Source: Clostridia bacterium
Lineage (GTDB): Bacteria > Bacillota > Clostridia > TANB77 > CAG-508
Assembly: GCA_017937285.1 (NCBI GenBank)
Contig: JAGBDU010000010.1
Span: forward strand, 1 to 64,000
Reading direction: 5' to 3'
Length of the DNA: 64,000 nucleotides
The notes under the pieces are model-generated. The model was not told where the DNA came from, did not search any database, and was given only the letters and a program-made list of their open reading frames with translations. Shown in pieces: positions 1 to 64,000 of this stretch (position 1 is its first letter; the number at the start of each line of letters is the position of its first letter). Both the position numbers and the translations under genes were made by a program.

Positions 1-1
1 A

Positions 2-508
2 ACCAAAACAGTATACTTGTTAGATGAAAAATTAAATATAAATTCGGAAGGAAATGTATCAAGCAATTTAGTAGAAAAAGTAGTCGAAGTAGTTCCAATA
101 ACAGATTCATACAGAAAAGCCGAGACAGTAATAGAAGAAACAACGAACATATCATTAAGCCACGAAAAAATAAGGAATATCATTGTTAAAATTGGAGATA
201 AAATAACGAGTAAAGAAAAAGAAGAAAGAAAATTATTTGACAAAAATCAATTGGTAGCAGGATTAAAAGAAATAACAGCATTATTTGAAGAAGCAGATGG
301 ATTATGGATAAATTTACAAGGAAAGGATAGAGCCGAAAGATTAGAGAAAAATAAAAAGAAAGCAGAAAAAGAGAACAAAAGATTTAATCCAAAGATGAAA
401 ATAAAAACAGAGCTTAAATTGCATGTAATGTACGAAGGCTGGAAAAGAGATGATCCAAGACATAGTTTAGTGAATAAGCAATATATTGCAGGAATAATGA
501 AATGTTAA
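2..508 (+). pseudogene. ISLre2/UPF0236-family transposase, N-terminal part, cut off by an IS21 insertion
   Basis: The reading frame is open from the left window edge, so the true start lies outside. The protein begins with YLLDEKLNIN and continues with TDSYRKAETVIEETTNISLS, the N-terminal pattern of ISLre2 (UPF0236) transposases, which usually run to 450-500 residues. Coding identity stops where the IS21 terminal repeat begins at 503, and the stop at 506-508 comes from the IS. The rest of the gene does not reappear beyond the IS, so this is a dead fragment left by insertion plus loss of neighbouring DNA. Confidence 0.7.
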
Positions 509-571
509 TGTCAATATAAAAATGTACAATTTCTTGAAAATAAGAATGTACAAAATTGTACATTTTTATTT

Positions 572-1336
572 TCAATTTTTTTCACTTTTTTCATTTGTAT
601 CAACTAATTTATCTTTTAATCTATAAGATCTTCCATTGATATTTACAATATGTGAATGATGCAATAATCTATCTAATATTGCATTTGCAATTGTTGCATC
701 ACCAAATATTTCATGCCATTTTCCAAATGCTTTATTGGTTGTTATTATTGTTGGATGATTTTCATATCTTTTATTTATCAATTGAAAAAATAAATTTGCG
801 CCTTCATTATCAATTGGTAAAAATCCAACTTCATCAATAATTAAAACTTTATATTTTGCATAATGATTTAATCTTGCCATTAAACGATTTTCTAAATTTG
901 CTTTTTTTAGATTTGAAATAAGATCATTACAATTTATAAAATATGTTGAATTTCTGTTTTTTGCTGATTCTATTCCAATTGAAATTGCCAAATGAGTCTT
1001 TCCAACTCCTGGTGTTCCAACAAACATTATATTTTCTTGCTTTTCTATAAACCTTAGATTTTTAAAATCTAAAATATTTTCTTTGTTTAATGTTGGTTGA
1101 AAACTAAAGTCGAAATCTTCAAAAGTCTTATGAAATGGAAAACCAGCGGTTCTAACACAACCATATATTATTTTTTCATTCCTCAATTTCATTTCTAAAT
1201 TTGTTAATTCATATAATGCATCAACAATATCTTTTTTCTTATTATTTATTAAATCTATATAAATATCTAAATTTTCCTTTATTTTTTCTAATTTTAATTC
1301 TTCTAAATTATTTACTAATTTTGTATAATTGCTCAT
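572..1336 (-). CDS. istB: IS21-family helper ATPase IstB
   Basis: This 254-residue AAA+ ATPase assists the IstA transposase in target selection. It resembles DnaC: Walker A is GTPGVGKTHLA near residue 107 and Walker B is VLIIDEVGFLP near residue 165. The length is typical of IstB. It starts 3 bp downstream of the istA stop with a GAGGTG ribosome binding site inside the istA end, so the pair is translationally linked. The frame is intact, so the element may still be active. Confidence 0.93.
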   Translation of the reverse strand: MSNYTKLVNNLEELKLEKIKENLDIYIDLINNKKKDIVDALYELTNLEMKLRNEKIIYGCVRTAGFPFHKTFEDFDFSFQPTLNKENILDFKNLRFIEKQENIMFVGTPGVGKTHLAISIGIESAKNRNSTYFINCNDLISNLKKANLENRLMARLNHYAKYKVLIIDEVGFLPIDNEGANLFFQLINKRYENHPTIITTNKAFGKWHEIFGDATIANAILDRLLHHSHIVNINGRSYRLKDKLVDTNEKSEKN

Positions 1337-1339
1337 TTT

Positions 1340-2554
1340 TTACACCTCACATAATCTATCTAATTGTCTTAAATTATCTTCTGCTAATTCTTCAATTTCT
1401 GCCTGTTCTTTATTTCTTAATATACTTGTTAGACCTTCTATATAATGTTCTTTTTTATAATTTATATTTTTTTCAGAAATTTCGTGTATTGTTACAATTT
1501 CTTTGTTATAATATATATATAATTTATTATTATCTTCTTTTAAGTCTAAGTGGGTATTGATAAATTTATTTGGAACAGAATATCTTTTGCCTTTGTAATA
1601 AAATAATGATTCATTTGTAATTTTAACTCTTATGGATTCTTTTGAATATTGTTTTATTATTTCTGTGGTTGGAAGTGGCTTAAGATATTCTTTTTCTTTT
1701 TCAAATAACATTATTGGTGCCACACCTGTTGTTGAATTGACTTGTTTATTTACTTCTAAATTTATCTTTTTTATGATTTTTATTAAGTCTTCTTCATCTT
1801 CAAATTCATGGTTATATGGTATAAGCCAACTCATAAATCTGTTTGCCGATTCATCTTTTCCTTTGGTATATGGATGTTTTGGTTTGCATTTTTTTGCATA
1901 TGTTCCTACATCTTTTGCAAATGCTATAAATTCTTTATGAAATTTACCTGTTTCTGTATTGACAATACTACTCATATTATCTGTAAGTAATTCTTTTGTA
2001 ACACCTCCAATATATTCAAATGTTTGTATTAAACATCTTTGTACATCAATTCTTGTTTTATTTTTACTATATAAAAATACATGTAATCTACTTGCTCCTA
2101 ATGTTGCTGAAAATATATTAAATTCAAATAATTCACCATGTTTACTTATCATTTTTATATCTTCTTTCCAATCATACTGTAACTGTTTTCCATATTCTGT
2201 TTCAAATCTCAAATGTGTTTTATTATTTTTATTTGGTTTTAATTTTTCTTTTTTTACATATTTATAAAAATTTGAATATGTGCCAATATCTTTTTGACTC
2301 TTAAAATATTGATATGTACCATTTATGGTTGCTCCTGGTAATTCTAATTTACTTTTTATATCTTCTTTATAACTATCTAATTTAGAGCCTTTTTCTCTTT
2401 TTAAATTTTCTTTACTATAACCTTCATTATATTTTTTTAAGGTTCGTCTATCACAATTATAAATTCTTGAAAGTTCCGAATAATTTGGTTTTATATTTAA
2501 TGTTTTCATTACTAATAACTCCTGTTTTAATTTTGTTATATTTTCTTTTTTCAT
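1340..2554 (-). CDS. istA: IS21-family transposase IstA
   Basis: This 404-residue DDE transposase has an N-terminal helix-turn-helix region (SELSRIYNCDRRTLKKY) followed by the catalytic core. Candidate triad residues are the Asp in QYDWKED, the Asp in LLTDNMSS and the Glu in KGKDESANRF. The start was set at 2554, where AGGAGG lies at normal spacing, rather than 30 bases upstream. The frame is intact. It is followed by istB, as in other IS21 elements. Confidence 0.93.
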   Translation of the reverse strand: MKKENITKLKQELLVMKTLNIKPNYSELSRIYNCDRRTLKKYNEGYSKENLKREKGSKLDSYKEDIKSKLELPGATINGTYQYFKSQKDIGTYSNFYKYVKKEKLKPNKNNKTHLRFETEYGKQLQYDWKEDIKMISKHGELFEFNIFSATLGASRLHVFLYSKNKTRIDVQRCLIQTFEYIGGVTKELLTDNMSSIVNTETGKFHKEFIAFAKDVGTYAKKCKPKHPYTKGKDESANRFMSWLIPYNHEFEDEEDLIKIIKKINLEVNKQVNSTTGVAPIMLFEKEKEYLKPLPTTEIIKQYSKESIRVKITNESLFYYKGKRYSVPNKFINTHLDLKEDNNKLYIYYNKEIVTIHEISEKNINYKKEHYIEGLTSILRNKEQAEIEELAEDNLRQLDRLCEV

Positions 2555-2593
2555 GTTATACCTCCTAATTATTAAGTATATCATGAAAAAAGA

Positions 2594-3679
2594 ATGTACA
2601 TTTTATGGAATTTAAAAATATACATTTTTGTACATTTTTATTTTCCATTTTTTGTACATTCTTATTTTATCATTAACAATGTTGGAAGTAGTTGTATAAA
2701 TAATTTTAGAGATATTAGAGATGTGAATGGAAAAACAGCTACACAATTAAATAAAGAATGGGAAAGACAACAGAGAAAAAAAGCACTCAATGATAAATAT
2801 CCTGGTATAATAAATAAAATAGATGACTGGAATGAAAAATTCGAAAAAATTCCTACAGTAGTAAAAGGAGATATAGAAATAAAATATGATAAATTATACA
2901 GTGAAATAAAAAAAGAGTATAAAAAATTTCTGAGAAGTTCCAAAATAGAAAATGGAATTGCAGATAAAATAAATGAATTGGTATGTGAAGGAGAAAAGAT
3001 TATAAATGAAGTATACAACGATATAGATAAGAAGAAAAATAATGAATGGTATATAACAAAAGAAATAAAAGATTGGTGTTATAGGGATAGAGAAAAAAAT
3101 AAGGTGACGATTGATTTCCTTAAACAAGATGGAATCATTAATTGGAAGAGCTCCTGTAGGATATATGAGAAGAATCTGGTTAATAAGATTATAGAAAAAT
3201 TAAAGTTGAAGTTCAACGGTGTGTCACAGATATTAATTCAAAGATATAATGAATCAAACAATACAATTGTAATAAATATTGTGGATGGAAATCGCTATGT
3301 AGCAGGAATTAATTTAGAATGTCAATATAATTGTTTCTTATCTGAATTTGGAAATATAATATTTGAAGGTGAGGGGTATACGAACGAGAAAAATTTTGTT
3401 ATAAGAAATTCGAAGATTATTGATAGATTCTCAATTAATAAAGCAATATTAAATTTTAGATATTTACTGGATAAAAATAATGTAAAAATATATAAATGGG
3501 ATATAGAGTACAATGAAATAGCTTTTTTAGATGATGATAAATTTATTATAGTTGGGGCAAAAGAATTTGTGAATAATTTCCGCATGTGTACTTTTAAAAG
3601 AATATTGTCACAAGAAGATGTTAACAATATCTTGAAATACTTAAAAAATAGTGGTAAAAAAATAGGAAAAGAAGAATAG
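2594..3679 (+). CDS. Unrecognised protein, 5' end replaced by the IS21 terminus
   Basis: I do not recognise this protein. The first 28 codons (2594-2677) are translated from the IS21 right end and look like junk hydrophobic sequence. Natural coding appears to start around 2679 with VGSSCINNFRDIRDVNGKTA. There is no in-frame Met for a long distance after that, so the original start was probably lost with the insertion. The remainder is charged and apparently soluble: Lys/Glu-rich helices up to about residue 170, then mixed strands. There is no signal peptide and no obvious catalytic motif. It is probably a remnant. Confidence 0.4.
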   Translation: MYILWNLKIYIFVHFYFPFFVHSYFIINNVGSSCINNFRDIRDVNGKTATQLNKEWERQQRKKALNDKYPGIINKIDDWNEKFEKIPTVVKGDIEIKYDKLYSEIKKEYKKFLRSSKIENGIADKINELVCEGEKIINEVYNDIDKKKNNEWYITKEIKDWCYRDREKNKVTIDFLKQDGIINWKSSCRIYEKNLVNKIIEKLKLKFNGVSQILIQRYNESNNTIVINIVDGNRYVAGINLECQYNCFLSEFGNIIFEGEGYTNEKNFVIRNSKIIDRFSINKAILNFRYLLDKNNVKIYKWDIEYNEIAFLDDDKFIIVGAKEFVNNFRMCTFKRILSQEDVNNILKYLKNSGKKIGKEE

Positions 3680-3764
3680 CAAAATACAATTGAAACAAGA
3701 GAAAAATCGGATAGAGCAATGCAAACGGATTACAATAAATTTGTATAGTAATAAATATGAAAAT

Positions 3765-3795
3765 AAAAGTAGCATTTCAATTAGTGCTACTTTTT
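3765..3795 (+). terminator. Rho-independent terminator
   Basis: AAAGTAGCA and TGCTACTTTTT form a hairpin with a T-run, about 90 bases after the preceding gene. I see no gene or clear promoter in the rest of 3680-4014. Confidence 0.6.
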
Positions 3796-4014
3796 GAATT
3801 TATATGATTAGTAGCTCTTGGATATAATTCCAAAATATCTTATTTTTGAAAGTCAATAAGGTTTATTTATTGAATTGGATAAAGGTATACATTCATTTTC
3901 GAAATTCTCTTGACAGAAAAATTGGAAATCCGTATAATAATGCTTAACAAATTTAAATCATACAATAATTAATTAAAAATTATTGAGGAAATAATTTCTT
4001 AAGAGGACTAACAT

Positions 4015-4554
4015 ATGACAAGAAAAATAATATACACAACACTTACAATAATATGGATGATAGTAATATTTATATTTTCATCTATGAATTCACAAGAATC
4101 AAACGACAAAAGCAAAAAAACAATAAAAAAAGCTGTTATAAAAACAACACAAATATCTGAAAAGATAGGATTGGTTGACAACAATAATTCTTCAGAAAAA
4201 GATATTAAAAATGTTGATAAAACAATAAATAAAAAGGTTAATGAATTAAATTATCCACTAAGAAAATGTGCACATGCAACTGAATATGTAGTATTAGCAA
4301 TACTTATCATATTTACAATAAATGCGTATACAAATAAAAATTATTCAATAAGAAAAATACTACTGGTAATACTAATATGCTTTTTGTATTCATTAACAGA
4401 TGAATATCATCAATCTTTTGTACCAGGAAGAACTAGTTTATTTACAGATTGTTTAATTGATACGACGGGAAGCATAATTGCTTGTGTGATTTATTCAGTG
4501 GTGAAAAAAATAAAAGATAATTTTTATAAAAAAAAACATAGAATATTAGTTTAA
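4015..4554 (+). CDS. VanZ-like family membrane protein (copy 1)
   Basis: This 179-residue protein has an N-terminal membrane segment (about residues 5-22), a Lys-rich outer loop and two or three further membrane segments. Family motifs are RKCAHATEY near residue 83, SLTDEYHQSFVPGR near residue 126 and TDCLIDTTGS. VanZ-like proteins are linked to teicoplanin resistance and cell-envelope functions, but most have no known biochemical role. It is a paralogue of the gene at 11129. A terminator hairpin overlaps its last codons. Confidence 0.85.
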   Translation: MTRKIIYTTLTIIWMIVIFIFSSMNSQESNDKSKKTIKKAVIKTTQISEKIGLVDNNNSSEKDIKNVDKTINKKVNELNYPLRKCAHATEYVVLAILIIFTINAYTNKNYSIRKILLVILICFLYSLTDEYHQSFVPGRTSLFTDCLIDTTGSIIACVIYSVVKKIKDNFYKKKHRILV

Positions 4555-4571
4555 ATATTCTATGTTTTTTT
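4531..4571 (+). terminator. Rho-independent terminator overlapping the vanZ-like stop
   Basis: AACATAGAATATT pairs with AATATTCTATGTT around a short loop, and seven Ts follow. The 5' arm lies within the last codons of the gene. Confidence 0.8.
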
Positions 4572-4665
4572 ATTTTACGACAAAATATGACAAATTTTGC
4601 AAAAAAATAGTGATATATTTTATTTGATAAGTTTTTATAAAAATAAATTATAAGGAGGAAATGTG

Positions 4666-4935
4666 ATGAAAGCTACTATGATAAAAATGAAATCATACAA
4701 TTCAGCAGAATCATTGTTAGAAATTGATTCTATATATATTAAGGAATTAGGTGAATTTATAAAGAAAGAGAATTTATATGATAAAATTGAATATGAAAAT
4801 TGGTGTGTGAATGTAAATATACCACCATATTATCCAGAATTACGAGGTGCTATAAGTAATAATGGAGAAAAATATGTAAAATCAGTACCAAACAATAGCA
4901 ATATAGATAATTTGTTATGTTTGCCTAAAGTATAA
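4666..4935 (+). CDS. Small protein with DUF3892-like C-terminus
   Basis: This 89-residue protein starts at 4666, seven bases after AAGGAGG; a GTG one codon earlier is less likely. The C-terminal part, KYVKSVPNNSNIDNLLCLP, resembles the conserved end of DUF3892 proteins, whose function is unknown. The N-terminal half contains an aromatic-rich block (WCVNVNIPPYYPELRG). It opens the accessory cluster running to the KAP NTPase. The family assignment is from memory only. Confidence 0.5.
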   Translation: MKATMIKMKSYNSAESLLEIDSIYIKELGEFIKKENLYDKIEYENWCVNVNIPPYYPELRGAISNNGEKYVKSVPNNSNIDNLLCLPKV

Positions 4936-5110
4936 AATTTAACGAGTAAAAAATTAAGTATAAATTAGAATTTATAAAAACTTATCAAGGTAAAATTTAA
5001 AATAGAAAGTAACAGCTAGTTGGAAAAGAAAGTACGTAAGTATATATAATAATATACATTTACCTAAAATATTTTTTCAAAAATTATAATAGAAAGGTGA
5101 GCCAGTAAAA

Positions 5111-5461
5111 ATGAATAATGTAGAAGAATTGGAAGAAAAAATAAAAAATATATTTAAAAGTTTATATCCGCATAATAAGAAAAATGAGGAATGTGAATTG
5201 AAAAATATAAACTTTATTGAATTTAAATTAGATTCGGAAGAAAAGAATATATATTCATTTAAGTTTAATGCAGAATATAATATTCGTGGAATGAATAATG
5301 AACACAAACAAGATGTTACGGTAACAGGAAAAGTAAGAAGATGGGAAGTTGAACATGAAAATCACATAAAAGTAACTTTTGATGAAAGCAAAGTATTTAG
5401 TAGTTTAGGTGTAGATGAAGAAATTAAGTATTATAATGAGGATGTTGATAGTAGAAATTAA
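5111..5461 (+). CDS. Hypothetical protein, 116 residues
   Basis: I do not recognise this protein. It is short, acidic and soluble, with an N-terminal amphipathic helix (NVEELEEKIKNIFKSLY) followed by alternating strands. It has no signal peptide, membrane segment or metal-binding motif. A purine-rich GAAAGGTGAG lies upstream of the ATG. It sits about 110 bp before the DUF6414-like gene and may belong to the same accessory cassette. Confidence 0.55.
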   Translation: MNNVEELEEKIKNIFKSLYPHNKKNEECELKNINFIEFKLDSEEKNIYSFKFNAEYNIRGMNNEHKQDVTVTGKVRRWEVEHENHIKVTFDESKVFSSLGVDEEIKYYNEDVDSRN

Positions 5462-5572
5462 TATTTAAATACAAATATAATTTTAAATTTAACTTAAATA
5501 GAGATGATGCTAAGTACAGATGTTCTAGATTTTTCGATATACTAAATTATATTGAATAAAGGAGGCGTATAT

Positions 5573-6484
5573 ATGTTTTCTAAAAAGAAAAATAAAATCA
5601 ATACTACAAGTAAGAATATAATTGAAGATTTTATATTAGCATTATATTTAAATCAAAGATTTGTATATGATATATTAGCAATAAAAAACGATGGATTTAC
5701 AGAATTTTATGAAGTGAAAGATAGAAAAGAAAAAAGTGATAATATTGGAGCAGGTGTTAGTGCTTCATTTGGAAATGATAATAAATTTTCATTAATAAAT
5801 ACATCTATAGAAGCTTCAGCAAATGAAACATTAAGCAATAATAATCAAAATGAAAAAAATTACAAAAAGACTCATACACCTGCTTCTTTATTTATCCAGG
5901 CATATCAATATTTAAAAGACAATAAAAAAATAAAAAAATTAATTAATATAGAGGATCTAAATAATATAAGCAGTGGTGATTTTGTGGAGTTAAAGTCAAG
6001 AATAAAAATAAATACAATGATAGAATTATTTGAAACTATGAGTAAAGCATTAGATATTACGGAAACTTTTTCAAAATTCGATGAAAAATATAATGCAAAA
6101 AATAGTGCAACATCTAAATTAAAAAAGAATATAGACTCTGTTATGGAAATTTTAAAAGGTGAAAATGACAAAGTAAAATATGGTATATGTGAATTAGATA
6201 ACAAACAGTTAGTATTAAAATTAAATAAAGAATATTTTATAAATAGTGATTATTCTGAAATTAAAAATGGAGAGTTTAGAATAATTGGAAAGGTCTTAGA
6301 AGTTATTCCAGAGAATGAATCAGTTTTATTAAATAGAGATAATGCAATTGGATTATATGATACTAATATTTTTGAACCCGTAAAGGAAGCTGCATATAAT
6401 ATGAATATGTTGAATATAGGTGAATTTCAGGATAAAGTAGATGGCAAAACTTGTGTAATAATGCCAATTGCAATAGGAATATAA
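5573..6484 (+). CDS. DUF6414-like protein
   Basis: This 303-residue soluble protein starts at 5573 after AAAGGAGGCG; the start 21 bases earlier overlaps the ribosome binding site. The N-terminal motif LYLNQRFVYDILAIKNDGF and an overall length near 300 resemble DUF6414, a family of unknown function. A low-complexity Asn/Ser region (about residues 60-100) separates two folded parts. It lies about 190 bp upstream of a KAP-type NTPase on the same strand. A defence role is an inference from that pairing and the surrounding mobile DNA. The family name is recalled, not searched. Confidence 0.5.
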   Translation: MFSKKKNKINTTSKNIIEDFILALYLNQRFVYDILAIKNDGFTEFYEVKDRKEKSDNIGAGVSASFGNDNKFSLINTSIEASANETLSNNNQNEKNYKKTHTPASLFIQAYQYLKDNKKIKKLINIEDLNNISSGDFVELKSRIKINTMIELFETMSKALDITETFSKFDEKYNAKNSATSKLKKNIDSVMEILKGENDKVKYGICELDNKQLVLKLNKEYFINSDYSEIKNGEFRIIGKVLEVIPENESVLLNRDNAIGLYDTNIFEPVKEAAYNMNMLNIGEFQDKVDGKTCVIMPIAIGI

Positions 6485-6670
6485 AATACATAACAAATAA
6501 TTAATTAGTGTATCAGTAAATCACCTGATGTTGAACAGGACGCTACGAATGGTGTGGTTTGAAAGATTTAAAAGGTAAGGTTTATAAAGTATACTGTCGA
6601 AAAAACTAAATAAATCATATTGTAAAATTCGATTTTTTTTGATAATATCCTTCATATGGAGGCGATTGAT

Positions 6671-8584
6671 TTGGAATTCTTAAATGATTCAGAGCTATTA
6701 AACAGAATAGAAAAATATATAAAAAATAATCAGTTAGACTATGCCATATTAATAGATGGTCAATGGGGGTCTGGAAAATCATATTTTATGAATAAGCGTG
6801 TTATTCCAAAAATAAATGAATTTAATGAAAAAACACCAATATATGTTTCTTTAAATGGCGTTGTAGATAAAAAAGAGATTGCGGAAAAAATATATTTAAA
6901 AATATTTGAAGACTCATTGTCTGATAATAAGGTAATGCAGATTGTAAAAAAAGGTGGGAAGCTATTTTTAATAACTGCCAAAATAGCCAGTTCAATTGTT
7001 GAAAAAGAGCTTAATTGTTCTTTACCAAGTGTTACGAAAGAGAATGTAACAAATATATTAGAAACTATAAGCAATATAGATAAATATGTTTTCATTTTCG
7101 ACGATTTAGAAAGATGTGCAATAAAGCCAAGTATTGTATTAGGGTATATAAATGAATTCATTGAACATAAAAAATGCAAATGTATAATTATCACTAACCA
7201 AGAAGAAATCAATAATACAAAATTATTTGATAATACAGAGCTAAAATATTTAATTGCTTCAAATTTAAAAATTACAATAAATGAAAAAGAAGATAATTCT
7301 GATGAAAAAATTGGGGTGGAAAAATTAAAGCAAAGAGCAAATTATATATTTAATAGTAGTAATGAATACAATCAAATTAAAGAAAAGCTTATAGGAGAAA
7401 CTTACTATTACAAAGCAAACTTAGATGAAGTAATAGTATGCATTTCTAAAAATATGAAGTATAAAGAAGATGTTAAAAATTTACTAATTGAAAAAAAGAC
7501 AGCTATAAAGAATAAACTTGAATATTATAATCATTACAATATAAGAACATTAAAGTCAGCAGTATATCACTACGATGAAATTAAAAATAATATTGAAAAT
7601 TTTGATTATGATAAAGAGGACAACTATTACAAATTAGCATTAAATTATTTATTCGATCAAGTATTAGAAGAAGAAATTTTATATAAAAAAGGTTTGAAAA
7701 ATAAAAAAGGTATTGCAGATAAATTTTCAGATTTTGAATTTGATAATTTAAACGAAATATTATTTCACTCGGTTAAAAATTTTATATCTTCAGGAGTTTT
7801 AGATGTTTCTTTGTTAAAAGAGGAATTTACTAAATATTGTGAAGTATTAAAAGCAGACTGTAGAGATCCAAAAGATCCTATAAAAAAATTGTCTTTGGCT
7901 AGAGTAATGGAAGATAAAGAGGTTATTAAATTAATAGAAGACCTAAAACAAAGGCTAAAAAAATTGCAGTATCCATTTGAATTATATCCAAGTATTGTTG
8001 CAAGTATGATTATAATAAAAAGTATGGGATTTGATCAGTCTGATTTTGACGATATAGTGAATATTATGAAAAAAAATATACAAGAATCAAAATATCAATC
8101 GGAGTTTTTAGATTTTGGCGTAGGTTTGGATAAACAAAATCAAAAAGATGAATATTATAAAATTATGAATGAGATGAATGATATTGCAAAGAAAAACAAA
8201 TGTAATATAGATTTGAATAATTATATAATTAGTGAGAAAAATTGGTCAAATCAATTATATAATTATTGCAAGGATAATCAATTTGATATTTGGAAATATG
8301 GTAAATTTTTAAGTTGTATGAACATAGATAACTTAGTAGAAGTTATTAGTAATTCTGATTCGGCTGATATATTTGAATTTGGTAGGATATTAAATATAAT
8401 TTATAGATTAGATAAAATTGGTAAATTTGATATAAATGATATTCATTGCATTAGGGATTTGAAGTCAAAAATTGATGGGTTGGATGTTTCAAGATTTGAT
8501 AAGGTTAAAACTTTTAATATAAATGGTTTAAAAGAAAGTTTGAATAATATTTCGATGAGTTTGAATGATGATAAAGAAATGTAA
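6671..8584 (+). CDS. KAP-family P-loop NTPase
   Basis: The Walker A motif GQWGSGKS is at about residues 30-37 and Walker B (VFIFDDLERC) at about 140-149, followed by a sensor-like CIIITNQEE. This is the architecture of KAP-type STAND-related NTPases, several of which act in phage defence. The remaining ~480 residues are helical without clear membrane spans, probably a sensor or effector region. TTG at 6671 is preferred because GGAGG (6659-6663) lies seven bases upstream; the ATG at 6656 has no ribosome binding site. In 6485-6670 I see no gene or convincing promoter. Confidence 0.75.
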   Translation: MEFLNDSELLNRIEKYIKNNQLDYAILIDGQWGSGKSYFMNKRVIPKINEFNEKTPIYVSLNGVVDKKEIAEKIYLKIFEDSLSDNKVMQIVKKGGKLFLITAKIASSIVEKELNCSLPSVTKENVTNILETISNIDKYVFIFDDLERCAIKPSIVLGYINEFIEHKKCKCIIITNQEEINNTKLFDNTELKYLIASNLKITINEKEDNSDEKIGVEKLKQRANYIFNSSNEYNQIKEKLIGETYYYKANLDEVIVCISKNMKYKEDVKNLLIEKKTAIKNKLEYYNHYNIRTLKSAVYHYDEIKNNIENFDYDKEDNYYKLALNYLFDQVLEEEILYKKGLKNKKGIADKFSDFEFDNLNEILFHSVKNFISSGVLDVSLLKEEFTKYCEVLKADCRDPKDPIKKLSLARVMEDKEVIKLIEDLKQRLKKLQYPFELYPSIVASMIIIKSMGFDQSDFDDIVNIMKKNIQESKYQSEFLDFGVGLDKQNQKDEYYKIMNEMNDIAKKNKCNIDLNNYIISEKNWSNQLYNYCKDNQFDIWKYGKFLSCMNIDNLVEVISNSDSADIFEFGRILNIIYRLDKIGKFDINDIHCIRDLKSKIDGLDVSRFDKVKTFNINGLKESLNNISMSLNDDKEM

Positions 8585-8587
8585 TGT

Positions 8588-8786
8588 TTGTTCTAAATGC
8601 AAACCGTAGAAAAAAGTTATATTTTGGCGAAATATGAAAAACGAAAATCCTTGAAAAATCCTTTATTTGCATATATAATAACAAATGTTAGGGGGGAAAA
8701 ATTATACAAAAGTATAATTAACCCTCTATTTTTATTCAAAAATTTTAATTCTCGGAGAATCTGCCAAAATCCAAAGGAGTGATCTT
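8588..8786 (+). repeat. Duplicated segment: end of a CSKCKP gene plus rpn promoter region
   Basis: This stretch is nearly identical to 13695-13893. It begins with the last codons of the cysteine-containing protein whose remains lie at 13154-13716 (CSKCKP and stop) and continues through the rpn promoter, hairpin and ribosome binding site. No intact gene precedes it here; the NTPase stop lies just upstream. It marks the left edge of a duplicated block. A 61-codon open frame in it is not thought to be real. Confidence 0.75.
8651..8733 (+). promoter_or_regulatory. rpn1 promoter followed by a terminator-like leader hairpin
   Basis: TTGAAA (8651-8656), a 17-bp spacer and TATAAT (8674-8679) form a near-consensus promoter. 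About ten bases downstream, TAGGGGG pairs with CCCTCTA and AATTATAC with GTATAATT around an AAAA loop, followed by TTTTTATT. That is an intrinsic terminator between the start of transcription and the gene. The same layout precedes the other two rpn genes, so it probably controls expression. Confidence 0.7.
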
Positions 8787-9650
8787 ATGATGCAAAAAAC
8801 GTTATTAAACCTCACAAATGATTACGTATTCGGAAGAATATTTGGGTACAAAGGAAACGAAAATATAACAAAAGGATTGTTAGAATCTATTACAAATGAA
8901 AAATATAAATCGTTAGAAATAGCAAGCTCTGTGCCAACTATAAAAGAGCTACAAGATGACAAAATGGGGATATTAGATATCAAAGCAACAGCAGATAATA
9001 ACTCTGTATTCAACATTGAAATGCAAGTTGCAAAAAATAAAAATATAGCAGATAGAATTCTGTGGTATTGGTCAAACTTATATAGCAATAGCATTAATAA
9101 AGGTGAAGATTATATAAAAACAAAAAAAGCAATAGCAATTTTAATAGCAGATTTTGACTTAAGTAATTTAACCCAAATTCCAAAATTTCACACATCATGG
9201 CACATAAGAGAAGACGAATTTTCTGAAATAATATTGACAGAAAAACTAGAACTTCATATAATAGAGCTAAATAAACTAGAAGTAAAGAATAACCAAAACG
9301 TAAAACAAAAAAAGCTAACAAAATGGTTAAAATTTATTCTAAATCCAAATGAAAAGGGGGATTTGAATATGGAAGAAGATGAAGATATAAAAGCAGCAAG
9401 AAAAGTACTAGAGCAAATAAGCCAAGATGAAAAAGAGCGTGAGAAAGCAAGATTGAGGGATAAATATGTAAGAGAAATGAACTCAAGCAGAAATGAAGGA
9501 TATGCCGAAGGAAAAGCAGAAGGCGAGGCAAGTGAAAAATTAAAAATTGCTAAAATTATGCTACAAGAAGGAATCAATATTAAATTTATTATAAAATGTA
9601 CAGGACTAACAGAGGAAGAAGTCAAAAGCCTCTTATCACAACCACAATAA
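8787..9650 (+). CDS. Rpn family PD-(D/E)XK nuclease (copy 1)
   Basis: This 287-residue protein belongs to the Rpn/PDDEXK_2 family, often named recombination-promoting nuclease or putative transposase. The nuclease core shows GILDIKA (Asp) and FNIEMQV (ExQ), then the conserved ILWYWSNLY and FHTSWHIRED blocks. The C-terminal part is charged and helical with a Gly-Tyr-Ala-Glu-Gly stretch. It is almost identical to copy 3 at 13894 and more distant from copy 2 at 11851. An internal start with its own ribosome binding site lies at 9369. The terminator seen after copy 3 is disrupted here. Confidence 0.9.
   Translation: MMQKTLLNLTNDYVFGRIFGYKGNENITKGLLESITNEKYKSLEIASSVPTIKELQDDKMGILDIKATADNNSVFNIEMQVAKNKNIADRILWYWSNLYSNSINKGEDYIKTKKAIAILIADFDLSNLTQIPKFHTSWHIREDEFSEIILTEKLELHIIELNKLEVKNNQNVKQKKLTKWLKFILNPNEKGDLNMEEDEDIKAARKVLEQISQDEKEREKARLRDKYVREMNSSRNEGYAEGKAEGEASEKLKIAKIMLQEGINIKFIIKCTGLTEEEVKSLLSQPQ
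9369..9650 (+). CDS. Putative internally started short Rpn product (copy 1)
   Basis: An in-frame ATG at codon 195 of rpn1 is preceded by AAGGGGG with an 8-base gap. It would give a 93-residue C-terminal product starting MEEDEDIKAARK. In E. coli, rpn genes are known to make a short internal protein (RpnS) that inhibits the full-length nuclease. All three rpn copies here keep the site. Its use here is an inference. Confidence 0.5.
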   Translation: MEEDEDIKAARKVLEQISQDEKEREKARLRDKYVREMNSSRNEGYAEGKAEGEASEKLKIAKIMLQEGINIKFIIKCTGLTEEEVKSLLSQPQ

Positions 9651-9888
9651 ATACCTAAAAAAGTAATCAAAATAAAAAGGACAAAAGCAAAGATTTAACG
9701 CAATACCTGTTTTTTTTAGCGGATAAAAAAATTAACTTTTTTTGTGTTGAAAAAATCTAAAACTATATGTGACAACATACTAATACATAGTATGTGTCAA
9801 TGGTAAATTGTAAAAATAAATGCAAAATTGTAAAGGCAAATGCAAGTTATAAGATTAATTGCCAATAATAATATCATCCAGAAACATC

Positions 9889-9916
9889 TTGACATAGTAC
9901 CAAAATAATTTATAAT
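9889..9916 (+). promoter_or_regulatory. ugd promoter
   Basis: TTGACA (9889-9894), a 16-bp spacer and TATAAT (9911-9916) lie about 28 bp before the ugd start. Further upstream, 9771-9798 holds an imperfect palindrome around GACAACATAC/GTATGTGTC; nothing else stands out in 9651-9888. Confidence 0.75.
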
Positions 9917-9943
9917 AACATATAAAAGGATGTGTATGTAAAA

Positions 9944-11110
9944 ATGAAAATCGCAGTAGCAGGAACAGGATACGTAGGTTTATCACTAGCAACACTACTA
10001 AGCCAAAACAACGAAGTAATAGCACTAGATGTTATACCAGAAAAAGTAGAAAAGATAAACCAACGTATATCACCAATTCGAGACAAAGAAATCGAAGATT
10101 TCTTCAAAACAAAAAATTTAAATCTAAAAGCAACATTAGATTACAAAGAAGCATTTGAAGGAGCAAAATTCATAATAATAAGTACTCCAACAAACTACGA
10201 TGATGAAAAAAATCACTTTGATACATCATCAGTAGAAGATGTAATTCAAAAACTAATAAGCATGAACATTGATACAACAATGGTTGTAAAATCTACAATT
10301 CCAGTAGGATTTATAAAATCAATGAAAGAAAAATATAACATAGACAATATAATGTTCAGTCCAGAATTTCTAAGAGAAGGACGAGCTTTATACGATAATT
10401 TATATCCATCAAGAATTATAGTTGGAGAAAAATCTGAAAGGGCAAAAGAATTTGCTAATCTGTTAAAAAGTGCAAGTTTGAAAGATGATGTAGAAATTAA
10501 ATTTATGGATTCAACAGAAGCAGAGGCAGTTAAATTATTTGCAAACACATACTTAGCCCTAAGAGTTGCATATTTTAATGAATTAGATACATATGCGGAA
10601 ATAAAAGGTTTAAATACAAAAGACATAATAGAAGGAGTTTGCTTAGACCCAAGAATAGGAAGCCACTATAACAATCCTTCATTTGGATATGGTGGATATT
10701 GCTTACCAAAGGATACAAAACAATTATTAGCAAATTACGATAATGTACCACAAAATCTAATAAGAGCAATAGTAAGATCAAATAGAACAAGAAAAAAACA
10801 TATAACTGAAATGATAATGCGTAAAAATCCAGAAACAGTTGGTATATACAGATTAACTATGAAAAGCGGTTCAGATAATTTTAGAGCAAGTGCTATTCAA
10901 GAAATAATTGAAAGATTAAAATTAGAAGGTGTAGATGTTATAATATATGAGCCAACACTAAAAGCAGATGAATTTAACAAGTGTAAGATTATAAGCGATT
11001 TTGAAGAATTCGCTAAAAAATCTGATGTTATTTTAGCAAATAGATTCGAAGATGCTTTGAAAGATGTAAAAGATAAAGTTTATACTAGAGATTTGTATAG
11101 TAGGGATTAG
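9944..11110 (+). CDS. ugd: UDP-glucose 6-dehydrogenase
   Basis: This enzyme oxidises UDP-glucose to UDP-glucuronate with two NAD+, supplying precursors for capsule or other surface polysaccharides. The 388-residue protein starts [16 protein letters not shown] (Rossmann GxGxxG), carries [14 protein letters not shown] in the linker region and has the catalytic cysteine in [15 protein letters not shown]. The ATG at 9944 begins this motif; a GTG 12 bases upstream lacks good spacing. The vanZ-like gene follows after 18 bp, so they are probably cotranscribed. A fragment of a second ugd copy lies at 12903-13025. Confidence 0.93.
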
Positions 11111-11128
11111 TAAAAAGAGGAATAACAT

Positions 11129-11620
11129 ATGAAAAGAAAATTAATATACACAATACTAACCATAATTTGGCTTACAGTAATATTCATATTCTCATCAATG
11201 AATACACAAGAATCAAATAATAAAAGTAAGCAAACAATAAAGCAAACTGTTGAAAAAACAACCGAAATATCAGAAAGTATAGGAATCATAGAAAATAACA
11301 TTCCTCCAAAAAAGATAGATAAGGCAGTAAATAAATTAAACTTCCCACTGAGAAAATGTGCACATGCAACTGAATACGCAGTATTAGCAATACTTATCAT
11401 ATGTACAATAAATGTGTATACAAATAAAAATTATTCAATTAAAAAAATATTACTAGTTATACTAATATGCTTTATATATTCATTAACAGATGAATATCAT
11501 CAATCTTTTGTACCAGGTAGAAGTAGTTTGTTTACAGATTGCTTGATCGATACAAGTGGTAGCTTGATTGCTTGTGTGGGGTATACTGTTGTGAAGAAGA
11601 TTAGAGATGTAATTAAATAG
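11129..11620 (+). CDS. VanZ-like family membrane protein (copy 2)
   Basis: This 163-residue paralogue of the gene at 4015 has the same N-terminal membrane segment and the motifs RKCAHATEY, SLTDEYHQSFVPGR and TDCLIDTSGS. The loop between the first membrane segment and the core is shorter. It lies 18 bp after ugd with AAAGAGGAATAAC as ribosome binding region, which suggests a shared transcript and a possible cell-envelope role. The exact function of VanZ-like proteins is unknown. Confidence 0.87.
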   Translation: MKRKLIYTILTIIWLTVIFIFSSMNTQESNNKSKQTIKQTVEKTTEISESIGIIENNIPPKKIDKAVNKLNFPLRKCAHATEYAVLAILIICTINVYTNKNYSIKKILLVILICFIYSLTDEYHQSFVPGRSSLFTDCLIDTSGSLIACVGYTVVKKIRDVIK

Positions 11621-11627
11621 ACCTGAG

Positions 11628-11672
11628 AATCGAAATTTATGATATGGTAGTATTGTGAATTTCGATCTTTTC
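11628..11672 (+). terminator. Rho-independent terminator after the ugd-vanZ pair
   Basis: ATCGAAATTTA and GAATTTCGAT form a hairpin followed by CTTTTCG. The T-run is short, so strength is uncertain. Confidence 0.55.
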
Positions 11673-11720
11673 GTTATATATATAACTTATATTATGTCGA
11701 ATTTTGTAAATCAAATTTTC

Positions 11721-11795
11721 TTGATTTATTTGCTATATGTATATATAATGAAATTTATTAGGGGGGAGAAATTTTTATTTTTCTCGCTCTTTTTA
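11721..11795 (+). promoter_or_regulatory. rpn2 promoter and terminator-like leader hairpin
   Basis: TTGATT (11721-11726), a 17-bp spacer and TATAAT (11744-11749) are followed by a G-run hairpin (GGGAGAAA with TTTTCTCGC) and CTCTTTTTATT. The stem sequence differs from copies 1 and 3, yet the promoter-hairpin-T-run order is the same, so structure rather than sequence appears conserved. Confidence 0.6.
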
Positions 11796-11850
11796 TTCAA
11801 AAAATATTTTAATTCAAGGCATACCTGCCAAAATTCAAAGGAGTGGTCAG

Positions 11851-12711
11851 ATGACAAAACAAGCTTTATTAAATCCAACGAATGATTATGTATTCGGAAG
11901 AATCTTCGGATACAAGGGAAATGAGAAAATTACAAAAGGATTTTTAGAATCAATAACAAATGAAAAATACAAAACAGTGGAAATTTCAAGCCAAGTGCCA
12001 ACATTAAGGGATTTACAGGATGATAAAATTGGAGTATTAGACATTAAAGCAATGGCGGATGATGCCACTATTTTTGATATTGAAATGCAGGTTGCAAAAA
12101 ACGAAAATATTGCAGAGAGAATTTTATGGTATTGGTCAAAACTTTTTGGCTCTAGTATTACTTCGGGAAAAAATTATTTAAAAACCAAAAGGACAATAGG
12201 TATTTTAATAGCAGACTTTGAAATAGAAAAGTTGTACGAAATAAAGAAATATCATACCTCATGGCACATCAGGGAAGATGAATATTCAGAAATAATCTTG
12301 ACAGATAAATTGGAACTTCATATAATAGAATTAATAAAGCTGGAGGTAAATAATAACCAAAACGGAAAAACAAAAAAGCTTGTAAGATGGTTAAAATTTA
12401 TCATGAATCCAGAAGAGGAGGGGTTCGAGATGAGCGAAGACGAAGATATTAAAGAAGCAATGAAGGTGCTAGAGCAAATAAGTCAGGATGAAAGAGAGCG
12501 AGAGAAGGCGTGGTTAAGAGAAAAATACATAATAGATGCAGGTTTTTATAGACAGGATGGATATGAAGAAGGTTTTGCAAAGGGTAAAGAAAAAGGCAAA
12601 AAAAATGAAAAAATAAAAATTGCAAAGAGCTTATTGAAGCAAAAAATCAGTAAAGAAATAATAGTGGAAGTAACTGGGCTAACAGAAAAGGAGCTTGAGG
12701 AGCTTAAGTAA
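11851..12711 (+). CDS. Rpn family PD-(D/E)XK nuclease (copy 2)
   Basis: This 286-residue Rpn protein shares the whole layout of copies 1 and 3 but is clearly diverged: NPTNDYVFGRIFGYKGNE at the start, GVLDIKA and FDIEMQV in the nuclease core, and YHTSWHIRED. The C-terminal helical region ends in TGLTEKELEEL. Starts at ATG 11851 after AAAGGAGTGG. An internal ATG at 12430 has a perfect AGGAGG. It is an independent family member, not a recent duplicate, and ends 14 bp before an IS21 derivative. Confidence 0.88.
   Translation: MTKQALLNPTNDYVFGRIFGYKGNEKITKGFLESITNEKYKTVEISSQVPTLRDLQDDKIGVLDIKAMADDATIFDIEMQVAKNENIAERILWYWSKLFGSSITSGKNYLKTKRTIGILIADFEIEKLYEIKKYHTSWHIREDEYSEIILTDKLELHIIELIKLEVNNNQNGKTKKLVRWLKFIMNPEEEGFEMSEDEDIKEAMKVLEQISQDEREREKAWLREKYIIDAGFYRQDGYEEGFAKGKEKGKKNEKIKIAKSLLKQKISKEIIVEVTGLTEKELEELK
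12430..12711 (+). CDS. Putative internally started short Rpn product (copy 2)
   Basis: An in-frame ATG at codon 194 lies 8 bases after AGGAGG (12416-12421), the best of the three internal sites. It would yield 93 residues beginning MSEDEDIKEAMK. Retention in the diverged copy is the main argument that the site is selected. Confidence 0.55.
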   Translation: MSEDEDIKEAMKVLEQISQDEREREKAWLREKYIIDAGFYRQDGYEEGFAKGKEKGKKNEKIKIAKSLLKQKISKEIIVEVTGLTEKELEELK

Positions 12712-12725
12712 AGTAGTATTGTGAA

Positions 12726-12829
12726 GATGTTAATGTCAATATAAAAATGTACAATTTCTTGAAAATAAGAATGTACAAAATTGTACATTTTTATTTTCAA
12801 TTTTTTGTACATTCTTATTTTATCATTAA
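12726..12829. mobile_element. 104-bp non-autonomous derivative of the IS21 element
   Basis: It carries the same TGTTAATG and CATTAACA ends as the element at 503-2678, with about 75 bp of its left end joined to about 30 bp of its right end across a run of Ts. All coding sequence is missing. It could still be mobilised by the intact istA-istB. Left flank is the tail of rpn2; right flank is the tail of another rpn copy, so rearrangement has occurred here. Confidence 0.85.
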
Positions 12830-12860
12830 CAAAAGCCTCTTATCACAGCAACAATAAATA
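12830..12860 (+). pseudogene. Remnant of an rpn gene 3' end
   Basis: The sequence encodes the last residues of an Rpn protein like copies 1 and 3 (KSLLSQQQ and stop), followed by similar downstream sequence. No upstream part survives because the IS21 derivative abuts it. Confidence 0.65.
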
Positions 12861-12902
12861 CATAAAAAGGCAAGCAAAATAAAGGAAAAATACATATTGT
12901 CA

Positions 12903-13025
12903 ATTATAAGCGATTTTGAAGAAGTCGCTAAAAAATCTGATATTATTTTATCAAATAGATTCGAAGATGCTTTGGAAGATGTAAAAGATAAGGTTTATAT
13001 TAGAGATTTGTATAGTAGATATTAG
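12903..13025 (+). pseudogene. Remnant of a ugd 3' end
   Basis: Forty codons read IISDFEEVAKKSDIIL and onwards to RDLYSRY with a stop, matching the C-terminus of the intact ugd at 9944 with about six changes. It follows the rpn tail remnant, reproducing the rpn-ugd order seen at 8787-11110, so an older tandem copy of that block has been mostly deleted. Confidence 0.85.
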
Positions 13026-13048
13026 TAAATATAAAAAAGTCGAAAGAT

Positions 13049-13094
13049 GTCGAAATGTGTAATACGAATATAATTGCACATTTCGACATTTTTT
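13049..13094 (+). terminator. Rho-independent terminator
   Basis: GTCGAAATGTG pairs perfectly with CACATTTCGAC (11 bp) around a 17-base loop, followed by ATTTTTTG. It lies just after the ugd remnant. Confidence 0.75.
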
Positions 13095-13153
13095 GATATT
13101 CTACTAAATATAAATTGATTCTATAAATAATAAAAAGGGGGAAGAATATACAA

Positions 13154-13716
13154 ATGAAAAAATATTTAAAAATACTATCATGGATAATAGGTATATTTAT
13201 AATTATAATGGGAGTAACTAATATAACAACATCTCCATTAGGCGGAATCTTATTAACTATTGCGGGATTAATAATATTACCACATCTGAAAATATTATAG
13301 AAAATCAAACAAGTACTACAGCAGAAAATCCAGTAATTGCCGAAAACAATATAACTAAAACTGATTCTAAAAATACTCAAAATAGCGAAAGTGCAAAAGT
13401 AATAAATGCTTTATCTTCAAATAATAATGTAAATACATCATCTAGCACGGCATCAAGTAATAAATCAAGTTCATCGTCTTCTACTGCAAAATCAAGTAGT
13501 ACAAGCTCAAGTGGTAAAACTAAGGCAACAACTAACAAATCTAAATCTTCAACAACTGAATCAACAACTTCAAATTCGGCTACAGTTTATATAACAAATA
13601 CTGGAACCAAATACCATAGAGCAGGGTGCCAATATTTAAAAAACAGCAGTCATGCTATTAGTAAATCTAGTGCAATTTCTAGTGGATATACTGCTTGTTC
13701 TAAATGTAAACCGTAG
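13154..13716 (+). pseudogene. Frameshifted membrane-anchored Ser/Thr-rich protein with a C-terminal CxxC region
   Basis: The first 48 codons from ATG 13154 encode two hydrophobic segments (ILSWIIGIFIIIMGV and LLTIAGLIILP) and stop at 13300. Coding continues in another frame: a long Ser/Thr/Asn-rich linker, then VYITNTGTKYHRAGC and a final CSKCKP at 13716. The span of 563 bp is not a multiple of three, so a small deletion broke the gene near 13285. The end resembles small secreted domains with paired cysteines. Its last codons recur at 8588, showing it was part of the duplicated rpn block. Confidence 0.7.
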
Positions 13717-13757
13717 AAAAAAAGCATATTTTGACGAAATATGAAAAACGAAAATCC

Positions 13758-13839
13758 TTGAAAAATCCTTTATTTGCATATATAATAACAAATGTTAGGG
13801 GGGAAATTATACAAAAGTATAATCAACCCTCTATTTTTT
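13758..13839 (+). promoter_or_regulatory. rpn3 promoter and terminator-like leader hairpin
   Basis: TTGAAA (13758-13763), a 17-bp spacer and TATAAT (13781-13786) match the rpn1 promoter. The downstream hairpin again pairs TAGGGGG with CCCTCTA and ATTATAC with GTATAAT, followed by a six-T run. Confidence 0.7.
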
Positions 13840-13893
13840 ATTCAAAAAAATTTAATTCTCGGCGAATCTGCCAAAATCCAAAGGAGTGATCTT

Positions 13894-14745
13894 ATGACAC
13901 AAAAAACGTTATTAAATCCAACAAATGATTATGTATTCGGAAGAATATTTGGTTACAAAGGAAACGAAAATATAACAAAAGGATTGTTAGAATCTATTAC
14001 AAATGAAAAATATAAATCGTTAGAAATAGCAAGCTCTGTGCCAACTATAAAAGAGCTACAAGATGACAAAATGGGGATATTAGATATAAAAGCAACAGCA
14101 GATAATAACTCTGTATTCAACATTGAAATGCAAGTTGCAAAAAATAAAAACATAGCAGATAGAATCTTATGGTATTGGTCAAACTTATATAGCAATAGCA
14201 TTAATAAAGGCGAAGATTATATAAAAACAAAAAAGGCAATAGCAATTTTAATAGCAGATTTTGACTTAAGTAATTTAACCCAAATTCCGAAGTTCCACAC
14301 ATCATGGCACATAAGAGAAGACGAATTTTCAGAAATAATATTGACAGAAAAACTAGAACTTCATATAATAGAGCTAAAGAAGCTAGAAGTAAATAGTAAC
14401 CAAAACATAAAACCAAAAAAGCTAACAAAATGGTTAAAATTTATTCTAAATCCAAATGAAAAGGGGGATTTGAGTATGGAAGAAGATGAAGATATAAAAG
14501 CAGCAAGAAAAGTACTAGAGCAAATTAGTCAAGATGAAAAAGAGCGTGAAAAAGCAAGATTGAGGGATAAATATGTAAGAGAAATGAATTCAAGTAGGAA
14601 TGAGGGATATGCTGAAGGAAAAATCAGTGAAAAAATAAAAATTGCTAAAATTATGCTACAAGAAGGTAGCGATATTAGTTTTATTGTAAAATGTACAGGA
14701 TTAACAGATGAAGAAGTAAAAAGCCTCTTATCAAAACTACAATAA
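13894..14745 (+). CDS. Rpn family PD-(D/E)XK nuclease (copy 3)
   Basis: This 283-residue protein starts at ATG 13894 after AAAGGAGTGAT; the longer open frame upstream is untranslated leader. It is nearly identical to copy 1, including LDIKA, FNIEMQV and FHTSWHIRED, but lacks a few residues of the Gly-Glu-rich stretch (GYAEGKISEK against GYAEGKAEGEASEK). Because the leader is shared as well, copies 1 and 3 come from a recent duplication. A complete terminator follows. An internal start is present at 14476. Confidence 0.9.
   Translation: MTQKTLLNPTNDYVFGRIFGYKGNENITKGLLESITNEKYKSLEIASSVPTIKELQDDKMGILDIKATADNNSVFNIEMQVAKNKNIADRILWYWSNLYSNSINKGEDYIKTKKAIAILIADFDLSNLTQIPKFHTSWHIREDEFSEIILTEKLELHIIELKKLEVNSNQNIKPKKLTKWLKFILNPNEKGDLSMEEDEDIKAARKVLEQISQDEKEREKARLRDKYVREMNSSRNEGYAEGKISEKIKIAKIMLQEGSDISFIVKCTGLTDEEVKSLLSKLQ
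14476..14745 (+). CDS. Putative internally started short Rpn product (copy 3)
   Basis: In-frame ATG at codon 195, 8 bases after AAGGGGG (14461-14467), giving 89 residues starting MEEDEDIKAARK. Same arrangement as in copies 1 and 2. Confidence 0.5.
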   Translation: MEEDEDIKAARKVLEQISQDEKEREKARLRDKYVREMNSSRNEGYAEGKISEKIKIAKIMLQEGSDISFIVKCTGLTDEEVKSLLSKLQ

Positions 14746-14767
14746 ATACCTATAAAGGCAATCGAAA

Positions 14768-14806
14768 TAAAAAGGACAAAAGCAAAGCTTTCGTCCTTTT
14801 TATTTT
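14768..14806 (+). terminator. Rho-independent terminator of rpn3
   Basis: AAAAGGAC pairs with GTCCTTTT, and the stem extends through AAAGC/GCTTT, followed by TATTTT. The equivalent site after rpn1 has lost its 3' arm. Confidence 0.8.
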
Positions 14807-14907
14807 ACCATTTACAAATTATGTAAAGTATGGTAATATATATATAGTTGTTTACAAAATAATAAAAAATATAATATTTATTAATGCAAAATTAATAAGG
14901 GGTATAT

Positions 14908-15783
14908 ATGAATTTAAGTATGATAAAAAAAGATTTTAGCAAATTTAATATTGATAAAGTAAAAGAAATATTAAATGAAATAGAAAGTGCATTAAAGCAA
15001 AATGTAGGTATAATTTTTAAATTATTAAATGAAGATAATAAAACTTTTGCCGAAAATTTAACATATACTAAAATACTTGAAATTATTCAAAATGTAATAA
15101 ATGAACCATGGGAGTTAGAAAAAAACTCAAAAAATTTAAAAGTAGATGGATTAGGTAATATAGCAGTTGTATATAATGGTAGTCCAGATATTTTGCTATA
15201 TTTATCAATAAAAGCACTAAAAACGCACAATAATATTGTTTTTTATGAAGATACTAAAATACATAAATTTTCTACATACATAATAAATTTAATAAATACA
15301 ATAAGCAATAAAAAAAATTATAAAACAACTATAACTATAAAACAAATTAAAAATTTTAATGAAATATATGCAGATGAAAAAGATTTTGATAATTATATCT
15401 GCATAGGAGAAATACGTAGGTTTAATCTTTTAAAAAGAAATATAACAAAAAAAATTATATATAATGCGTATGGTACAGTATCATTATATTTAGATGACAA
15501 AAATTTAAAAAATGTATTACTTGAAATGGATGAATTTATTTTTAAAAATAATATAGCTCTTAATTTATATAAAGATAAAAATATAGAAGAAGTAATAACT
15601 GAAATAAATAAAAAAGGTGAAGATTTTTGCTCTGTTATTTTTACAAAAGATGTAAAAAAAGCATATTATTTTTTAGAAAATGTAAATTCAAAAATGGTAT
15701 ATATAAATAAAAACCCTTTTGACAACTATAAATTTTTTATAGATGATAAAATTATAACTAAGGAAAAGATAATTATAATGTAG
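14908..15783 (+). CDS. Uncharacterised protein, possibly a degenerate aldehyde dehydrogenase-like fold
   Basis: I do not firmly recognise this 291-residue protein. The segment GNIAVVYNGSPDILLYLSIK followed by KTHNNIVFYED recalls the cofactor-binding part of the aldehyde dehydrogenase/ProA superfamily, and MVYINKNPF is also reminiscent. It is much shorter than the usual 400+ residues, and I cannot identify the catalytic cysteine motif, so it would be non-enzymatic if related. It starts after AAGGGGTATAT and precedes the 749-residue gene by 24 bp, so the two are probably cotranscribed. Confidence 0.4.
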   Translation: MNLSMIKKDFSKFNIDKVKEILNEIESALKQNVGIIFKLLNEDNKTFAENLTYTKILEIIQNVINEPWELEKNSKNLKVDGLGNIAVVYNGSPDILLYLSIKALKTHNNIVFYEDTKIHKFSTYIINLINTISNKKNYKTTITIKQIKNFNEIYADEKDFDNYICIGEIRRFNLLKRNITKKIIYNAYGTVSLYLDDKNLKNVLLEMDEFIFKNNIALNLYKDKNIEEVITEINKKGEDFCSVIFTKDVKKAYYFLENVNSKMVYINKNPFDNYKFFIDDKIITKEKIIIM

Positions 15784-15807
15784 ATAATAAAAATTGGAGG
15801 ATGTTGA

Positions 15808-18057
15808 ATGAATTTATTTATGGATAAAAATAAAACAATAGAACAAGTTATTGAAAAAATGGATACTTTAATTTTGGAAAGAGCATTTACAGGAAATGCA
15901 AAATTTAGAGGAAATCGTGTATATTTAACTGCAAAAAATGAAAAAGATGTACCTATTAATATAGATTTATTTTTTGAACGAATTTCTTCAATGATAGCAG
16001 CAGCTTATACAGAATTTAATAAACAGTATAAGAATGTGAGTGACAAAAATGTATATGAACTTGTTATCGATTTTGCAGGAATGACAGTATTATCAGAGCG
16101 AACAGAAAGATTTTTAAATAACAATAGTAAAGAATATAATGATGTTGTAAAAAAAATTTACGATATATATGATTCAATAAAAGAAGAGCTACCTAGTGAT
16201 TTTTCAAAATTAATGGCTGTTACAATGAGTGACTCTGATAATTATAATAAAATATTAAAAACTACATTCAATATAAATAAATTGAATGATGATGATATTA
16301 TGTTTATTATTGAAAATTATATTGGAAAAGAAGATTTTAAAGAATATGTAAGTAATTATTTAAAAACATTGTATACTAATAAATCAATAATGGAAAAACT
16401 GGAAAAAAATGAATATATAAATCCAGCCGAAGTGCGTTCTTATATTGGTGGTGAAAGTTTAGTAAATGCCTTAAAAGAAAAAAATTCTCAACATATATTA
16501 AGATATCTACAAAAGTGTGATTTTTTTGAAGCTTTTTCAAAAGGATATATTAGTAGCAGAGTATTAGAAAATAATACAACAATTGAAGATTTGTTATGCT
16601 ACTCGTTAAACAAAAAAAGTATTATGGATGTATTAGAAAAAAAGATTTATAAAACAGATGCTACAGAGCTTATATGGGAATTATACGAAAAAGACTTTTT
16701 TACTGATGAAGATATAACAAAAATTTATAATTTGAAATGCTTAAATACAAATAATATAATAAACAAATATTGTGAAGAGCATAAAAGAAAAATAGCGTTA
16801 GAGCTAAATGGTGCTAGTATAAGTGATGAAAAAATTGCAGATTTTTTTACAATAGAACGAGTATTAGAGCTAGCTAAATCTGCGAATTCTCAGGAATATA
16901 TTGATTTTATTAATAACGAATTAAATTTAATATACCAAAATAAAGGTATAGATTTACAAAGAGCTCTAATAGATAAAGAAAAAGAGCAAATTGAAAATAG
17001 TAAAAACAATAAAGATGCAAAAACAGAAAATTTATTAGATTTATGCAAAAAAGGTATTGTAGAGCTATCTAAATTTACATCTGAAGATATATCAGAAGAA
17101 GAAATAATCAAATTTTATAATGAACAAAATGATGATAATATAATAGTTGAAGCATATAATAATGGAATGATATCACAAGAAACAGTATTAGAGCAATTTG
17201 AAGATGAAGAAATTCTTTTAGAAAAAATAAATAGTGGATTAAATCCTAATGTATTAATGGGATATTATCAAACATCTGATTTGCTTAAATTTTTTAAATC
17301 AGGAAAGATAAGCGTTGAAAATCTTAGTAAATTTAAAGGTTATTTAGATGTTGATAAAATAAGTAGTTTATATTTATCTGGTAATTTAGATTATGAAGAT
17401 TTGTTTGGGTCTTTTGTTAAATTTGGTGTAATAGATTATCAAACTGCAAGTAAAATTAATGATCAATATGACATAGAGCTGGCACTTGAAAAATTAAGAA
17501 AAAGTGGCGGTATAGTAGGACAAGATATAGATTTAGCCAGATCAGCCCAAGACAAAAATGTAAAAAGTAAAGATTATAAAGATAAAAAACAACCAAATGG
17601 GGCTTATGAAAAAGATGATCCATATGGAATGTTTAATATAAATAATGAATTAAGTAACCAGCTGTTTGAATCTTTAGGTGCTGGAGAAAAAGTAAAAGTA
17701 TGTTGCAAATTATTTGATGGATATATTATGGTGCCTTTTGTAGACAAAAAGTTAGCATTATTAGAAGGTGATGGTAGAACATATATAATGCCATTAAAAA
17801 TTGTATTAGAGCAAGTAGAGCATCAAGGTAGCGAAAATGACTTAATTGGAAATGCTACATACAGAAGTGACTTATATAATAATACCGAATATGTAAGAAC
17901 TGCCAACCATACAAATAATTGGGGCAGGAATGTTATAAAACGAATGGGAGAGCTAAACCCTACAATCGATGTTAAAAAATTACTTGACGAAAATAGCAAA
18001 ACATTAGCTAAATTGGAACAACAATATTGTGAAAGAAAAAAACAAAAAAATAGATAA
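15808..18057 (+). CDS. Large uncharacterised helical-repeat protein, 749 residues
   Basis: I do not recognise this protein. It is soluble and acidic, with no signal peptide or membrane span. The middle (about residues 200-580) contains degenerate helical units of about 18-20 residues of the type hydrophobic-x(3)-aromatic-x(2)-Gly-x-Ile-x(2)-Glu, for example VEAYNNGMISQETVLEQF, LKFFKSGKISVENLSKF and SSLYLSGNLDYEDLFGSF. A C-terminal region (about 600-745) looks like a separate domain, with EKVKVCCKLFDGYIMVPFVD and a conserved-looking NHTNNWGRNVIKRMGEL. Such repeats usually make scaffolds. It is linked to the upstream gene by a 24-bp gap. Confidence 0.6.
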   Translation: MNLFMDKNKTIEQVIEKMDTLILERAFTGNAKFRGNRVYLTAKNEKDVPINIDLFFERISSMIAAAYTEFNKQYKNVSDKNVYELVIDFAGMTVLSERTERFLNNNSKEYNDVVKKIYDIYDSIKEELPSDFSKLMAVTMSDSDNYNKILKTTFNINKLNDDDIMFIIENYIGKEDFKEYVSNYLKTLYTNKSIMEKLEKNEYINPAEVRSYIGGESLVNALKEKNSQHILRYLQKCDFFEAFSKGYISSRVLENNTTIEDLLCYSLNKKSIMDVLEKKIYKTDATELIWELYEKDFFTDEDITKIYNLKCLNTNNIINKYCEEHKRKIALELNGASISDEKIADFFTIERVLELAKSANSQEYIDFINNELNLIYQNKGIDLQRALIDKEKEQIENSKNNKDAKTENLLDLCKKGIVELSKFTSEDISEEEIIKFYNEQNDDNIIVEAYNNGMISQETVLEQFEDEEILLEKINSGLNPNVLMGYYQTSDLLKFFKSGKISVENLSKFKGYLDVDKISSLYLSGNLDYEDLFGSFVKFGVIDYQTASKINDQYDIELALEKLRKSGGIVGQDIDLARSAQDKNVKSKDYKDKKQPNGAYEKDDPYGMFNINNELSNQLFESLGAGEKVKVCCKLFDGYIMVPFVDKKLALLEGDGRTYIMPLKIVLEQVEHQGSENDLIGNATYRSDLYNNTEYVRTANHTNNWGRNVIKRMGELNPTIDVKKLLDENSKTLAKLEQQYCERKKQKNR

Positions 18058-18075
18058 AAAATTACCTTGGAATAC

Positions 18076-18145
18076 AAAAAAATGTGCTATATCTTGAAAT
18101 GTAAAAAAATGTGCTATTGCAAAATAAAAATAATTGGTATATAAT
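18076..18145 (+). promoter_or_regulatory. Promoter with two direct repeats, upstream of the 18178 gene
   Basis: AAAAAAATGTGCTAT occurs at 18076-18090 and 18103-18117. The second copy touches the -35 box TTGCAA (18117-18122), which is followed by a 17-bp spacer and TATAAT (18140-18145). The repeats are 27 bp apart from start to start and could be an operator pair. Confidence 0.55.
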
Positions 18146-18177
18146 CCAACTATAAAATAAATTTTACGGAGGAAAAA

Positions 18178-18363
18178 ATGCAAGTAGCAGAAAATAAAAC
18201 TATAGAAAATGGAACTACAAAAAATAGTCTTAAAAAGCTAGCTCAAAATATATTGAGAAGAGGTATAACTAAAAAAGAGGTAGATAAGTATTTAGCTAAT
18301 AAAAATAGAGCTTTTAAGCCAAATAAGTCAAAAGTAGATATAAATGAACCAGAAATAAATTAA
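18178..18363 (+). CDS. Small basic hypothetical protein, 61 residues
   Basis: I do not recognise this protein. It is Lys/Asn-rich and soluble, with a central helix-turn pattern (LKKLAQNILRRGITKKEVDKYL) that could be a small nucleic-acid-binding or interaction motif. ACGGAGGAAAAA precedes the ATG, and a good promoter lies 30 bp upstream. The next gene begins 37 bp after its stop and is probably in the same transcript. Confidence 0.55.
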   Translation: MQVAENKTIENGTTKNSLKKLAQNILRRGITKKEVDKYLANKNRAFKPNKSKVDINEPEIN

Positions 18364-18400
18364 GTAAACAAAAGATAAAATATAATTGGAGGATATGTGT

Positions 18401-18862
18401 ATGGAAAGAAAATATGCTAAAGCATATACAGAGGTATTAGAAATATTAAAACATATTCCAGAAGAAGAATATGAAAGAATTCCTAAAAATGAAATTCAAT
18501 TTTATGAAAATAATTGTGATAAAAATTATAAATTTATATATGATGAATCTTTAAATGTTAAAGATCAAACTATATCTAGAGAAGCTAATGCAGTTATTGT
18601 ATCTATATACATGAATTATTTTGCAAATGAAAAACAAAAAAGTATTATAAATGAAATATTAAAACAAAATAGTATTGAAGCAGAAAAAGAAAAACAACAA
18701 AAATATGATGTTAATAATATTTTTAAAACTAAATTAGAAACTAACCAATCAGAAAATAACTCATCAGAAAATTTACCAATAGAAATTAATAATAAAAAAG
18801 ATAATTTTATTAAGAAAATAATAAATAAAATAAAAAGTATAATTAACTTTAAATCAAAATGA
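18401..18862 (+). CDS. Conserved-looking hypothetical protein, 153 residues
   Basis: The N-terminal 90 residues (KAYTEVLEILKHIPEEEYER, then DESLNVKDQTISREANAVIV) look like a compact helical domain of a type common in clostridial genomes but without assigned function. The C-terminal third is Asn/Lys-rich and ends in a basic amphipathic tail (NFIKKIINKIKSIINFKSK), which might associate with membrane or nucleic acid. The start at 18401 leaves 8 bases after GGAGG; nearer start codons overlap the ribosome binding site. Confidence 0.55.
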   Translation: MERKYAKAYTEVLEILKHIPEEEYERIPKNEIQFYENNCDKNYKFIYDESLNVKDQTISREANAVIVSIYMNYFANEKQKSIINEILKQNSIEAEKEKQQKYDVNNIFKTKLETNQSENNSSENLPIEINNKKDNFIKKIINKIKSIINFKSK

Positions 18863-18900
18863 AATGATACATGCAAAAAATGTCGAAAAAAATGTCGAAA

Positions 18901-18938
18901 AAACACGATGAAAAATAAAACTATCATCGTGTTTTTTC
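18901..18938 (+). terminator. Rho-independent terminator
   Basis: AAACACGATG and CATCGTGTTT form a 10-bp stem, with six Ts after it. It closes the unit of small genes at 18178-18862. Confidence 0.85.
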
Positions 18939-19007
18939 TTGTTTTTTATATTAAGTGGTGGTAGAATAAGCAAGAAAAAAGAAGAAAAAAGATCTAAAAG
19001 GAGAGCG

Positions 19008-20372
19008 ATGTACATGGAAGGGGCGTTTGAGCTACAAAAAATGGTAGAAGCAAGTGTATTTTATCAATGGATTATTACAAGCGTAATATCTGCAATATTT
19101 TTTTCTTTTTGTGATATATATTTATTTGTAAAATTATTCAGTGTTAAGGTAACAAAAACTAAAATATTAAAGGTAGTATTATTAGAAACCACATTTAGAA
19201 TGATTTTTGCGTTGTGTATACCTATTGTAATTTATAGAGCTATTCATATAATAGTTACGGTTTTTATATTTAAATTATGTTTTAAAGAGAAAATCGAAAG
19301 ATGCATATTAGGTGAAGCAATAAACGCAATAAGTATTATTTCGTTAGAATTAATTTTTTCGAAATTATTTTGTCTTATACTTCCAGAAGTATCAACATAT
19401 ATAAGTGGAATGTATAATTATAAATTTAAACTATGTTTAACTCTTTCAATTTCAATATCAAGACTAATAATTTGTTTAGTTGTAAAATTAAAAAATGTAA
19501 CAATAAAAATGAAGAATTTTATGGCAAAGAAAAATAAAATTAGAGTAATTCTAATCTCTACAATAGCCTGTATGTTAATATTGTTTAATGCCATTGAAAT
19601 GACTTTGTTTATAACTGATTTTCCATATAGCATATTTATAATAGATATTATTTCTTTAATATTATATTTTTACATAAGTATGAAAGATATTTTTAGAATA
19701 GCAAAACTTGAAGAAATGGACGAAAAAATTCATAATTTAGAAACATATAATAAAACATTATCAATAATGTATGACAATATAAGAGCATTTAGATATGATT
19801 TTAGCAACTTTGTGCAAGCTCTGAATGGATATGCTCAAATAAATGATGTAGAAGGAATAAAATTAATGAGTGAATCTATCCTTAAAGAATGCAAAGAAGT
19901 TAATAATATGGGGTTATTGGATCCTAAAATTATAAACAATTCAGCCGTTTATAGTATTATTACAAATAAATATTATTTAGCACAAGAAAATAATATTGCG
20001 ATGAATGTAGAAATAATGATAAATTTTCAAGAGCTTAAGATTTCAACATATGAATTATGTCGAATTTTAGGAATATTACTAGATAATGCAATTGAAGCTA
20101 CAAAGCAGTGTGAAGAAAAGGTAATTAATGTAAAATTTTTAAAAGATTTTAAAGTAAACAGAAAACTAATAATAATTGAAAACACATTTTTGCAACAAGA
20201 TATAGATTTAGAAAAAATTTATGAAAAAGGGTATACAACAAAAACAGATAATTTAGAAAAGCATGGATTAGGATTATGGACTGTAAGAAAAATTTTAAGT
20301 AAATCTGATAATTTAAATTTGTTTACAACGAAGGATGAACTATTTAGGCAACAATTAGAAATATATGAATAA
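19008..20372 (+). CDS. AgrC-like GHKL-domain sensor protein with Tyr at the phospho-acceptor position
   Basis: The start at 19008 follows AAAGGAG. The 454-residue protein has about six membrane segments in its first 215 residues, a coiled linker and a C-terminal GHKL ATPase domain: N-box GILLDNAIEATKQCEE and G-box HGLGLWTVRKIL. This matches peptide-sensing kinases of the AgrC/ComD group. The usual FRHDxxN motif reads FRYDFSN, with Tyr in place of the phosphorylated His (codon 19794-19796). No response regulator, agrB or agrD gene lies nearby. It may act as a pseudokinase or through a partner. Confidence 0.8.
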   Translation: MYMEGAFELQKMVEASVFYQWIITSVISAIFFSFCDIYLFVKLFSVKVTKTKILKVVLLETTFRMIFALCIPIVIYRAIHIIVTVFIFKLCFKEKIERCILGEAINAISIISLELIFSKLFCLILPEVSTYISGMYNYKFKLCLTLSISISRLIICLVVKLKNVTIKMKNFMAKKNKIRVILISTIACMLILFNAIEMTLFITDFPYSIFIIDIISLILYFYISMKDIFRIAKLEEMDEKIHNLETYNKTLSIMYDNIRAFRYDFSNFVQALNGYAQINDVEGIKLMSESILKECKEVNNMGLLDPKIINNSAVYSIITNKYYLAQENNIAMNVEIMINFQELKISTYELCRILGILLDNAIEATKQCEEKVINVKFLKDFKVNRKLIIIENTFLQQDIDLEKIYEKGYTTKTDNLEKHGLGLWTVRKILSKSDNLNLFTTKDELFRQQLEIYE

Positions 20373-20390
20373 AAAAATGTTTGGTAAATA

Positions 20391-20419
20391 TTGACATAAA
20401 TAAAAAAAAATGGTAGTAT
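20391..20419 (+). promoter_or_regulatory. Promoter of the structured RNA
   Basis: TTGACA (20391-20396), a 17-bp spacer and TAGTAT (20414-20419). Transcription should start near 20426. Confidence 0.7.
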
Positions 20420-20425
20420 AGATTT

Positions 20426-20626
20426 ATGTAAAGCTAGTATAACTAGCGCACATCCCACCTTATTATAAAGCGATTTTGTTAACTGATGGAAGATTCTATT
20501 TGAAAGATATTGGAACTACAGTTCTAGTATTTTGATTATAAAATACAAAGTCAGAAGATAAAAAAGCTGAATAATAAGGGAAGATTTTATATAGATAGAC
20601 CCGGGCAACTGTCCGGGTCGTTTTTC
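20426..20626 (+). ncRNA. ssrS: Stand-alone structured RNA of about 200 nt, 6S RNA candidate
   Basis: The region has its own promoter and ends in a strong terminator (GACCCGG/CCGGGTC, 20598-20619, then T5), with no open frame. CCTTATTAT (20458-20466) can pair with ATAATAAGG (20571-20579), closing a long rod-like fold with further internal pairing. Length, isolated expression and the rod shape fit bacterial 6S RNA. I did not confirm the conserved central bubble, so the identity is tentative. The adjacent ABC genes start 170 bp further on, so a riboswitch is less likely. Confidence 0.45.
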
Positions 20627-20796
20627 TAGGGGGGTACCACTAACAAGATAATCTCTTTTGAAAGGCTAAGTTTAACAAAACATTGACTAGTAACAATTTT
20701 TCTATAAATTTTATAAGATTATATTGTGTTTTTTGTGTTTTTTAAGTACAATAAGTAAGAAAAGTATAACAAACATTACTGAGGAGGAGAATAAAA

Positions 20797-21519
20797 ATGT
20801 TAGCTATTGAAACAAAAAATTTAACTAAAAAATTTAAAGAAAAAATAGCCGTTAATAATATCAACTTAAAAATAAATAATGGAGAATTATTTGCTTTATT
20901 AGGTACAAATGGTGCTGGAAAAACTACAACAATAAAAATGTTATCAACTCTTATATTGCCGAGCAGTGGTGAAATAAAAATAGAGGGATTAGATATTATA
21001 AAAGATAGACAAAAAATAAAAGAAATTTTAAATGTATCGCCACAAGAAACAGCTATTGCGCCAAATCTTTCTGTAAAAGAAAATTTAGAATTTATGGCAG
21101 GAGTATATCAAATACCAAATAAAAGAGAAAAGATAAATGAACTTGTAAAAATGTTTAAACTAGAAGAAGTATTAAAACAAAAGGCAAAAACATTGTCTGG
21201 AGGTTGGCAAAGAAAAGTATCTATTGCAATAGCTTTAATAAATGAGCCTAAAATATTATTTTTAGATGAACCAACTCTAGGTCTTGACGTTATTGCGAGA
21301 AAAGAATTATGGAATGTTATAGAAAAATTAAAGGGAAAAATTACAATAATATTAACTACACATTATATGGAAGAAGCAGAAAGTTTGTCAGATAGAATAG
21401 GTATTATGGCAAAAGGAAATTTAATAGAGGTTGGAACAGCAGAAGAACTAATAAAAAAATCAGGAGCAAAAAACTTTGAAGATGCATTTGTTAAAATAGC
21501 AACAGGAGGTGAATTGTAA
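20797..21519 (+). CDS. ABC exporter ATP-binding protein
   Basis: This 240-residue ATPase of the DrrA/multidrug group has Walker A GTNGAGKTT, signature LSGGWQRK, Walker B ILFLDEPTLGLD and the switch His in TTHYMEEAE. It would power the permease encoded next, exporting a drug, peptide or lipid-like compound; the substrate cannot be told. Starts at ATG 20797 after GAGGAGG. Its stop is next to the permease start, so the two are one operon. Confidence 0.92.
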   Translation: MLAIETKNLTKKFKEKIAVNNINLKINNGELFALLGTNGAGKTTTIKMLSTLILPSSGEIKIEGLDIIKDRQKIKEILNVSPQETAIAPNLSVKENLEFMAGVYQIPNKREKINELVKMFKLEEVLKQKAKTLSGGWQRKVSIAIALINEPKILFLDEPTLGLDVIARKELWNVIEKLKGKITIILTTHYMEEAESLSDRIGIMAKGNLIEVGTAEELIKKSGAKNFEDAFVKIATGGEL

Positions 21520-21520
21520 T

Positions 21521-22255
21521 ATGAGAATATTAAATTTTGCAAAAAGAAATTTTAAAGAAATTATAAGAGATCCATTAAGTATAATATTTTCGGTATTATT
21601 ACCATTGTTTTTATTATTCATATTTAAACAAATAAATATTCCTAATGAGAGCTATGAATTGCAGAATTTCACACCTGGAATTGTAGTATTTGGATTTTCA
21701 TTTATTACGCTATTTACAGCAATGCTAATTAGTAAAGATAGAACAACGTCATTACTTGTAAGATTAGGAATAAGTCCAATGAGACCAATAGAATACATAT
21801 TAGGTTATATGTTATCAATTATTCCACTTATAATAATACAAGATGTATTATTCTTTATACTTGCAGTAATACTAGGATTAAGTTTTAGTATAAATATTAT
21901 TTGGGCAATACTTGTATCAATAGTTGTTGCAGTATTATTTATTGCAACAGGTATAATAATAGGAAGTATGTTTACTGAAAAAGCATCATCAGGAATATCA
22001 AGTATTGTAGTTCAACTTGTATGTTTTACGAGTGGTATGTATTTTCCAAGAGAACTATTAGGGGAAAAATTTGCCAAGATTTGCGAATATTTACCTTTTG
22101 AATCTTGTGTAACAATAATAAAAGGAATAATGAATAATGATTTAGAAATCATATCTACAAGAAATATTACAGTATTTTGCATTTATACGATTGTGATTTT
22201 AGTTATTTCAGTGATAATATTTAAAAAGAAAATGATAAGTGATAATAAATATTAG
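21521..22255 (+). CDS. ABC-2 type exporter permease
   Basis: This 244-residue protein has six hydrophobic segments and the ABC-2 pattern: an N-terminal cytoplasmic stretch RNFKEIIRDPLSIIF, then paired membrane helices, ending with SGMYFPRELL and a final span. It pairs with the ATPase just upstream; start codon and upstream stop are one base apart, and AGGAGGT lies inside the ATPase gene. GTG 12 bases earlier is a weaker start. Confidence 0.9.
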   Translation: MRILNFAKRNFKEIIRDPLSIIFSVLLPLFLLFIFKQINIPNESYELQNFTPGIVVFGFSFITLFTAMLISKDRTTSLLVRLGISPMRPIEYILGYMLSIIPLIIIQDVLFFILAVILGLSFSINIIWAILVSIVVAVLFIATGIIIGSMFTEKASSGISSIVVQLVCFTSGMYFPRELLGEKFAKICEYLPFESCVTIIKGIMNNDLEIISTRNITVFCIYTIVILVISVIIFKKKMISDNKY

Positions 22256-22460
22256 TATTGTCAGTAAAAATTTTTGCTCAGATACAGAAATGACAATGAC
22301 AACGTTATTTAATATCTTTGTAAAAAATTAATTATCAAAAGAAAAAACGTATCTTTAGTAACTATAAAAAATATTTTAACGAACTTAAAGAATATGAAAT
22401 ATTTTATATTAAAAAACAAGCATTAAGAAAGTAAAATAAAATTTAAAAAAGTATCAAAAA

Positions 22461-22504
22461 ATAACCTCCAATCATAAAATATACAAATTATGATTGGAGG
22501 TTAT
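22461..22504 (+). promoter_or_regulatory. Perfect 16-bp hairpin that buries the peroxiredoxin ribosome binding site
   Basis: ATAACCTCCAATCATA (22461-22476) is exactly complementary to TATGATTGGAGGTTAT (22489-22504), separated by 12 bases. The GGAGG that should start translation at ATG 22510 is entirely in the 3' arm. Folded RNA would hide it. I see nothing else of note in 22256-22460. Confidence 0.75.
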
Positions 22505-22509
22505 TTTAT

Positions 22510-23235
22510 ATGGATTATGAGGTTATGATGAACGGTAATGTAAGAATTGGTCAAATGGCACCAGATTTTGAAGCACAAACTACATTTGGAAAAATTAAGT
22601 TAAGTGATTATCGAGGTAAGTGGCTTGTATTATTTTCACATCCGGGCGATTTTACCCCCGTATGCACTACAGAAATGATTGCATTTGCAAAAGCATGTAC
22701 ATATTTTAAAAGCCTAAACACAGAACTATTGGGGATTAGTATAGATAGTAATAGCTCACATCTAGCATGGATGTATGATATATACTGCAGAACAGGAATA
22801 AAAATACCATTTCCAATAATTGCAGATAGAAGCGGAGAAATTGCAAGAAAATATGGAATGATTTCAAACAATGTAAGTAGTACAGAAACTGTAAGAAACG
22901 TATATATAATAGATCCAAACGGAACGATAAGATTAATTTTAATATATCCATTAAATGTAGGTAGATGTATTCTAGAAATTTTAAGAGCATTAAACGCATT
23001 GCAAATAGCTGATATTAATAAAGGAGCAACACCAGCAAACTGGGTACCATACAATCCAATAGTAAATCCAGTGCCAACTACAGTTTGTAAACAAGATGAA
23101 ATGTTAGAATACATTACAAAAAGTAAAAACGGAATGAATTGGTATCTAACTTTCAGAAGACCAGAAAAATGTGTAAAAGAATGCACTGAAAATAAATGTG
23201 AAATAGAATGTTTTGATAAAGCAGAAGGAAACTAA
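22510..23235 (+). CDS. Peroxiredoxin, Prx6-like
   Basis: This enzyme reduces hydrogen peroxide and organic hydroperoxides through a peroxidatic cysteine. The 241-residue protein has the active site GDFTPVCTTEM with the cysteine at residue 52, and the conserved Arg region near residue 130. Its length and C-terminal arm fit the Prx6/1-Cys group. The last 20 residues add four cysteines (CVKECTENKCEIEC), an unusual tail that may resolve the disulfide or bind metal. The ribosome binding site lies in a perfect hairpin. A GGGGACGG repeat array follows directly. Confidence 0.9.
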   Translation: MDYEVMMNGNVRIGQMAPDFEAQTTFGKIKLSDYRGKWLVLFSHPGDFTPVCTTEMIAFAKACTYFKSLNTELLGISIDSNSSHLAWMYDIYCRTGIKIPFPIIADRSGEIARKYGMISNNVSSTETVRNVYIIDPNGTIRLILIYPLNVGRCILEILRALNALQIADINKGATPANWVPYNPIVNPVPTTVCKQDEMLEYITKSKNGMNWYLTFRRPEKCVKECTENKCEIECFDKAEGN

Positions 23236-23240
23236 ATTTT

Positions 23241-23340
23241 CGGGGACGGAGAATTGGGGACGGAGAATTTCGGGGACGGAGATTTTCGGGGACGGAGATT
23301 TGGGGACGGAGAATTCTCCATACCAGAAAATCTCCGTCCC
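23241..23340. repeat. GGGGACGGAGA tandem array with one inverted unit
   Basis: Five head-to-tail units of 14-16 bp with core GGGGACGGAGA are followed by one inverted unit (TCTCCGTCCC), so the end can fold back. It begins just after the peroxiredoxin stop. Related arrays lie at 24775, 34744 and 56548. Confidence 0.85.
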
Positions 23341-23418
23341 TAGGATATAGATAGAAGCTGAGCAATTTTCTGGGGCGTTTTTTGAGGAATTACATATTCA
23401 ATAACAAGATAATATATT

Positions 23419-23508
23419 TTGAAAGGCTTATTTTTAGCTATGAATTGTAACAGTTTAATAGTTACAATTCCTTTGGAATGACTTATTTTAAGGCACATGA
23501 ACTGTAAC
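23419..23508. repeat. Degenerate GTTACAATTCAC-family repeat
   Basis: Contains TTATTTTTAGC, GAATTGTAAC, GTTACAATTC and a final AACTGTAAC, matching the ends of the larger elements at 36597 and 60722. Probably two overlapping decayed copies. Confidence 0.5.
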
Positions 23509-23668
23509 GTTTAATATCAAATATTAATAAAATTATATAATTCTTCTTGATATTTCATTTTATTTAGACTATAATTTTTATAGATTAAAAGTCAAGTTTA
23601 CAACAAGATTTTTATTATATAAATGACAATAGTTTATTTGTAAATTTTATAATTTATGAACTAAAATA

Positions 23669-23739
23669 GTTACAATTCACGGCCATTTTTTATAATATAA
23701 TCCCTTTGGAACGGCTTACTTTTAGCCGTGAATTGTAAC
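23669..23739. repeat. 71-bp GTTACAATTCACGG palindromic mini-element
   Basis: Ends are GTTACAATTCACGG and CCGTGAATTGTAAC, perfect inverted repeats of 14 bp. The inside carries TATAATATAATCCCTTTGG, identical to the right arm of the element at 36597. It is a short internal-deletion form. In the whole gap 23236-23788 I see only these repeats and no gene. Confidence 0.75.
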
Positions 23740-23788
23740 CTAAAATATTTTATACAAAAGTTTAAAGAATAAAGGGGGAATTTTTATT

Positions 23789-24706
23789 ATGAAAAAAACA
23801 AGTAAAATTATTTTTAGAATTGTAGTATTTCTCATTATTGCATTAGCGAGTGTTGCAATATATTATTTTGTATTATCATTAAATAGAGCGAACAAAAAAA
23901 GTAGTGAATTAGATAAAAATAGTGAGAATAGTAGCGTGGTAGAAAATAATACACAAGTTGGAAGTAATAATACTAATAATGTGGTTAATAGCAATGTAAC
24001 CCAAAATTTTATAAATGAAGATCAAAATATTAAACGAAGCATTACATTAAAAAATAGTGAAAAAGAGGTAAGAAGATTAACAGTTGGGGTAGCTAATTTT
24101 GTATGCAAGGAGCAAGAACCAACCATATATGGATTAGATTCATCAATAGCAAAAAAGATAGAGAATAAATTAAAAGAAAATTATACTAAAGTATGGAAGG
24201 AAATTAATGAACAGTCACAAGATTCAGATGTTAATGAAATTCTACAAGGTTATAATGAATATGGATATGCAGAAGAAATTGGATTTGAACAGGAGTATGA
24301 AATTGAATATTATAATAATAAAATTATAACATTTAAACGTATATTTTCAGGAAGTTTAGGAGGAGTATCATGGGACTCAACATCAGGAATATCATTTTAT
24401 TTAAATAATGGAGAAGAGGTTAATATTGAAGATATTGTTATAGATAAAACAAACTATCAAGATGCATGTCTTAAATCTGTATATAAACAATTAAAGAATG
24501 ATGAAAGATATGATGAATTAAATGAAGGATATGAAGAGATTGTAAACGATGCTATTGGAAAAATAAGTGGATATATTGTAAAAGAGGGTATTATGTGTGT
24601 AGAGATACCTAAGTATAGTATTGCTAGTGGAGCAGCAGGACAGTTTGATTATGTCGTAAGTTTTGATGAGATTAGCGATTATATTGACATAAGCAAAATA
24701 AAATGA
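23789..24706 (+). CDS. Membrane-anchored DUF3298-like protein
   Basis: This 305-residue protein has one N-terminal membrane segment (about residues 8-30), an Asn/Ser-rich linker to about residue 75 and an extracellular domain. The C-terminal part, with ISFYLNNGEEVNIEDI followed by a helical stretch and YSIASGAAGQFDYVVSFDE, resembles DUF3298, found in RsiV-type anti-sigma factors and cell-surface proteins. No sigma factor gene is adjacent, so that role is not supported. Starts after AAAGGGGGA. Confidence 0.65.
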   Translation: MKKTSKIIFRIVVFLIIALASVAIYYFVLSLNRANKKSSELDKNSENSSVVENNTQVGSNNTNNVVNSNVTQNFINEDQNIKRSITLKNSEKEVRRLTVGVANFVCKEQEPTIYGLDSSIAKKIENKLKENYTKVWKEINEQSQDSDVNEILQGYNEYGYAEEIGFEQEYEIEYYNNKIITFKRIFSGSLGGVSWDSTSGISFYLNNGEEVNIEDIVIDKTNYQDACLKSVYKQLKNDERYDELNEGYEEIVNDAIGKISGYIVKEGIMCVEIPKYSIASGAAGQFDYVVSFDEISDYIDISKIK

Positions 24707-24774
24707 TTTTTTATTGATAATAATTTTTCAGATTATACATTAGATAGACTAGAATTTTTAAAAATAAATTTTTT

Positions 24775-24832
24775 GGGGACGGAGAATCGGGGACGGAGAT
24801 TGCGGTAAGACCGCAATCTCCGTCCCCGAAAT
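24775..24832. repeat. GGGGACGGAGA repeat pair ending in a perfect hairpin
   Basis: Two direct units are followed by an inverted one. GGGGACGGAGATTGCGG pairs over 17 bp with its complement around TAAGA, without a T-run. It ends six bases before the glmM -35 box. Confidence 0.85.
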
Positions 24833-24837
24833 TCTAT

Positions 24838-24866
24838 TTGACTTATTGTGAGTTTAAATATATAAT
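24838..24866 (+). promoter_or_regulatory. glmM promoter
   Basis: TTGACT (24838-24843), 17-bp spacer, TATAAT (24861-24866), 30 bp before the start codon. Confidence 0.75.
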
Positions 24867-24896
24867 AAAACAAGATTTTTTGAGGAGGTACAATAT

Positions 24897-26276
24897 ATGA
24901 GAAAATATTTTGGAACAGATGGTATCAGGAGAATTGCAAATACAGAGCTAACTCCTGAACTTGTATATAAAGTAGCAAAAGCAGGTGCATATGTATTATC
25001 AAAACACACAGATCATGCACCAACAATTTTTATAGGAAGAGATACACGTATATCAGGTACTCTAATCGAAAGTGCAATGATTGCAGGATTTTTAAGTTAT
25101 GGTGCAAATGTAAAAATATTAGGAGTAATGCCAACACCAGCAGTTGCATATTTAACAAAAAGATTTAAAGCAGATGCAAGTGTAGTTATTTCAGCATCTC
25201 ATAATACATATGAATTTAATGGGGTAAAATACTTCAGTAATAAAGGAATGAAAATTCCAGATGAACTAGAAGAAGAAATAGAAGAAGTAATGGACTCAGG
25301 TAAAATAAATGAACTAACAGCTGTAAACGACAAAATAGGAGTATCTGAAATAAGAACAGATTTATTAGATGAATATGTATATTTTTTCAGAAAGAATTTC
25401 GAAGAGGAATTAGAAGAGCTAAATAAAGATGACTTCGTTGTAGCAATAGATACAGCAAATGGAGCAACATCAGTTGTAGCAGATAAAGTATTTACAGTAC
25501 TTGGAATAAAACATCATATATTAAACAATAATCCAGATGGAATTAATATAAACGATAACTGTGGTTCAACACATTTAGGAATGTTAAAAGACTATGTTAT
25601 AAAAAATAAATGTAGCCTAGGAATTGCATATGATGGAGATGGAGATAGATGTTTAGCAATAGATGAAAAAGGAAATGAAATAGATGGTGATAAAATTTTA
25701 GCAGTGCTATCAAATTATTTTAAGAAAAAAGGAAAATTAAACAAAGATACAGTAGTAGCAACAGTAATGAGCAACCTAGGATTAAACAAATATGCAAAAC
25801 AAAATGATTTAAATTTTGTTCAAACAAAAGTTGGAGATAGATATGTTTTAGAAGAAATGCTAAAAAACGGATACAACTTAGGAGGAGAACAATCTGGACA
25901 CGTAATATGCCTAGACTACAATCCAACAGGTGACGGAATATTAACATCATTAATGCTAATAAGAGCAATATTAGAAGAAGAAAAAACAGCATCAGAAGTA
26001 GCATCAATAATGAAAGCATATCCACAAGTATTAATAAATGCAAAAGTATCATCAGACAAAAAATACGACTTTGACAAAGACGAAGAAATAAAATCAGAAA
26101 TAGAAAAGCTAGAAAAAGAATTCGATGGAAATGGAAGAGTATTAATAAGAGCCTCAGGAACAGAACCATTAGTAAGAGTAATGATAGAAGGTGAAAACCA
26201 AAACTACATAAAACAAAAAGCACAAACAATAGCTAATCTAATAGAACAAAAACTTGGGGACGGGGCAAAAAATTAA
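24897..26276 (+). CDS. glmM: Phosphoglucosamine mutase
   Basis: GlmM converts glucosamine-6-phosphate to glucosamine-1-phosphate on the way to UDP-GlcNAc and peptidoglycan. The 459-residue protein begins RKYFGTDGIRRIAN, has the phosphoserine loop ISASHNTYEFNG, the metal loop DGDGDR and the C-terminal RASGTEPLVRVMIEG. Length is usual for the family. The last six residues, GDGAKN, and the stop codon are encoded by a GGGGACGGGGC repeat that starts at 26256, so the original C-terminus has been replaced. AGGAGG precedes the ATG. Confidence 0.95.
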   Translation: MRKYFGTDGIRRIANTELTPELVYKVAKAGAYVLSKHTDHAPTIFIGRDTRISGTLIESAMIAGFLSYGANVKILGVMPTPAVAYLTKRFKADASVVISASHNTYEFNGVKYFSNKGMKIPDELEEEIEEVMDSGKINELTAVNDKIGVSEIRTDLLDEYVYFFRKNFEEELEELNKDDFVVAIDTANGATSVVADKVFTVLGIKHHILNNNPDGININDNCGSTHLGMLKDYVIKNKCSLGIAYDGDGDRCLAIDEKGNEIDGDKILAVLSNYFKKKGKLNKDTVVATVMSNLGLNKYAKQNDLNFVQTKVGDRYVLEEMLKNGYNLGGEQSGHVICLDYNPTGDGILTSLMLIRAILEEEKTASEVASIMKAYPQVLINAKVSSDKKYDFDKDEEIKSEIEKLEKEFDGNGRVLIRASGTEPLVRVMIEGENQNYIKQKAQTIANLIEQKLGDGAKN

Positions 26277-26278
26277 AG
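26256..26278 (+). repeat. GGGGACGGGGCAAAAAATTAAAG unit, left of the Y1 transposase
   Basis: This 23-bp unit overlaps the glmM 3' end. The inverted partner is at 27171-27193 on the other side of the transposase gene; further copies are at 29592, 29628, 29687, 52315, 52403 and 52458, with a variant at 47761. Confidence 0.9.
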
Positions 26279-26405
26279 TAAACATAAATTACAAATAAGT
26301 AATAATCCGAATCCAAAAAATAAAAATTAATTTCATAGGGGTTAAAAAAAGATGTACATTAAGTACGCTGGGGGCAAATTTTAAAGTAAGGAATGGTGAA
26401 GAAAT

Positions 26406-27158
26406 ATGTCTCGTATAGCAAGAAAAGACTTAAATGCATCTTTTTTTCATGTTATGTCACAAGGCATTAACAGAGAAAAAATATTTTATAAGGAAAGTTA
26501 TCGTAAAAAATATTTAGATTTAATGAGGGAAAATGAAAAAAAGCACAATATAGAAATAATTGCATATTGTGTTATGTCAAATCATGTACATATGCTAATT
26601 TATACAGAGCAAATTAATGAGTTGTCAAGATTTATGCGTATGATAAATACAAGTTATGCCAGATATTTCAATTGGTACGAAGAAAGAGTGGGTTATGTTT
26701 TTAGAAATAGATTTAAAAGCGAGCCAATATTAGATGAAAAATATCTATGGCAATGTATAAAATATATACATAAAAATCCAGTAAAAGCGAAAATGGTGCA
26801 GAAATGTGAAGATTATGAGTTTTCATCATACAATGATTATAAGAAAAAAACAGGAGTTGCTAAAAATAAAATTTTAAATAAAATATTTGAATCTGAAAAT
26901 TATTTTTCGAATATAGAACATGCAGATGATTTTTCGGGTTTTATAGAAGATGAAAATAATAAAGAAGAAGTTATGGAAGAATATATTAAAGATTTTCTTT
27001 GTAGAAATAATACGGTGATACCTGAAGTTTTAGAAGATAAAAAAATGTTAAAAGAGCTGATAAACGTACTTTTGAATAATGCAAATATGAGTAAAAGAGA
27101 TGTAGAAAATAGATTGAATATATCTTCGTGGAAACTAGGGCAAATATTGAAATTGTAG
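26406..27158 (+). CDS. REP-associated tyrosine transposase (Y1/IS200-like)
   Basis: This 250-residue protein has the HUH motif as SNHVHMLIY near residue 59 and an N-terminal ARKDLNASFFHVMSQGINRE typical of REP-associated (RAYT) transposases. Candidate catalytic tyrosines lie in YIHKNPVKA and its surroundings. A C-terminal helix-turn-helix-like part (NMSKRDVENRLNISSWKLGQ) may bind DNA. RAYTs cut single-stranded REP hairpins. The gene is flanked by inverted GGGGACGGGGC units, and such units occur across the window, which fits a transposase and its substrates. Confidence 0.85.
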   Translation: MSRIARKDLNASFFHVMSQGINREKIFYKESYRKKYLDLMRENEKKHNIEIIAYCVMSNHVHMLIYTEQINELSRFMRMINTSYARYFNWYEERVGYVFRNRFKSEPILDEKYLWQCIKYIHKNPVKAKMVQKCEDYEFSSYNDYKKKTGVAKNKILNKIFESENYFSNIEHADDFSGFIEDENNKEEVMEEYIKDFLCRNNTVIPEVLEDKKMLKELINVLLNNANMSKRDVENRLNISSWKLGQILKL

Positions 27159-27170
27159 AAATTATGTAAA

Positions 27171-27193
27171 TTTTAATTTTTTGCCCCGTCCCC
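27171..27193 (-). repeat. Inverted GGGGACGGGGC unit, right of the Y1 transposase
   Basis: Inverted copy of the unit at 26256, with a one-base difference at its outer end. Begins 12 bases after the transposase stop. Together the two units bracket the gene like element ends. Confidence 0.9.
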
Positions 27194-27202
27194 AATTGAC
27201 AA

Positions 27203-27232
27203 TTGACACAAATTATTAACTCATGCTATAAT
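27203..27232 (+). promoter_or_regulatory. Promoter of the 27334 gene
   Basis: TTGACA (27203-27208), 18-bp spacer, TATAAT (27227-27232), leaving a leader of about 95 nt. Confidence 0.65.
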
Positions 27233-27333
27233 ATTAAAATCAAGTAAAAACTCGATGTATACGTATTAATTTAGTAATCTAAATTAAAAAAGTAATTTTT
27301 TGTACGAAAGTTTGACAAAAAAGGAGTGCGATT

Positions 27334-27930
27334 ATGAATATTAGAGATTTAAACGATGTGGTACGGTATTTAACAGAAAAAGCTCCTGAGCTAGAGCTAA
27401 AAAGAGGTCAAACAACATGTATTGAAAAATTTAGACTTAACCCTGCAAATAATTATGAGGTAGTTCAGGTTTTTTGTAACGATTGGGATAATAATGGACC
27501 AATAGCTGAATTCTGGAAAGGGTACTATAAAAAGAAACCTAAAATATGTACAGGTTTTTTTGGACCACAAAACAGTCATTATTTTAAAAAGCAAGGAGAC
27601 TTAAACTCAATAATAACTGAAATAATGAAAGAAAAAAAGCGTATCGAAATTTGTCCGAAAATCATTAAAGCATTAGAAAGTACAGTCAATATTAATAAAA
27701 CTTTAAAAAGTATATACCAGCCAATTTTTCCAAAAGATATAACTGCTTGCGATGATGAAAAATCATGGTTAATATCTTGCGAATCATTTAGGTGCAAAGC
27801 TAATCAGAGATGTACTATGACTGTAGAAGAAGTAGACAACTCTTGTTTTTATTTTAAATATCAGCTAGAAACGTGGCAAAATAACAAATATGAATTAGAT
27901 TCTGCAGGTATGTTTATTATAGCTATTTAA
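27334..27930 (+). CDS. Hypothetical protein, 198 residues
   Basis: I do not recognise this protein. It is soluble with no signal peptide. A conserved-looking block VFCNDWDNNGPIAEFWKGYY lies near residue 48. The C-terminal half has several cysteines (TACDDEKSWLISCESFRCKA, then QRCTM), which could bind a metal. It has its own promoter and ends before a palindrome that may terminate it. Confidence 0.5.
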   Translation: MNIRDLNDVVRYLTEKAPELELKRGQTTCIEKFRLNPANNYEVVQVFCNDWDNNGPIAEFWKGYYKKKPKICTGFFGPQNSHYFKKQGDLNSIITEIMKEKKRIEICPKIIKALESTVNINKTLKSIYQPIFPKDITACDDEKSWLISCESFRCKANQRCTMTVEEVDNSCFYFKYQLETWQNNKYELDSAGMFIIAI

Positions 27931-27942
27931 ACAAAATTTTTC

Positions 27943-27984
27943 TTGACTAAAATTCCCTATGATTATATAATCATAGGGAATTTT
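27943..27984 (+). promoter_or_regulatory. metG promoter embedded in a perfect 36-bp palindrome
   Basis: TTGACT (27943-27948), a 17-bp spacer and TATAAT (27966-27971). A perfect palindrome covers 27949-27984 with arms of 17 bp around TA, so the -10 box lies at its centre. It could be an operator, or in RNA read from the upstream gene a terminator. Confidence 0.65.
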
Positions 27985-28008
27985 AATTTATAAAGGAGAT
28001 GTCACATT

Positions 28009-29589
28009 ATGGAAAAGAAAAAATTTTATATAACAACACCAATATACTATCCAAGTGGAAAATTTCATATTGGTACAGCATATGCAACAACATTAACTGA
28101 TTGCATAAGAAGATATAAAAAAGCAAGAGGTTATGACACATACATGTTGACAGGTCTTGATGAGCATGGTCAAAAAATTCAAACTGTTGCTGAAAAAAGA
28201 GGTTTAACTCCACAAGAACATGTTGACGAAATGGCTGATAAAGCAAAAGAATTATGGAAATTAATGGATATAGGCTATGACGATTTTATAAGAACAACAG
28301 ACGAAAGACATGTTAAAGCGGTACAAAAAATCGTTGATATATTTTTTAAAAACGGAGATATTTATAAAGGAACATATGAAGGCTGGTATTGTATGCCTTG
28401 CGAAAACTACTTTACAGAAACACAATTAGTAGATGGCAAATGCCCAGATTGTGGTAGAGAAGTTAAAAAAATGCAAGAAGAATCATATTTCTTTAATATG
28501 AAAAAATATGAAAATTGGCTAAAAGAATTTTATAAAGAAAATCCACACTTTATAGAGCCAGAATCAAGAAAAAATGAAATATTCAACAATTTCATAAATC
28601 CAGGACTAGAAGATTTATGTATAAGCCGTGCAACATTTGACTGGGGAGTTCCAATGCCAAATGATCCAAAACATGTTTTATATGTATGGCTAGATGCCTT
28701 AACAAACTATATTACAGCACTAGGTTATATGTCTGATGATGACACTTTATTTAAAAAATACTGGCCAGCAGACTTACATATAGTAGGAAAAGAAATAATA
28801 AGATTTCATGGAATATATTGGCCAATATTCTTACACGCATTAGGTCTAGAGCTTCCAAAACAAATATATGCACATAGCTGGATAGTAATGAAAGACGGAA
28901 AAATGTCTAAATCTGTAGGAAATGTTATTTATCCAGAAACATTAGTAGAAAGATATGGGCTTGATGCAACAAAATATTACTTATTAAGATTAATGAGTTT
29001 TTCACAAGATTCAATGTTTACCCCAGAAGATTTTGTAGATAGATTTAACTACGATTTGGCAAATGATTTAGGTAATTTACTAAACAGAACAATTGGAATG
29101 ATGAATAAATATTTCGAAGGAACTATACCAACAAATATAATAGAAAGAACAGATTTTGATGATGATTTAGAAAACTACACAAAAGAGCAAATATCAAAAG
29201 TGGAAGAAAAAATGGATACATACTATGTAAGTAATGCACTAGCAGAAATATGGGCTTTAATAGGAAGAACAAACAAATATATAGATGAAACAGCACCATG
29301 GACTTTATCAAAATCAGAAGAAGGAACAGAAAAGCTAAAATCTGTAATGAACCATCTAGCAGAAAATTTAAGAAAAATAGCAATATTATTATCACCATTT
29401 ATGCCACAAACATCAGAAAAAATGTTAAAACAATTAGGAATATCAAAAGAAACAGCAACATGGGATAGCATGAATTCAAATAGTGAAATTTCAGAAAATA
29501 CAAAGGTAATATCAAAAGGAGAGCCTCTATTTGTAAGATTAGATAGAGAAGAAGAAATTGAATATATAAAAAATGCAATGAAGAAATAA
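28009..29589 (+). CDS. metG: Methionyl-tRNA synthetase
   Basis: MetG charges tRNA-Met. The 526-residue class I synthetase shows the HIGH-type motif GKFHIGTAYATT near residue 20, a zinc knuckle with CMPCENYF and CPDCGREV, and GKMSKSVGN near residue 300. It ends after the anticodon-binding helical domain without the C-terminal tRNA-binding domain found in longer forms. AAAGGAGATG precedes the ATG. No T-box leader is present, since the promoter lies only about 40 bp upstream. Confidence 0.96.
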   Translation: MEKKKFYITTPIYYPSGKFHIGTAYATTLTDCIRRYKKARGYDTYMLTGLDEHGQKIQTVAEKRGLTPQEHVDEMADKAKELWKLMDIGYDDFIRTTDERHVKAVQKIVDIFFKNGDIYKGTYEGWYCMPCENYFTETQLVDGKCPDCGREVKKMQEESYFFNMKKYENWLKEFYKENPHFIEPESRKNEIFNNFINPGLEDLCISRATFDWGVPMPNDPKHVLYVWLDALTNYITALGYMSDDDTLFKKYWPADLHIVGKEIIRFHGIYWPIFLHALGLELPKQIYAHSWIVMKDGKMSKSVGNVIYPETLVERYGLDATKYYLLRLMSFSQDSMFTPEDFVDRFNYDLANDLGNLLNRTIGMMNKYFEGTIPTNIIERTDFDDDLENYTKEQISKVEEKMDTYYVSNALAEIWALIGRTNKYIDETAPWTLSKSEEGTEKLKSVMNHLAENLRKIAILLSPFMPQTSEKMLKQLGISKETATWDSMNSNSEISENTKVISKGEPLFVRLDREEEIEYIKNAMKK

Positions 29590-29591
29590 AT

Positions 29592-29711
29592 GGGGACGGG
29601 GCAAAAAATTAAAGTTTTCAAATAAATGGGGACGGGGCAAAAAATTGAAGTTGTCATAAAATTAAATAGTAACAGAGATTATGAAAACTTTAATTTTTTG
29701 CCCCGTCCCCA
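29592..29711. repeat. Three GGGGACGGGGC units, two direct and one inverted
   Basis: Units at 29592-29614 and 29628-29650 (plus) and 29687-29710 (minus). The outer ones can pair over more than 20 bases, forming a large hairpin directly after metG and before the next promoter. Confidence 0.9.
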
Positions 29712-29723
29712 ATAACAAAAACC

Positions 29724-29752
29724 TTGACTAATTAATTTGATGTATATATAAT
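29724..29752 (+). promoter_or_regulatory. Promoter of the 29793 kinase gene
   Basis: TTGACT (29724-29729), 17-bp spacer, TATAAT (29747-29752). Confidence 0.75.
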
Positions 29753-29792
29753 TACTCATGAATAAGAAGTAATAAAAACGGAGGAAAAAATA

Positions 29793-30368
29793 ATGGCAAA
29801 TTCAAAAATTATAGTAGTAGAAGGAGCTCAAGGAGCTGGAAAAACAACAATAACAGATTATTTAAGAAACAGTATAAAACACACTAATTTATATAGATTA
29901 AGTGGAATAAGTGATAGTACAAAATCAGGACTTGAAAAATCAAAAAAAATGTATGTAGATTTATTAGAATATACACAAAAAATGGAAAATTTAAATATAA
30001 ATTTATTATTCGATAGAACGTTCTTTTCTGAAGAAAATTATTGCAGATTAGGATTTAAAGAATATTCTTTTTCAGAAGTATATACTGAATTATTAAAACA
30101 ATTCAGTAAGCTAGATTTTGATATTTATTACATAACTTTATATTTAAAAGATGAGTCATTATTTGAAGAAAGGCTAAAAAGAGATGGCAAAGTAGAGCCA
30201 TCATATGCTAAATTTAGTGGTCAAAGTAGTGTAAACCAACAACGAGTATACTTACAAATGGCAGATGAAATAAAAGAAAAATATCCAAATATTCATGTAT
30301 TTAACATAGAAAATAGCAAACCATTATCAGAAACACAAGTAGAGCTAAAAGAAATTTTAAATTTTTAA
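29793..30368 (+). CDS. Deoxynucleoside/thymidylate kinase-like P-loop protein
   Basis: This 191-residue kinase-like protein has Walker A VVEGAQGAGKTTITDYL near residue 10 and a LLFDRTFFSEENY motif near residue 70, in the place of the DRY/DRS motif of dTMP and deoxynucleoside kinases. A lid-like Arg-rich segment (FEERLKRDGK) follows. It is close to thymidylate kinases in size, but without the usual EPGGT loop I would not call it Tmk. Substrate is uncertain. Confidence 0.65.
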   Translation: MANSKIIVVEGAQGAGKTTITDYLRNSIKHTNLYRLSGISDSTKSGLEKSKKMYVDLLEYTQKMENLNINLLFDRTFFSEENYCRLGFKEYSFSEVYTELLKQFSKLDFDIYYITLYLKDESLFEERLKRDGKVEPSYAKFSGQSSVNQQRVYLQMADEIKEKYPNIHVFNIENSKPLSETQVELKEILNF

Positions 30369-30518
30369 ATAAAAATTATATTTATAGCTATCTAGCTCAA
30401 AGATTTATTAATAAACTAAAAGTAGTGGTTATTAAACTAAATCAAAATTGTAACAAGTTGTAAAATATTAATATTATCACAACAAAATTATTACATAAGA
30501 AAGATGAGGAAATACAAA

Positions 30519-31160
30519 ATGAATATAAGTGAACCAAATTTAGATGGAATTACAGAATGTAACACAATAAAAGGGGTAATAAGAGAAGCTAAAATAAGAG
30601 ATATGGATGTTGCATGTTGCTTTTTCAATAAATGCTATGAAGCAAATGTTGAAACCGACAGAATGGAATTTAGCTCTTGTGAATTTAAAGATTGTATATG
30701 TTTAAATAGCAAATTTGAAAAAGTATATTTCACGGATGTTTTATTTGAAAATTGTGATTTTTCAAATACAATGTTTTATGAATGCAATTTTGTAAGGGTT
30801 ACATTTAAAAATTGTAAATTAGTAGGATCAAACTTTTGTAATGTAAATATGTACAATATTTTAATGGATAATTCTAACATTTCGTATGCTAATTTATCAT
30901 TAGGAACATACAAAGAAGCATGTTTTTTTGAATCAAAATTATCAAATTCTATTATTCAAGAGGTAATTTTAAAAGATGTGGAGTTTGAAAGAACTAATTT
31001 AATAGCATCACAATTATGTAGAACAAATTTAAATGGAATAGATTTATCTAACTCAGATATAACTGGAGTTGCTATTTCACAAGAATATATTAAAGGACTT
31101 ATTGTAAATGAAATGCAAGCAGTAGAGCTGTCAAAATTATTAGGAGTAGTGATAAAATAG
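30519..31160 (+). CDS. Pentapeptide-repeat protein
   Basis: The 213-residue protein is built almost wholly of A(D/N)LxX-like pentapeptides, for example CEFKDCICLNSKF, NCDFSNTMFYECNF and SNISYANLSL, which fold as a right-handed quadrilateral helix. Some such proteins mimic DNA and shield gyrase, but most have no known role. ATG 30519 is preferred to 30504, which lies in the GAGGA ribosome binding region. It ends 15 bp before pta and may be cotranscribed with it. Confidence 0.85.
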   Translation: MNISEPNLDGITECNTIKGVIREAKIRDMDVACCFFNKCYEANVETDRMEFSSCEFKDCICLNSKFEKVYFTDVLFENCDFSNTMFYECNFVRVTFKNCKLVGSNFCNVNMYNILMDNSNISYANLSLGTYKEACFFESKLSNSIIQEVILKDVEFERTNLIASQLCRTNLNGIDLSNSDITGVAISQEYIKGLIVNEMQAVELSKLLGVVIK

Positions 31161-31175
31161 AAAGGAGAAAATAAA

Positions 31176-32177
31176 ATGTCTTTTATTGAAAATATGAAAC
31201 AAAGAGCCAAAAAAGATATAAAAACAATAGTATTACCAGAAGGTAATGATATAAGAACAATTAAAGCAGTAGAAAAAGTGTCACAAGAAAAATTTGCAGA
31301 TGTTATAGTTCTTGGAAAAAAAGATGATATCTTAAATATGGCAAAAGAAAATAATATAAATATTGATGGAGTTAAAATTATTAATCCTATAGAGGATTCT
31401 AGATATAATAAATTAGCGAATGATTTTTACGAACTAAGAAAAGCAAAAGGAATGACTTTAGAAAAAGCAAAAGAAATTTTAAAAGATGAAACATACTTTG
31501 GTATGATGATGGTTAAAGCAGGATTAGCAGATGGCTTAGTTTCTGGGGCATGTCATTCTACATCAAACACTTTAAGACCAGCACTTCAAATTTTAAAAAC
31601 AGCACCTGGAACAAAACTTGTTTCTGCATTTTTTGTTATGGTTGTACCAGATTGCGAATATGGAGAAAATGGAACATTTATTTTTTCAGATAGTGGACTT
31701 AATGAATATCCAGATGCAGAAAGTTTAGCAGAAATTGCTATTTCTTCAAGTAAAAGTTTTGAACAACTAGTAGGAAAAGAATCAAAAGTTGCAATGCTTT
31801 CATATTCAACTTATGGAAGTGCAACATCACCTCTTACTGAAAAGGTAGTTGAAGCAACAAAAATATTAAAAGAAAAAGCACCAAATTTAATATGTGATGG
31901 AGAGCTACAATTAGATGCAGCAATAATTCCAGAAATTGCAAAATCAAAAGCACCTGGAAGCCCAGTAGCAGGTAAAGCAAATACATTAATATTCCCAGAT
32001 TTAGATGCAGGAAATATTGGATATAAATTAGTACAAAGATTAGCAAAAGCAGAAGCCTATGGACCATTATGCCAAGGTATTGCAAAACCTGTAAATGATT
32101 TATCAAGAGGATGCTCTAGTGATGATATAGTAGGTGTTATTGCAATAACAGCTGTACAAGCCCAGACACAAAATTAA
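31176..32177 (+). CDS. pta: Phosphate acetyltransferase
   Basis: Pta converts acetyl-CoA and phosphate to acetyl phosphate; with AckA it makes ATP and acetate during fermentation. The 333-residue protein is the short clostridial form, with LVSGACHSTSNTLRPALQI, FSDSGLNEYPDAE and the C-terminal GNIGYKLVQRLAKAEAYGP. AAAGGAG lies before the ATG. Two acetate kinase genes follow on the same strand. Confidence 0.95.
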   Translation: MSFIENMKQRAKKDIKTIVLPEGNDIRTIKAVEKVSQEKFADVIVLGKKDDILNMAKENNINIDGVKIINPIEDSRYNKLANDFYELRKAKGMTLEKAKEILKDETYFGMMMVKAGLADGLVSGACHSTSNTLRPALQILKTAPGTKLVSAFFVMVVPDCEYGENGTFIFSDSGLNEYPDAESLAEIAISSSKSFEQLVGKESKVAMLSYSTYGSATSPLTEKVVEATKILKEKAPNLICDGELQLDAAIIPEIAKSKAPGSPVAGKANTLIFPDLDAGNIGYKLVQRLAKAEAYGPLCQGIAKPVNDLSRGCSSDDIVGVIAITAVQAQTQN

Positions 32178-32225
32178 AAAAAATAAGTTAATATAAAAAA
32201 TTGAAAAAGACAGGAGTTATTGTGT

Positions 32226-33422
32226 ATGAAAATATTAGTATTAAATAGTGGTAGTTCATCACTAAAATATCAATTAATAGATATGGAAAATGAACAAGTA
32301 TTAGCAAAAGGTAATTTTGAAAGAATTGGTCAAAATAATTCTTTTTTAACTCACAAGGTTGGAGATGAAAAACATAAATTTGAAAAACCAGTATCTAATC
32401 ATGAAAAAGCTATAAAATTTGTTTTAACAAAATTACAAAGTGATGTATATGGTGTAATAAAATCACCAGATGAAATTTATGCAATAGGACATAGAATAGT
32501 TCACGGAGGCGAAAAATTTACTAAGCCAGTTATTATAAATGATGAAGTAATGGCTGGAATAGAAGAATGTATAGAGCTTGCTCCACTACATAACCCAGCA
32601 GCAATATTAGGAATAAAAGCATGTCAATCTGTAATGCCAGGAAAAATAAATGTAGCAGTGTTTGATACTGCATTTCATCAAACGATACCAGAAGAAAGTT
32701 ACATATACCCAATACCATATAAATATTATGAAAAATATAAAATTCGTAGATATGGATTTCATGGAACATCACATGAATATGTAGCAAATAGAGCTGCTGA
32801 GATAATGGAAAAAGATATAAAAGATTTAAAAATAGTAAATTGTCACTTAGGACAAGGTGCAAGTGTTTGTGCTATAAAAAATGGAAATTCAGTAGATACA
32901 AGTATGGGATTTACACCACTTGGTGGTATTCCAATGGGAACCAGATCAGGCGATATAGACCCATCTGTAGTTACATATATAGCTAAATTTAGAAACCATA
33001 CTCCAGAAGAAATGGATGAAATATTAAATAAAAAATCTGGTGTGTATGGAATTTCAGAAGTTTCTGTAGATTTTAGAGATATAGAAGCTGAAGCTGCAAA
33101 TGGTGATAAAAACGCACAAATGGCGATAGAAAATTATGCATATAATGTAGCACAATTTGTGGCAAAATATGCAGTATCAATGGGAGGAATAGATGTTCTT
33201 ACTTTTACTGCAGGTATTGGTGAAAAAGATCCTAATGCTAGAAAAAAAATATGTAATTATTTAAATTTCTTAGGAGTAGAGCTAGATGATAATAAAAATG
33301 ATGTAAGAAATCAAGAGGCAGAGGTATCTGCCGATACATCAAAAGTTAAAGTTTTTGCAATTCCAACTAATGAAGAACTACTTATAGCAAGATATACTAA
33401 AAAGTTGTGTGAATGTAATTAA
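32226..33422 (+). CDS. ackA: Acetate kinase, first of a tandem pair
   Basis: AckA transfers phosphate from acetyl phosphate to ADP. The 398-residue protein has MKILVLNSGSSSLKYQ (N-terminal phosphate loop), GHRIVHGGE, FDTAFHQTIPE, RRYGFHGTSHEY and TFTAGIGEKDPNAR, all standard. ATG 32226 follows CAGGAG; the TTG six bases before is unlikely. It lies 48 bp after pta in the same operon. A closely similar second ackA follows after 88 bp. Confidence 0.95.
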   Translation: MKILVLNSGSSSLKYQLIDMENEQVLAKGNFERIGQNNSFLTHKVGDEKHKFEKPVSNHEKAIKFVLTKLQSDVYGVIKSPDEIYAIGHRIVHGGEKFTKPVIINDEVMAGIEECIELAPLHNPAAILGIKACQSVMPGKINVAVFDTAFHQTIPEESYIYPIPYKYYEKYKIRRYGFHGTSHEYVANRAAEIMEKDIKDLKIVNCHLGQGASVCAIKNGNSVDTSMGFTPLGGIPMGTRSGDIDPSVVTYIAKFRNHTPEEMDEILNKKSGVYGISEVSVDFRDIEAEAANGDKNAQMAIENYAYNVAQFVAKYAVSMGGIDVLTFTAGIGEKDPNARKKICNYLNFLGVELDDNKNDVRNQEAEVSADTSKVKVFAIPTNEELLIARYTKKLCECN

Positions 33423-33510
33423 TTTTTGGTTTAGTGCAAAGAATAATAAAAGTTTAATTTAATGGCTGTAATAAATGTTAAATAATGAATTTGAAAGGAA
33501 GATTTAAATA

Positions 33511-34704
33511 ATGAAAATATTAGTTTTAAATTGTGGTAGTTCATCATTAAAATACCAATTAATAAATATGGAAAACGAAGAAGTAATAGCAAAAGGAAAT
33601 TACGAAAGGATCGGGATAGATAAATCTTTTGTAACACATAAAGTAAATGGAGAAAAATATGTTATAGAAAATTCTGCTCCAACACATAAAGAAGCATTGG
33701 AATTTATAATTAAGCAATTAACTGAAACTGATTATGCTGTTATAAAAAGTTTAGACGAAATAAATGCTGTAGGACACAGAGTTGTTCATGGTGGAGAAAA
33801 ATTTGCAGAGCCAGTTTTAGTTGATGATAGCGTTGTTGAAGGAATTCGTGAATGTGCTGATTTAGCTCCTGTTCATAATCCTGCTGCTATTATGGGAATC
33901 GAAGCTTGCAGAAATTTAATGGATGGTAAACCAAATGTTGTTGTTTTTGATACAGGATTTCATCAAACTATCCCAGAAGAAAGATATTTATATCCTATAC
34001 CATATCATTATTATAGAGATTATAAGGTTCGTAAATACGGATTCCATGGTACATCTCATTCGTATGTATCAAAAAGAGTTGCAGAAATTATGAATAAACC
34101 AGTAGAAAGCCTAAAAACAATAGTATGCCACATTGGACAAGGTGCAAGTTTATGTGCTGTAGATGGTGGTAAATCAGTAGATACAAGTATGGGGCTATCT
34201 CCTTTAGGTGGAATAATGATGTGTGCAAGAAGCGGTGATTTAGATCCTTCAATAGTTACATTTTTAATGAAAAAAGAAAATATTTCACCAGATGAAATGG
34301 ATAGAATATTAAACAAAGAATCTGGATTATATGGAATATCAGGAGTTTCATCTGATGTAAGAGATATAGAAGCAGAATATCTAAATGGAAATAAAAGAGC
34401 AGAGCTTAGCCTAAAAGCGTATGACTTAAATATAGCACAATATATAGCAAAATATATAGTATCAATGGGAGGAGTAGATACAATAGTATTTACTGCCGGT
34501 GTAGGAGAAAATCAAAAAAATAGAAGAGCTGGAATCTGCAAAAAATTAGAATTCTTAGGAATAAAAATAGATGAGGCTAAAAATGAAATAAGAGGAGAAG
34601 AAGTAGAAATATCAGCACCAGATTCTAAAATAAAAGTTTTTGTAGTACCAACAAATGAAGAGCTTGTAATAGCAAGAGAAACAAAAAAATTAATAACTAA
34701 ATAA
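33511..34704 (+). CDS. ackA: Acetate kinase, second of a tandem pair
   Basis: This 397-residue paralogue of the preceding gene shares all active-site motifs: LNCGSSSLKYQ, GHRVVHGGE, FDTGFHQTIPE, RKYGFHGTSHSY and VFTAGVGENQKNR. The substitutions are spread along the gene, so the duplication is old rather than recent. It may have shifted to another acyl phosphate such as propionyl or butyryl phosphate; motifs alone do not show that. A terminator follows at once. Confidence 0.94.
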   Translation: MKILVLNCGSSSLKYQLINMENEEVIAKGNYERIGIDKSFVTHKVNGEKYVIENSAPTHKEALEFIIKQLTETDYAVIKSLDEINAVGHRVVHGGEKFAEPVLVDDSVVEGIRECADLAPVHNPAAIMGIEACRNLMDGKPNVVVFDTGFHQTIPEERYLYPIPYHYYRDYKVRKYGFHGTSHSYVSKRVAEIMNKPVESLKTIVCHIGQGASLCAVDGGKSVDTSMGLSPLGGIMMCARSGDLDPSIVTFLMKKENISPDEMDRILNKESGLYGISGVSSDVRDIEAEYLNGNKRAELSLKAYDLNIAQYIAKYIVSMGGVDTIVFTAGVGENQKNRRAGICKKLEFLGIKIDEAKNEIRGEEVEISAPDSKIKVFVVPTNEELVIARETKKLITK

Positions 34705-34710
34705 AACCCC

Positions 34711-34741
34711 AAAAGAGCAAATTTTCAATTTGCTCTTTTTC
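34711..34741 (+). terminator. Rho-independent terminator of pta-ackA-ackA
   Basis: AAAGAGCAAATT pairs with AATTTGCTCTTT around TTC, followed by TT; the stem and A/T tracts are strong. Confidence 0.88.
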
Positions 34742-34743
34742 AA

Positions 34744-34890
34744 TCGGGACGAAGAAACGGGGACGGAGAAATCGGGGACGGAGAAATCGGGGGACGGAGA
34801 AACGGGGACGGAGAATTGGGGACGGAGAAATCGGGGGACGGAGAATTGGGGACGGAGAATTTCTCCGTCCCCCGATTTCTCCGTCCCCGC
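34744..34890. repeat. GGGGACGGAGAA tandem array with terminal inverted units
   Basis: About nine forward units (variants ending AAACG, AAATCG and ATTG) and two inverted units at the right end, which makes a large fold-back. Starts three bases after the ackA terminator. Confidence 0.9.
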
Positions 34891-34976
34891 TAATAAAAAA
34901 ATTTAAATTATATATTGTAAAAATTGGTTTTATTGGTATAATACAATATATAACGATTTTAAGGAGGAATCAAAAG

Positions 34977-36119
34977 ATGGTTAAAAAAGTAGCAATATTA
35001 GCAAACGGTGGAGATGTATCAGGTTTTAATGCAGTTATAAGAGCTATAGTAAAAGCTGCGGAAAAAAATGGAGTAGAATGTTATGGATTTATAGAGGGAT
35101 ATAAGGGTTTACTAAATAATGAATATATAAAATTGAGTACTTCTCAAAATAATAGAGCAAGTGGTATATTACCAAAAGGAGGCTCTATTATTGGTTCATC
35201 AACAAATGCAAATGTATTTAATTGGAAAGTTGAAGAAAACGGAAAAACAGTTTACAAAGACTTATCAGATAAATGTATTCAAAACATAAAAGATGATGGT
35301 TTTGATTGTTTATTTACATTAGGAGGAGATGGAACTCAAAAATCAGCAAGAGATTTTTCTGTAAAAGGAATTAATGTAATAGGCGTTCCAAAAACAATAG
35401 ATAATGACGTGGCATGTACAGATATTACTTTTGGATATAATACAGCAGTTTCTGTTGCATCAGAAGCATTAGATAGACTTCATACAACAGGTGAAACACA
35501 CCATAGAATTATGGTATTAGAGGTTATGGGAAGATATGCAGGATGGATTGCACTAGAGTCTGCTATAGCAGGAGGTGCAGATATAGCTTTAATTCCAGAA
35601 ATACCATATGATATAAATAAAGCAGCTGAAAAAGTAAATCAAAGAAAAGCATTAGGAAAAAGTTTTACAATTGTTGTTGTTGCAGAAGGAGCAAAACCAA
35701 AAGATGGAGAAATATCTGTTGCAGAAGTAAGAGATAATGGAAAAGGTGTAGATAATACTAAACTCGGTGGAGCAGGAGAAAAAGTTACAAAAGAGCTTCA
35801 AAAATTAACTGGAATGGAAGCAAGATGCACAGTTTTAGGTTATATGCAAAGAGGAGGAACTCCAACAGCATTTGACAGAGTTTTATCTACAAAATATGGT
35901 GCAAAAGCTATGGAACTTGCAATTGAAGGCAAATTTAACGTATTAACAGTACTAAAAAATGGAAAATTAGATTCGGTTTCATTAGAAGATGTAGTTGGAG
36001 AAAATAAAGAAATAGGTGCAGTTTCTGGAAATACTAAAGAAAGTAACATAAGAAAGGTTAAAATGGATGATGATTTAGTAAAAACTGCAAGAAGTATTGG
36101 GATATGTTTAGGTGATTAG
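34977..36119 (+). CDS. pfkA: 6-phosphofructokinase
   Basis: Phosphorylates fructose-6-phosphate in glycolysis. The 380-residue protein has LANGGDVSGFNAVIRA, the phosphate donor loop TLGGDGTQKSA, VPKTIDNDV and catalytic IDND. Gly in GGDGT points to ATP as donor, while the Lys in PKTIDND is more common in pyrophosphate-dependent or mixed enzymes, so donor use is uncertain. AAGGAGG precedes the ATG. A weak promoter (TTGTAA/TATAAT) lies near 34916-34943. Confidence 0.92.
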   Translation: MVKKVAILANGGDVSGFNAVIRAIVKAAEKNGVECYGFIEGYKGLLNNEYIKLSTSQNNRASGILPKGGSIIGSSTNANVFNWKVEENGKTVYKDLSDKCIQNIKDDGFDCLFTLGGDGTQKSARDFSVKGINVIGVPKTIDNDVACTDITFGYNTAVSVASEALDRLHTTGETHHRIMVLEVMGRYAGWIALESAIAGGADIALIPEIPYDINKAAEKVNQRKALGKSFTIVVVAEGAKPKDGEISVAEVRDNGKGVDNTKLGGAGEKVTKELQKLTGMEARCTVLGYMQRGGTPTAFDRVLSTKYGAKAMELAIEGKFNVLTVLKNGKLDSVSLEDVVGENKEIGAVSGNTKESNIRKVKMDDDLVKTARSIGICLGD

Positions 36120-36148
36120 TTGACATATTTTTCCAAATGTGGTACAAT
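36120..36148 (+). promoter_or_regulatory. Promoter of the 36201 gene
   Basis: TTGACA (36120-36125) follows the pfk stop directly; 17-bp spacer; TACAAT (36143-36148). Confidence 0.75.
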
Positions 36149-36200
36149 ATAAAAACAACAAAAAGCTAAAATGCTTAACTTAAGTAGAAGGAGGAATTAC

Positions 36201-36521
36201 ATGCTAGTACAAAGGAAAATAAAACTAGTAGAACAGGTAATTCGGCAAATCAATCAAATTGCTGCAAATAAGAAGTTAGTGGAGGAAACTACTAATAAAG
36301 CTGCAGCAAAAAACTCTATCAGCCCAATCGAAGCAAAAAGACTTTGTGAAGAAGCGGCTGACAAAGCAGAGCAGGAATTAAAAGCTCTGAAAAAAAATAT
36401 TACCGAATCTGGACATCCAGATCATCGGTATATTGCAAGCCTCGTAGATGGATTAATTTATTATGATCTGTCTGAAGAGGAGGTGATAAACCTCCTGCAG
36501 AGGTTGAAAAACACGATCTAA
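36201..36521 (+). CDS. Small helical hypothetical protein with foreign-looking codon use
   Basis: I do not recognise this 106-residue protein. It is charged and almost entirely helical, probably a coiled coil or helical bundle (VEQVIRQINQIAANKKLVEE, EAADKAEQELKALKKN), with a C-terminal DGLIYYDLSEEEVINLLQRL. It uses CTC, CTG, CAG, GTG, ACG and ATC more than its neighbours, which suggests recent acquisition. Start 36201 after AGGAGG; it has its own promoter and terminator, so it is a single-gene unit. Confidence 0.6.
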   Translation: MLVQRKIKLVEQVIRQINQIAANKKLVEETTNKAAAKNSISPIEAKRLCEEAADKAEQELKALKKNITESGHPDHRYIASLVDGLIYYDLSEEEVINLLQRLKNTI

Positions 36522-36530
36522 TCATAGGAG

Positions 36531-36568
36531 GGGGAAGAAGATATTTTCGAATATCTCCTTCCCTTTTT
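36531..36568 (+). terminator. Rho-independent terminator
   Basis: GGGAAGAAGATATT pairs with AATATCTCCTTCCC with one bulge, then TTTTT. Confidence 0.85.
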
Positions 36569-36596
36569 CTATATATATTATCTGAAACGAGTATTA

Positions 36597-36818
36597 GTTA
36601 CAATTCACAGTCATTTTTTTAGAGTAGTGGAAAAGGGATTATATTATAAAAAATGCAATGACGCGCAGTTTGGGAGCCATAGAACCTAACTGCCAGCCAA
36701 TATTTTAAAGCACATACTTATTAATGTATTAAAATTTTAGCCTGCCGACCAGTAAGGAATGGAATTTTTTATAATATAATCCCTTTGGAACGGCTCATTT
36801 TTAGCTGTGAATTGTAAC
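36597..36818. mobile_element. 222-bp MITE-like element (copy A)
   Basis: Perfect 14-bp terminal inverted repeats GTTACAATTCACAG/CTGTGAATTGTAAC, and a second inverted pair inside (GGGATTATATTATAAAAAAT). The ~110-bp centre (TTTGGGAGCCATAGAACCTA and on to GCCTGCCGACCAG) is non-coding and recurs, inverted, at 60722-60942. No open frame. Target duplication not clear. It fills most of the 36569-36914 gap; a TTGAAT/GATAAAAT promoter for ruvA follows near 36857. Confidence 0.8.
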
Positions 36819-36914
36819 GATATTAATTGTGGCAAATATAAAATGTTACAGTAATGACTTGAATTTATAAAAACATATGATAAAATATATAAAAATCACA
36901 AAAGGAGGAAAAAT

Positions 36915-37514
36915 ATGTTTGCATATATTAAAGGAACATTTGAATCTAGAACCATGGACTATATTGTAGTAGATGTAAATGGAATTGGATATAAAATTTT
37001 TATGTCCGAAAATTCTATGAAAAACATTGGTGAGATAGGAACTATAGTAAAAGTACATACATATTTAAAAGTTAGAGAAGATGATGTTAGTATTTATGGA
37101 TTTTCTTCAGTTGAAGAGCTTAGAATGTTTGAGTTACTAGTTTCTGTTAGTGGTATTGGAGCAAAATCAGCAATAACAATTTTATCTAATATAGAGCCAT
37201 CAAAATTCGCAGTAGCAGTAGTTTCAAATGATGTAAATACACTAAAAAAATTACCAGGAATAGGAGCAAAAAGTGCTCAAAGAATAATTTTAGAGCTTAA
37301 AGATAAATTAAAATCTATAAATGTAGAAGAGCAAGAAAATGAAGAAATTTCAAATATTATAACTAAAAATGAAAATATTGAAGAGCTCATTACAGCTATG
37401 CAAGTTTTAGGATATTCTAGAAAAGAAATTGAAAATATCCTTCCTAAATTAGATAAAAACGATACAAATTTAGAATCTATGATAAAAAAAGCTCTAATAT
37501 TGTTATCAAAGTAA
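36915..37514 (+). CDS. ruvA: Holliday junction helicase subunit RuvA
   Basis: RuvA binds Holliday junctions and loads the RuvB motor during recombination repair. The 199-residue protein has the N-terminal OB fold (MFAYIKGTFESRTMDYIVVD), two helix-hairpin-helix motifs (VSGIGAKSAITILS and LPGIGAKSAQRIILEL) and the C-terminal RuvB-binding helices. Length is normal. ruvB, commonly next to it, is not in this window; a PBP gene follows instead. AAAGGAGG precedes the ATG. Confidence 0.96.
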   Translation: MFAYIKGTFESRTMDYIVVDVNGIGYKIFMSENSMKNIGEIGTIVKVHTYLKVREDDVSIYGFSSVEELRMFELLVSVSGIGAKSAITILSNIEPSKFAVAVVSNDVNTLKKLPGIGAKSAQRIILELKDKLKSINVEEQENEEISNIITKNENIEELITAMQVLGYSRKEIENILPKLDKNDTNLESMIKKALILLSK

Positions 37515-37611
37515 TAAAATATATTAAAAAACTCTTTTATTTTTTTACATTTTATAATATAATTTTATTGTGATTTGGCAACTACAAAAAAGCCAGAAAA
37601 GGAGTATAAAT

Positions 37612-40320
37612 ATGGAAAAAAAATCAAAGAATAAACAAGTAAGGTCTGTTGGAAGTAAGGTATCAAGAAAAAAGACACCTAATCCAAAAGCAAAAAATAA
37701 GAAAAAACATGCAAAACTAAAAAAAGTTTTAATAATTTTTCTATTACTAATTATATTATTAGTTTTAGTAGGAATAGGAATTTTTTGTGGAATATTTTTT
37801 AGTGATAAATTTGCACTATCAAAAGAAGATTTATTATTAGCAAATGCAAATACAGTTGTGTATGATAAAGATGGAAATGTTATAGCAGAGCTATCTGGTA
37901 GCGAAAATAGAGAAATTATAAGTATTGGTGATATGTCTGAATATTTACCAAAAGCGTTTGTTGCAATAGAAGATGAGAGATTCTACAATCATAGTGGTGT
38001 AGATTTAAAAAGAACTTTAGCAGCTACAACTACATATTTAATCAAAGGAGATTCTTCTTTTGGAGGTAGTACAATTACGCAACAATTAATTAAAAATATA
38101 ACAAATGAAAGAGATAACACTGGTAAAGCAGGTGTAGAAAGAAAAATAAAAGAAATGTCTAGAGCATATCAAGTTGAAAAAATGATATCAAAAGACCAAA
38201 TATTAGAATTATATTTAAATATAATCCCATTAGGTGCAGATGGTGGAGATATTTGTGGTGTAGAAATAGCATCAACATATTATTTTAACAAATCTGCAAG
38301 TGAATTATCAATAGAAGAATGTGCATTTTTAGCAGGTATAAACAATGCACCAAACACATACAATCCATTTAAAAATGCAGATAATGCAGAAAAACAAGCT
38401 CAGGTAATGGCTAAAATAAAAACAAGAACACAAACAGTTTTAAAGAAAATGAAGGAGCTTGGATATATAACAGATGAACAATATAAAACAGCATATGATA
38501 AGGTAGAAGCAGGACTAACATTCACAAAAGGCACATTACCAACATCAACTATAAAATCATATTTTATTCAAGCAGCAATAGAGCAAGTTATAGATGATTT
38601 AGTCGAGCAAAAAGGCTTTTCAGAAGAATATGCTAAAAGCCGTGTTTATGGCGGAGGATATAAAATTTACACAACTGAAGTAGCTGCTGTACAAACAAAT
38701 CTCGAAGAAGTATATAAAAGTGATAAATATATATTAACATCTTCAAAATCAGATACACATTCGCAATCAGCTATGGTTGTAATTGATCATACAACTGGTC
38801 AAGTTGCAGGATGTATGGGAGGACTTGGAACAGATGTTGATGCAATAGGAATAAATAGAGCTACAAATATGAAACGTCAATCAGGTTCATCTATAAAACC
38901 AATAGTAACATATGGATGCGGTGTAGAAACAGGGGTAATAAATGCAGGAACAGTATACTATAATTCACCAACAACATTTGGAAAAGATTATTCACCATCA
39001 TCAACAAGCATGTATTCAGGACCTTGTACAGTAAGAAATGCAATAGAAGTTTCTTCAAATGTGGTAGCTTGTAAAATAATGTCAGAAATAGGACCTGATA
39101 ATGCAATAGATTTTGCAAGAAAATGTGGTTTATCAAGTTTAGTAAAAGCAAGTGAAAATTCAAAAGCTAATGATTCTAATTTACCATCAATGGCATTAGG
39201 AGGATTAACAATTGGCGTAAGTCCACTTGAAATGGCAGGAGCATATTCAATGATAGCAAATAATGGTGTATATATTTCACCAACATTCTATACAAAAGTA
39301 GAAGATTCTTCAGGTGCTATTGTTATAGAATGTAATCAAACAACAGAAAGAGTAATGACAGAACAAAATGCATATATTATGAAAACTTTATTAAAACAAC
39401 CAGTAGAAGGAGCACATGGAACTGCAACAAATTGTAAAATAGAAGGTATGGACGTAGGAGCAAAAACAGGTACAACTAATGATAACTATGATAGATGGCT
39501 TTGTGGAATTACACCATACTATACAGCAGCAACATGGTATGGATATGATAATAACAATGGTAAAAAAGCAGAAGTTAATGGTAGTGGAAATTATGCAGCT
39601 AAAATATGGATTGATATTATGAAAAGAGTACATCAAGATTTACCAAAAGCAACATTTACAGTGCCAAGTGGAATTGTTGAAATTAAAATTTGTAAAAAAT
39701 CAGGATGTAAAGCAACAGGCTCATGTTCAGAAACATATACAGAGTATTATGCTGAAGATTCAGTACCAAAAGATTGTGAAGGGCACTCTTTAAAAATATG
39801 TTCTGATTCTAAAAAACTTGCTACAGAAAATTGCCCAAACACATATTATTTTAGCTTTGTTCCTGAAAAGGAAAGAAAACCAAGTTGGAAAACAAGTTCA
39901 GGTATAAGTTCATCTGCACCATCTGATCAGTGTGATATACACAAAACTCCACAAAATCCGAACACTGATAATAATAATAATAATGATGTTGATGTAATAA
40001 TTTCGTCAGATATCATCATTCCAAATGTAGTAGGAAAAACAGAAACAGCTGCTAGAAATGAATTAAAAGACTTGGTTGTTGATGTAAGAACTAAATCTGA
40101 CAAAAGTAAAAATAATGGCGAAGTAATAAGTCAAAGTTTACCTCCTAAAACAATAGTAGCAAAAGGAACAAAAATAACGATAATAGTTAATAAAATAGAA
40201 GATAAACAGCTAGAACAAAATAAAATACCAGATAATGTTATAGAAAATAATGTTAATGAAATTAATATTATAAATAATAACAATACACTAATAAACAATA
40301 CTGTTAATCCAGGTCAATAA
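37612..40320 (+). CDS. Class A penicillin-binding protein with PASTA domain
   Basis: This bifunctional peptidoglycan synthase of 902 residues has a Lys-rich cytoplasmic tail, one membrane span (about residues 35-60), a GT51 glycosyltransferase (EDERFYNHSGVDLKRT, GGSTITQQLIKN) and a transpeptidase with SSIK, SSN and KTGT motifs. A Cys-rich insert follows (CKKSGCKATGSCSETYTEYY), then a PASTA domain (PNVVGKTETAARNELKDL) and an Asn-rich tail. ATG 37612 follows AAAGGAG. A second class A PBP is at 56823. Confidence 0.94.
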   Translation: MEKKSKNKQVRSVGSKVSRKKTPNPKAKNKKKHAKLKKVLIIFLLLIILLVLVGIGIFCGIFFSDKFALSKEDLLLANANTVVYDKDGNVIAELSGSENREIISIGDMSEYLPKAFVAIEDERFYNHSGVDLKRTLAATTTYLIKGDSSFGGSTITQQLIKNITNERDNTGKAGVERKIKEMSRAYQVEKMISKDQILELYLNIIPLGADGGDICGVEIASTYYFNKSASELSIEECAFLAGINNAPNTYNPFKNADNAEKQAQVMAKIKTRTQTVLKKMKELGYITDEQYKTAYDKVEAGLTFTKGTLPTSTIKSYFIQAAIEQVIDDLVEQKGFSEEYAKSRVYGGGYKIYTTEVAAVQTNLEEVYKSDKYILTSSKSDTHSQSAMVVIDHTTGQVAGCMGGLGTDVDAIGINRATNMKRQSGSSIKPIVTYGCGVETGVINAGTVYYNSPTTFGKDYSPSSTSMYSGPCTVRNAIEVSSNVVACKIMSEIGPDNAIDFARKCGLSSLVKASENSKANDSNLPSMALGGLTIGVSPLEMAGAYSMIANNGVYISPTFYTKVEDSSGAIVIECNQTTERVMTEQNAYIMKTLLKQPVEGAHGTATNCKIEGMDVGAKTGTTNDNYDRWLCGITPYYTAATWYGYDNNNGKKAEVNGSGNYAAKIWIDIMKRVHQDLPKATFTVPSGIVEIKICKKSGCKATGSCSETYTEYYAEDSVPKDCEGHSLKICSDSKKLATENCPNTYYFSFVPEKERKPSWKTSSGISSSAPSDQCDIHKTPQNPNTDNNNNNDVDVIISSDIIIPNVVGKTETAARNELKDLVVDVRTKSDKSKNNGEVISQSLPPKTIVAKGTKITIIVNKIEDKQLEQNKIPDNVIENNVNEINIINNNNTLINNTVNPGQ

Positions 40321-40340
40321 AAGTAATGAATAAATTTTTT

Positions 40341-40386
40341 AGTAATATATGGGCTGAGATTTTTAAAAATCAGCCCAATATATTAC
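40341..40386 (+). terminator. Terminator-like hairpin after the PBP gene
   Basis: GTAATATATGGGCTGATTTTT-type arms pair around the centre (GGGCTGA/TCAGCCC plus flanks). It lacks a proper T-run, so termination is uncertain. Confidence 0.55.
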
Positions 40387-40543
40387 ATAATAAATTTTTA
40401 AGATTATAACCTCGAATAATACTTACATTACTATATGTATAATAATAGCAATATTATTAATAACAATGGATAGTTATAAAAAGAATGAGAATAATATAAT
40501 AATAAATACAAAATTATAAAAATCCGTGAAGGGAGTTTATACA

Positions 40544-42343
40544 ATGGATTCAAATGAAAACAAAAAAGATAAAAAGAATAATAAAAAATTTTTAATAGTT
40601 TTGATAGTAATTTTAGCAATAGCAGGAATTATATATGGCGTAATGCAATATATGGATTATAGCAAGAAAAAAGAGGAGAAAACTTTAGCATACACAGAAT
40701 TAATTAATAAAATTAAAGATGATACTGTAGAAAAGGTAGAAATGAAAACTAATAGTACTACAGTTAAAGTAAAAATTAAAGATGAAGAAGAAAAAGAAGT
40801 TATAGTGCCTGAAAAAGAAGCTTTTATAGAGTTTATACAAGAGCAAGTAAAAGATGGAAAACATATTGAATTAATTCAAAAAGAAGAAAATGTATTTTTA
40901 AGCATAGGTGGAAAGTTATTTACATTTTTACCTACAATAATGCTTATAATATTATTGATTTTTATTATGCAAATGCAAGGTCTAGGTGAAAAAGGAAAAG
41001 TATATGATGCAACAACTCAAAAAACAAGAACTACATTTAAAGATATAGCAGGATTAGATGAAGAAAAACAAGAAATGATTGAAATAGTAGATTTTTTAAA
41101 AAAGCCTAAAAAGTTTCAAGAAATGGGAGCAAAAATACCAAGAGGTGTTTTATTATGTGGTAATCCAGGAACTGGTAAAACATTAATTGCAAAAGCAATA
41201 GCAGGAGAAGCAAATGTACCATTTATTTCAATGAGTGGATCTGAGTTTATAGAAATGTTTGCTGGGCTTGGAGCTTCTAGAGTAAGAAAACTATTTGAAA
41301 AAGCTAGAAAAATAGCTCCTTGTATAGTGTTTATAGATGAAATTGATGCAATTGGTTCAAGAAGATCAACATCAAATGGGGCAGAAAGCGAAAATAATCA
41401 AACACTTAATCAATTATTAGTAGAAATGGATGGTTTTGATACCGAAGAAGCTATTATAGTATTAGCTGCAACAAATAGACCAGAAATGTTAGATAAAGCT
41501 TTATTAAGACCAGGTAGATTTGATAGACAAATTACAATAGGATTACCAGATTTAAATGGTAGAGAAGAAATATTAAAAATACATGCAGAAGGCAAAAAAT
41601 TAAATGAATCTGTTAATTTAAGAAGCATAGCAGAAGATACAGCTGGATTTACAGGAGCTGAACTTGCAAATATTTTAAATGAGGCAGCAATTATTGCAAC
41701 TATAAATGGCAAAAATGCAATTGATAATGATGATATAGAAAGTGCAGTAAAAAAAGTTACAGTTGGTTTAGAAAAACATAGTAGAGTTGTATCTGATAAA
41801 GATAAAAAACTAACAGCATTCCATGAAGCTGGACATGCAATAGTAAGTAGATATTTAGAAACTCAAAAAGATGTAAAAGAAGTATCAATAATACCAAGAG
41901 GTGTTGCTGGTGGTTATACAATGTATAAAACAAATGAAGATAAATTTTATATATCTAAACAAGAAATGCAAGAAAAACTAATAGCTCTTTTAGGTGGTAG
42001 AGCAGCAGAAAAAATTGCTTTAGATGACATCTCAACAGGAGCAAGTAATGATATAGAAGTTGCAACAAAAATAGCTACAGATATGGTAACTATATACGGA
42101 ATGAGTGATATAGTAGGACCAATATCGATAAATATTGAAAAAGATCCATATCAAATGGAACTATTAGGTGATAAATTTGAAGATGCAATAGGTGCAGAAA
42201 TAAAACTATTAATAGATAATGCATATTATCAAGCTAAAAAGATAATATCAGAGCATATGGACAAATTAAATTTAGTTGCTAATACTTTAATGAAAAAGGA
42301 AGTTATTTCTGAAAAAGAATTTGAAAGTTTTTTTGAAGAATAA
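40544..42343 (+). CDS. ftsH: FtsH-family membrane AAA+ metalloprotease
   Basis: Degrades membrane and unstable cytosolic proteins. The 599-residue protein has two N-terminal membrane spans (about residues 13-33 and 119-139), Walker A GNPGTGKT, Walker B CIVFIDEIDAIG, the second region of homology (ATNRPEMLDKALLRPGRFDR) and the zinc site HEAGH. The pore loop reads MFAGLGAS where most FtsH have MFVGVGAS; the key Phe is kept. ATG 40544 is chosen over 40526, inside the ribosome binding region. Confidence 0.93.
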   Translation: MDSNENKKDKKNNKKFLIVLIVILAIAGIIYGVMQYMDYSKKKEEKTLAYTELINKIKDDTVEKVEMKTNSTTVKVKIKDEEEKEVIVPEKEAFIEFIQEQVKDGKHIELIQKEENVFLSIGGKLFTFLPTIMLIILLIFIMQMQGLGEKGKVYDATTQKTRTTFKDIAGLDEEKQEMIEIVDFLKKPKKFQEMGAKIPRGVLLCGNPGTGKTLIAKAIAGEANVPFISMSGSEFIEMFAGLGASRVRKLFEKARKIAPCIVFIDEIDAIGSRRSTSNGAESENNQTLNQLLVEMDGFDTEEAIIVLAATNRPEMLDKALLRPGRFDRQITIGLPDLNGREEILKIHAEGKKLNESVNLRSIAEDTAGFTGAELANILNEAAIIATINGKNAIDNDDIESAVKKVTVGLEKHSRVVSDKDKKLTAFHEAGHAIVSRYLETQKDVKEVSIIPRGVAGGYTMYKTNEDKFYISKQEMQEKLIALLGGRAAEKIALDDISTGASNDIEVATKIATDMVTIYGMSDIVGPISINIEKDPYQMELLGDKFEDAIGAEIKLLIDNAYYQAKKIISEHMDKLNLVANTLMKKEVISEKEFESFFEE

Positions 42344-42348
42344 GTAAA

Positions 42349-42410
42349 ATGAGAATGTTTTTGGAGTGAATTGCATAAAGGTTACTCCAAAAATTGTTCT
42401 CATTTTTTTA
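42349..42410 (+). terminator. Rho-independent terminator of ftsH
   Basis: ATGAGAA and TTCTCAT close an outer stem, TGGAGT/ACTCCA an inner one, followed by TTTTTT. The T-run merges with TTTTAGAGTAGTGG, a piece of the GTTACAATTCAC-family repeat. Confidence 0.75.
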
Positions 42411-42538
42411 GAGTAGTGGAAAATGACTGTGTAATAGTAACCTATCTTTTAAAAATAATCTATAATTTTGTGAAAAAATGTTGTATAAAGAAATAAAAAG
42501 ATGTAAAATAATATTTGTAAATAAAAGAGGTGTATAAA

Positions 42539-44026
42539 ATGATAGAAATAGAGGAAGCAAATAAAGAAGAGCAAAATATAAAATGCAAACATCAAAAAAT
42601 AAGTAAAAGCCATAAAAGGCCAATTATAATAACTGCAATAATATTATTTTCTTTAGTAATAATATCTATATTAATTTTGTATTTTGCAGGAATACCAATA
42701 ATAAAATACAAGGGCGAAAACACAGAAACTATAGAATATGGCGAAATATATATAGATAAAGGAATAAATGTATATACAAAATTTAAAAATATAAGTAATA
42801 AAGTAATCGTAGAGAGCAATGTAAATACTTCTAAAGTAGGAAATTATAACATAACATATAAAGTTCCATATTTTAATGACTATAAAATATATACAAGAAC
42901 TGTTAACGTTGTTGATACAAAAGCTCCATCAATTAACCTAACAGGAGATACACAATATAATTTAGCATATGGAACAGAATATCAAGAGCCAGGATATACA
43001 GCTACAGATGATTATGATGGAGATATTACAGATAAAGTAGTAGTTACACAAGTTGATGTAGATAAAAATAATTTTGAAAAGCACTATACAGTAAGTGATT
43101 CATCAGGAAATAGTTTTGAAAATATAAGATATATAAAAATAACAGATGATGTTGCACCAAAAATAACATTAAATGGTGATTCTGTAATTAGTATATTAAC
43201 AGGGTCTACATATAATGAACAAGGAGCAACAGCCATAGATAATAAAGATGGAGATTTAACAAAAAATATACAAATTTCTGGCAATGTAGATACTTCAAAA
43301 AATGGAACATATCTAATTACGTATTCAGTAAGTGATTCTAATGGAAATAAAACTGCAGTGCAAAGAAAAGTTATTGTAGATAAAACACAATCAACAGGAA
43401 TAATTTATTTAACTTTTGATGATGGTCCAAGTAATACTATAACACCAAAAATATTAGATATATTAAAGGAGAAAGGCGTTAATGCAACATTCTTTATAAT
43501 TAATTATAATGATAGTACAGAGCAGATTGTAAAAAGAGCGGTAAATGAAGGAAATGTAATAGGTATTCATGGATATTCTCATGATTATTCAAAAATATAT
43601 ACATCTGTTGATGCATGCTATGATAATATAATAAAACTACAACAAAAAATATATAATTCAACAGGAATAACAACAAAAGTATTAAGATTTCCAGGAGGTA
43701 GTTCAAACACAGTAAGTAAAAAATATTGTAAAGGTGTAATGACAGGAATTTCGCAAAAAGTTTTAAAAGAAGGATTTAAATATTATGACTGGAATGTAAT
43801 GTCTGGTGATTCAGGAGATGTAAAAACGAAAGAAGCTGTATATAATAATGTTACAAAAGGCATTAAACCAGGAAGAAACAATATAGTATTAATGCACGAT
43901 TTTAGCGGAAATAATAAGACTTTAGAGGCATTACCAGGTATAATCGACTATGGATTATCAAATGGATATAGGTTTGATGTAATAACAACAGATACCGAAA
44001 TGGTAACTCAAAAAATTCAAAATTAA
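42539..44026 (+). CDS. Membrane-anchored polysaccharide deacetylase with DUF5011-type domains
   Basis: This 495-residue protein has one membrane span (about residues 32-52), three Ig-like DUF5011-type domains marked by TYKVPYFNDY, TDDYDGDITDKV and IDNKDGDLTKNI, and a C-terminal NodB deacetylase (about 290-490) with LTFDDGPSNT, IGIHGYSHDYS and RFPGGSSN. It probably deacetylates peptidoglycan or a wall polysaccharide outside the cell. ATG 42539 lies 7 bases after GAGGTG. Confidence 0.92.
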   Translation: MIEIEEANKEEQNIKCKHQKISKSHKRPIIITAIILFSLVIISILILYFAGIPIIKYKGENTETIEYGEIYIDKGINVYTKFKNISNKVIVESNVNTSKVGNYNITYKVPYFNDYKIYTRTVNVVDTKAPSINLTGDTQYNLAYGTEYQEPGYTATDDYDGDITDKVVVTQVDVDKNNFEKHYTVSDSSGNSFENIRYIKITDDVAPKITLNGDSVISILTGSTYNEQGATAIDNKDGDLTKNIQISGNVDTSKNGTYLITYSVSDSNGNKTAVQRKVIVDKTQSTGIIYLTFDDGPSNTITPKILDILKEKGVNATFFIINYNDSTEQIVKRAVNEGNVIGIHGYSHDYSKIYTSVDACYDNIIKLQQKIYNSTGITTKVLRFPGGSSNTVSKKYCKGVMTGISQKVLKEGFKYYDWNVMSGDSGDVKTKEAVYNNVTKGIKPGRNNIVLMHDFSGNNKTLEALPGIIDYGLSNGYRFDVITTDTEMVTQKIQN

Positions 44027-44035
44027 ATCGAAAAA

Positions 44036-44079
44036 AAGAGAAAGGAAAAACTAAAAATGTCCTTTCTCGTATTTTTTTG
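44036..44079 (+). terminator. Rho-independent terminator
   Basis: GAGAAAGGA pairs with TCCTTTCTC, then GTATTTTTTT. Confidence 0.85.
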
Positions 44080-44197
44080 TCAAAAAATAATCCACAAAAA
44101 TCATAAAAATCTCTTTATTTTTGGGGATTTTTGAGGTATAATTAGAGTATAAAGGTTAAATTAAGGACTGCAAAATAATGGGGGTGATTCTATAAAT

Positions 44198-44653
44198 ATG
44201 GAAAATAATATTGTTAAGGAAAATTATTTAGAAGTTCTACCTAATCAAGAGATACTAAAAAAAGAAGAATTAAATATATTACCAACTATTATACCTGACA
44301 ACAATTTGTTATTACCTGTTATTATACAAAAAAAAGAATTGGCTCTTATAGAAATAAAAAAGGAACTTAATAATCTAAAAAAACATAAAACTGTAATTAA
44401 AATATTAAATGTTGCTAAAGTATTAGTAAAAGCGGTAGCCAAATTTATAAGATTTTGTTTTATCGCTAGCGCAAGTTTAATTGGATTTTTAGGAGTATCT
44501 GCGCTAATAGTAATGTCAACAGCAATAATAACAAAAAATATTGTAAATTCATATTATGGAACTACACCACAAAAAGATACTACATATTCAATTTTTAAAA
44601 TGAAAGATGATTCTAGTGAAGGTATAATTAAAGATAATCTTAAAAGCGAATAA
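44198..44653 (+). CDS. Small membrane protein of unknown function
   Basis: I do not recognise this 151-residue protein. It has an N-terminal soluble part with a Lys/Glu helix (about 45-65), a basic stretch and one long hydrophobic segment (FCFIASASLIGFLGVSALIV, about 87-112), then a short polar tail. It is probably a single-span protein with a cytoplasmic N-terminus. GGGGGTGAT precedes the ATG. Confidence 0.5.
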   Translation: MENNIVKENYLEVLPNQEILKKEELNILPTIIPDNNLLLPVIIQKKELALIEIKKELNNLKKHKTVIKILNVAKVLVKAVAKFIRFCFIASASLIGFLGVSALIVMSTAIITKNIVNSYYGTTPQKDTTYSIFKMKDDSSEGIIKDNLKSE

Positions 44654-44777
44654 TATATAATTCTAGTATTAAGTAAAGGTATTTAAATATACGCAAAAAA
44701 TATATATTGAAGTTATTTTATAATAGACGATATTAAACCAAACAGAATAATTAATTCTAAAACCAAGGAGGATATAA

Positions 44778-45224
44778 ATGAAAATAGTAGTACAAAGAGT
44801 AAAACATGCACAAGTAAATATAGATAATAATACTGTTGGTAAAATCAATAAAGGGTTACTATTATTTATAGGAATAGGAATTAATGATAATGAATCTATA
44901 GCAGATAAATTGGTAAAAAAGGTATGTAATTTAAGAATTTTCGAAGATGAAAATCAAAAAATGAACAAGTCTATCAAAGATATTGATGGAGAGCTATTAG
45001 TAGTATCACAATTTACTTTGTATGCAGATTGTAAAAATGGGAACAGACCAAGTTTTACAAATGCATGTGAACCTAAAAAAGCAAATAAGATATACGATTA
45101 CTTTAAAAGTAAATGTATGGAAGAAGTAAAAATTGTAGAATCTGGAGTTTTTGGTGCAGATATGAAAATAGAGCTACTTAACGATGGACCTGTAACTATA
45201 ATATTAGAAGAAGAGCAAAACTAA
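44778..45224 (+). CDS. dtd: D-aminoacyl-tRNA deacylase
   Basis: Dtd removes D-amino acids (and glycine from tRNA-Ala), protecting translation quality. The 148-residue protein begins MKIVVQRVKHAQVNID and carries the active-site SQFTLYADCKNGNRPSF and the NDGPVTIILE end; family length is about 145-150. Ribosome binding site AAGGAGG. It stands just before cca, so two tRNA quality genes are adjacent. Confidence 0.95.
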   Translation: MKIVVQRVKHAQVNIDNNTVGKINKGLLLFIGIGINDNESIADKLVKKVCNLRIFEDENQKMNKSIKDIDGELLVVSQFTLYADCKNGNRPSFTNACEPKKANKIYDYFKSKCMEEVKIVESGVFGADMKIELLNDGPVTIILEEEQN

Positions 45225-45235
45225 GCTCTTCTTCT
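45206..45235 (+). terminator. Terminator-like hairpin across the dtd stop codon
   Basis: AGAAGAAGAGC pairs perfectly with GCTCTTCTTCT (11 bp). No T-run follows. Just downstream, 45236-45272 contains CACTACTCTAAAAAAGTGG and GTGAATTATAA, a degraded GTTACAATTCAC-family repeat. Confidence 0.5.
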
Positions 45236-45296
45236 TACACTACTCTAAAAAAGTGGTTGTGAATTATAATGAAGAAGAAACTGAATGGAGGAAAAA

Positions 45297-46532
45297 ATGG
45301 AAGATATAATAGAAATAGCCAAAAAAATAGCAGATAATAAAGGAAGGCTATATCTAGTAGGAGGAGCAGTTAGAGATAAATTAAACAATATACAATATCA
45401 TGATGAAGATTATTGTATTACTGGATTATCAGATAACAAATTTGAAGAGCTATTTCCAGAAGCATACAAAAGGGGCAAATCATTTTCAGTATATGATATA
45501 GATGGAAAAGAATTTGCATTAGCGAGAACTGAAGAAAAAATAGGAAATGGTCATACTAATTTTAGAATTATAACAAATGAAAATATAACAATCGAAGAAG
45601 ATTTAAAAAGAAGGGATATTACAATTAATTCTATTGCTCAGGATGTTTTAACAAATGAGATAATCGATCCTTTTAATGGTGTAGAAGATTTTAAAAATAA
45701 AATAATAAGAGCAACATCTCAAAGTTTTAAAGAAGATCCATTACGAGTATATAGAGCTGCAAGATTTGCAAGCAAATTTAACTTTTCAGTAGATTCTAAT
45801 ACAATAAGATTGATGAACAGTCTTAAATCTGAATTAAAGTATTTATCTGTAGAAAGAGTATTCGAAGAATTTAGAAAAGCAATAAATACAGATTATCCTC
45901 ATGTTTTTTTTGAAGTATTAAAACAAGCTAACTTATTAGATATTCATTTTATAGAGCTATATAAATTAATAGGAGCAATTCAACCAGAACAATATCACCC
46001 AGAAGGAGATAGTTATAATCATACAATTTTAGCATTAAAAATGGCAGCATCAATTACAAAAGACGAAAAAATAAGATTTTCTGCTTTAGTACATGACCTA
46101 GGAAAAGGACTTACTCCTCCAAACGAATATCCACATCATATAAATCATGATGTAAAAGGAGTAAAACAAGTACAGAATTTTGGAAATAGATTAAAGATGC
46201 CAAGCTCTTGGATTAAATGTGGGGTAGTAGCGGCTAAAGAACATATGAAGGGTGGAATTTTTTATAAAATGACTCCAAAAAAACAAGTTGATTTTATAGA
46301 GCGAATAGATAAAACAATACTAGGTTTAGAGGGGCTAGAAATTGTTGTAGAGTCAGACAGAAATTGTAGGGGAACAAAAATAGAAAAAATGAGGTTTGCA
46401 GAATTAGGTAAAAAGATAATAAATAATATTAATGGAAATGATATTATGAAAAAATATAATTTATCTCCAGGAATAAAATTAAAGGAGAAGATACATGAAG
46501 AAAGAGTTAAATATTTGAAGAATTTAAAATAG
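45297..46532 (+). CDS. cca: CCA tRNA nucleotidyltransferase
   Basis: Adds or repairs the CCA end of tRNAs (or, in some family members, poly(A) tails). The 411-residue class II enzyme has LVGGAVRDKL, the metal-binding DEDY, RRDITINSIAQD and the RAARFASKFNF helix, followed by an HD domain (SALVHDLGKGLTPP) that may act as a phosphatase or 2'3'-phosphodiesterase. ATG 45297 lies 6 bases after GGAGG; ATG 45285 overlaps it. Confidence 0.9.
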   Translation: MEDIIEIAKKIADNKGRLYLVGGAVRDKLNNIQYHDEDYCITGLSDNKFEELFPEAYKRGKSFSVYDIDGKEFALARTEEKIGNGHTNFRIITNENITIEEDLKRRDITINSIAQDVLTNEIIDPFNGVEDFKNKIIRATSQSFKEDPLRVYRAARFASKFNFSVDSNTIRLMNSLKSELKYLSVERVFEEFRKAINTDYPHVFFEVLKQANLLDIHFIELYKLIGAIQPEQYHPEGDSYNHTILALKMAASITKDEKIRFSALVHDLGKGLTPPNEYPHHINHDVKGVKQVQNFGNRLKMPSSWIKCGVVAAKEHMKGGIFYKMTPKKQVDFIERIDKTILGLEGLEIVVESDRNCRGTKIEKMRFAELGKKIINNINGNDIMKKYNLSPGIKLKEKIHEERVKYLKNLK

Positions 46533-46557
46533 GAATATAATATAAAAGGGGAAGTAA

Positions 46558-46628
46558 AGAACTACCTTAGAAAAATAAGATTTGGGTTATAGCTCTAACT
46601 CGAGTCTTATTTTTCTAGGGTAGTTTTT
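46558..46628. terminator. Bidirectional terminator between cca and ppaC
   Basis: AACTACCTTAGAAAAATAAGA pairs with TCTTATTTTTCTAGGGTAGTT with few mismatches, and A- and T-runs lie on both sides. It separates converging genes. Confidence 0.75.
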
Positions 46629-46674
46629 ACAGTTCTTTTATAATGAACTTTTTTACATCCCTTTTAGTTTATGA

Positions 46675-47604
46675 TTAATCTAAATTTTCTAATATTTTTG
46701 GTAACATTTGTTTTTTTCTAGAAACAACATTTTCAAGCATTGCTGTGTTATCATCTAATGTAACACCATAAGCTTTTTCAACTATTCCAGAATCGTTTCC
46801 AAGTGAAATAATTTTAGAATTTGAATTTAAAATATCTGTTGCAGCAAAAACATATAAATCTAAGTTATCTTTTTTTATTTCATCATTTATAGCTGCTTCA
46901 AAATATACTTTGTTTTTGAATACGCTATCTATATCAGCTGTATTAATTTGTGCTATTTTAAATTTCTTTCCACCTTTTTCAAATAATTTACTATCAATAT
47001 TTATTACTTGTTCAGGAGTATAATCACTTAAATCTGTACCAGCTTTTAATAAATCTGTTCCATAAGTGTTAATATCAACTTCTGCTATTTTTGATAATTT
47101 TTCAGCGATAGTTTTATCGTCTGGTGTACATGTTGGAGATTTAAATAATAATGTATCTGATATAATTGCACTAAGCATCATTGTTGCGATATTTTTTGTA
47201 ATGGGAATATCATATTCTTTATACATTTTATATAATACAGTAGATGTACATCCAACTGGTTCAGTTCTGTAGTATAATTGATAAGGTGCAACGAAATTCA
47301 TTGTGTGGTGATCAACAACTTTCTTTATAATAGCATTTGATAAGTTATTGGCACTTTGTGTAGATTCATTATGATCTACTAGGATAACGTTTTGACCATC
47401 TTCTACATCTGATATTAATTCTGGAGTTTCTATCCCTAAATATTTAAAAACGTATTCTGTTTCTTTATTTATATTTCCAAGACGAACTGCCTTAGCTTGA
47501 TTTCCTAATTGATTTTCTAAATTTGCCATTACCATTGATGACATTATAGAATCTGTATCTGGATTTTTGTGTCCAAAAATAAGTGTTTGATTTATACTCA
47601 TTTG
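46675..47604 (-). CDS. ppaC: Manganese-dependent inorganic pyrophosphatase (family II)
   Basis: Hydrolyses pyrophosphate from biosynthesis. The 309-residue DHH protein has GHKNPDTDSI, VDHNESTQS, VVDHHTMNF and a C-terminal DHHA2 domain ending in SRKKQMLPKILENL. No CBS insert is present. The start was placed at 47604 (MSINQTLIFGHKNPD) after GAGGAGG; an upstream in-frame extension is not conserved-looking. Confidence 0.95.
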   Translation of the reverse strand, partial: QMSINQTLIFGHKNPDTDSIMSSMVMANLENQLGNQAKAVRLGNINKETEYVFKYLGIETPELISDVEDGQNVILVDHNESTQSANNLSNAIIKKVVDHHTMNFVAPYQLYYRTEPVGCTSTVLYKMYKEYDIPITKNIATMMLSAIISDTLLFKSPTCTPDDKTIAEKLSKIAEVDINTYGTDLLKAGTDLSDYTPEQVINIDSKLFEKGGKKFKIAQINTADIDSVFKNKVYFEAAINDEIKKDNLDLYVFAATDILNSNSKIISLGNDSGIVEKAYGVTLDDNTAMLENVVSRKKQMLPKILENLD

Positions 47605-47635
47605 TATTCCTCCTCTATTTATAATAACAAGTTTT

Positions 47636-47664
47636 ATTATACAATATTTTGGGAAAAATGTCAA
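47636..47664 (-). promoter_or_regulatory. ppaC promoter
   Basis: On the minus strand, TTGACA (47659-47664), a 17-bp spacer and TATAAT (47636-47641): a full consensus promoter. Confidence 0.88.
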
Positions 47665-47760
47665 CAATTTACATAATATATTATTGCCGATGCTACGGAG
47701 ATTATTGACACAAACTCCAATTTGGGTCAATAATCACTATTCTTATTAAATTTTATGACA

Positions 47761-47784
47761 ATTTTATTTTTTTGCTCCGTCCCC
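47761..47784 (-). repeat. Single degenerate GGGGACGGGGC unit
   Basis: Minus-strand variant GGGGACGGAGCAAAAAAATAAAA. Just upstream, 47701-47733 holds a hairpin around ATTATTGAC/GTCAATAAT. Confidence 0.7.
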
Positions 47785-47839
47785 AATGTATAAAGGAATT
47801 TTTATAAGAAAAAATAATATATTAATAGAGGGGAATTTT

Positions 47840-48763
47840 ATGAGAATATATATAGATGGTCATTGTGATACATTAACAAATACTTTTGATGAGAAAAATA
47901 AAATCAGCAATACGAAGTATTGTTTTAATACAATTGATGCCAAAAAAATAACTCCGGTAATTCAAATGGCAGCTACTTTTATTAATCCAAAATATCAAGA
48001 TGGATTTAAAAGAGCAAATGATGTAATAGATTATTATCTAAAAAATAGAGCAGATACAGTAATTATAAAATTTAAAAAAGATATCAAATCAGTAATAAAA
48101 AATAATAAAATCGGAATATTATTAACAATAGAAAATGGAAGAGCTATAGATAAAGACTTAAATAACATTGATATTTTATATGAAAAAGGAATAAGAGCGA
48201 TGTCTATAAATTGGAATGAAGATAACTTATTAGGTTCTGGAGCATTAACTACAAGTAATCTGGGGCTTACTAATTTTGGAAAAAGTTACTTGAAAAAACT
48301 AGAAGAAAAATCTATAATTATAGACATATCACATTCGTCAGAGCAAACATTTTGGGATGCAATTAATTGTACAACTAAAACAATTGTCGCAACACATTCA
48401 TGTTGTTATAATTTATGCAATCATCCAAGAAATTTAAAAGATAATCAAATAAAAGAAATATCCAAAAGAAATGGAATAATAGGAATCTGCTTTTGCAGTC
48501 CATTTCTAAAGGAATATGGAAGAGCAAATGTAACAGATATAATAAATCACATAGCATACATTATAAATTTAGTTGGAGATGATTATGTAGGACTTGGAAC
48601 TGATTTTGATGGAGTGTTAAGAGAAGATACTTTATCAGATATAAAAGGAATACGTGATATTGATATTCTAATAAATGCACTACAAAATTATGGATATAAA
48701 GAATCAACAATAAATAAAATTATGGGAGAAAATTGGCTTAGAGTGATAAATAATGCAATTTAA
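47840..48763 (+). CDS. Membrane dipeptidase-like peptidase, M19 family
   Basis: M19 peptidases are zinc enzymes that cleave dipeptides, sometimes with D-residues. The 307-residue protein begins IYIDGHCDTLTN (zinc-binding HxD), has the bridging Glu in LTIENGRAI, IIDISHSSEQTFWD and ATHSCCYNLCNHPRN, and VGLGTDFDG near the end. There is no signal peptide, so it acts in the cytoplasm. ATG 47840 follows GAGGGGAA; the open frame upstream runs into repeat sequence. Confidence 0.9.
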   Translation: MRIYIDGHCDTLTNTFDEKNKISNTKYCFNTIDAKKITPVIQMAATFINPKYQDGFKRANDVIDYYLKNRADTVIIKFKKDIKSVIKNNKIGILLTIENGRAIDKDLNNIDILYEKGIRAMSINWNEDNLLGSGALTTSNLGLTNFGKSYLKKLEEKSIIIDISHSSEQTFWDAINCTTKTIVATHSCCYNLCNHPRNLKDNQIKEISKRNGIIGICFCSPFLKEYGRANVTDIINHIAYIINLVGDDYVGLGTDFDGVLREDTLSDIKGIRDIDILINALQNYGYKESTINKIMGENWLRVINNAI

Positions 48764-48872
48764 TAATATGTTTCTAGAAGTTAAAAGTAAATGTTTTTTT
48801 ATAAATATTTGCTTTTAATTTATTATTTTAGAAATATAAAAAATAAGTTGTTTGATAACAGTTAATATTAAT

Positions 48873-48904
48873 AAAAACCAGAAGTTGGAAAACTTCTGGT
48901 TTTT
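48873..48904. terminator. Bidirectional terminator between the peptidase gene and rpsI
   Basis: AAAAACCAGAAGTT and AACTTCTGGTTTTT form a perfect stem around GGAA, with A and T tracts on either side for both strands. Confidence 0.9.
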
Positions 48905-48918
48905 GTAATAAATATTGA

Positions 48919-49320
48919 TTATCTCTTTGAAAATTGTGGAGCTTTTCTTGCTTTTTTAAGACCGTATTTTTTTCTTTCTTTCATACGAGAATCTCTTGTT
49001 AAGAATCCGTTTGATTTTAAAGTTGGTCTGTATTCATCAGCATTTACTTCTAATAAAGCTCTTGAAATACCATGACGGATAGCTCCAGCTTGTCCTGTGA
49101 AACCTCCACCTTTTACTGTACATATAACATCATATTTTGAAGCTGTTTCTGTAACTGTTAATGGTTGTTTTACTATATATTTTAAAGTGTCAGCTCCGAA
49201 ATATTCGTTTAAATCTCTACCATTAACTGTAATAGTCCCATTTCCTTCTACTAATCTAACTCTAGCTATTGATTTTTTTCTTCTACCTGTACCATAGAAT
49301 ACTGTTTTTGTATCAGCCAT
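48919..49320 (-). CDS. rpsI: 30S ribosomal protein S9
   Basis: The 133-residue protein has [16 protein letters not shown] at the start, [20 protein letters not shown] in the middle and the C-terminal tail [12 protein letters not shown] that reaches the P-site tRNA. It is downstream of rplM by 25 bp, the usual rplM-rpsI pair. Confidence 0.98.
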
Positions 49321-49345
49321 TTTTATTTTCCTCCCTTAATATTAA

Positions 49346-49780
49346 TTAGAAATTCCATACTTCTGGTTTTTGAGCCATATTTTCATGTTCGCTACCAGCA
49401 TAAATTCTTACTTTTTTTAACATTTGTCTTCCTAAACTATTTTTTGGAAGCATTCCTTTTATTGCTAGCATCATCATTTTTTCTGGAGATTTAGCTAACA
49501 TTTCTCTAGCTGTTGTTTCTTTCATTCCACCAATGTATCCTGAATGATGTCTGTAAATTTTTTGGTCTAATTTGTGACCTGTTAAAACGATATCTTTACA
49601 ATTTAATATGATAACATGATCACCGTTATCAATATTTGGTGTGTAAGTTGGTTTGTGTTTTCCTCTTAATAATTTAGCTGCTTCTGTAGCAACTCTACCT
49701 AATGGTTTATTGGCAGCGTCAATTATATACCATTTGCTTTCAATTTCACTTTTCTTTAAACTATATGTAGTATTATTCAT
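49346..49780 (-). CDS. rplM: 50S ribosomal protein L13
   Basis: The 144-residue protein includes [40 protein letters not shown] and [20 protein letters not shown], standard L13 signatures. It leads the rplM-rpsI operon, with a GGAGGGT ribosome binding site and an approximately 110-nt leader after a good promoter. Confidence 0.98.
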
Positions 49781-49925
49781 GGTAAAAAATACCCTCCATT
49801 CATTAAAATATTTATAATTTATTTATATGAAACTTAAAATTAAACCACCGGGGAGAAGTTTGACCCTAAGTCATATTCAAATTTTATTGCTTCACTATTT
49901 TATTACAGATATTGGGAAAAGTCAA
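49781..49925 (-). promoter_or_regulatory. rplM promoter and leader
   Basis: Minus strand TTGACT (49920-49925), 17-bp spacer, TAAAAT (49897-49902). The leader contains GACTTAGGGTCAAACTTCTC and CCCCGGTGG, which can fold and may be an L13-type autoregulatory leader; this was not matched to a model. Confidence 0.6.
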
Positions 49926-49965
49926 GTGATAATTGGATTTTTTTTGGAATTGCTTATTCTTTGCA

Positions 49966-50030
49966 GTTACTATTCACAGTTATTTTTTAGAGCAGTGTAA
50001 AAGGACTTATTTTTAGCTGTGAATAGTAAT
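49966..50030. repeat. 65-bp GTTACTATTCACAG mini-element
   Basis: Ends GTTACTATTCACAG and CTGTGAATAGTAAT; inside TTTTTTAGAGCAGTGTAAAAGG as in copy A at 36597. The remainder of 50031-50169 shows no gene. Confidence 0.75.
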
Positions 50031-50169
50031 TCTTTATACGGAACTGTAAGCAAAGCAGTTTCAGGTACTAATGAGTGTTTTTTATAGAAAAAAACACATA
50101 AAAATCACATAAAGGTAGCAAAAAGGAAATAATTTTTATATAGAATAACAATAAATTAGGGAGGTAAAT

Positions 50170-50838
50170 ATGGAAAAAGAAAAAAAGAATAGCTTATTGA
50201 AAATAGATAATTTTTTAGTTGAGTCAGATAAAATAAATACATCAGATGAGACTTTTAATAAGTTAATGTTTTTATATTCTGCAGGTTTAAAGGAATTAGA
50301 AAATAAATTTGATATTATAAAAGAAGAATTTAAATATTTTTATAGTTGTGATATAATTAACCATACACAATCAAGAATAAAGAAACCAGAAAGTATAATA
50401 AAAAAGCTAGAAAATAAAAATTATGATATAACATATAGAAATTTAATAGAGCAAATAAATGATATTGCAGGACTTAGGATAATATGCCCAATAAAAGAAG
50501 ATATATTTACTGTAGTAGATATAATTAAAAATATGCCAGACATAAATATAATAAAAGAGAAGGACTATGTTACAAAGCCAAAAAAAAGTGGCTATTCAAG
50601 TTATCATATAATAGTAGAAGTACCAGTACAATTATTTAAACAAATAATTCCAGTAAAAGTAGAAATACAAATAAGAACTATGGCTATGGATTTTTGGGCA
50701 ACTTTAGAGCATGATATAAAATATAAATCTAATTTTAAATTTACTAAAAAAATGTCTAACCAATTAGTAAAATGCGCTAAGATGATTAATAAAATGGATG
50801 ATGAAATGGTTACAATAAGCAAAGCAAGAGAAAATTAA
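50170..50838 (+). CDS. Small alarmone synthetase, RelA/SpoT domain (RelQ-like)
   Basis: Makes (p)ppGpp from ATP and GDP/GTP during stress. The 222-residue protein holds a single synthetase domain: RIKKPESIIKKLENK, NDIAGLRIICPIKEDIF, KPKKSGYSSYHIIVEVP and EIQIRTMAMDFWATLEHDI. No hydrolase, TGS or ACT domain, so it is a stand-alone synthetase; RelQ and RelP are not separable by eye, though length and motif order favour RelQ. GGGAGG precedes the ATG. Confidence 0.92.
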   Translation: MEKEKKNSLLKIDNFLVESDKINTSDETFNKLMFLYSAGLKELENKFDIIKEEFKYFYSCDIINHTQSRIKKPESIIKKLENKNYDITYRNLIEQINDIAGLRIICPIKEDIFTVVDIIKNMPDINIIKEKDYVTKPKKSGYSSYHIIVEVPVQLFKQIIPVKVEIQIRTMAMDFWATLEHDIKYKSNFKFTKKMSNQLVKCAKMINKMDDEMVTISKAREN

Positions 50839-50938
50839 TTACTTTTTACTAATAATATAATTTCTTTTACACTAGTCTATATGTTTACTAAACTGTAACA
50901 AAATAAAATCAAAAAGCTAAAAAAGTGAAATATAACTA

Positions 50939-50967
50939 TTGACATATGATGGAAAATAGTGTATTAT
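50939..50967 (+). promoter_or_regulatory. infC operon promoter
   Basis: TTGACA (50939-50944), 17-bp spacer, TATTAT (50962-50967). Just before it, 50865-50899 carries a trace of the GTTACAATTCAC repeat (TTACACTAGTCTATATG and AACTGTAAC). Confidence 0.85.
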
Positions 50968-50973
50968 AAACAA

Positions 50974-51181
50974 GTCAATTAAAGAAGAAGCAATCCACTT
51001 CTCACCTTATCGAATAGAAAAAGGTTAAATTTTTATAATACATAACAACATTATAATTGTTAAAATTATAAATATTTTTGTGGGTTGATTTGTTCTTAAA
51101 AACAAATCAATTTTTTTATGTGTAAAATGAGATTTGTACAATAAACAATTTGGCGATATAACTAGTAGGAGGTGTTTTACT
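50974..51181 (+). promoter_or_regulatory. L20-type leader of infC-rpmI-rplT with internal terminator
   Basis: The ~208-nt leader contains GAAGCAATCCACTTCTCACC, a string typical of infC leaders in Firmicutes, and an intrinsic terminator: TTGATTTGTT (51085-51094) with AACAAATCAA (51101-51110) and T7. This is the arrangement by which free L20 shuts the operon through early termination in Bacillus. The L20-binding pseudoknot was not traced. Confidence 0.7.
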
Positions 51182-51697
51182 ATAAAACAAGAATTACCAA
51201 TAAATGAACAAATAAAGGCAAGAGAAGTACAAGTTATTGACGAAAATGGTCAAAAAATTGGAAAACTTTCTCTAAACGAAGCATTAGATATGGCTTTTGA
51301 AAAAAAATTAGATCTAGTTTTAGTTTCTCCAAATTCAGATGTACCAGTTTGTAAAATAATGAACTATGGTAAATACAAATTTGAACAAGCTAAAAAAGAA
51401 AAAGAAGCTCGTAAAAAACAAAAAACATTTGAAACAAAAGAAATAAGAGTTACTCCAAATATAGAGCAACACGATTTCGAATTCAAATGTAAAAATGCTA
51501 GAAAGTTCCTTGAAGAAGGAAACAAAGTTAAAATAACTGTTAAATTTAGAGGAAGAGAATTAAACTATGTAAAACTAGGAGAAGAAGCACTAAATAAATT
51601 TGTAGAAGATTTATCAGATATAGCTTCACTAGAAAAAAAGCCTTTATTAGAAGGTAAAAACATGTTTATAATACTAGCTAAAAAAGCTGATAAATAA
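51182..51697 (+). CDS. infC: Translation initiation factor IF-3, with a non-AUG (ATA) start
   Basis: IF-3 controls start-codon choice and subunit splitting. Homology begins with [20 protein letters not shown]. In that frame the only codon at proper spacing from AGGAGG (51167-51172) is ATA at 51182; no ATG lies near, and the TTG at 51134 would put the ribosome binding site within the gene. Rare starts are a known self-regulation device of infC (IF-3 rejects them). 171 residues, with [20 protein letters not shown] and [12 protein letters not shown] in the usual places. Confidence 0.95.
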
Positions 51698-51717
51698 TTA
51701 GAGAGGAGAGTTTTATT

Positions 51718-51924
51718 ATGCCAAAATTAAAAACAAACAAAGCAGCTAAAAAAAGATACAAATTTACAGCAACAGGAAAGGTAAAAAGAACTAAAGCTAA
51801 TAGAAGACATTTATTAGCAAACAAAACAAGCAGACAAAAGAAAACTGGTAAAGTTATGGATGCTTATGCAGACAAAACTTGTGAAGCAGGAATTAAAAAA
51901 TTATTACCATACGGTAAAAACTAA
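51718..51924 (+). CDS. rpmI: 50S ribosomal protein L35
   Basis: The 68-residue basic protein begins [20 protein letters not shown] and has [20 protein letters not shown], the L35 signature. Second gene of the infC operon, with GAGAGGAG as ribosome binding site. Confidence 0.97.
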
Positions 51925-51958
51925 TATTAAATTATAGAAAGATAGGAGTGAAAATAAA

Positions 51959-52309
51959 ATGGCAAGAGTTAAAACAGCAATTATTACTCGTAAAAAACAT
52001 AAAAAAGTATTAAAAAGAGCAAAAGGATATTATGGAGCAAAACATTACAGATTCAGAAATGCTAAACAAGCAGTTATGAAATCAGGAGCATATGCTTATG
52101 TAGGAAGAAAAGATAAAAAGAGTAATTTCAGAAAATTATGGATAGCAAGAATTAATGCTGCTGCAAGAATGAATGGATTAACATACAGCACATTAATAGC
52201 TGGATTAAAAAAAGCTAACGTTGTAATAAACAGAAAAATGTTAGCAGAATTAGCAGTAAACGATGCTGCAGCTTTCGCAAAAATAGCTGAAATAGAAAAA
52301 AATGCATAA
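51959..52309 (+). CDS. rplT: 50S ribosomal protein L20
   Basis: The 116-residue protein starts [20 protein letters not shown] and has [19 protein letters not shown] and [17 protein letters not shown]. It is an early assembly protein and the likely repressor of this operon through the leader at 50974. It ends the operon, followed at once by repeat units. Confidence 0.98.
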
Positions 52310-52314
52310 AAGCT

Positions 52315-52480
52315 GGGGACGGGGCAAAAAATTAAAGTTGTCATAATTGAATTTGTGAATTGTATTAAAAAAATGTTACATTTTGCAATATCAATTATGA
52401 CAACTTTATTTTTTGCCCCGTCCCCAAGTTCTAATTTTGCAATATCAATTATGACAACTTTAATTTTTTGCCCCGTCCCC
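52315..52480. repeat. Three GGGGACGGGGC units, one direct and two inverted
   Basis: Units at 52315-52337 (plus), 52403-52425 and 52458-52480 (minus). The two minus units are each preceded by the same ~25 bp (TTTGCAATATCAATTATGAC), showing a local tandem duplication. The outer units can form a long stem. Confidence 0.9.
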
Positions 52481-52498
52481 AAGTTCTCAATTCACCTC

Positions 52499-52527
52499 TT
52501 GAAATTTTTGGAAAAATATGCTATCAT
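52499..52527 (+). promoter_or_regulatory. Promoter of the OLE RNA candidate
   Basis: TTGAAA (52499-52504), 17-bp spacer, TATCAT (52522-52527). Transcription would start near 52534, at the beginning of the terminal GGTGGT stem. Confidence 0.8.
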
Positions 52528-52533
52528 AGAAAT

Positions 52534-53115
52534 CGGTGGTGCATTATTCTAGTTACACTAACTTTTACGAGGGTGGGGCTAAAAATCCACTAAAGGGCAC
52601 ATCGTTGAAGTTTCTTGTTGATGCGCGGAATGCCAGTTTTGTGTGTTTTCAGGGAGTAAGATTTTAGGGAATTATGTAATGGCATACATAATAATCCCCT
52701 ATTGTCGCGGAGGCTTGAAATTTTATGTTTATCTATGCATTTCATTTTAAGTATAACCTATATAAAGTGCCAAGACACAATATATAGTGTAGCCTGTTTT
52801 GAGTGGTAGTCTTGGGATTAGCATCTAAAGTAATTATAATTTGGCCAAATTTAATTACTTATTATCGGCTATGAAATCACTACTGCAAAAGAAACTAGTA
52901 TTAGATTTAGGTGTATTAAGGAAAACTTCTAGAGTGTTTGCCATTAAGGCATAGAAATTTAAGGATTAAAGTACGGATTTAAGTGGTTGTCTGGTAATCA
53001 ATAAATCTATTGATTGTTTTCTTTAAACGGAAACGGCTAAGCAGTAATGCTTAGTAGAAAATAGAGAAATTCAACTAGACCTAAACCGTAAAGTTTACTT
53101 AAATTTTACCACCAA
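52534..53115 (+). ncRNA. ole: OLE (ornate large extremophilic) RNA candidate
   Basis: About 580 nt without an open frame, with far more G/C-rich and structured sequence than other intergenic regions here, lies between a good promoter and a gene that looks like oapA. GGTGGT (52535-52540) at the 5' end can pair with ACCACC (53107-53112) at the 3' end, closing one large domain. Known OLE RNAs are about 600 nt and sit directly upstream of oapA. Length, promoter, closing stem and neighbour all agree. The internal OLE consensus was not aligned. Group I or II intron and RNase P RNA do not fit the context. Confidence 0.75.
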
Positions 53116-53155
53116 AGAATTTATTATAAACAATAGGAGAGAAAAATAATAAAAA

Positions 53156-53707
53156 ATGAAGAAAAATAATAAAAATGAAAAAAAAGGTTCGTCGGAAATT
53201 AAATGGTTTATAACAATATTTGTTGTAGCATTTGTATTATCGATAATCTTTTCATTTATATCAACTACTGCAATAGGTGGATTATCTATTATACCAGCAA
53301 TTATTGTATTATTATTGGTTATTTTTGTAGGAATAATATTCGATATAATAGGTGTTGCGGTAACAGTAGGTAAAGAATCAGATTTTAATGCAATGGCATC
53401 TAAAAAAATTTCGGGAGCAAAAACATCATTAAAACTAATTAAAAATTCAGCAAAAGTATCAAATATATGTGCTGATGTTATAGGTGATGTAGCAGGAGTT
53501 TTAAGTGGATCGATTAGTGCATTAATTGCAATGAAAATAACAAGTACTCTAAATATGAGTTTTGATATACAATTTATAATAAGTGCTATAGTGGCATCAT
53601 TAACCATAGGCGGAAAAGCCATAGGTAAAGGAGTAGCACAAAAAAATACAACGAAGATAGTTGGTCTTGTTGGAAAAATATTAAAAGTATTTAGTAAAGA
53701 AAAATAA
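53156..53707 (+). CDS. oapA: OLE-associated membrane protein OapA
   Basis: This 183-residue protein has two N-terminal membrane helices (about residues 15-40 and 45-72), then the block ESDFNAMASKKISGAKTSLK, KVSNICADVIGDVAGVLSGS and a further hydrophobic hairpin, which match my recollection of OapA. OapA binds OLE RNA and anchors it at the membrane; in Bacillus (Halalkalibacterium) halodurans the complex is needed for tolerance to cold, short-chain alcohols and Mg2+ excess. It lies 40 bp after the RNA and is probably read through from it. Confidence 0.75.
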   Translation: MKKNNKNEKKGSSEIKWFITIFVVAFVLSIIFSFISTTAIGGLSIIPAIIVLLLVIFVGIIFDIIGVAVTVGKESDFNAMASKKISGAKTSLKLIKNSAKVSNICADVIGDVAGVLSGSISALIAMKITSTLNMSFDIQFIISAIVASLTIGGKAIGKGVAQKNTTKIVGLVGKILKVFSKEK

Positions 53708-53740
53708 TAATTAATTTATCATAAATATAAATAAAAATTG

Positions 53741-54394
53741 TCAAAACAATTTACAAACACCTATAATAAGAAGCAGTATTCCAGATAATACAGACCAAGT
53801 ATTGTCTGGAAATATTTTTGTATTAGTCAATTTGGTTCCGATGGTATTTCCTAATTTTAAAAATAAAAGCTGAAATATACTAATAAAAAATGGAAATAAG
53901 CTATTACTAATACCAGCAATTGTTGACCCAATACCAATACAAAAACTATCCAAAGATAAAGCTATAGCTAAAAAGAAAGCTTCCTTACAATCTATTTTTT
54001 TTGAATTATCAAAATCAGAATAAATAGGATTTCTTATAATTTGAATTGTAATTCCTAAATATTTTATAAAAAAACTATAAATTTTTTCATCAATAATAGG
54101 CTCCTGTAAATTTTCTGTATTTGCAGATTTTTTCTTTTTTAGGGCTTGAATGGTCATAAAAATTCCCATAAAAATAATAATAAAACTTCCAATGTAATTT
54201 GTAATTTGATATGAAAAAAATTTTCTAAGACAACTTCCAAACCACATTGAAAAAGTAGTTATTATAATTGAAATAATAAATAAAATAACATTTGCTATAT
54301 GTGAAATTTTTGTATTCTTTAAACCATATGTAATACCTATGCCAAGTGAATCTATGCTAGAAGATATGGCAAGAAATAGTGAATTTAAAATCAT
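53741..54394 (-). CDS. ytaF: YtaF/MntP-like sporulation membrane protein
   Basis: The 217-residue protein has six membrane segments as two related halves, each with an Asp in its first helix: SSSIDSLGIGITYGL and ALSLDSFCIGIGS. This is the MntP/LysE-like fold; the long loop between halves and the second-half pattern fit the YtaF group, named from sporulation. It may export a metal ion, not shown. It faces oapA with only 33 bp between the stops. Confidence 0.8.
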   Translation of the reverse strand: MILNSLFLAISSSIDSLGIGITYGLKNTKISHIANVILFIISIIITTFSMWFGSCLRKFFSYQITNYIGSFIIIFMGIFMTIQALKKKKSANTENLQEPIIDEKIYSFFIKYLGITIQIIRNPIYSDFDNSKKIDCKEAFFLAIALSLDSFCIGIGSTIAGISNSLFPFFISIFQLLFLKLGNTIGTKLTNTKIFPDNTWSVLSGILLLIIGVCKLF

Positions 54395-54590
54395 AATTTA
54401 ACACCTCAAGATATAATATGTAAATTAAGTAAAAAAAGAAACTTTTTTTAGCGGAAAAAGAAATAAAATGTAAATTAGATTTTGTTATAATTGTTTTCAT
54501 TTTGAATATATATATATTGTTGTTTATAGAGTACATTTTTATTTTAAGTTTGTATGGTTAATCAACTTTTGGCAAGTGTATTAAATAAAA

Positions 54591-54707
54591 AAATTGCTCT
54601 CCAGATAAGATAAACGTTGCATTTAAAAATAACTTTTTGATAAAATAATGAGCAATTTTGATTTTGTAGAGCAGTAAAAGTAGATTTATATATAAATCTA
54701 CTTTTAC
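54591..54707. repeat. Two hairpins in the gap before the sortase gene
   Basis: AAATTGCTC (54592-54600) pairs with GAGCAATTT (54648-54656). A perfect 34-bp palindrome lies at 54674-54707 (arms GTAAAAGTAGATTTATA). TGTAGAGCAGTAAAAG just before it resembles the interior of the GTTACAATTCAC elements, so it may be a decayed copy. I see no gene in 54395-54771. Confidence 0.6.
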
Positions 54708-54771
54708 GAATAATTTTAAATCACTATTAATTACCCTGCAAAACTCAAAAAAAATTAGGAGAAAATCACAT

Positions 54772-55527
54772 ATGAAAAAAATTATCATAAAAATTCTATT
54801 CACATGTTTCATAATTACAACTTGTTTACTAATGGCAATAATAATAATAAAATATTGCCTTATAAAAAAAGACATAACTGGAATAAAAGAAGTACAAGCT
54901 AAAATATTAAACAAAGATATTGATTGTTCTAATATGGAAAACATAATATTATCAAAATATGCAAGCTTATATGAAGAAAATAATGATTTAATTGGGTGGA
55001 TAAAAATAGATAATACCGAAATAAACTATCCAGTAATGTATACTCCAAATGATAAAAATTTTTATTTGAATAAAAATTGGAATAAAGAAGATAGTAAAGT
55101 TGGGTTACCTTATATTGATGAAAGATGTAATATTGAAAATAGCGAAAACTTAATCATATATGGTCATTGTGTGAAAAATGGCCAGATGTTTGGGAACTTA
55201 AAAAAATACAAAAATAAAGAATATTACGAACATCATAAAACAATAAAATTTGACACTTTATATGAAGCGCACGAATATGAAATAGTATCTGTATTTGTAA
55301 CGAAAGTATTTTATAGTGGTGAAAAAATTGATGAAGATTTTTTATATTATGATTATTTAGATCTTGAAGATGAAGGTAGATATCAAAAATTTATAGAAAA
55401 TATTCAAGAAAAATCCATTTATAAAACAAATAGAGAATTACATAATGGTGATAAATTTATAACTTTATCAACATGTGACTATAGCTTTGAAAATGCGCGT
55501 TTGGTAGTGATTGCAGTACAAAAATAA
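54772..55527 (+). CDS. srtB: Class B sortase
   Basis: Sortases attach surface proteins to peptidoglycan. The 251-residue protein has an N-terminal signal anchor (about 5-28) and the catalytic set His in IIYGHCVKNG, Cys in LSTCDYSF and Arg in ENARLVV. The long stretch between GWIKIDNTEINYPVMYT and the catalytic His, and the helix before the Cys, fit class B. The next gene, 85 bp downstream, encodes a plausible substrate. AGGAG precedes the ATG. Confidence 0.93.
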   Translation: MKKIIIKILFTCFIITTCLLMAIIIIKYCLIKKDITGIKEVQAKILNKDIDCSNMENIILSKYASLYEENNDLIGWIKIDNTEINYPVMYTPNDKNFYLNKNWNKEDSKVGLPYIDERCNIENSENLIIYGHCVKNGQMFGNLKKYKNKEYYEHHKTIKFDTLYEAHEYEIVSVFVTKVFYSGEKIDEDFLYYDYLDLEDEGRYQKFIENIQEKSIYKTNRELHNGDKFITLSTCDYSFENARLVVIAVQK

Positions 55528-55612
55528 AAATACTCAAAAAAAGTGGAATATTAAAAATACTAATTGAATATAATTATTAATGTAGTTAATTTTATTTGAA
55601 GGAGGAAAAAAA

Positions 55613-56545
55613 TTGAGAAAATTAGTAAGGGTATGTTCAGTAATTTTATTTTTGTTAATTTTTCAATTAAATTTTGTAGATGCCAAAAAAATTAATATAA
55701 GAAAATATAATAATATAAGAGTGTATATAGATGGACAAGTATCTATTGATACACAAATAAATGGGGCTAGTCAAGATTATAATAATGTAGTTGTTGATAT
55801 ATCAGATATATCTGTAGAAATAGAAGATAATAATCAAAAAAAGATATATACAAATTTTAATGAACAAACTCAGCAAGGAAGTGTAGTAAAAAAATATTAT
55901 AAAGATGTAGATCCTTTTTCAGAAGATGCTATTTTAACAGTAAATGGAAAAATTAAGTCCGAAGAATTAAATTTAAATGTAACATTTAGTAAAATGTATT
56001 TAGTAGAAGATTTATTAACAATAATAGATAGTATTATAAATTATGATGGATGTAATATAAGAATAACATCTGAAGAAGTAAAAAATATAATTACATATGA
56101 TGTAGTTTTTAAAACAGAAGAAGGCGGCAAATTTTCTGATGGATTAGAATATATAGAGCATGTTAATATAATATCAGGTGAAAAATATCCAAATATACCA
56201 GAAGTAATATCAAATCAAAATTATAAGTTTTTAGGATGGTATGATGAGGAAACAGGTTTAAAAATAAACGAATTTCCTTCAAAAGTAACAAAAGACCTAA
56301 CAGCTGTAGCTAAATGGAAATTAATAGAACAAGAAGAAAATCTAGATACTATAGAAACAGTTGCAATAGCTTCTAGTGATGATAAAAATATAATCGTATT
56401 AGATAACAATAATTTGCAAGCTTTAGATTCATATACTCCTCCAAGAACAGCAGTAGATAATAATATGACTTTGCTGATAGTATTTTTTATAATTTCATCA
56501 ACTGTTACTATAGGTTTAGGATGTAAAATATTAAGACAAGATTAA
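55613..56545 (+). CDS. Secreted surface protein with an InlB_B-type repeat, probable sortase substrate
   Basis: Start is TTG 55613, 6 bases after GGAGG. The 310-residue protein has a signal peptide (to about residue 24), a beta-rich domain, and one InlB_B/Listeria-Bacteroides repeat (VVFKTEEGGKFSDG to YKFLGWYDEETG to LTAVAKWK, about 165-240). Its C-terminus reads PPRTA, then a hydrophobic span (LLIVFFIISSTVTIGLGCKI) and RQD. PPRTA is close to the (S/P)PxTG motif used by clostridial class B sortases, and the order motif-span-charged tail is that of a sorting signal. Confidence 0.75.
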   Translation: MRKLVRVCSVILFLLIFQLNFVDAKKINIRKYNNIRVYIDGQVSIDTQINGASQDYNNVVVDISDISVEIEDNNQKKIYTNFNEQTQQGSVVKKYYKDVDPFSEDAILTVNGKIKSEELNLNVTFSKMYLVEDLLTIIDSIINYDGCNIRITSEEVKNIITYDVVFKTEEGGKFSDGLEYIEHVNIISGEKYPNIPEVISNQNYKFLGWYDEETGLKINEFPSKVTKDLTAVAKWKLIEQEENLDTIETVAIASSDDKNIIVLDNNNLQALDSYTPPRTAVDNNMTLLIVFFIISSTVTIGLGCKILRQD

Positions 56546-56547
56546 TT

Positions 56548-56749
56548 GGGGACGGAGAAATCTCCGTCCCCGGAATTCTCCGTCCCCGAAAATCTCCGTC
56601 CCCGAAATTCTCCGTCCCCGGAATTCTCCGTCCCCAAAATTCTCCGTCCCCGAAAATCTCCGTCCCCGGAATTCTCCGTCCCCGAAAATCTCCGTCCCCG
56701 AAAATCTCCGTCCCCGAAAATCTCCGTCCCCAAAATTCTCCGTCCCCGA
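56548..56749. repeat. Large GGGGACGGAGA array, mostly inverted units
   Basis: One forward unit is followed by about twelve head-to-tail minus-strand units of 14-16 bp, spaced by AAAA, AATT or AAAT variants. It is the longest array in the window, lying three bases after the stop of the surface-protein gene. A chance open frame across it on either strand reads as an artificial repeat peptide. Confidence 0.92.
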
Positions 56750-56822
56750 TTATTGCAAAAAAATATATATAATGTTAAAATATAAAACGATTAAGATATT
56801 TATTTAGAGGGTGTATTAAATT

Positions 56823-59255
56823 TTGAAAAAAATAAAAGAATCTAAAAAAAATAAAAACAGAAAACATGGTAAAACGAAAAAGCAAAAAATAGTAATGACA
56901 GAGCGAAGGAAAAAATTTATTAAAAAAGCAAACACATTATTTGTAGTTATATATTTTATTTTTTGTGTATATAGAATAGTTTCTTATTTTTCATGGAGAA
57001 GTTTAGTTATTCCGATGATGCAAAATGAATCTTCTGTTATAGTAGATCAAAATGGAAATCTTATAGAAAAATTGGGGGCTGAAAGAAATAAAAATAATGT
57101 TGAATTATCACAAATACCAGAAAACTTAAAAAATGCTTACATAGATATAGAGGATGAAAGATTTTACTCACATGATGGAATTGATATAAAAAGAACTACT
57201 GCAGCAATAGGTTCGTATGTAATTCATGCTGGTAAATCTTCATTTGGGGGAAGTACAATAACTCAACAATTAGTAAAAAACTTAACTGGAAATGATGATA
57301 ACTCTATATCAAGAAAAATTGAAGAATGGGTAAAAGCAATAGAATTAGAAAGTTTTTGCAGTAAAGATGAAATTCTTGAAACATATTTTAATATAATATA
57401 TGTGGCGCCAAATACATATGGTGTAGATATGGGGGCAAAATATTATTTTAATAAAAGTGTGACTGATTTAGATTTAGCAGAATGTGCATTTTTAGCAGGA
57501 ATAAATAATTCACCAAATTCATACAATCCATTCAATGGTAAAGATAATTCAGAAAAAATAAAGAAAAGATCAAAAACTGTGCTTAGTAAAATGCTTGAAA
57601 AAAAACATATAAGTAATGATGAATATGAAAGTGCAGTTCAAGAGATAGAAAATGGCCTAAACTTTAATAATGGAAAAATAGAATCGGAAAGTAATGGAAT
57701 ATATTCATACCATACAGATGCAGTAATATCAGAAGTGATTTCAGATATATCAGACGAAAAACATATAGATACTAAATTTGCAACAAACTATGTGTATATG
57801 TCTGGATTGACTATACATAGTACAGAAAAAACTGATATACAAGAAAAAATAGAAGAAGAATATAATAAAAGCAAAAATATATTAACTTCTGAAGATGGGC
57901 AAAGTTCACAATCTGCAATGGTAATAATGGATCATTCTACAGGATATGTAGTAGGATGTGTTGGTGGACTAGGTGAAAAGAAAACTGCAAGAGGATTTAA
58001 TAGAGCAACTCAAGCAGTAAGACAAACTGGATCTGCAACAAAACCATTAGCAGTATTAGCTCCAGGTATTGATAAAAAAAGCTTTACAGCTGCTACAATT
58101 TATAATGATGAACCTACAACTTTTAACGATGGAAGTGAAACAGGTTATGCTCCAACAAATAATGATGATTATATTGGAGAAATAACAGTAAGAAGAGCTG
58201 TAGAATCGTCTCAAAATATACCTTTTGTAAAAATGATGGAATTTGTTGGACCAAGTACTTCAGTTAAATATTTGAAAAAAATGGGCATAACTACATTAAC
58301 AGAAAAAGATGAAACTTTATCATTAGCTTTAGGTGGATTAGACAAAGGAATAACTCCATTAGAAATGGCAGGAGCATATGCAACAATAGCAAATGATGGT
58401 GAATATATAGAACCAACATTTTATACAAAAATTGATAATTCTAAAGGAAAAACAATTATAAAATCTAAACAGAAAAAGACTAAAGTATTTTCTAAAGAAG
58501 TAGCATATATTTTAAAAGAATTGTTAAAACAACCAGTAGAAGGCTCTGATGGAACGGCTAAAGCTTGTAAAATAGATGGAATGGATGTTTCTGCTAAAAC
58601 AGGAACAACAAATGAAAATTATGATAAATGGCTTTGTGGGTTCACAACATATTATACTGCAGTTACGTGGTATGGATATGACATAAATGCAACTGTAACA
58701 TATAAAGGAAAGAGCCCGGCGGTATTAATATGGTCTAGTGTTATGAAAAATATTCATTCAAATTTAGATAAAACTCAATTTGAAATGCCAAGTGGCGTAA
58801 AGCAAGCAAAAATTTGTGCAAAAACAGGTAAAACGGCAACAAGTAATTGTTCAGAAACATATACGGAATATTTTTTATCTGGAACACTACCAGATCAATG
58901 TGCTGGATGTAATAGTAGTACTAATAATAAAAAAGGAAATACGACTACTAAGACTAATACAATAAATACAACAAAAAATAATGTAACAAATGAAAATACA
59001 GAAAATAATATTATTAAAAATGAAAACAATGTGAATAATACTAATAATATTGCAAATAAAAATAATATAGTAAATGAAACGCCTAAAAACAATATAAATA
59101 ATACTAACAATAATATTAGTTCAAATAAAAATAATACTACAAACAGCATACATAATAACACTACTGCTGAAAATAATATAAATGTAACAAATAATACTTA
59201 TAACAATGAAGTAATTGATAATAATGAAGAAAACGAAGAAGATGACGGACCATAA
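56823..59255 (+). CDS. Class A penicillin-binding protein (second copy)
   Basis: TTG start at 56823 with AGAGGG upstream. The 810-residue protein has a basic cytoplasmic tail, one membrane span (about 39-58), the GT51 domain (EDERFYSHDGIDIKRT, GGSTITQQLVKN) and a transpeptidase with SATK, SQN and KTGT. A Cys-containing segment (CAKTGKTATSNCSETYTEYF) resembles the one in the PBP at 37612. Unlike that protein it has no PASTA domain, ending in a ~100-residue Asn/Thr-rich tail and an acidic terminus. Confidence 0.93.
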   Translation: MKKIKESKKNKNRKHGKTKKQKIVMTERRKKFIKKANTLFVVIYFIFCVYRIVSYFSWRSLVIPMMQNESSVIVDQNGNLIEKLGAERNKNNVELSQIPENLKNAYIDIEDERFYSHDGIDIKRTTAAIGSYVIHAGKSSFGGSTITQQLVKNLTGNDDNSISRKIEEWVKAIELESFCSKDEILETYFNIIYVAPNTYGVDMGAKYYFNKSVTDLDLAECAFLAGINNSPNSYNPFNGKDNSEKIKKRSKTVLSKMLEKKHISNDEYESAVQEIENGLNFNNGKIESESNGIYSYHTDAVISEVISDISDEKHIDTKFATNYVYMSGLTIHSTEKTDIQEKIEEEYNKSKNILTSEDGQSSQSAMVIMDHSTGYVVGCVGGLGEKKTARGFNRATQAVRQTGSATKPLAVLAPGIDKKSFTAATIYNDEPTTFNDGSETGYAPTNNDDYIGEITVRRAVESSQNIPFVKMMEFVGPSTSVKYLKKMGITTLTEKDETLSLALGGLDKGITPLEMAGAYATIANDGEYIEPTFYTKIDNSKGKTIIKSKQKKTKVFSKEVAYILKELLKQPVEGSDGTAKACKIDGMDVSAKTGTTNENYDKWLCGFTTYYTAVTWYGYDINATVTYKGKSPAVLIWSSVMKNIHSNLDKTQFEMPSGVKQAKICAKTGKTATSNCSETYTEYFLSGTLPDQCAGCNSSTNNKKGNTTTKTNTINTTKNNVTNENTENNIIKNENNVNNTNNIANKNNIVNETPKNNINNTNNNISSNKNNTTNSIHNNTTAENNINVTNNTYNNEVIDNNEENEEDDGP

Positions 59256-59265
59256 TGTTAAAAAA

Positions 59266-59325
59266 GGGAAAAGGGGACGGTTCTAATTTCCCAAAATTGG
59301 GAAATTAGAACCGTCCCCTTTTCCC
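59266..59325. repeat. 60-bp near-perfect palindrome with GGGGACGG core
   Basis: Two 29-bp arms (59266-59294 and 59297-59325) are perfect complements around AA. The arm GGGAAAAGGGGACGGTTCTA shares the GGGGACGG core with the other repeats but has a different tail, so it is a third subfamily. It may also end transcription of the PBP gene. Confidence 0.9.
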
Positions 59326-59370
59326 GCAGGATATGAAAAAGAAATTTAAGTAGTTTGAAAGGAAGTTTTT

Positions 59371-60195
59371 ATGGAAAAAGATAAGAAAAGAAATTTATAC
59401 CATTATACTAGCATAGAAAATTTATTATTAATATTAAAAACTAAAAGTATATGTTTTAGTAGTTTAGAAAATGTAGATGATATGGAAGAAAAAGAAACAG
59501 GAGATTTACAAAACTTTGGTAGATTTTATTATGTAAGTTGCTGGAATAAAAGTAGTAGAGAATCTATTCCATTATGGACAATGTATTCACAAGATATGAC
59601 AGGAGTGAGAATTGAATTACCAGAATTTCCGTTTAAATCATTTAGATATGCAAAAGGTGAGTATGGATTTGAAACAGATACTGTGGAATATGTAGATATG
59701 GAAAAACTATACAAAAATAGCAAAATGTCTGTTATAGATGGAGGAATCAAACTGTATGATATAGAATACACAGATGACGAGAATTTATTATATCCTAAAA
59801 TAAAAAATTTAAATGTAGAGCGACTTTTAAAATATGATTTTTCAAAATTAGGAAGGTACAAAAGAAGTAATTGGAGTTTTCAAGAAGAATGTAGATATGG
59901 AATTTTTCTTGCACCATGGAATATGCAATATATGGAAGAAATAAAAAATATTTGCAAAATAAATCTCAACGATTCTGATAAAATAATATCAGAGGCAATG
60001 AGTTTACTAGAAAATCCAAATACAATAATTCCAAGTAAGAGATTTTATGTAGATTTTGATGAGGAAATTTTAAAAAATTTAAAAATATTATTAGGACCAA
60101 AAGTAACAGAAGCACAAGAAGAAATTGTGAAATTAATAGTAAAAGAGTATTGCCCTACTGCTAAAATAAGTAGGAGTAAGCTTAAGATTTCATAA
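59371..60195 (+). CDS. DUF2971-family protein
   Basis: The 274-residue protein opens with LYHYTSIENLLLILKTKSIC and continues FSSLENVDDMEEKE and YVSCWNKSSRESIPLWTMYS, the signature of DUF2971. The family is widespread, soluble and uncharacterised; its HYT start recalls ADP-ribosyl transferase-like folds and some members occur near defence genes. No partner gene is seen here. AAAGGAAG precedes the ATG; terminator at 60288. Confidence 0.8.
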   Translation: MEKDKKRNLYHYTSIENLLLILKTKSICFSSLENVDDMEEKETGDLQNFGRFYYVSCWNKSSRESIPLWTMYSQDMTGVRIELPEFPFKSFRYAKGEYGFETDTVEYVDMEKLYKNSKMSVIDGGIKLYDIEYTDDENLLYPKIKNLNVERLLKYDFSKLGRYKRSNWSFQEECRYGIFLAPWNMQYMEEIKNICKINLNDSDKIISEAMSLLENPNTIIPSKRFYVDFDEEILKNLKILLGPKVTEAQEEIVKLIVKEYCPTAKISRSKLKIS

Positions 60196-60287
60196 TATGC
60201 AGTGAATGTTTTTTTGTTGAATTTTGCAATGTGAGGAACAATAAACTAGTACTTCAAAAAATAAGTGAATGGAGTTGGTTATAATAT

Positions 60288-60322
60288 AAACCTCGGGGGA
60301 TTATAAAAACCTCGAGGTTTTT
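60288..60322 (+). terminator. Rho-independent terminator
   Basis: AAACCTCG and CGAGGTTTTT close a short stem ending in T5. Confidence 0.6.
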
Positions 60323-60371
60323 GAATATAAATTACTACATAGGAAACACTACTATAATGAGGTGATTTTTT

Positions 60372-60533
60372 ATGAAATTTGAAAAAGACAAGCATGGAGA
60401 AAATTATTTTGAAGATGAAGATACAACAAGATATGGGGAATTTATATCTTCATATTTTGCATGGATTCCGTTAAATAAGCAAAAGAGGAGAGCAAGTGAG
60501 CTTGAAAATATGACTAAAAAAGATAAAAAATAG
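60372..60533 (+). CDS. Small hypothetical protein, 53 residues
   Basis: ATG 60372 follows ATGAGGTGATT. The product is polar and charged (KFEKDKHGENYFEDEDTTRY, ending ENMTKKDKK) with no recognisable motif. The clear ribosome binding site and codon use like its neighbours favour a real gene. I see no further gene in 60534-60721. Confidence 0.45.
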   Translation: MKFEKDKHGENYFEDEDTTRYGEFISSYFAWIPLNKQKRRASELENMTKKDKK

Positions 60534-60721
60534 GATAGCAAAAATAAATAATCGAAAACTCGTAGGGAAAACTTGAATAAATTTTCAAAGTATGAAATAA
60601 GGAGAAATAGTATAACATAAATTACCATTTCTTTTTATTTGCTATCTATAATTTATTTATCAATAAAAAAGAAAATAAGAACTCAAAAAGTGCATTAAAT
60701 ACACACAAATAACTAAAAGCC

Positions 60722-60942
60722 GTTACAGTTTAGTGCCTTAAAATAAGCCGTTTCAAAGGAATTATATTATAAAAAATTCCGTTCCTTACTGGTCGGCAGG
60801 CTAAAGTTTTTATATATGAATAAGTATGTGCTTTAAAATATTGGCTGGCAGTGAGGTTCTATGGCTCCCAAACGAGCTAAGTCACTGCATTTTTTATAAT
60901 ATAATTCCTTTTACACTACTCTATATGTTTACTTAACTGTAA
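60722..60942. mobile_element. 221-bp MITE-like element (copy B, inverted relative to copy A)
   Basis: Begins GTTACAGTTTAG and ends with CTTAACTGTAATC. Read on the minus strand it matches copy A (36597-36818) nearly throughout, including the central GGTCGGCAGGCTAAA and TATGGCTCCCAAAC. The ends are more decayed than in copy A. It ends five bases before the first CtsR box. Confidence 0.8.
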
Positions 60943-60946
60943 TCAA

Positions 60947-61037
60947 AGGTCAAAGAAAGTCAAAAAAATTTCAAAAAACTATTGACTTCTCAAAAAAGAG
61001 GAGTATAATAAATACATAAAGGTCAAAGAAAGTCAAA
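60947..61037 (+). promoter_or_regulatory. ctsR promoter with two CtsR operators
   Basis: Two identical AGGTCAAAGAAAGTCAAA boxes at 60947-60964 and 61020-61037 match the CtsR heptad repeat (GGTCAAA-nn-AGTCAAA). Between them is the promoter: TTGACT (60982-60987), a 16-bp spacer and TATAAT (61004-61009). The second box lies just after the transcription start; an extra GTCAA half-site follows. This is autoregulation by CtsR with heat-shock release. Confidence 0.93.
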
Positions 61038-61059
61038 GTCAAGAAAGGAGGATCGCAAA

Positions 61060-61509
61060 ATGAGAATGTCAGATATGATAGAAGAATTTATAAAAGAGCT
61101 ATTTGAAGAAGAAGATAATGACTACATAGAAATACAAAGAAATGATTTAGCAGAGCAATTTAATTGTGTTCCATCACAAATTAACTATGTAATTTCTACA
61201 AGATTTAAACCATCACAAGGCTATTATGTAGAAAGCAAAAGAGGCGGTGGAGGTCACATTACAATCAAAAAAATAAATATTACAAAAAGTAACTATATAA
61301 TGCACATTATACCAAGTATTGGAGATAAACTAACAGCACAAGAAGTTGACATTTTCATAAGTAATTTGCTTTCATATGAAATAATAACAAAAGAGCAAGC
61401 AAAACTACTTAAAGTGGCGACTAGTGATAATGTACTAACAATTCCACAACAATACAGAGATGCTTTAAGAGCAAGTATCTTTAAAAATATGTTAATTAAT
61501 TTAGTTTAA
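61060..61509 (+). CDS. ctsR: Heat-shock repressor CtsR
   Basis: CtsR represses clp genes and loses DNA binding on heating; McsB controls its activity. The 149-residue protein begins MRMSDMIEEFIKELFEE and has the winged helix with VPSQINYVISTRFKPSQGYY and the glycine-rich wing ESKRGGGGHITI. AAAGGAGG before the ATG. It is the first gene of ctsR-mcsA-mcsB-clpC, with 15 bp to mcsA. Confidence 0.97.
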   Translation: MRMSDMIEEFIKELFEEEDNDYIEIQRNDLAEQFNCVPSQINYVISTRFKPSQGYYVESKRGGGGHITIKKINITKSNYIMHIIPSIGDKLTAQEVDIFISNLLSYEIITKEQAKLLKVATSDNVLTIPQQYRDALRASIFKNMLINLV

Positions 61510-61524
61510 GGAGGTTGATTTATA

Positions 61525-62058
61525 ATGTTATGTTCAAATTGTGGTAAAAATGAAGCAAATGTAAGATATACCAGAATAATAAATGGTGAAAAAACAGAAT
61601 TTGCATTATGTGAAGAATGCGCAAAAAAGGTAGGGCTAGATGATATTGATTTTAGCATGCCAATAAACTTTTCTAATTTTTTAAGTGACTTTTTCGAGGA
61701 TGATGCAATACTTCCAAGTTTTGCAAAAATAGGAGTAGAAAAATGTCCAAAATGTGGTTTAACATACAACGAGTTTGTAAATAACGGTAAATTTGGCTGT
61801 GGCGAATGCTATAATGCATTTTCAGATAGATTAGATGCAATATTAAAAAATTTGCATGGTTCATATAAACATACAGGAAGAGCTCCAAAAAATATTGTAA
61901 AGGAAATTGATATTCAAAAAGAAGAAACACAAACTAAAAAAGTAGATGAAAAGCAGGAAAAAATAGACAAATTAAATAAAGATTTACAAAAAGCAATAAA
62001 AGAAGAGCGATATGAAGATGCAGCAAAAATTAGAGATGAAATAAAAAAGATACAATAA
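61525..62058 (+). CDS. mcsA: McsA, activator of the McsB arginine kinase
   Basis: The 177-residue protein has four CxxC pairs (CSNCGKNEANVRY, CEECAKK, CPKCGLTY, CGECYNAF) for two zinc fingers, and a C-terminal UVR motif (EKIDKLNKDLQKAIKEERYE). It stimulates McsB and responds to metal and oxidative stress. Second gene of the operon. Confidence 0.96.
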   Translation: MLCSNCGKNEANVRYTRIINGEKTEFALCEECAKKVGLDDIDFSMPINFSNFLSDFFEDDAILPSFAKIGVEKCPKCGLTYNEFVNNGKFGCGECYNAFSDRLDAILKNLHGSYKHTGRAPKNIVKEIDIQKEETQTKKVDEKQEKIDKLNKDLQKAIKEERYEDAAKIRDEIKKIQ

Positions 62059-62078
62059 AGAAAGGAATGTGATTTAGT

Positions 62079-63095
62079 ATGTCAAATTGGTATTTACAAA
62101 ATGGAAAAGATTCTGATGTTGTAATCAGTTCCAGAGTAAGACTTGCAAGAAATTTAATAGAATATAATTTTCCAAATAAAACTTTAAAGGATGAATCTAA
62201 AAATGTTTTGGAAAAAATGGAAGAAATTACTCCTAGTTTAGGATATGGATTAAAATTTTTAAAACTAGAAAATATAGATGATATTACAAAAATTAGTTTA
62301 ATGGAAAAACATTTAATAAGTCCAGATTTTGCAATGAATTCAAAACCAAATAAAGCGATATTAATTAATGATGACGAAAACATTTGCATAATGGTTAACG
62401 AAGAAGATCATCTACGATTGCAAGTTTTTAGTGCAGGATTAGAGCTTGAAAATCTAGTAGGTCTTATCACTGAAATTGACGATAAATTAAGTGAATTGGT
62501 AAATTATGCCTATAATGAAAAATATGGATACCTAACTGCATGTCCTACTAATGTAGGCACAGCAATGAGAGTATCTATAATGGTACATCTACCAGCTCTT
62601 ACTTTAACGGGAAATATATCTAAAGTTTTAAGAGCTGTAAATAATTTTGGAATGAATATCAGAGGTATTTATGGAGAAGGAACAGAAAGCAAAGGAGATG
62701 TATACCAAATATTTAATAGTCAATCATTAGGTCTATCTGAAAAAGAAATAATGAAAAATGTAAAAACTATAACAGACAAAATTATAGAGCAAGAGCGACT
62801 AGCAAGAAAGTATTTAACCAAAAAGCCATTAGAGCTAGAAGATAGAGTTTATAGATCATATGGAATACTTGCAAATGCTAGAAGACTTACATCAGATGAA
62901 TGTAGACAGTTACTTTCTGACATTAAGCTTGGTACAGATTTAGGAATTATAACTGAATTAGATGACAGTAAAGTAAAAAAGCTTGAACTTTATACTAAAC
63001 CTGGAAATCTACAAAAGTATGATGGTAGTCAGCTTAATGCTTTTGATAGGGATATTAAAAGATGTGAAGTTATTAAGAAAATTTTAGCTCAATAG
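62079..63095 (+). CDS. mcsB: Protein arginine kinase McsB
   Basis: McsB phosphorylates arginines on CtsR and on damaged proteins, marking them for ClpCP. The 338-residue protein is related to guanidino kinases: ISSRVRLARNLIEYNFPN at the start, VNEEDHLRLQ, LTACPTNVGTAMR with the catalytic cysteine, and IRGIYGEGTE near the end. It begins 20 bp after mcsA. Confidence 0.97.
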   Translation: MSNWYLQNGKDSDVVISSRVRLARNLIEYNFPNKTLKDESKNVLEKMEEITPSLGYGLKFLKLENIDDITKISLMEKHLISPDFAMNSKPNKAILINDDENICIMVNEEDHLRLQVFSAGLELENLVGLITEIDDKLSELVNYAYNEKYGYLTACPTNVGTAMRVSIMVHLPALTLTGNISKVLRAVNNFGMNIRGIYGEGTESKGDVYQIFNSQSLGLSEKEIMKNVKTITDKIIEQERLARKYLTKKPLELEDRVYRSYGILANARRLTSDECRQLLSDIKLGTDLGIITELDDSKVKKLELYTKPGNLQKYDGSQLNAFDRDIKRCEVIKKILAQ

Positions 63096-63124
63096 CTGTA
63101 GTTTTTAGTATGTGCTGAATTTCC

Positions 63125-63321
63125 GAAAAAGAGGCAGTAATTAGGAACTATGGGGGGTGATATATATTATTTTTAGTTCACCCCAACCGCGAAGATTCTG
63201 TAAATTTTGCTTCGCTATTCGCTCGCAAAATCAACAGAATCTAGCTTGTCGGTCCCCACCCTAGTTCACGTAAAAATAATATATATCACCCCCCATAGTT
63301 CCTAATTACTGCCTCTTTTTC
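63125..63321. repeat. 197-bp inverted repeat with perfect 51-bp arms, between mcsB and clpC
   Basis: Arms 63125-63175 and 63271-63321 are exact complements (start GAAAAAGAGGCAGTAATTAG). A second stem is nested in the 95-bp centre (GATTCTGT/ACAGAATC, with ATTTTGC/GCAAAAT inside). No open frame and no clear target duplication. It is either a recent palindromic mobile element or an RNA stem in the operon messenger. Confidence 0.93.
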
Positions 63322-63371
63322 TAGTGAGTGCTTTATATTTTTATTAATATTATTTAAGGAGGGAAGTTGAA

Positions 63372-64000
63372 ATGACATATAAATTTACAAATAGAGCCGA
63401 AAAGGCTATTCAAATTGCAAATGATATTGCAGCTAGCTTAGGACATAATTATATTGGAACAGAGCATTTACTTTATGGTTTAGTAGAAGAAAATACTGGT
63501 ATTGCTAGTAAAGTTCTTCAAAACCAAGGGATGACTTCTGACAAAATTTTAGATGAAATAGAAGAGCTAATTGGAAGGTCTGAAGAAAGCATTGATGAAC
63601 CTATGGGATTTACACCAAGAACAAAAAGAGTTATTGAAAATGCTTTTTTAGAGGCTAAAAAATTAGGTTGTGAATATATTGGAACAGAGCATTTATTAAT
63701 TGGTATTATGGTTGAAGGAGATAGTGTTGCTGTTAGAATAATGATGGATTTAGGTATTAATCCTCAAAAACTTTATAATGAAATTGTAAAAGTCTTAAAA
63801 GAAGGCGAAAGTGATAGCTCTTCAAATAAAAAATCTACAAAATCAGGTGGAAGTTATAATTCTACACAAACATTAAATCAATATGGAACAGACTTAACTA
63901 AACAAGCAAGAGAAGGTAAGCTTGATCCTGTTATTGGTAGAAAAGATGAAATTGATAGGGTTATTCAAATTTTATCTAGAAGGTCTAAAAATAATCCTTG
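63372..64000 (+). CDS. clpC: ATP-dependent Clp protease ATPase subunit ClpC, 5' part
   Basis: The gene runs off the right edge; about 209 codons are present, from ATG 63372 after AAGGAGGGA. Visible are the two N-domain repeats, each with YIGTEHLL ([14 protein letters not shown] and [14 protein letters not shown]), a Ser/Lys-rich linker and [20 protein letters not shown] just before Walker A. ClpC unfolds substrates for ClpP, including arginine-phosphorylated proteins from McsB. Fourth gene of the ctsR operon, separated from mcsB by a large inverted repeat. Confidence 0.97.

Follow-up and report, generated by a model that had tools for sequence, protein, structure and literature searches.

The question raised by this locus is whether a transposase gene enclosed by two inverted GC-rich units is the agent that spread the same kind of unit through the rest of the genome. 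The analysed window is a 64-kb stretch of the host genome (1.78 Mb, 27% GC), and it carries a Y1/HUH transposase gene at 26406..27158 (+), whose 250-aa product contains H60, H62, Tyr120 and a YIHKNP motif. The sequence-only reading had placed this gene between inverted GGGGACGGGGCAAAAAATTAAA units, which was borne out, with one unit starting at 26256 (+) and the inverted one ending at 27193 (-). The left unit (26254..26290, +; its core starts at 26256) overlaps with the 3' end of glmM and supplies the last codons and the stop codon of that gene (...KLGDGAKN*), where congeners end in approximately KLG* or KLK*; the right unit (27159..27195, -) is inverted. The inverted copies of TTGGGGACGGGGCAAAAAATTAAA lie one 152 bp upstream of the transposase start and the other directly past its stop, and the ungapped inverted match between the two units is 37 nt long, with the mismatches in the outer part. 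The protein matches Pfam Y1_Tnp (E=4.6e-13) and scores 79.1 bits against NF047646 REP_Tyr_transpos, for which the cut-off is 80; with a mean pLDDT of 43, its single-sequence structure prediction was uninformative. We consider it probable that the gene encodes a TIRYT transposase (Y1 subclass 2.1), present as a single copy and likely domesticated, that works in trans on the repeat belonging to it, and apparently three single-copy paralogs each spread their own GC-rich repeat with an invariant GGGAC core. A 198-aa ORF without a Pfam match (27334-27930, +) separates the transposase module from metG; in congeners it was not seen next to glmM.

The units are widely dispersed. In the window, 41 copies of the 8-mer core GGGGACGG are present versus 0.03 expected by chance, and the genome-wide count that the sequence-only reading had proposed gave 490 cores (241 on the plus and 249 on the minus strand), versus 3 for the reversed pattern, and 28 family A copies. 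That reading had described one window-wide unit, and all of the further copies that it listed do belong to the family of the flanking unit, family A; the core itself is common to four unit families, A to D, which were sorted from 348 kb of sampled host-genome stretches. Family A is represented by three units after metG (29592..29710, + + -, listed earlier as 29592-29711), a single unit at 47752..47784 (-), listed earlier as 47761-47784, and three units at 52315..52480 (+ - -), and most dispersed copies run about 10 nt past the 23 bp first recognized (...AAAGTTGTCATAA). The family B unit, GGGGACGGAGATTTTC, forms tandem arrays with a period of 14-16 bp, located at 23242..23316 (+), before glmM at 24775..24827 (+ + -), at 34746..34888 (+ then -) and at 56548..56747 (period 16, one + then twelve -). 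Family C forms an inverted doublet, GGGGACGGTTCT, at 59266..59325, and the family D unit as read beside the C84 transposase gene is TGAACTTTrGGGACGTTCCTTAAAGTTCA. All units contain GGGAC, which either opens the loop or lies at the unit's end. Single units of families C and D fold alone; those of families A and B have no hairpin of their own and fold only as inverted pairs, such as the family A pair within 52315-52480 (-41 kcal/mol, z -13.5). The polarity of neighbouring units is strict, because all 17 orientation switches between same-family neighbours in the 348 kb run + then -, which places GGGAC on the outside, the same arrangement as around the transposase genes. Two other elements were observed in the window. 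A complete OLE RNA (RF01071, 344 bits, E 1e-97) at 52520-53128 (+) starts 40 bp past the family A cluster, and an imperfect palindromic element of about 210 bp with GGGGACCGACAAG lies at about 63110-63330; the latter is dispersed in the host genome and its relatives (L142:7408, L202:18175, L204:1378, and L189 after metG) and is not obviously one of families A-D.

The single RAYT/REP system supposed by the sequence-only reading has to be replaced by three transposases and four unit families. The host genome has three Y1 genes, namely the window gene, C98 and C84; the C98 and C84 proteins are 44-47% identical to the window protein. A scan of genome contigs with a single protein as query gave just one weak match. 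Each gene is flanked by its own inverted unit, which is A in the window, B on C98 (as tandem arrays of 14-16 bp) and D on C84 (as hairpins). Family C is an orphan in the host genome, without a resident transposase, and its cognate likely sits in the sister species G148, where C-like units flank the Y1 gene L194 with 43-45/52 identical positions, versus at most 37/52 at 96 other loci. For comparison we used 145 genomes of the same bacterial family; all are species-level drafts and the host draft has 6% estimated contamination, so absences are weaker evidence than presences. Within this set, the 229 tandem pairs of family B and the 36 family C units were found only in the host genome. The period of 14-16 bp, the restriction of the tandem pairs to one species and the lack of folding in a single B unit would all suit an origin of the arrays by slippage alone, as microsatellites with no relation to the C98 transposase, but we regard this explanation as unlikely, since inverted B units flank the C98 transposase itself and the dispersed arrays show 8/8 orientation switches from + to -, which is beyond slippage alone.

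Comparison of orthologous sites revealed turnover between species. The junction between metG and a kinase gene is about 30 bp in the sister G148; in the host the family A cluster 29592-29711 adds about 180 bp there, G137 and G052 carry a transposase module of A type or resembling it, and in G147 a different type of unit follows metG. G148 lacks the family B arrays (34746, 56548) and the family C doublet (59266) at the orthologous sites. Near 47777, G148 holds a C-type unit where the host has a family A unit, and near 63100 it holds a C unit where the host has another element. As the sister-species sites are either empty or filled with another unit type, the units turn over. The module itself follows glmM in the host and in none of the 12 other congeners with a readable junction, and this, together with the A-type modules after metG in G137 and G052, is what one would expect if unit, gene and unit moved whole as an ordinary autonomous insertion sequence, the solo and paired units being its decayed ends or MITE-like derivatives. 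We judge this explanation quite improbable. There is one gene per unit type per genome, the units exceed the genes by tens to hundreds, and same-genome paralogs are at most 64% identical (52 pairs), unlike the IS200 TnpA, several strong copies of which are found within one genome (G034).

The association of units with transposases extends to the relatives. The 145 genomes contain Y1 proteins of two classes, the IS200 TnpA, which is short and scores high, and a long one of about 225-300 aa, and GGGGACGG counts track the latter (Spearman 0.48, p 1e-9; median 9 in genomes with it versus 1.5 in those without any Y1) and show no correlation with the short one (-0.06). The flanks were read at 96 loci, comprising 93 relatives and the three host genes, and in 78 of them GGGAC lies to the left and GTCCC to the right of the transposase. 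GGGAC density is 4.27/kb in the flanks versus 0.20 in the genes, i.e., 21-fold over the gene body and 10-fold over the outer flank. Beyond the core, the agreement of left with right units is 74% within a locus and 38% between loci, the best-matching pair being taken in both comparisons. The arm sequences vary by locus and mostly stay self-complementary, with a stem score >=7 in 62% versus 2% in shuffles among the loci with GGGAC on both sides, and the unit consensus is arm-(R)GGGAC(G/A)-loop-arm'. Unit similarity climbs with protein identity above 45% (0/1000 permutations), a co-divergence that may be partly due to shared descent of one locus. The proteins are well conserved: H60/H62 are present in 94/94 and Y120 in 92/94 aligned sequences, N124 and P125 are nearly invariant, and all 79 relatives searched (79/79) match the Pfam Y1_Tnp core. 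Assorted HTH models match the C-terminal extension in a minority of these 79, the C84 paralog included; the 250-aa window protein also has such an extension, in which no HTH model matched. Counted from the list, the first core lies within 10 nt of a same-strand stop codon in 29/69 loci and within 30 nt in 49/69, and the stop codon is at or beyond the core start in 21/69; tolerance or preference may explain this proximity, and both fit. In the host's genus, modules were also seen directly after essential genes, at L194 (G148), L196 (G146), L122 (G052), L124 (G137) and the window site 26256; the upstream genes are glmM and metG (by tblastn) and an apparent ileS end recognized from sequence reading alone.

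Units and transposases co-occur in a type-specific manner. Besides the host, family A is found in G137 and G152 (8 copies each) and G074 (1 copy), with none in the remaining genomes searched. The expectation of the sequence-only reading that units and transposase occur together mostly held, as the host and G137, whose transposase L124 has A-type flanks, carry both, but in the 66% complete draft of G152 the units are present and no transposase was found. Family D has 17 copies in the host, 125 in G133, 29 in G089 and 7 in G105, each of which carries a D-type transposase; G134 has a D-type transposase yet only 1 unit, and G033, G091 and G099 have 10 units each with no transposase found up to E 1. 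Similarly, G109, G120, G094, G023, G074 and G142 contain 10-63 GGGGACGG cores and no Y1 gene up to E 1, and these may be relic families, or the genes may be absent from the drafts. Among named relatives, that of Acetoanaerobium noterae (Clostridia) is flanked by inverted AATCATTAGGGACGGTTCTTTTTGATT, a unit present at 31 places, those of Sporomusa, Rhodospirillum and Iodobacter have inverted GGGGTCAG flanks and that of Legionella has GGGTCAGG flanks; no clear inverted GGGAC or GGGGTCAG flanks were seen in those of Collinsella, Skermanella and a phage-like scaffold. That the units are host elements, for instance terminators of transcription or hairpins at mRNA ends, which selection or slippage has spread and whose link to the transposase is secondary, is very unlikely, because the stop-codon proximity, the strong hairpins of unit pairs and the slippage-like B arrays which favour it are set against the oriented flanking of the transposase, the type-specific co-occurrence, unit counts that follow the long and not the short Y1 class, and the different unit types held by related species at one site.

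Mobilisation in trans by the transposase, which is probably domesticated, would account for the pairing of each paralog with its own unit, the dispersal of each unit type, the oriented flanks and the turnover, from which we infer the mobility of the units. Two observations count against trans-mobilisation, namely the unit families without a detectable transposase and the A and B units without a hairpin of their own. In the proposed mechanism, the protein would bind the unit as folded single-stranded DNA, as a single hairpin for C and D and as an inverted pair for A and B, with GGGAC read as the invariant part and the arms as the part specific to each paralog. Tyr120 would then cut, and unit pairs would be moved or copied, as proposed for TnpAREP and REPINs; copies just past stop codons would be tolerated, and family B would later have grown into tandem arrays in the host species only, by the action of the transposase or by slippage. 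More tentatively, and with somewhat less than even confidence, we suggest that GGGAC at the loop start or unit end is a constant signal and the diverging complementary arms are the address of each single-copy paralog, which would be a distinct target-recognition scheme of Y1 enzymes; arms acting as an address would allow several non-interfering repeat families to coexist in one small genome.

These results extend a poorly described cousin of the bacterial REP repeats, and they indicate that in the host's bacterial family most subclass 2.1-type genes have clear, type-specific, dispersed repeat partners. The units are concrete substrates for biochemistry and widen REP-like biology beyond GTAG and Proteobacteria, and a common core with diverging arms provides a natural data set for hairpin recognition by an HUH enzyme. 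No relevant literature on the repeat sequence itself was found.

Compared with known systems, the complete RAYT/REP system proposed by the sequence-only reading holds as far as organisation is concerned, since a transposase is accompanied by a dispersed family of repeats of its own in a genome of 27% GC, plausibly of the Bacillota, but the system is not a canonical one. RAYT/TnpAREP of Gammaproteobacteria, with GTAG REPs and REPINs, shares the single-copy HUH-Y1 protein, the inverted flanking repeats, the dispersed pairs in one relative orientation and one repeat family per paralog, and among solved structures the closest in sequence is that of E. coli TnpAREP (E 0.0056, three-protein profile). 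However, the GTAG foot is lacking here, as GT[AG]G beside the core occurs in 4% of units versus 6% in shuffles, in two of the four families a single unit does not fold, and W94, a GTAG-reading residue of E. coli TnpAREP, aligns with F99 of the window protein (88 of 94 proteins have F there and 5 have Y). The IS200/IS605 TnpA shares the Y1_Tnp domain and the HUH/Tyr residues, but it is short, has strong Pfam scores, is sometimes present in several copies per genome and is uncorrelated with unit counts; the window protein, at 250 aa, with 25 bits against transpos_IS200 (cut-off 55) and paralogs 44-47% identical, does not fit this group. In the CGTC-tagged REPs, CGTC is unpaired and lies beyond a stem of 8-9 bp whose loop has 4-5 nt, and these REPs have no associated transposase (PMC3733652); CGTC is contained in the reverse complement of the core here, a superficial likeness on the reverse strand that we did not adopt, as both the position of CGTC and the missing transposase set them apart.

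The better label appears to be TIRYT/TIRtron, i.e., Y1 genes with GGGGWSAS terminal inverted repeats (Di Nocera et al. 2013, PMC3733652), most of which have been equated with Y1 subclass 2.1 (Quentin et al. 2018, PMC6006769). This subclass is the second largest Y1 protein group, found in about 15% of strains, with C-terminal HTH domains noted and no REP-like sequences reported (PMC6006769). The host transposases have the TIRYT features of an HUH motif and a Y---NP signature in the Y1_Tnp core, together with terminal inverted repeats, whose motif resembles the GGGG(A/T)(C/G) of TIRYTs; as in TIRYTs, the repeats are single, paired or grouped and differ between paralogs, and a C-terminal HTH is predicted in several relatives. 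Among 235 units, strict GGGGWSAS is present in 17%, GGGGWSRS in 48% and GGGACR in 99%, so that the consensus is related but shifted, motif position 7 being mostly G (GGGGACG) rather than A. The units also differ from TIRYT repeats in that GGGAC opens the hairpin loop while the arms vary by locus, and in their hundreds of copies and tandem 14-16 bp arrays. What is new here, relative to these systems, is the loop-borne GGGAC core with diverging arms, the strict outward-core dimers and the species-specific tandem expansion.
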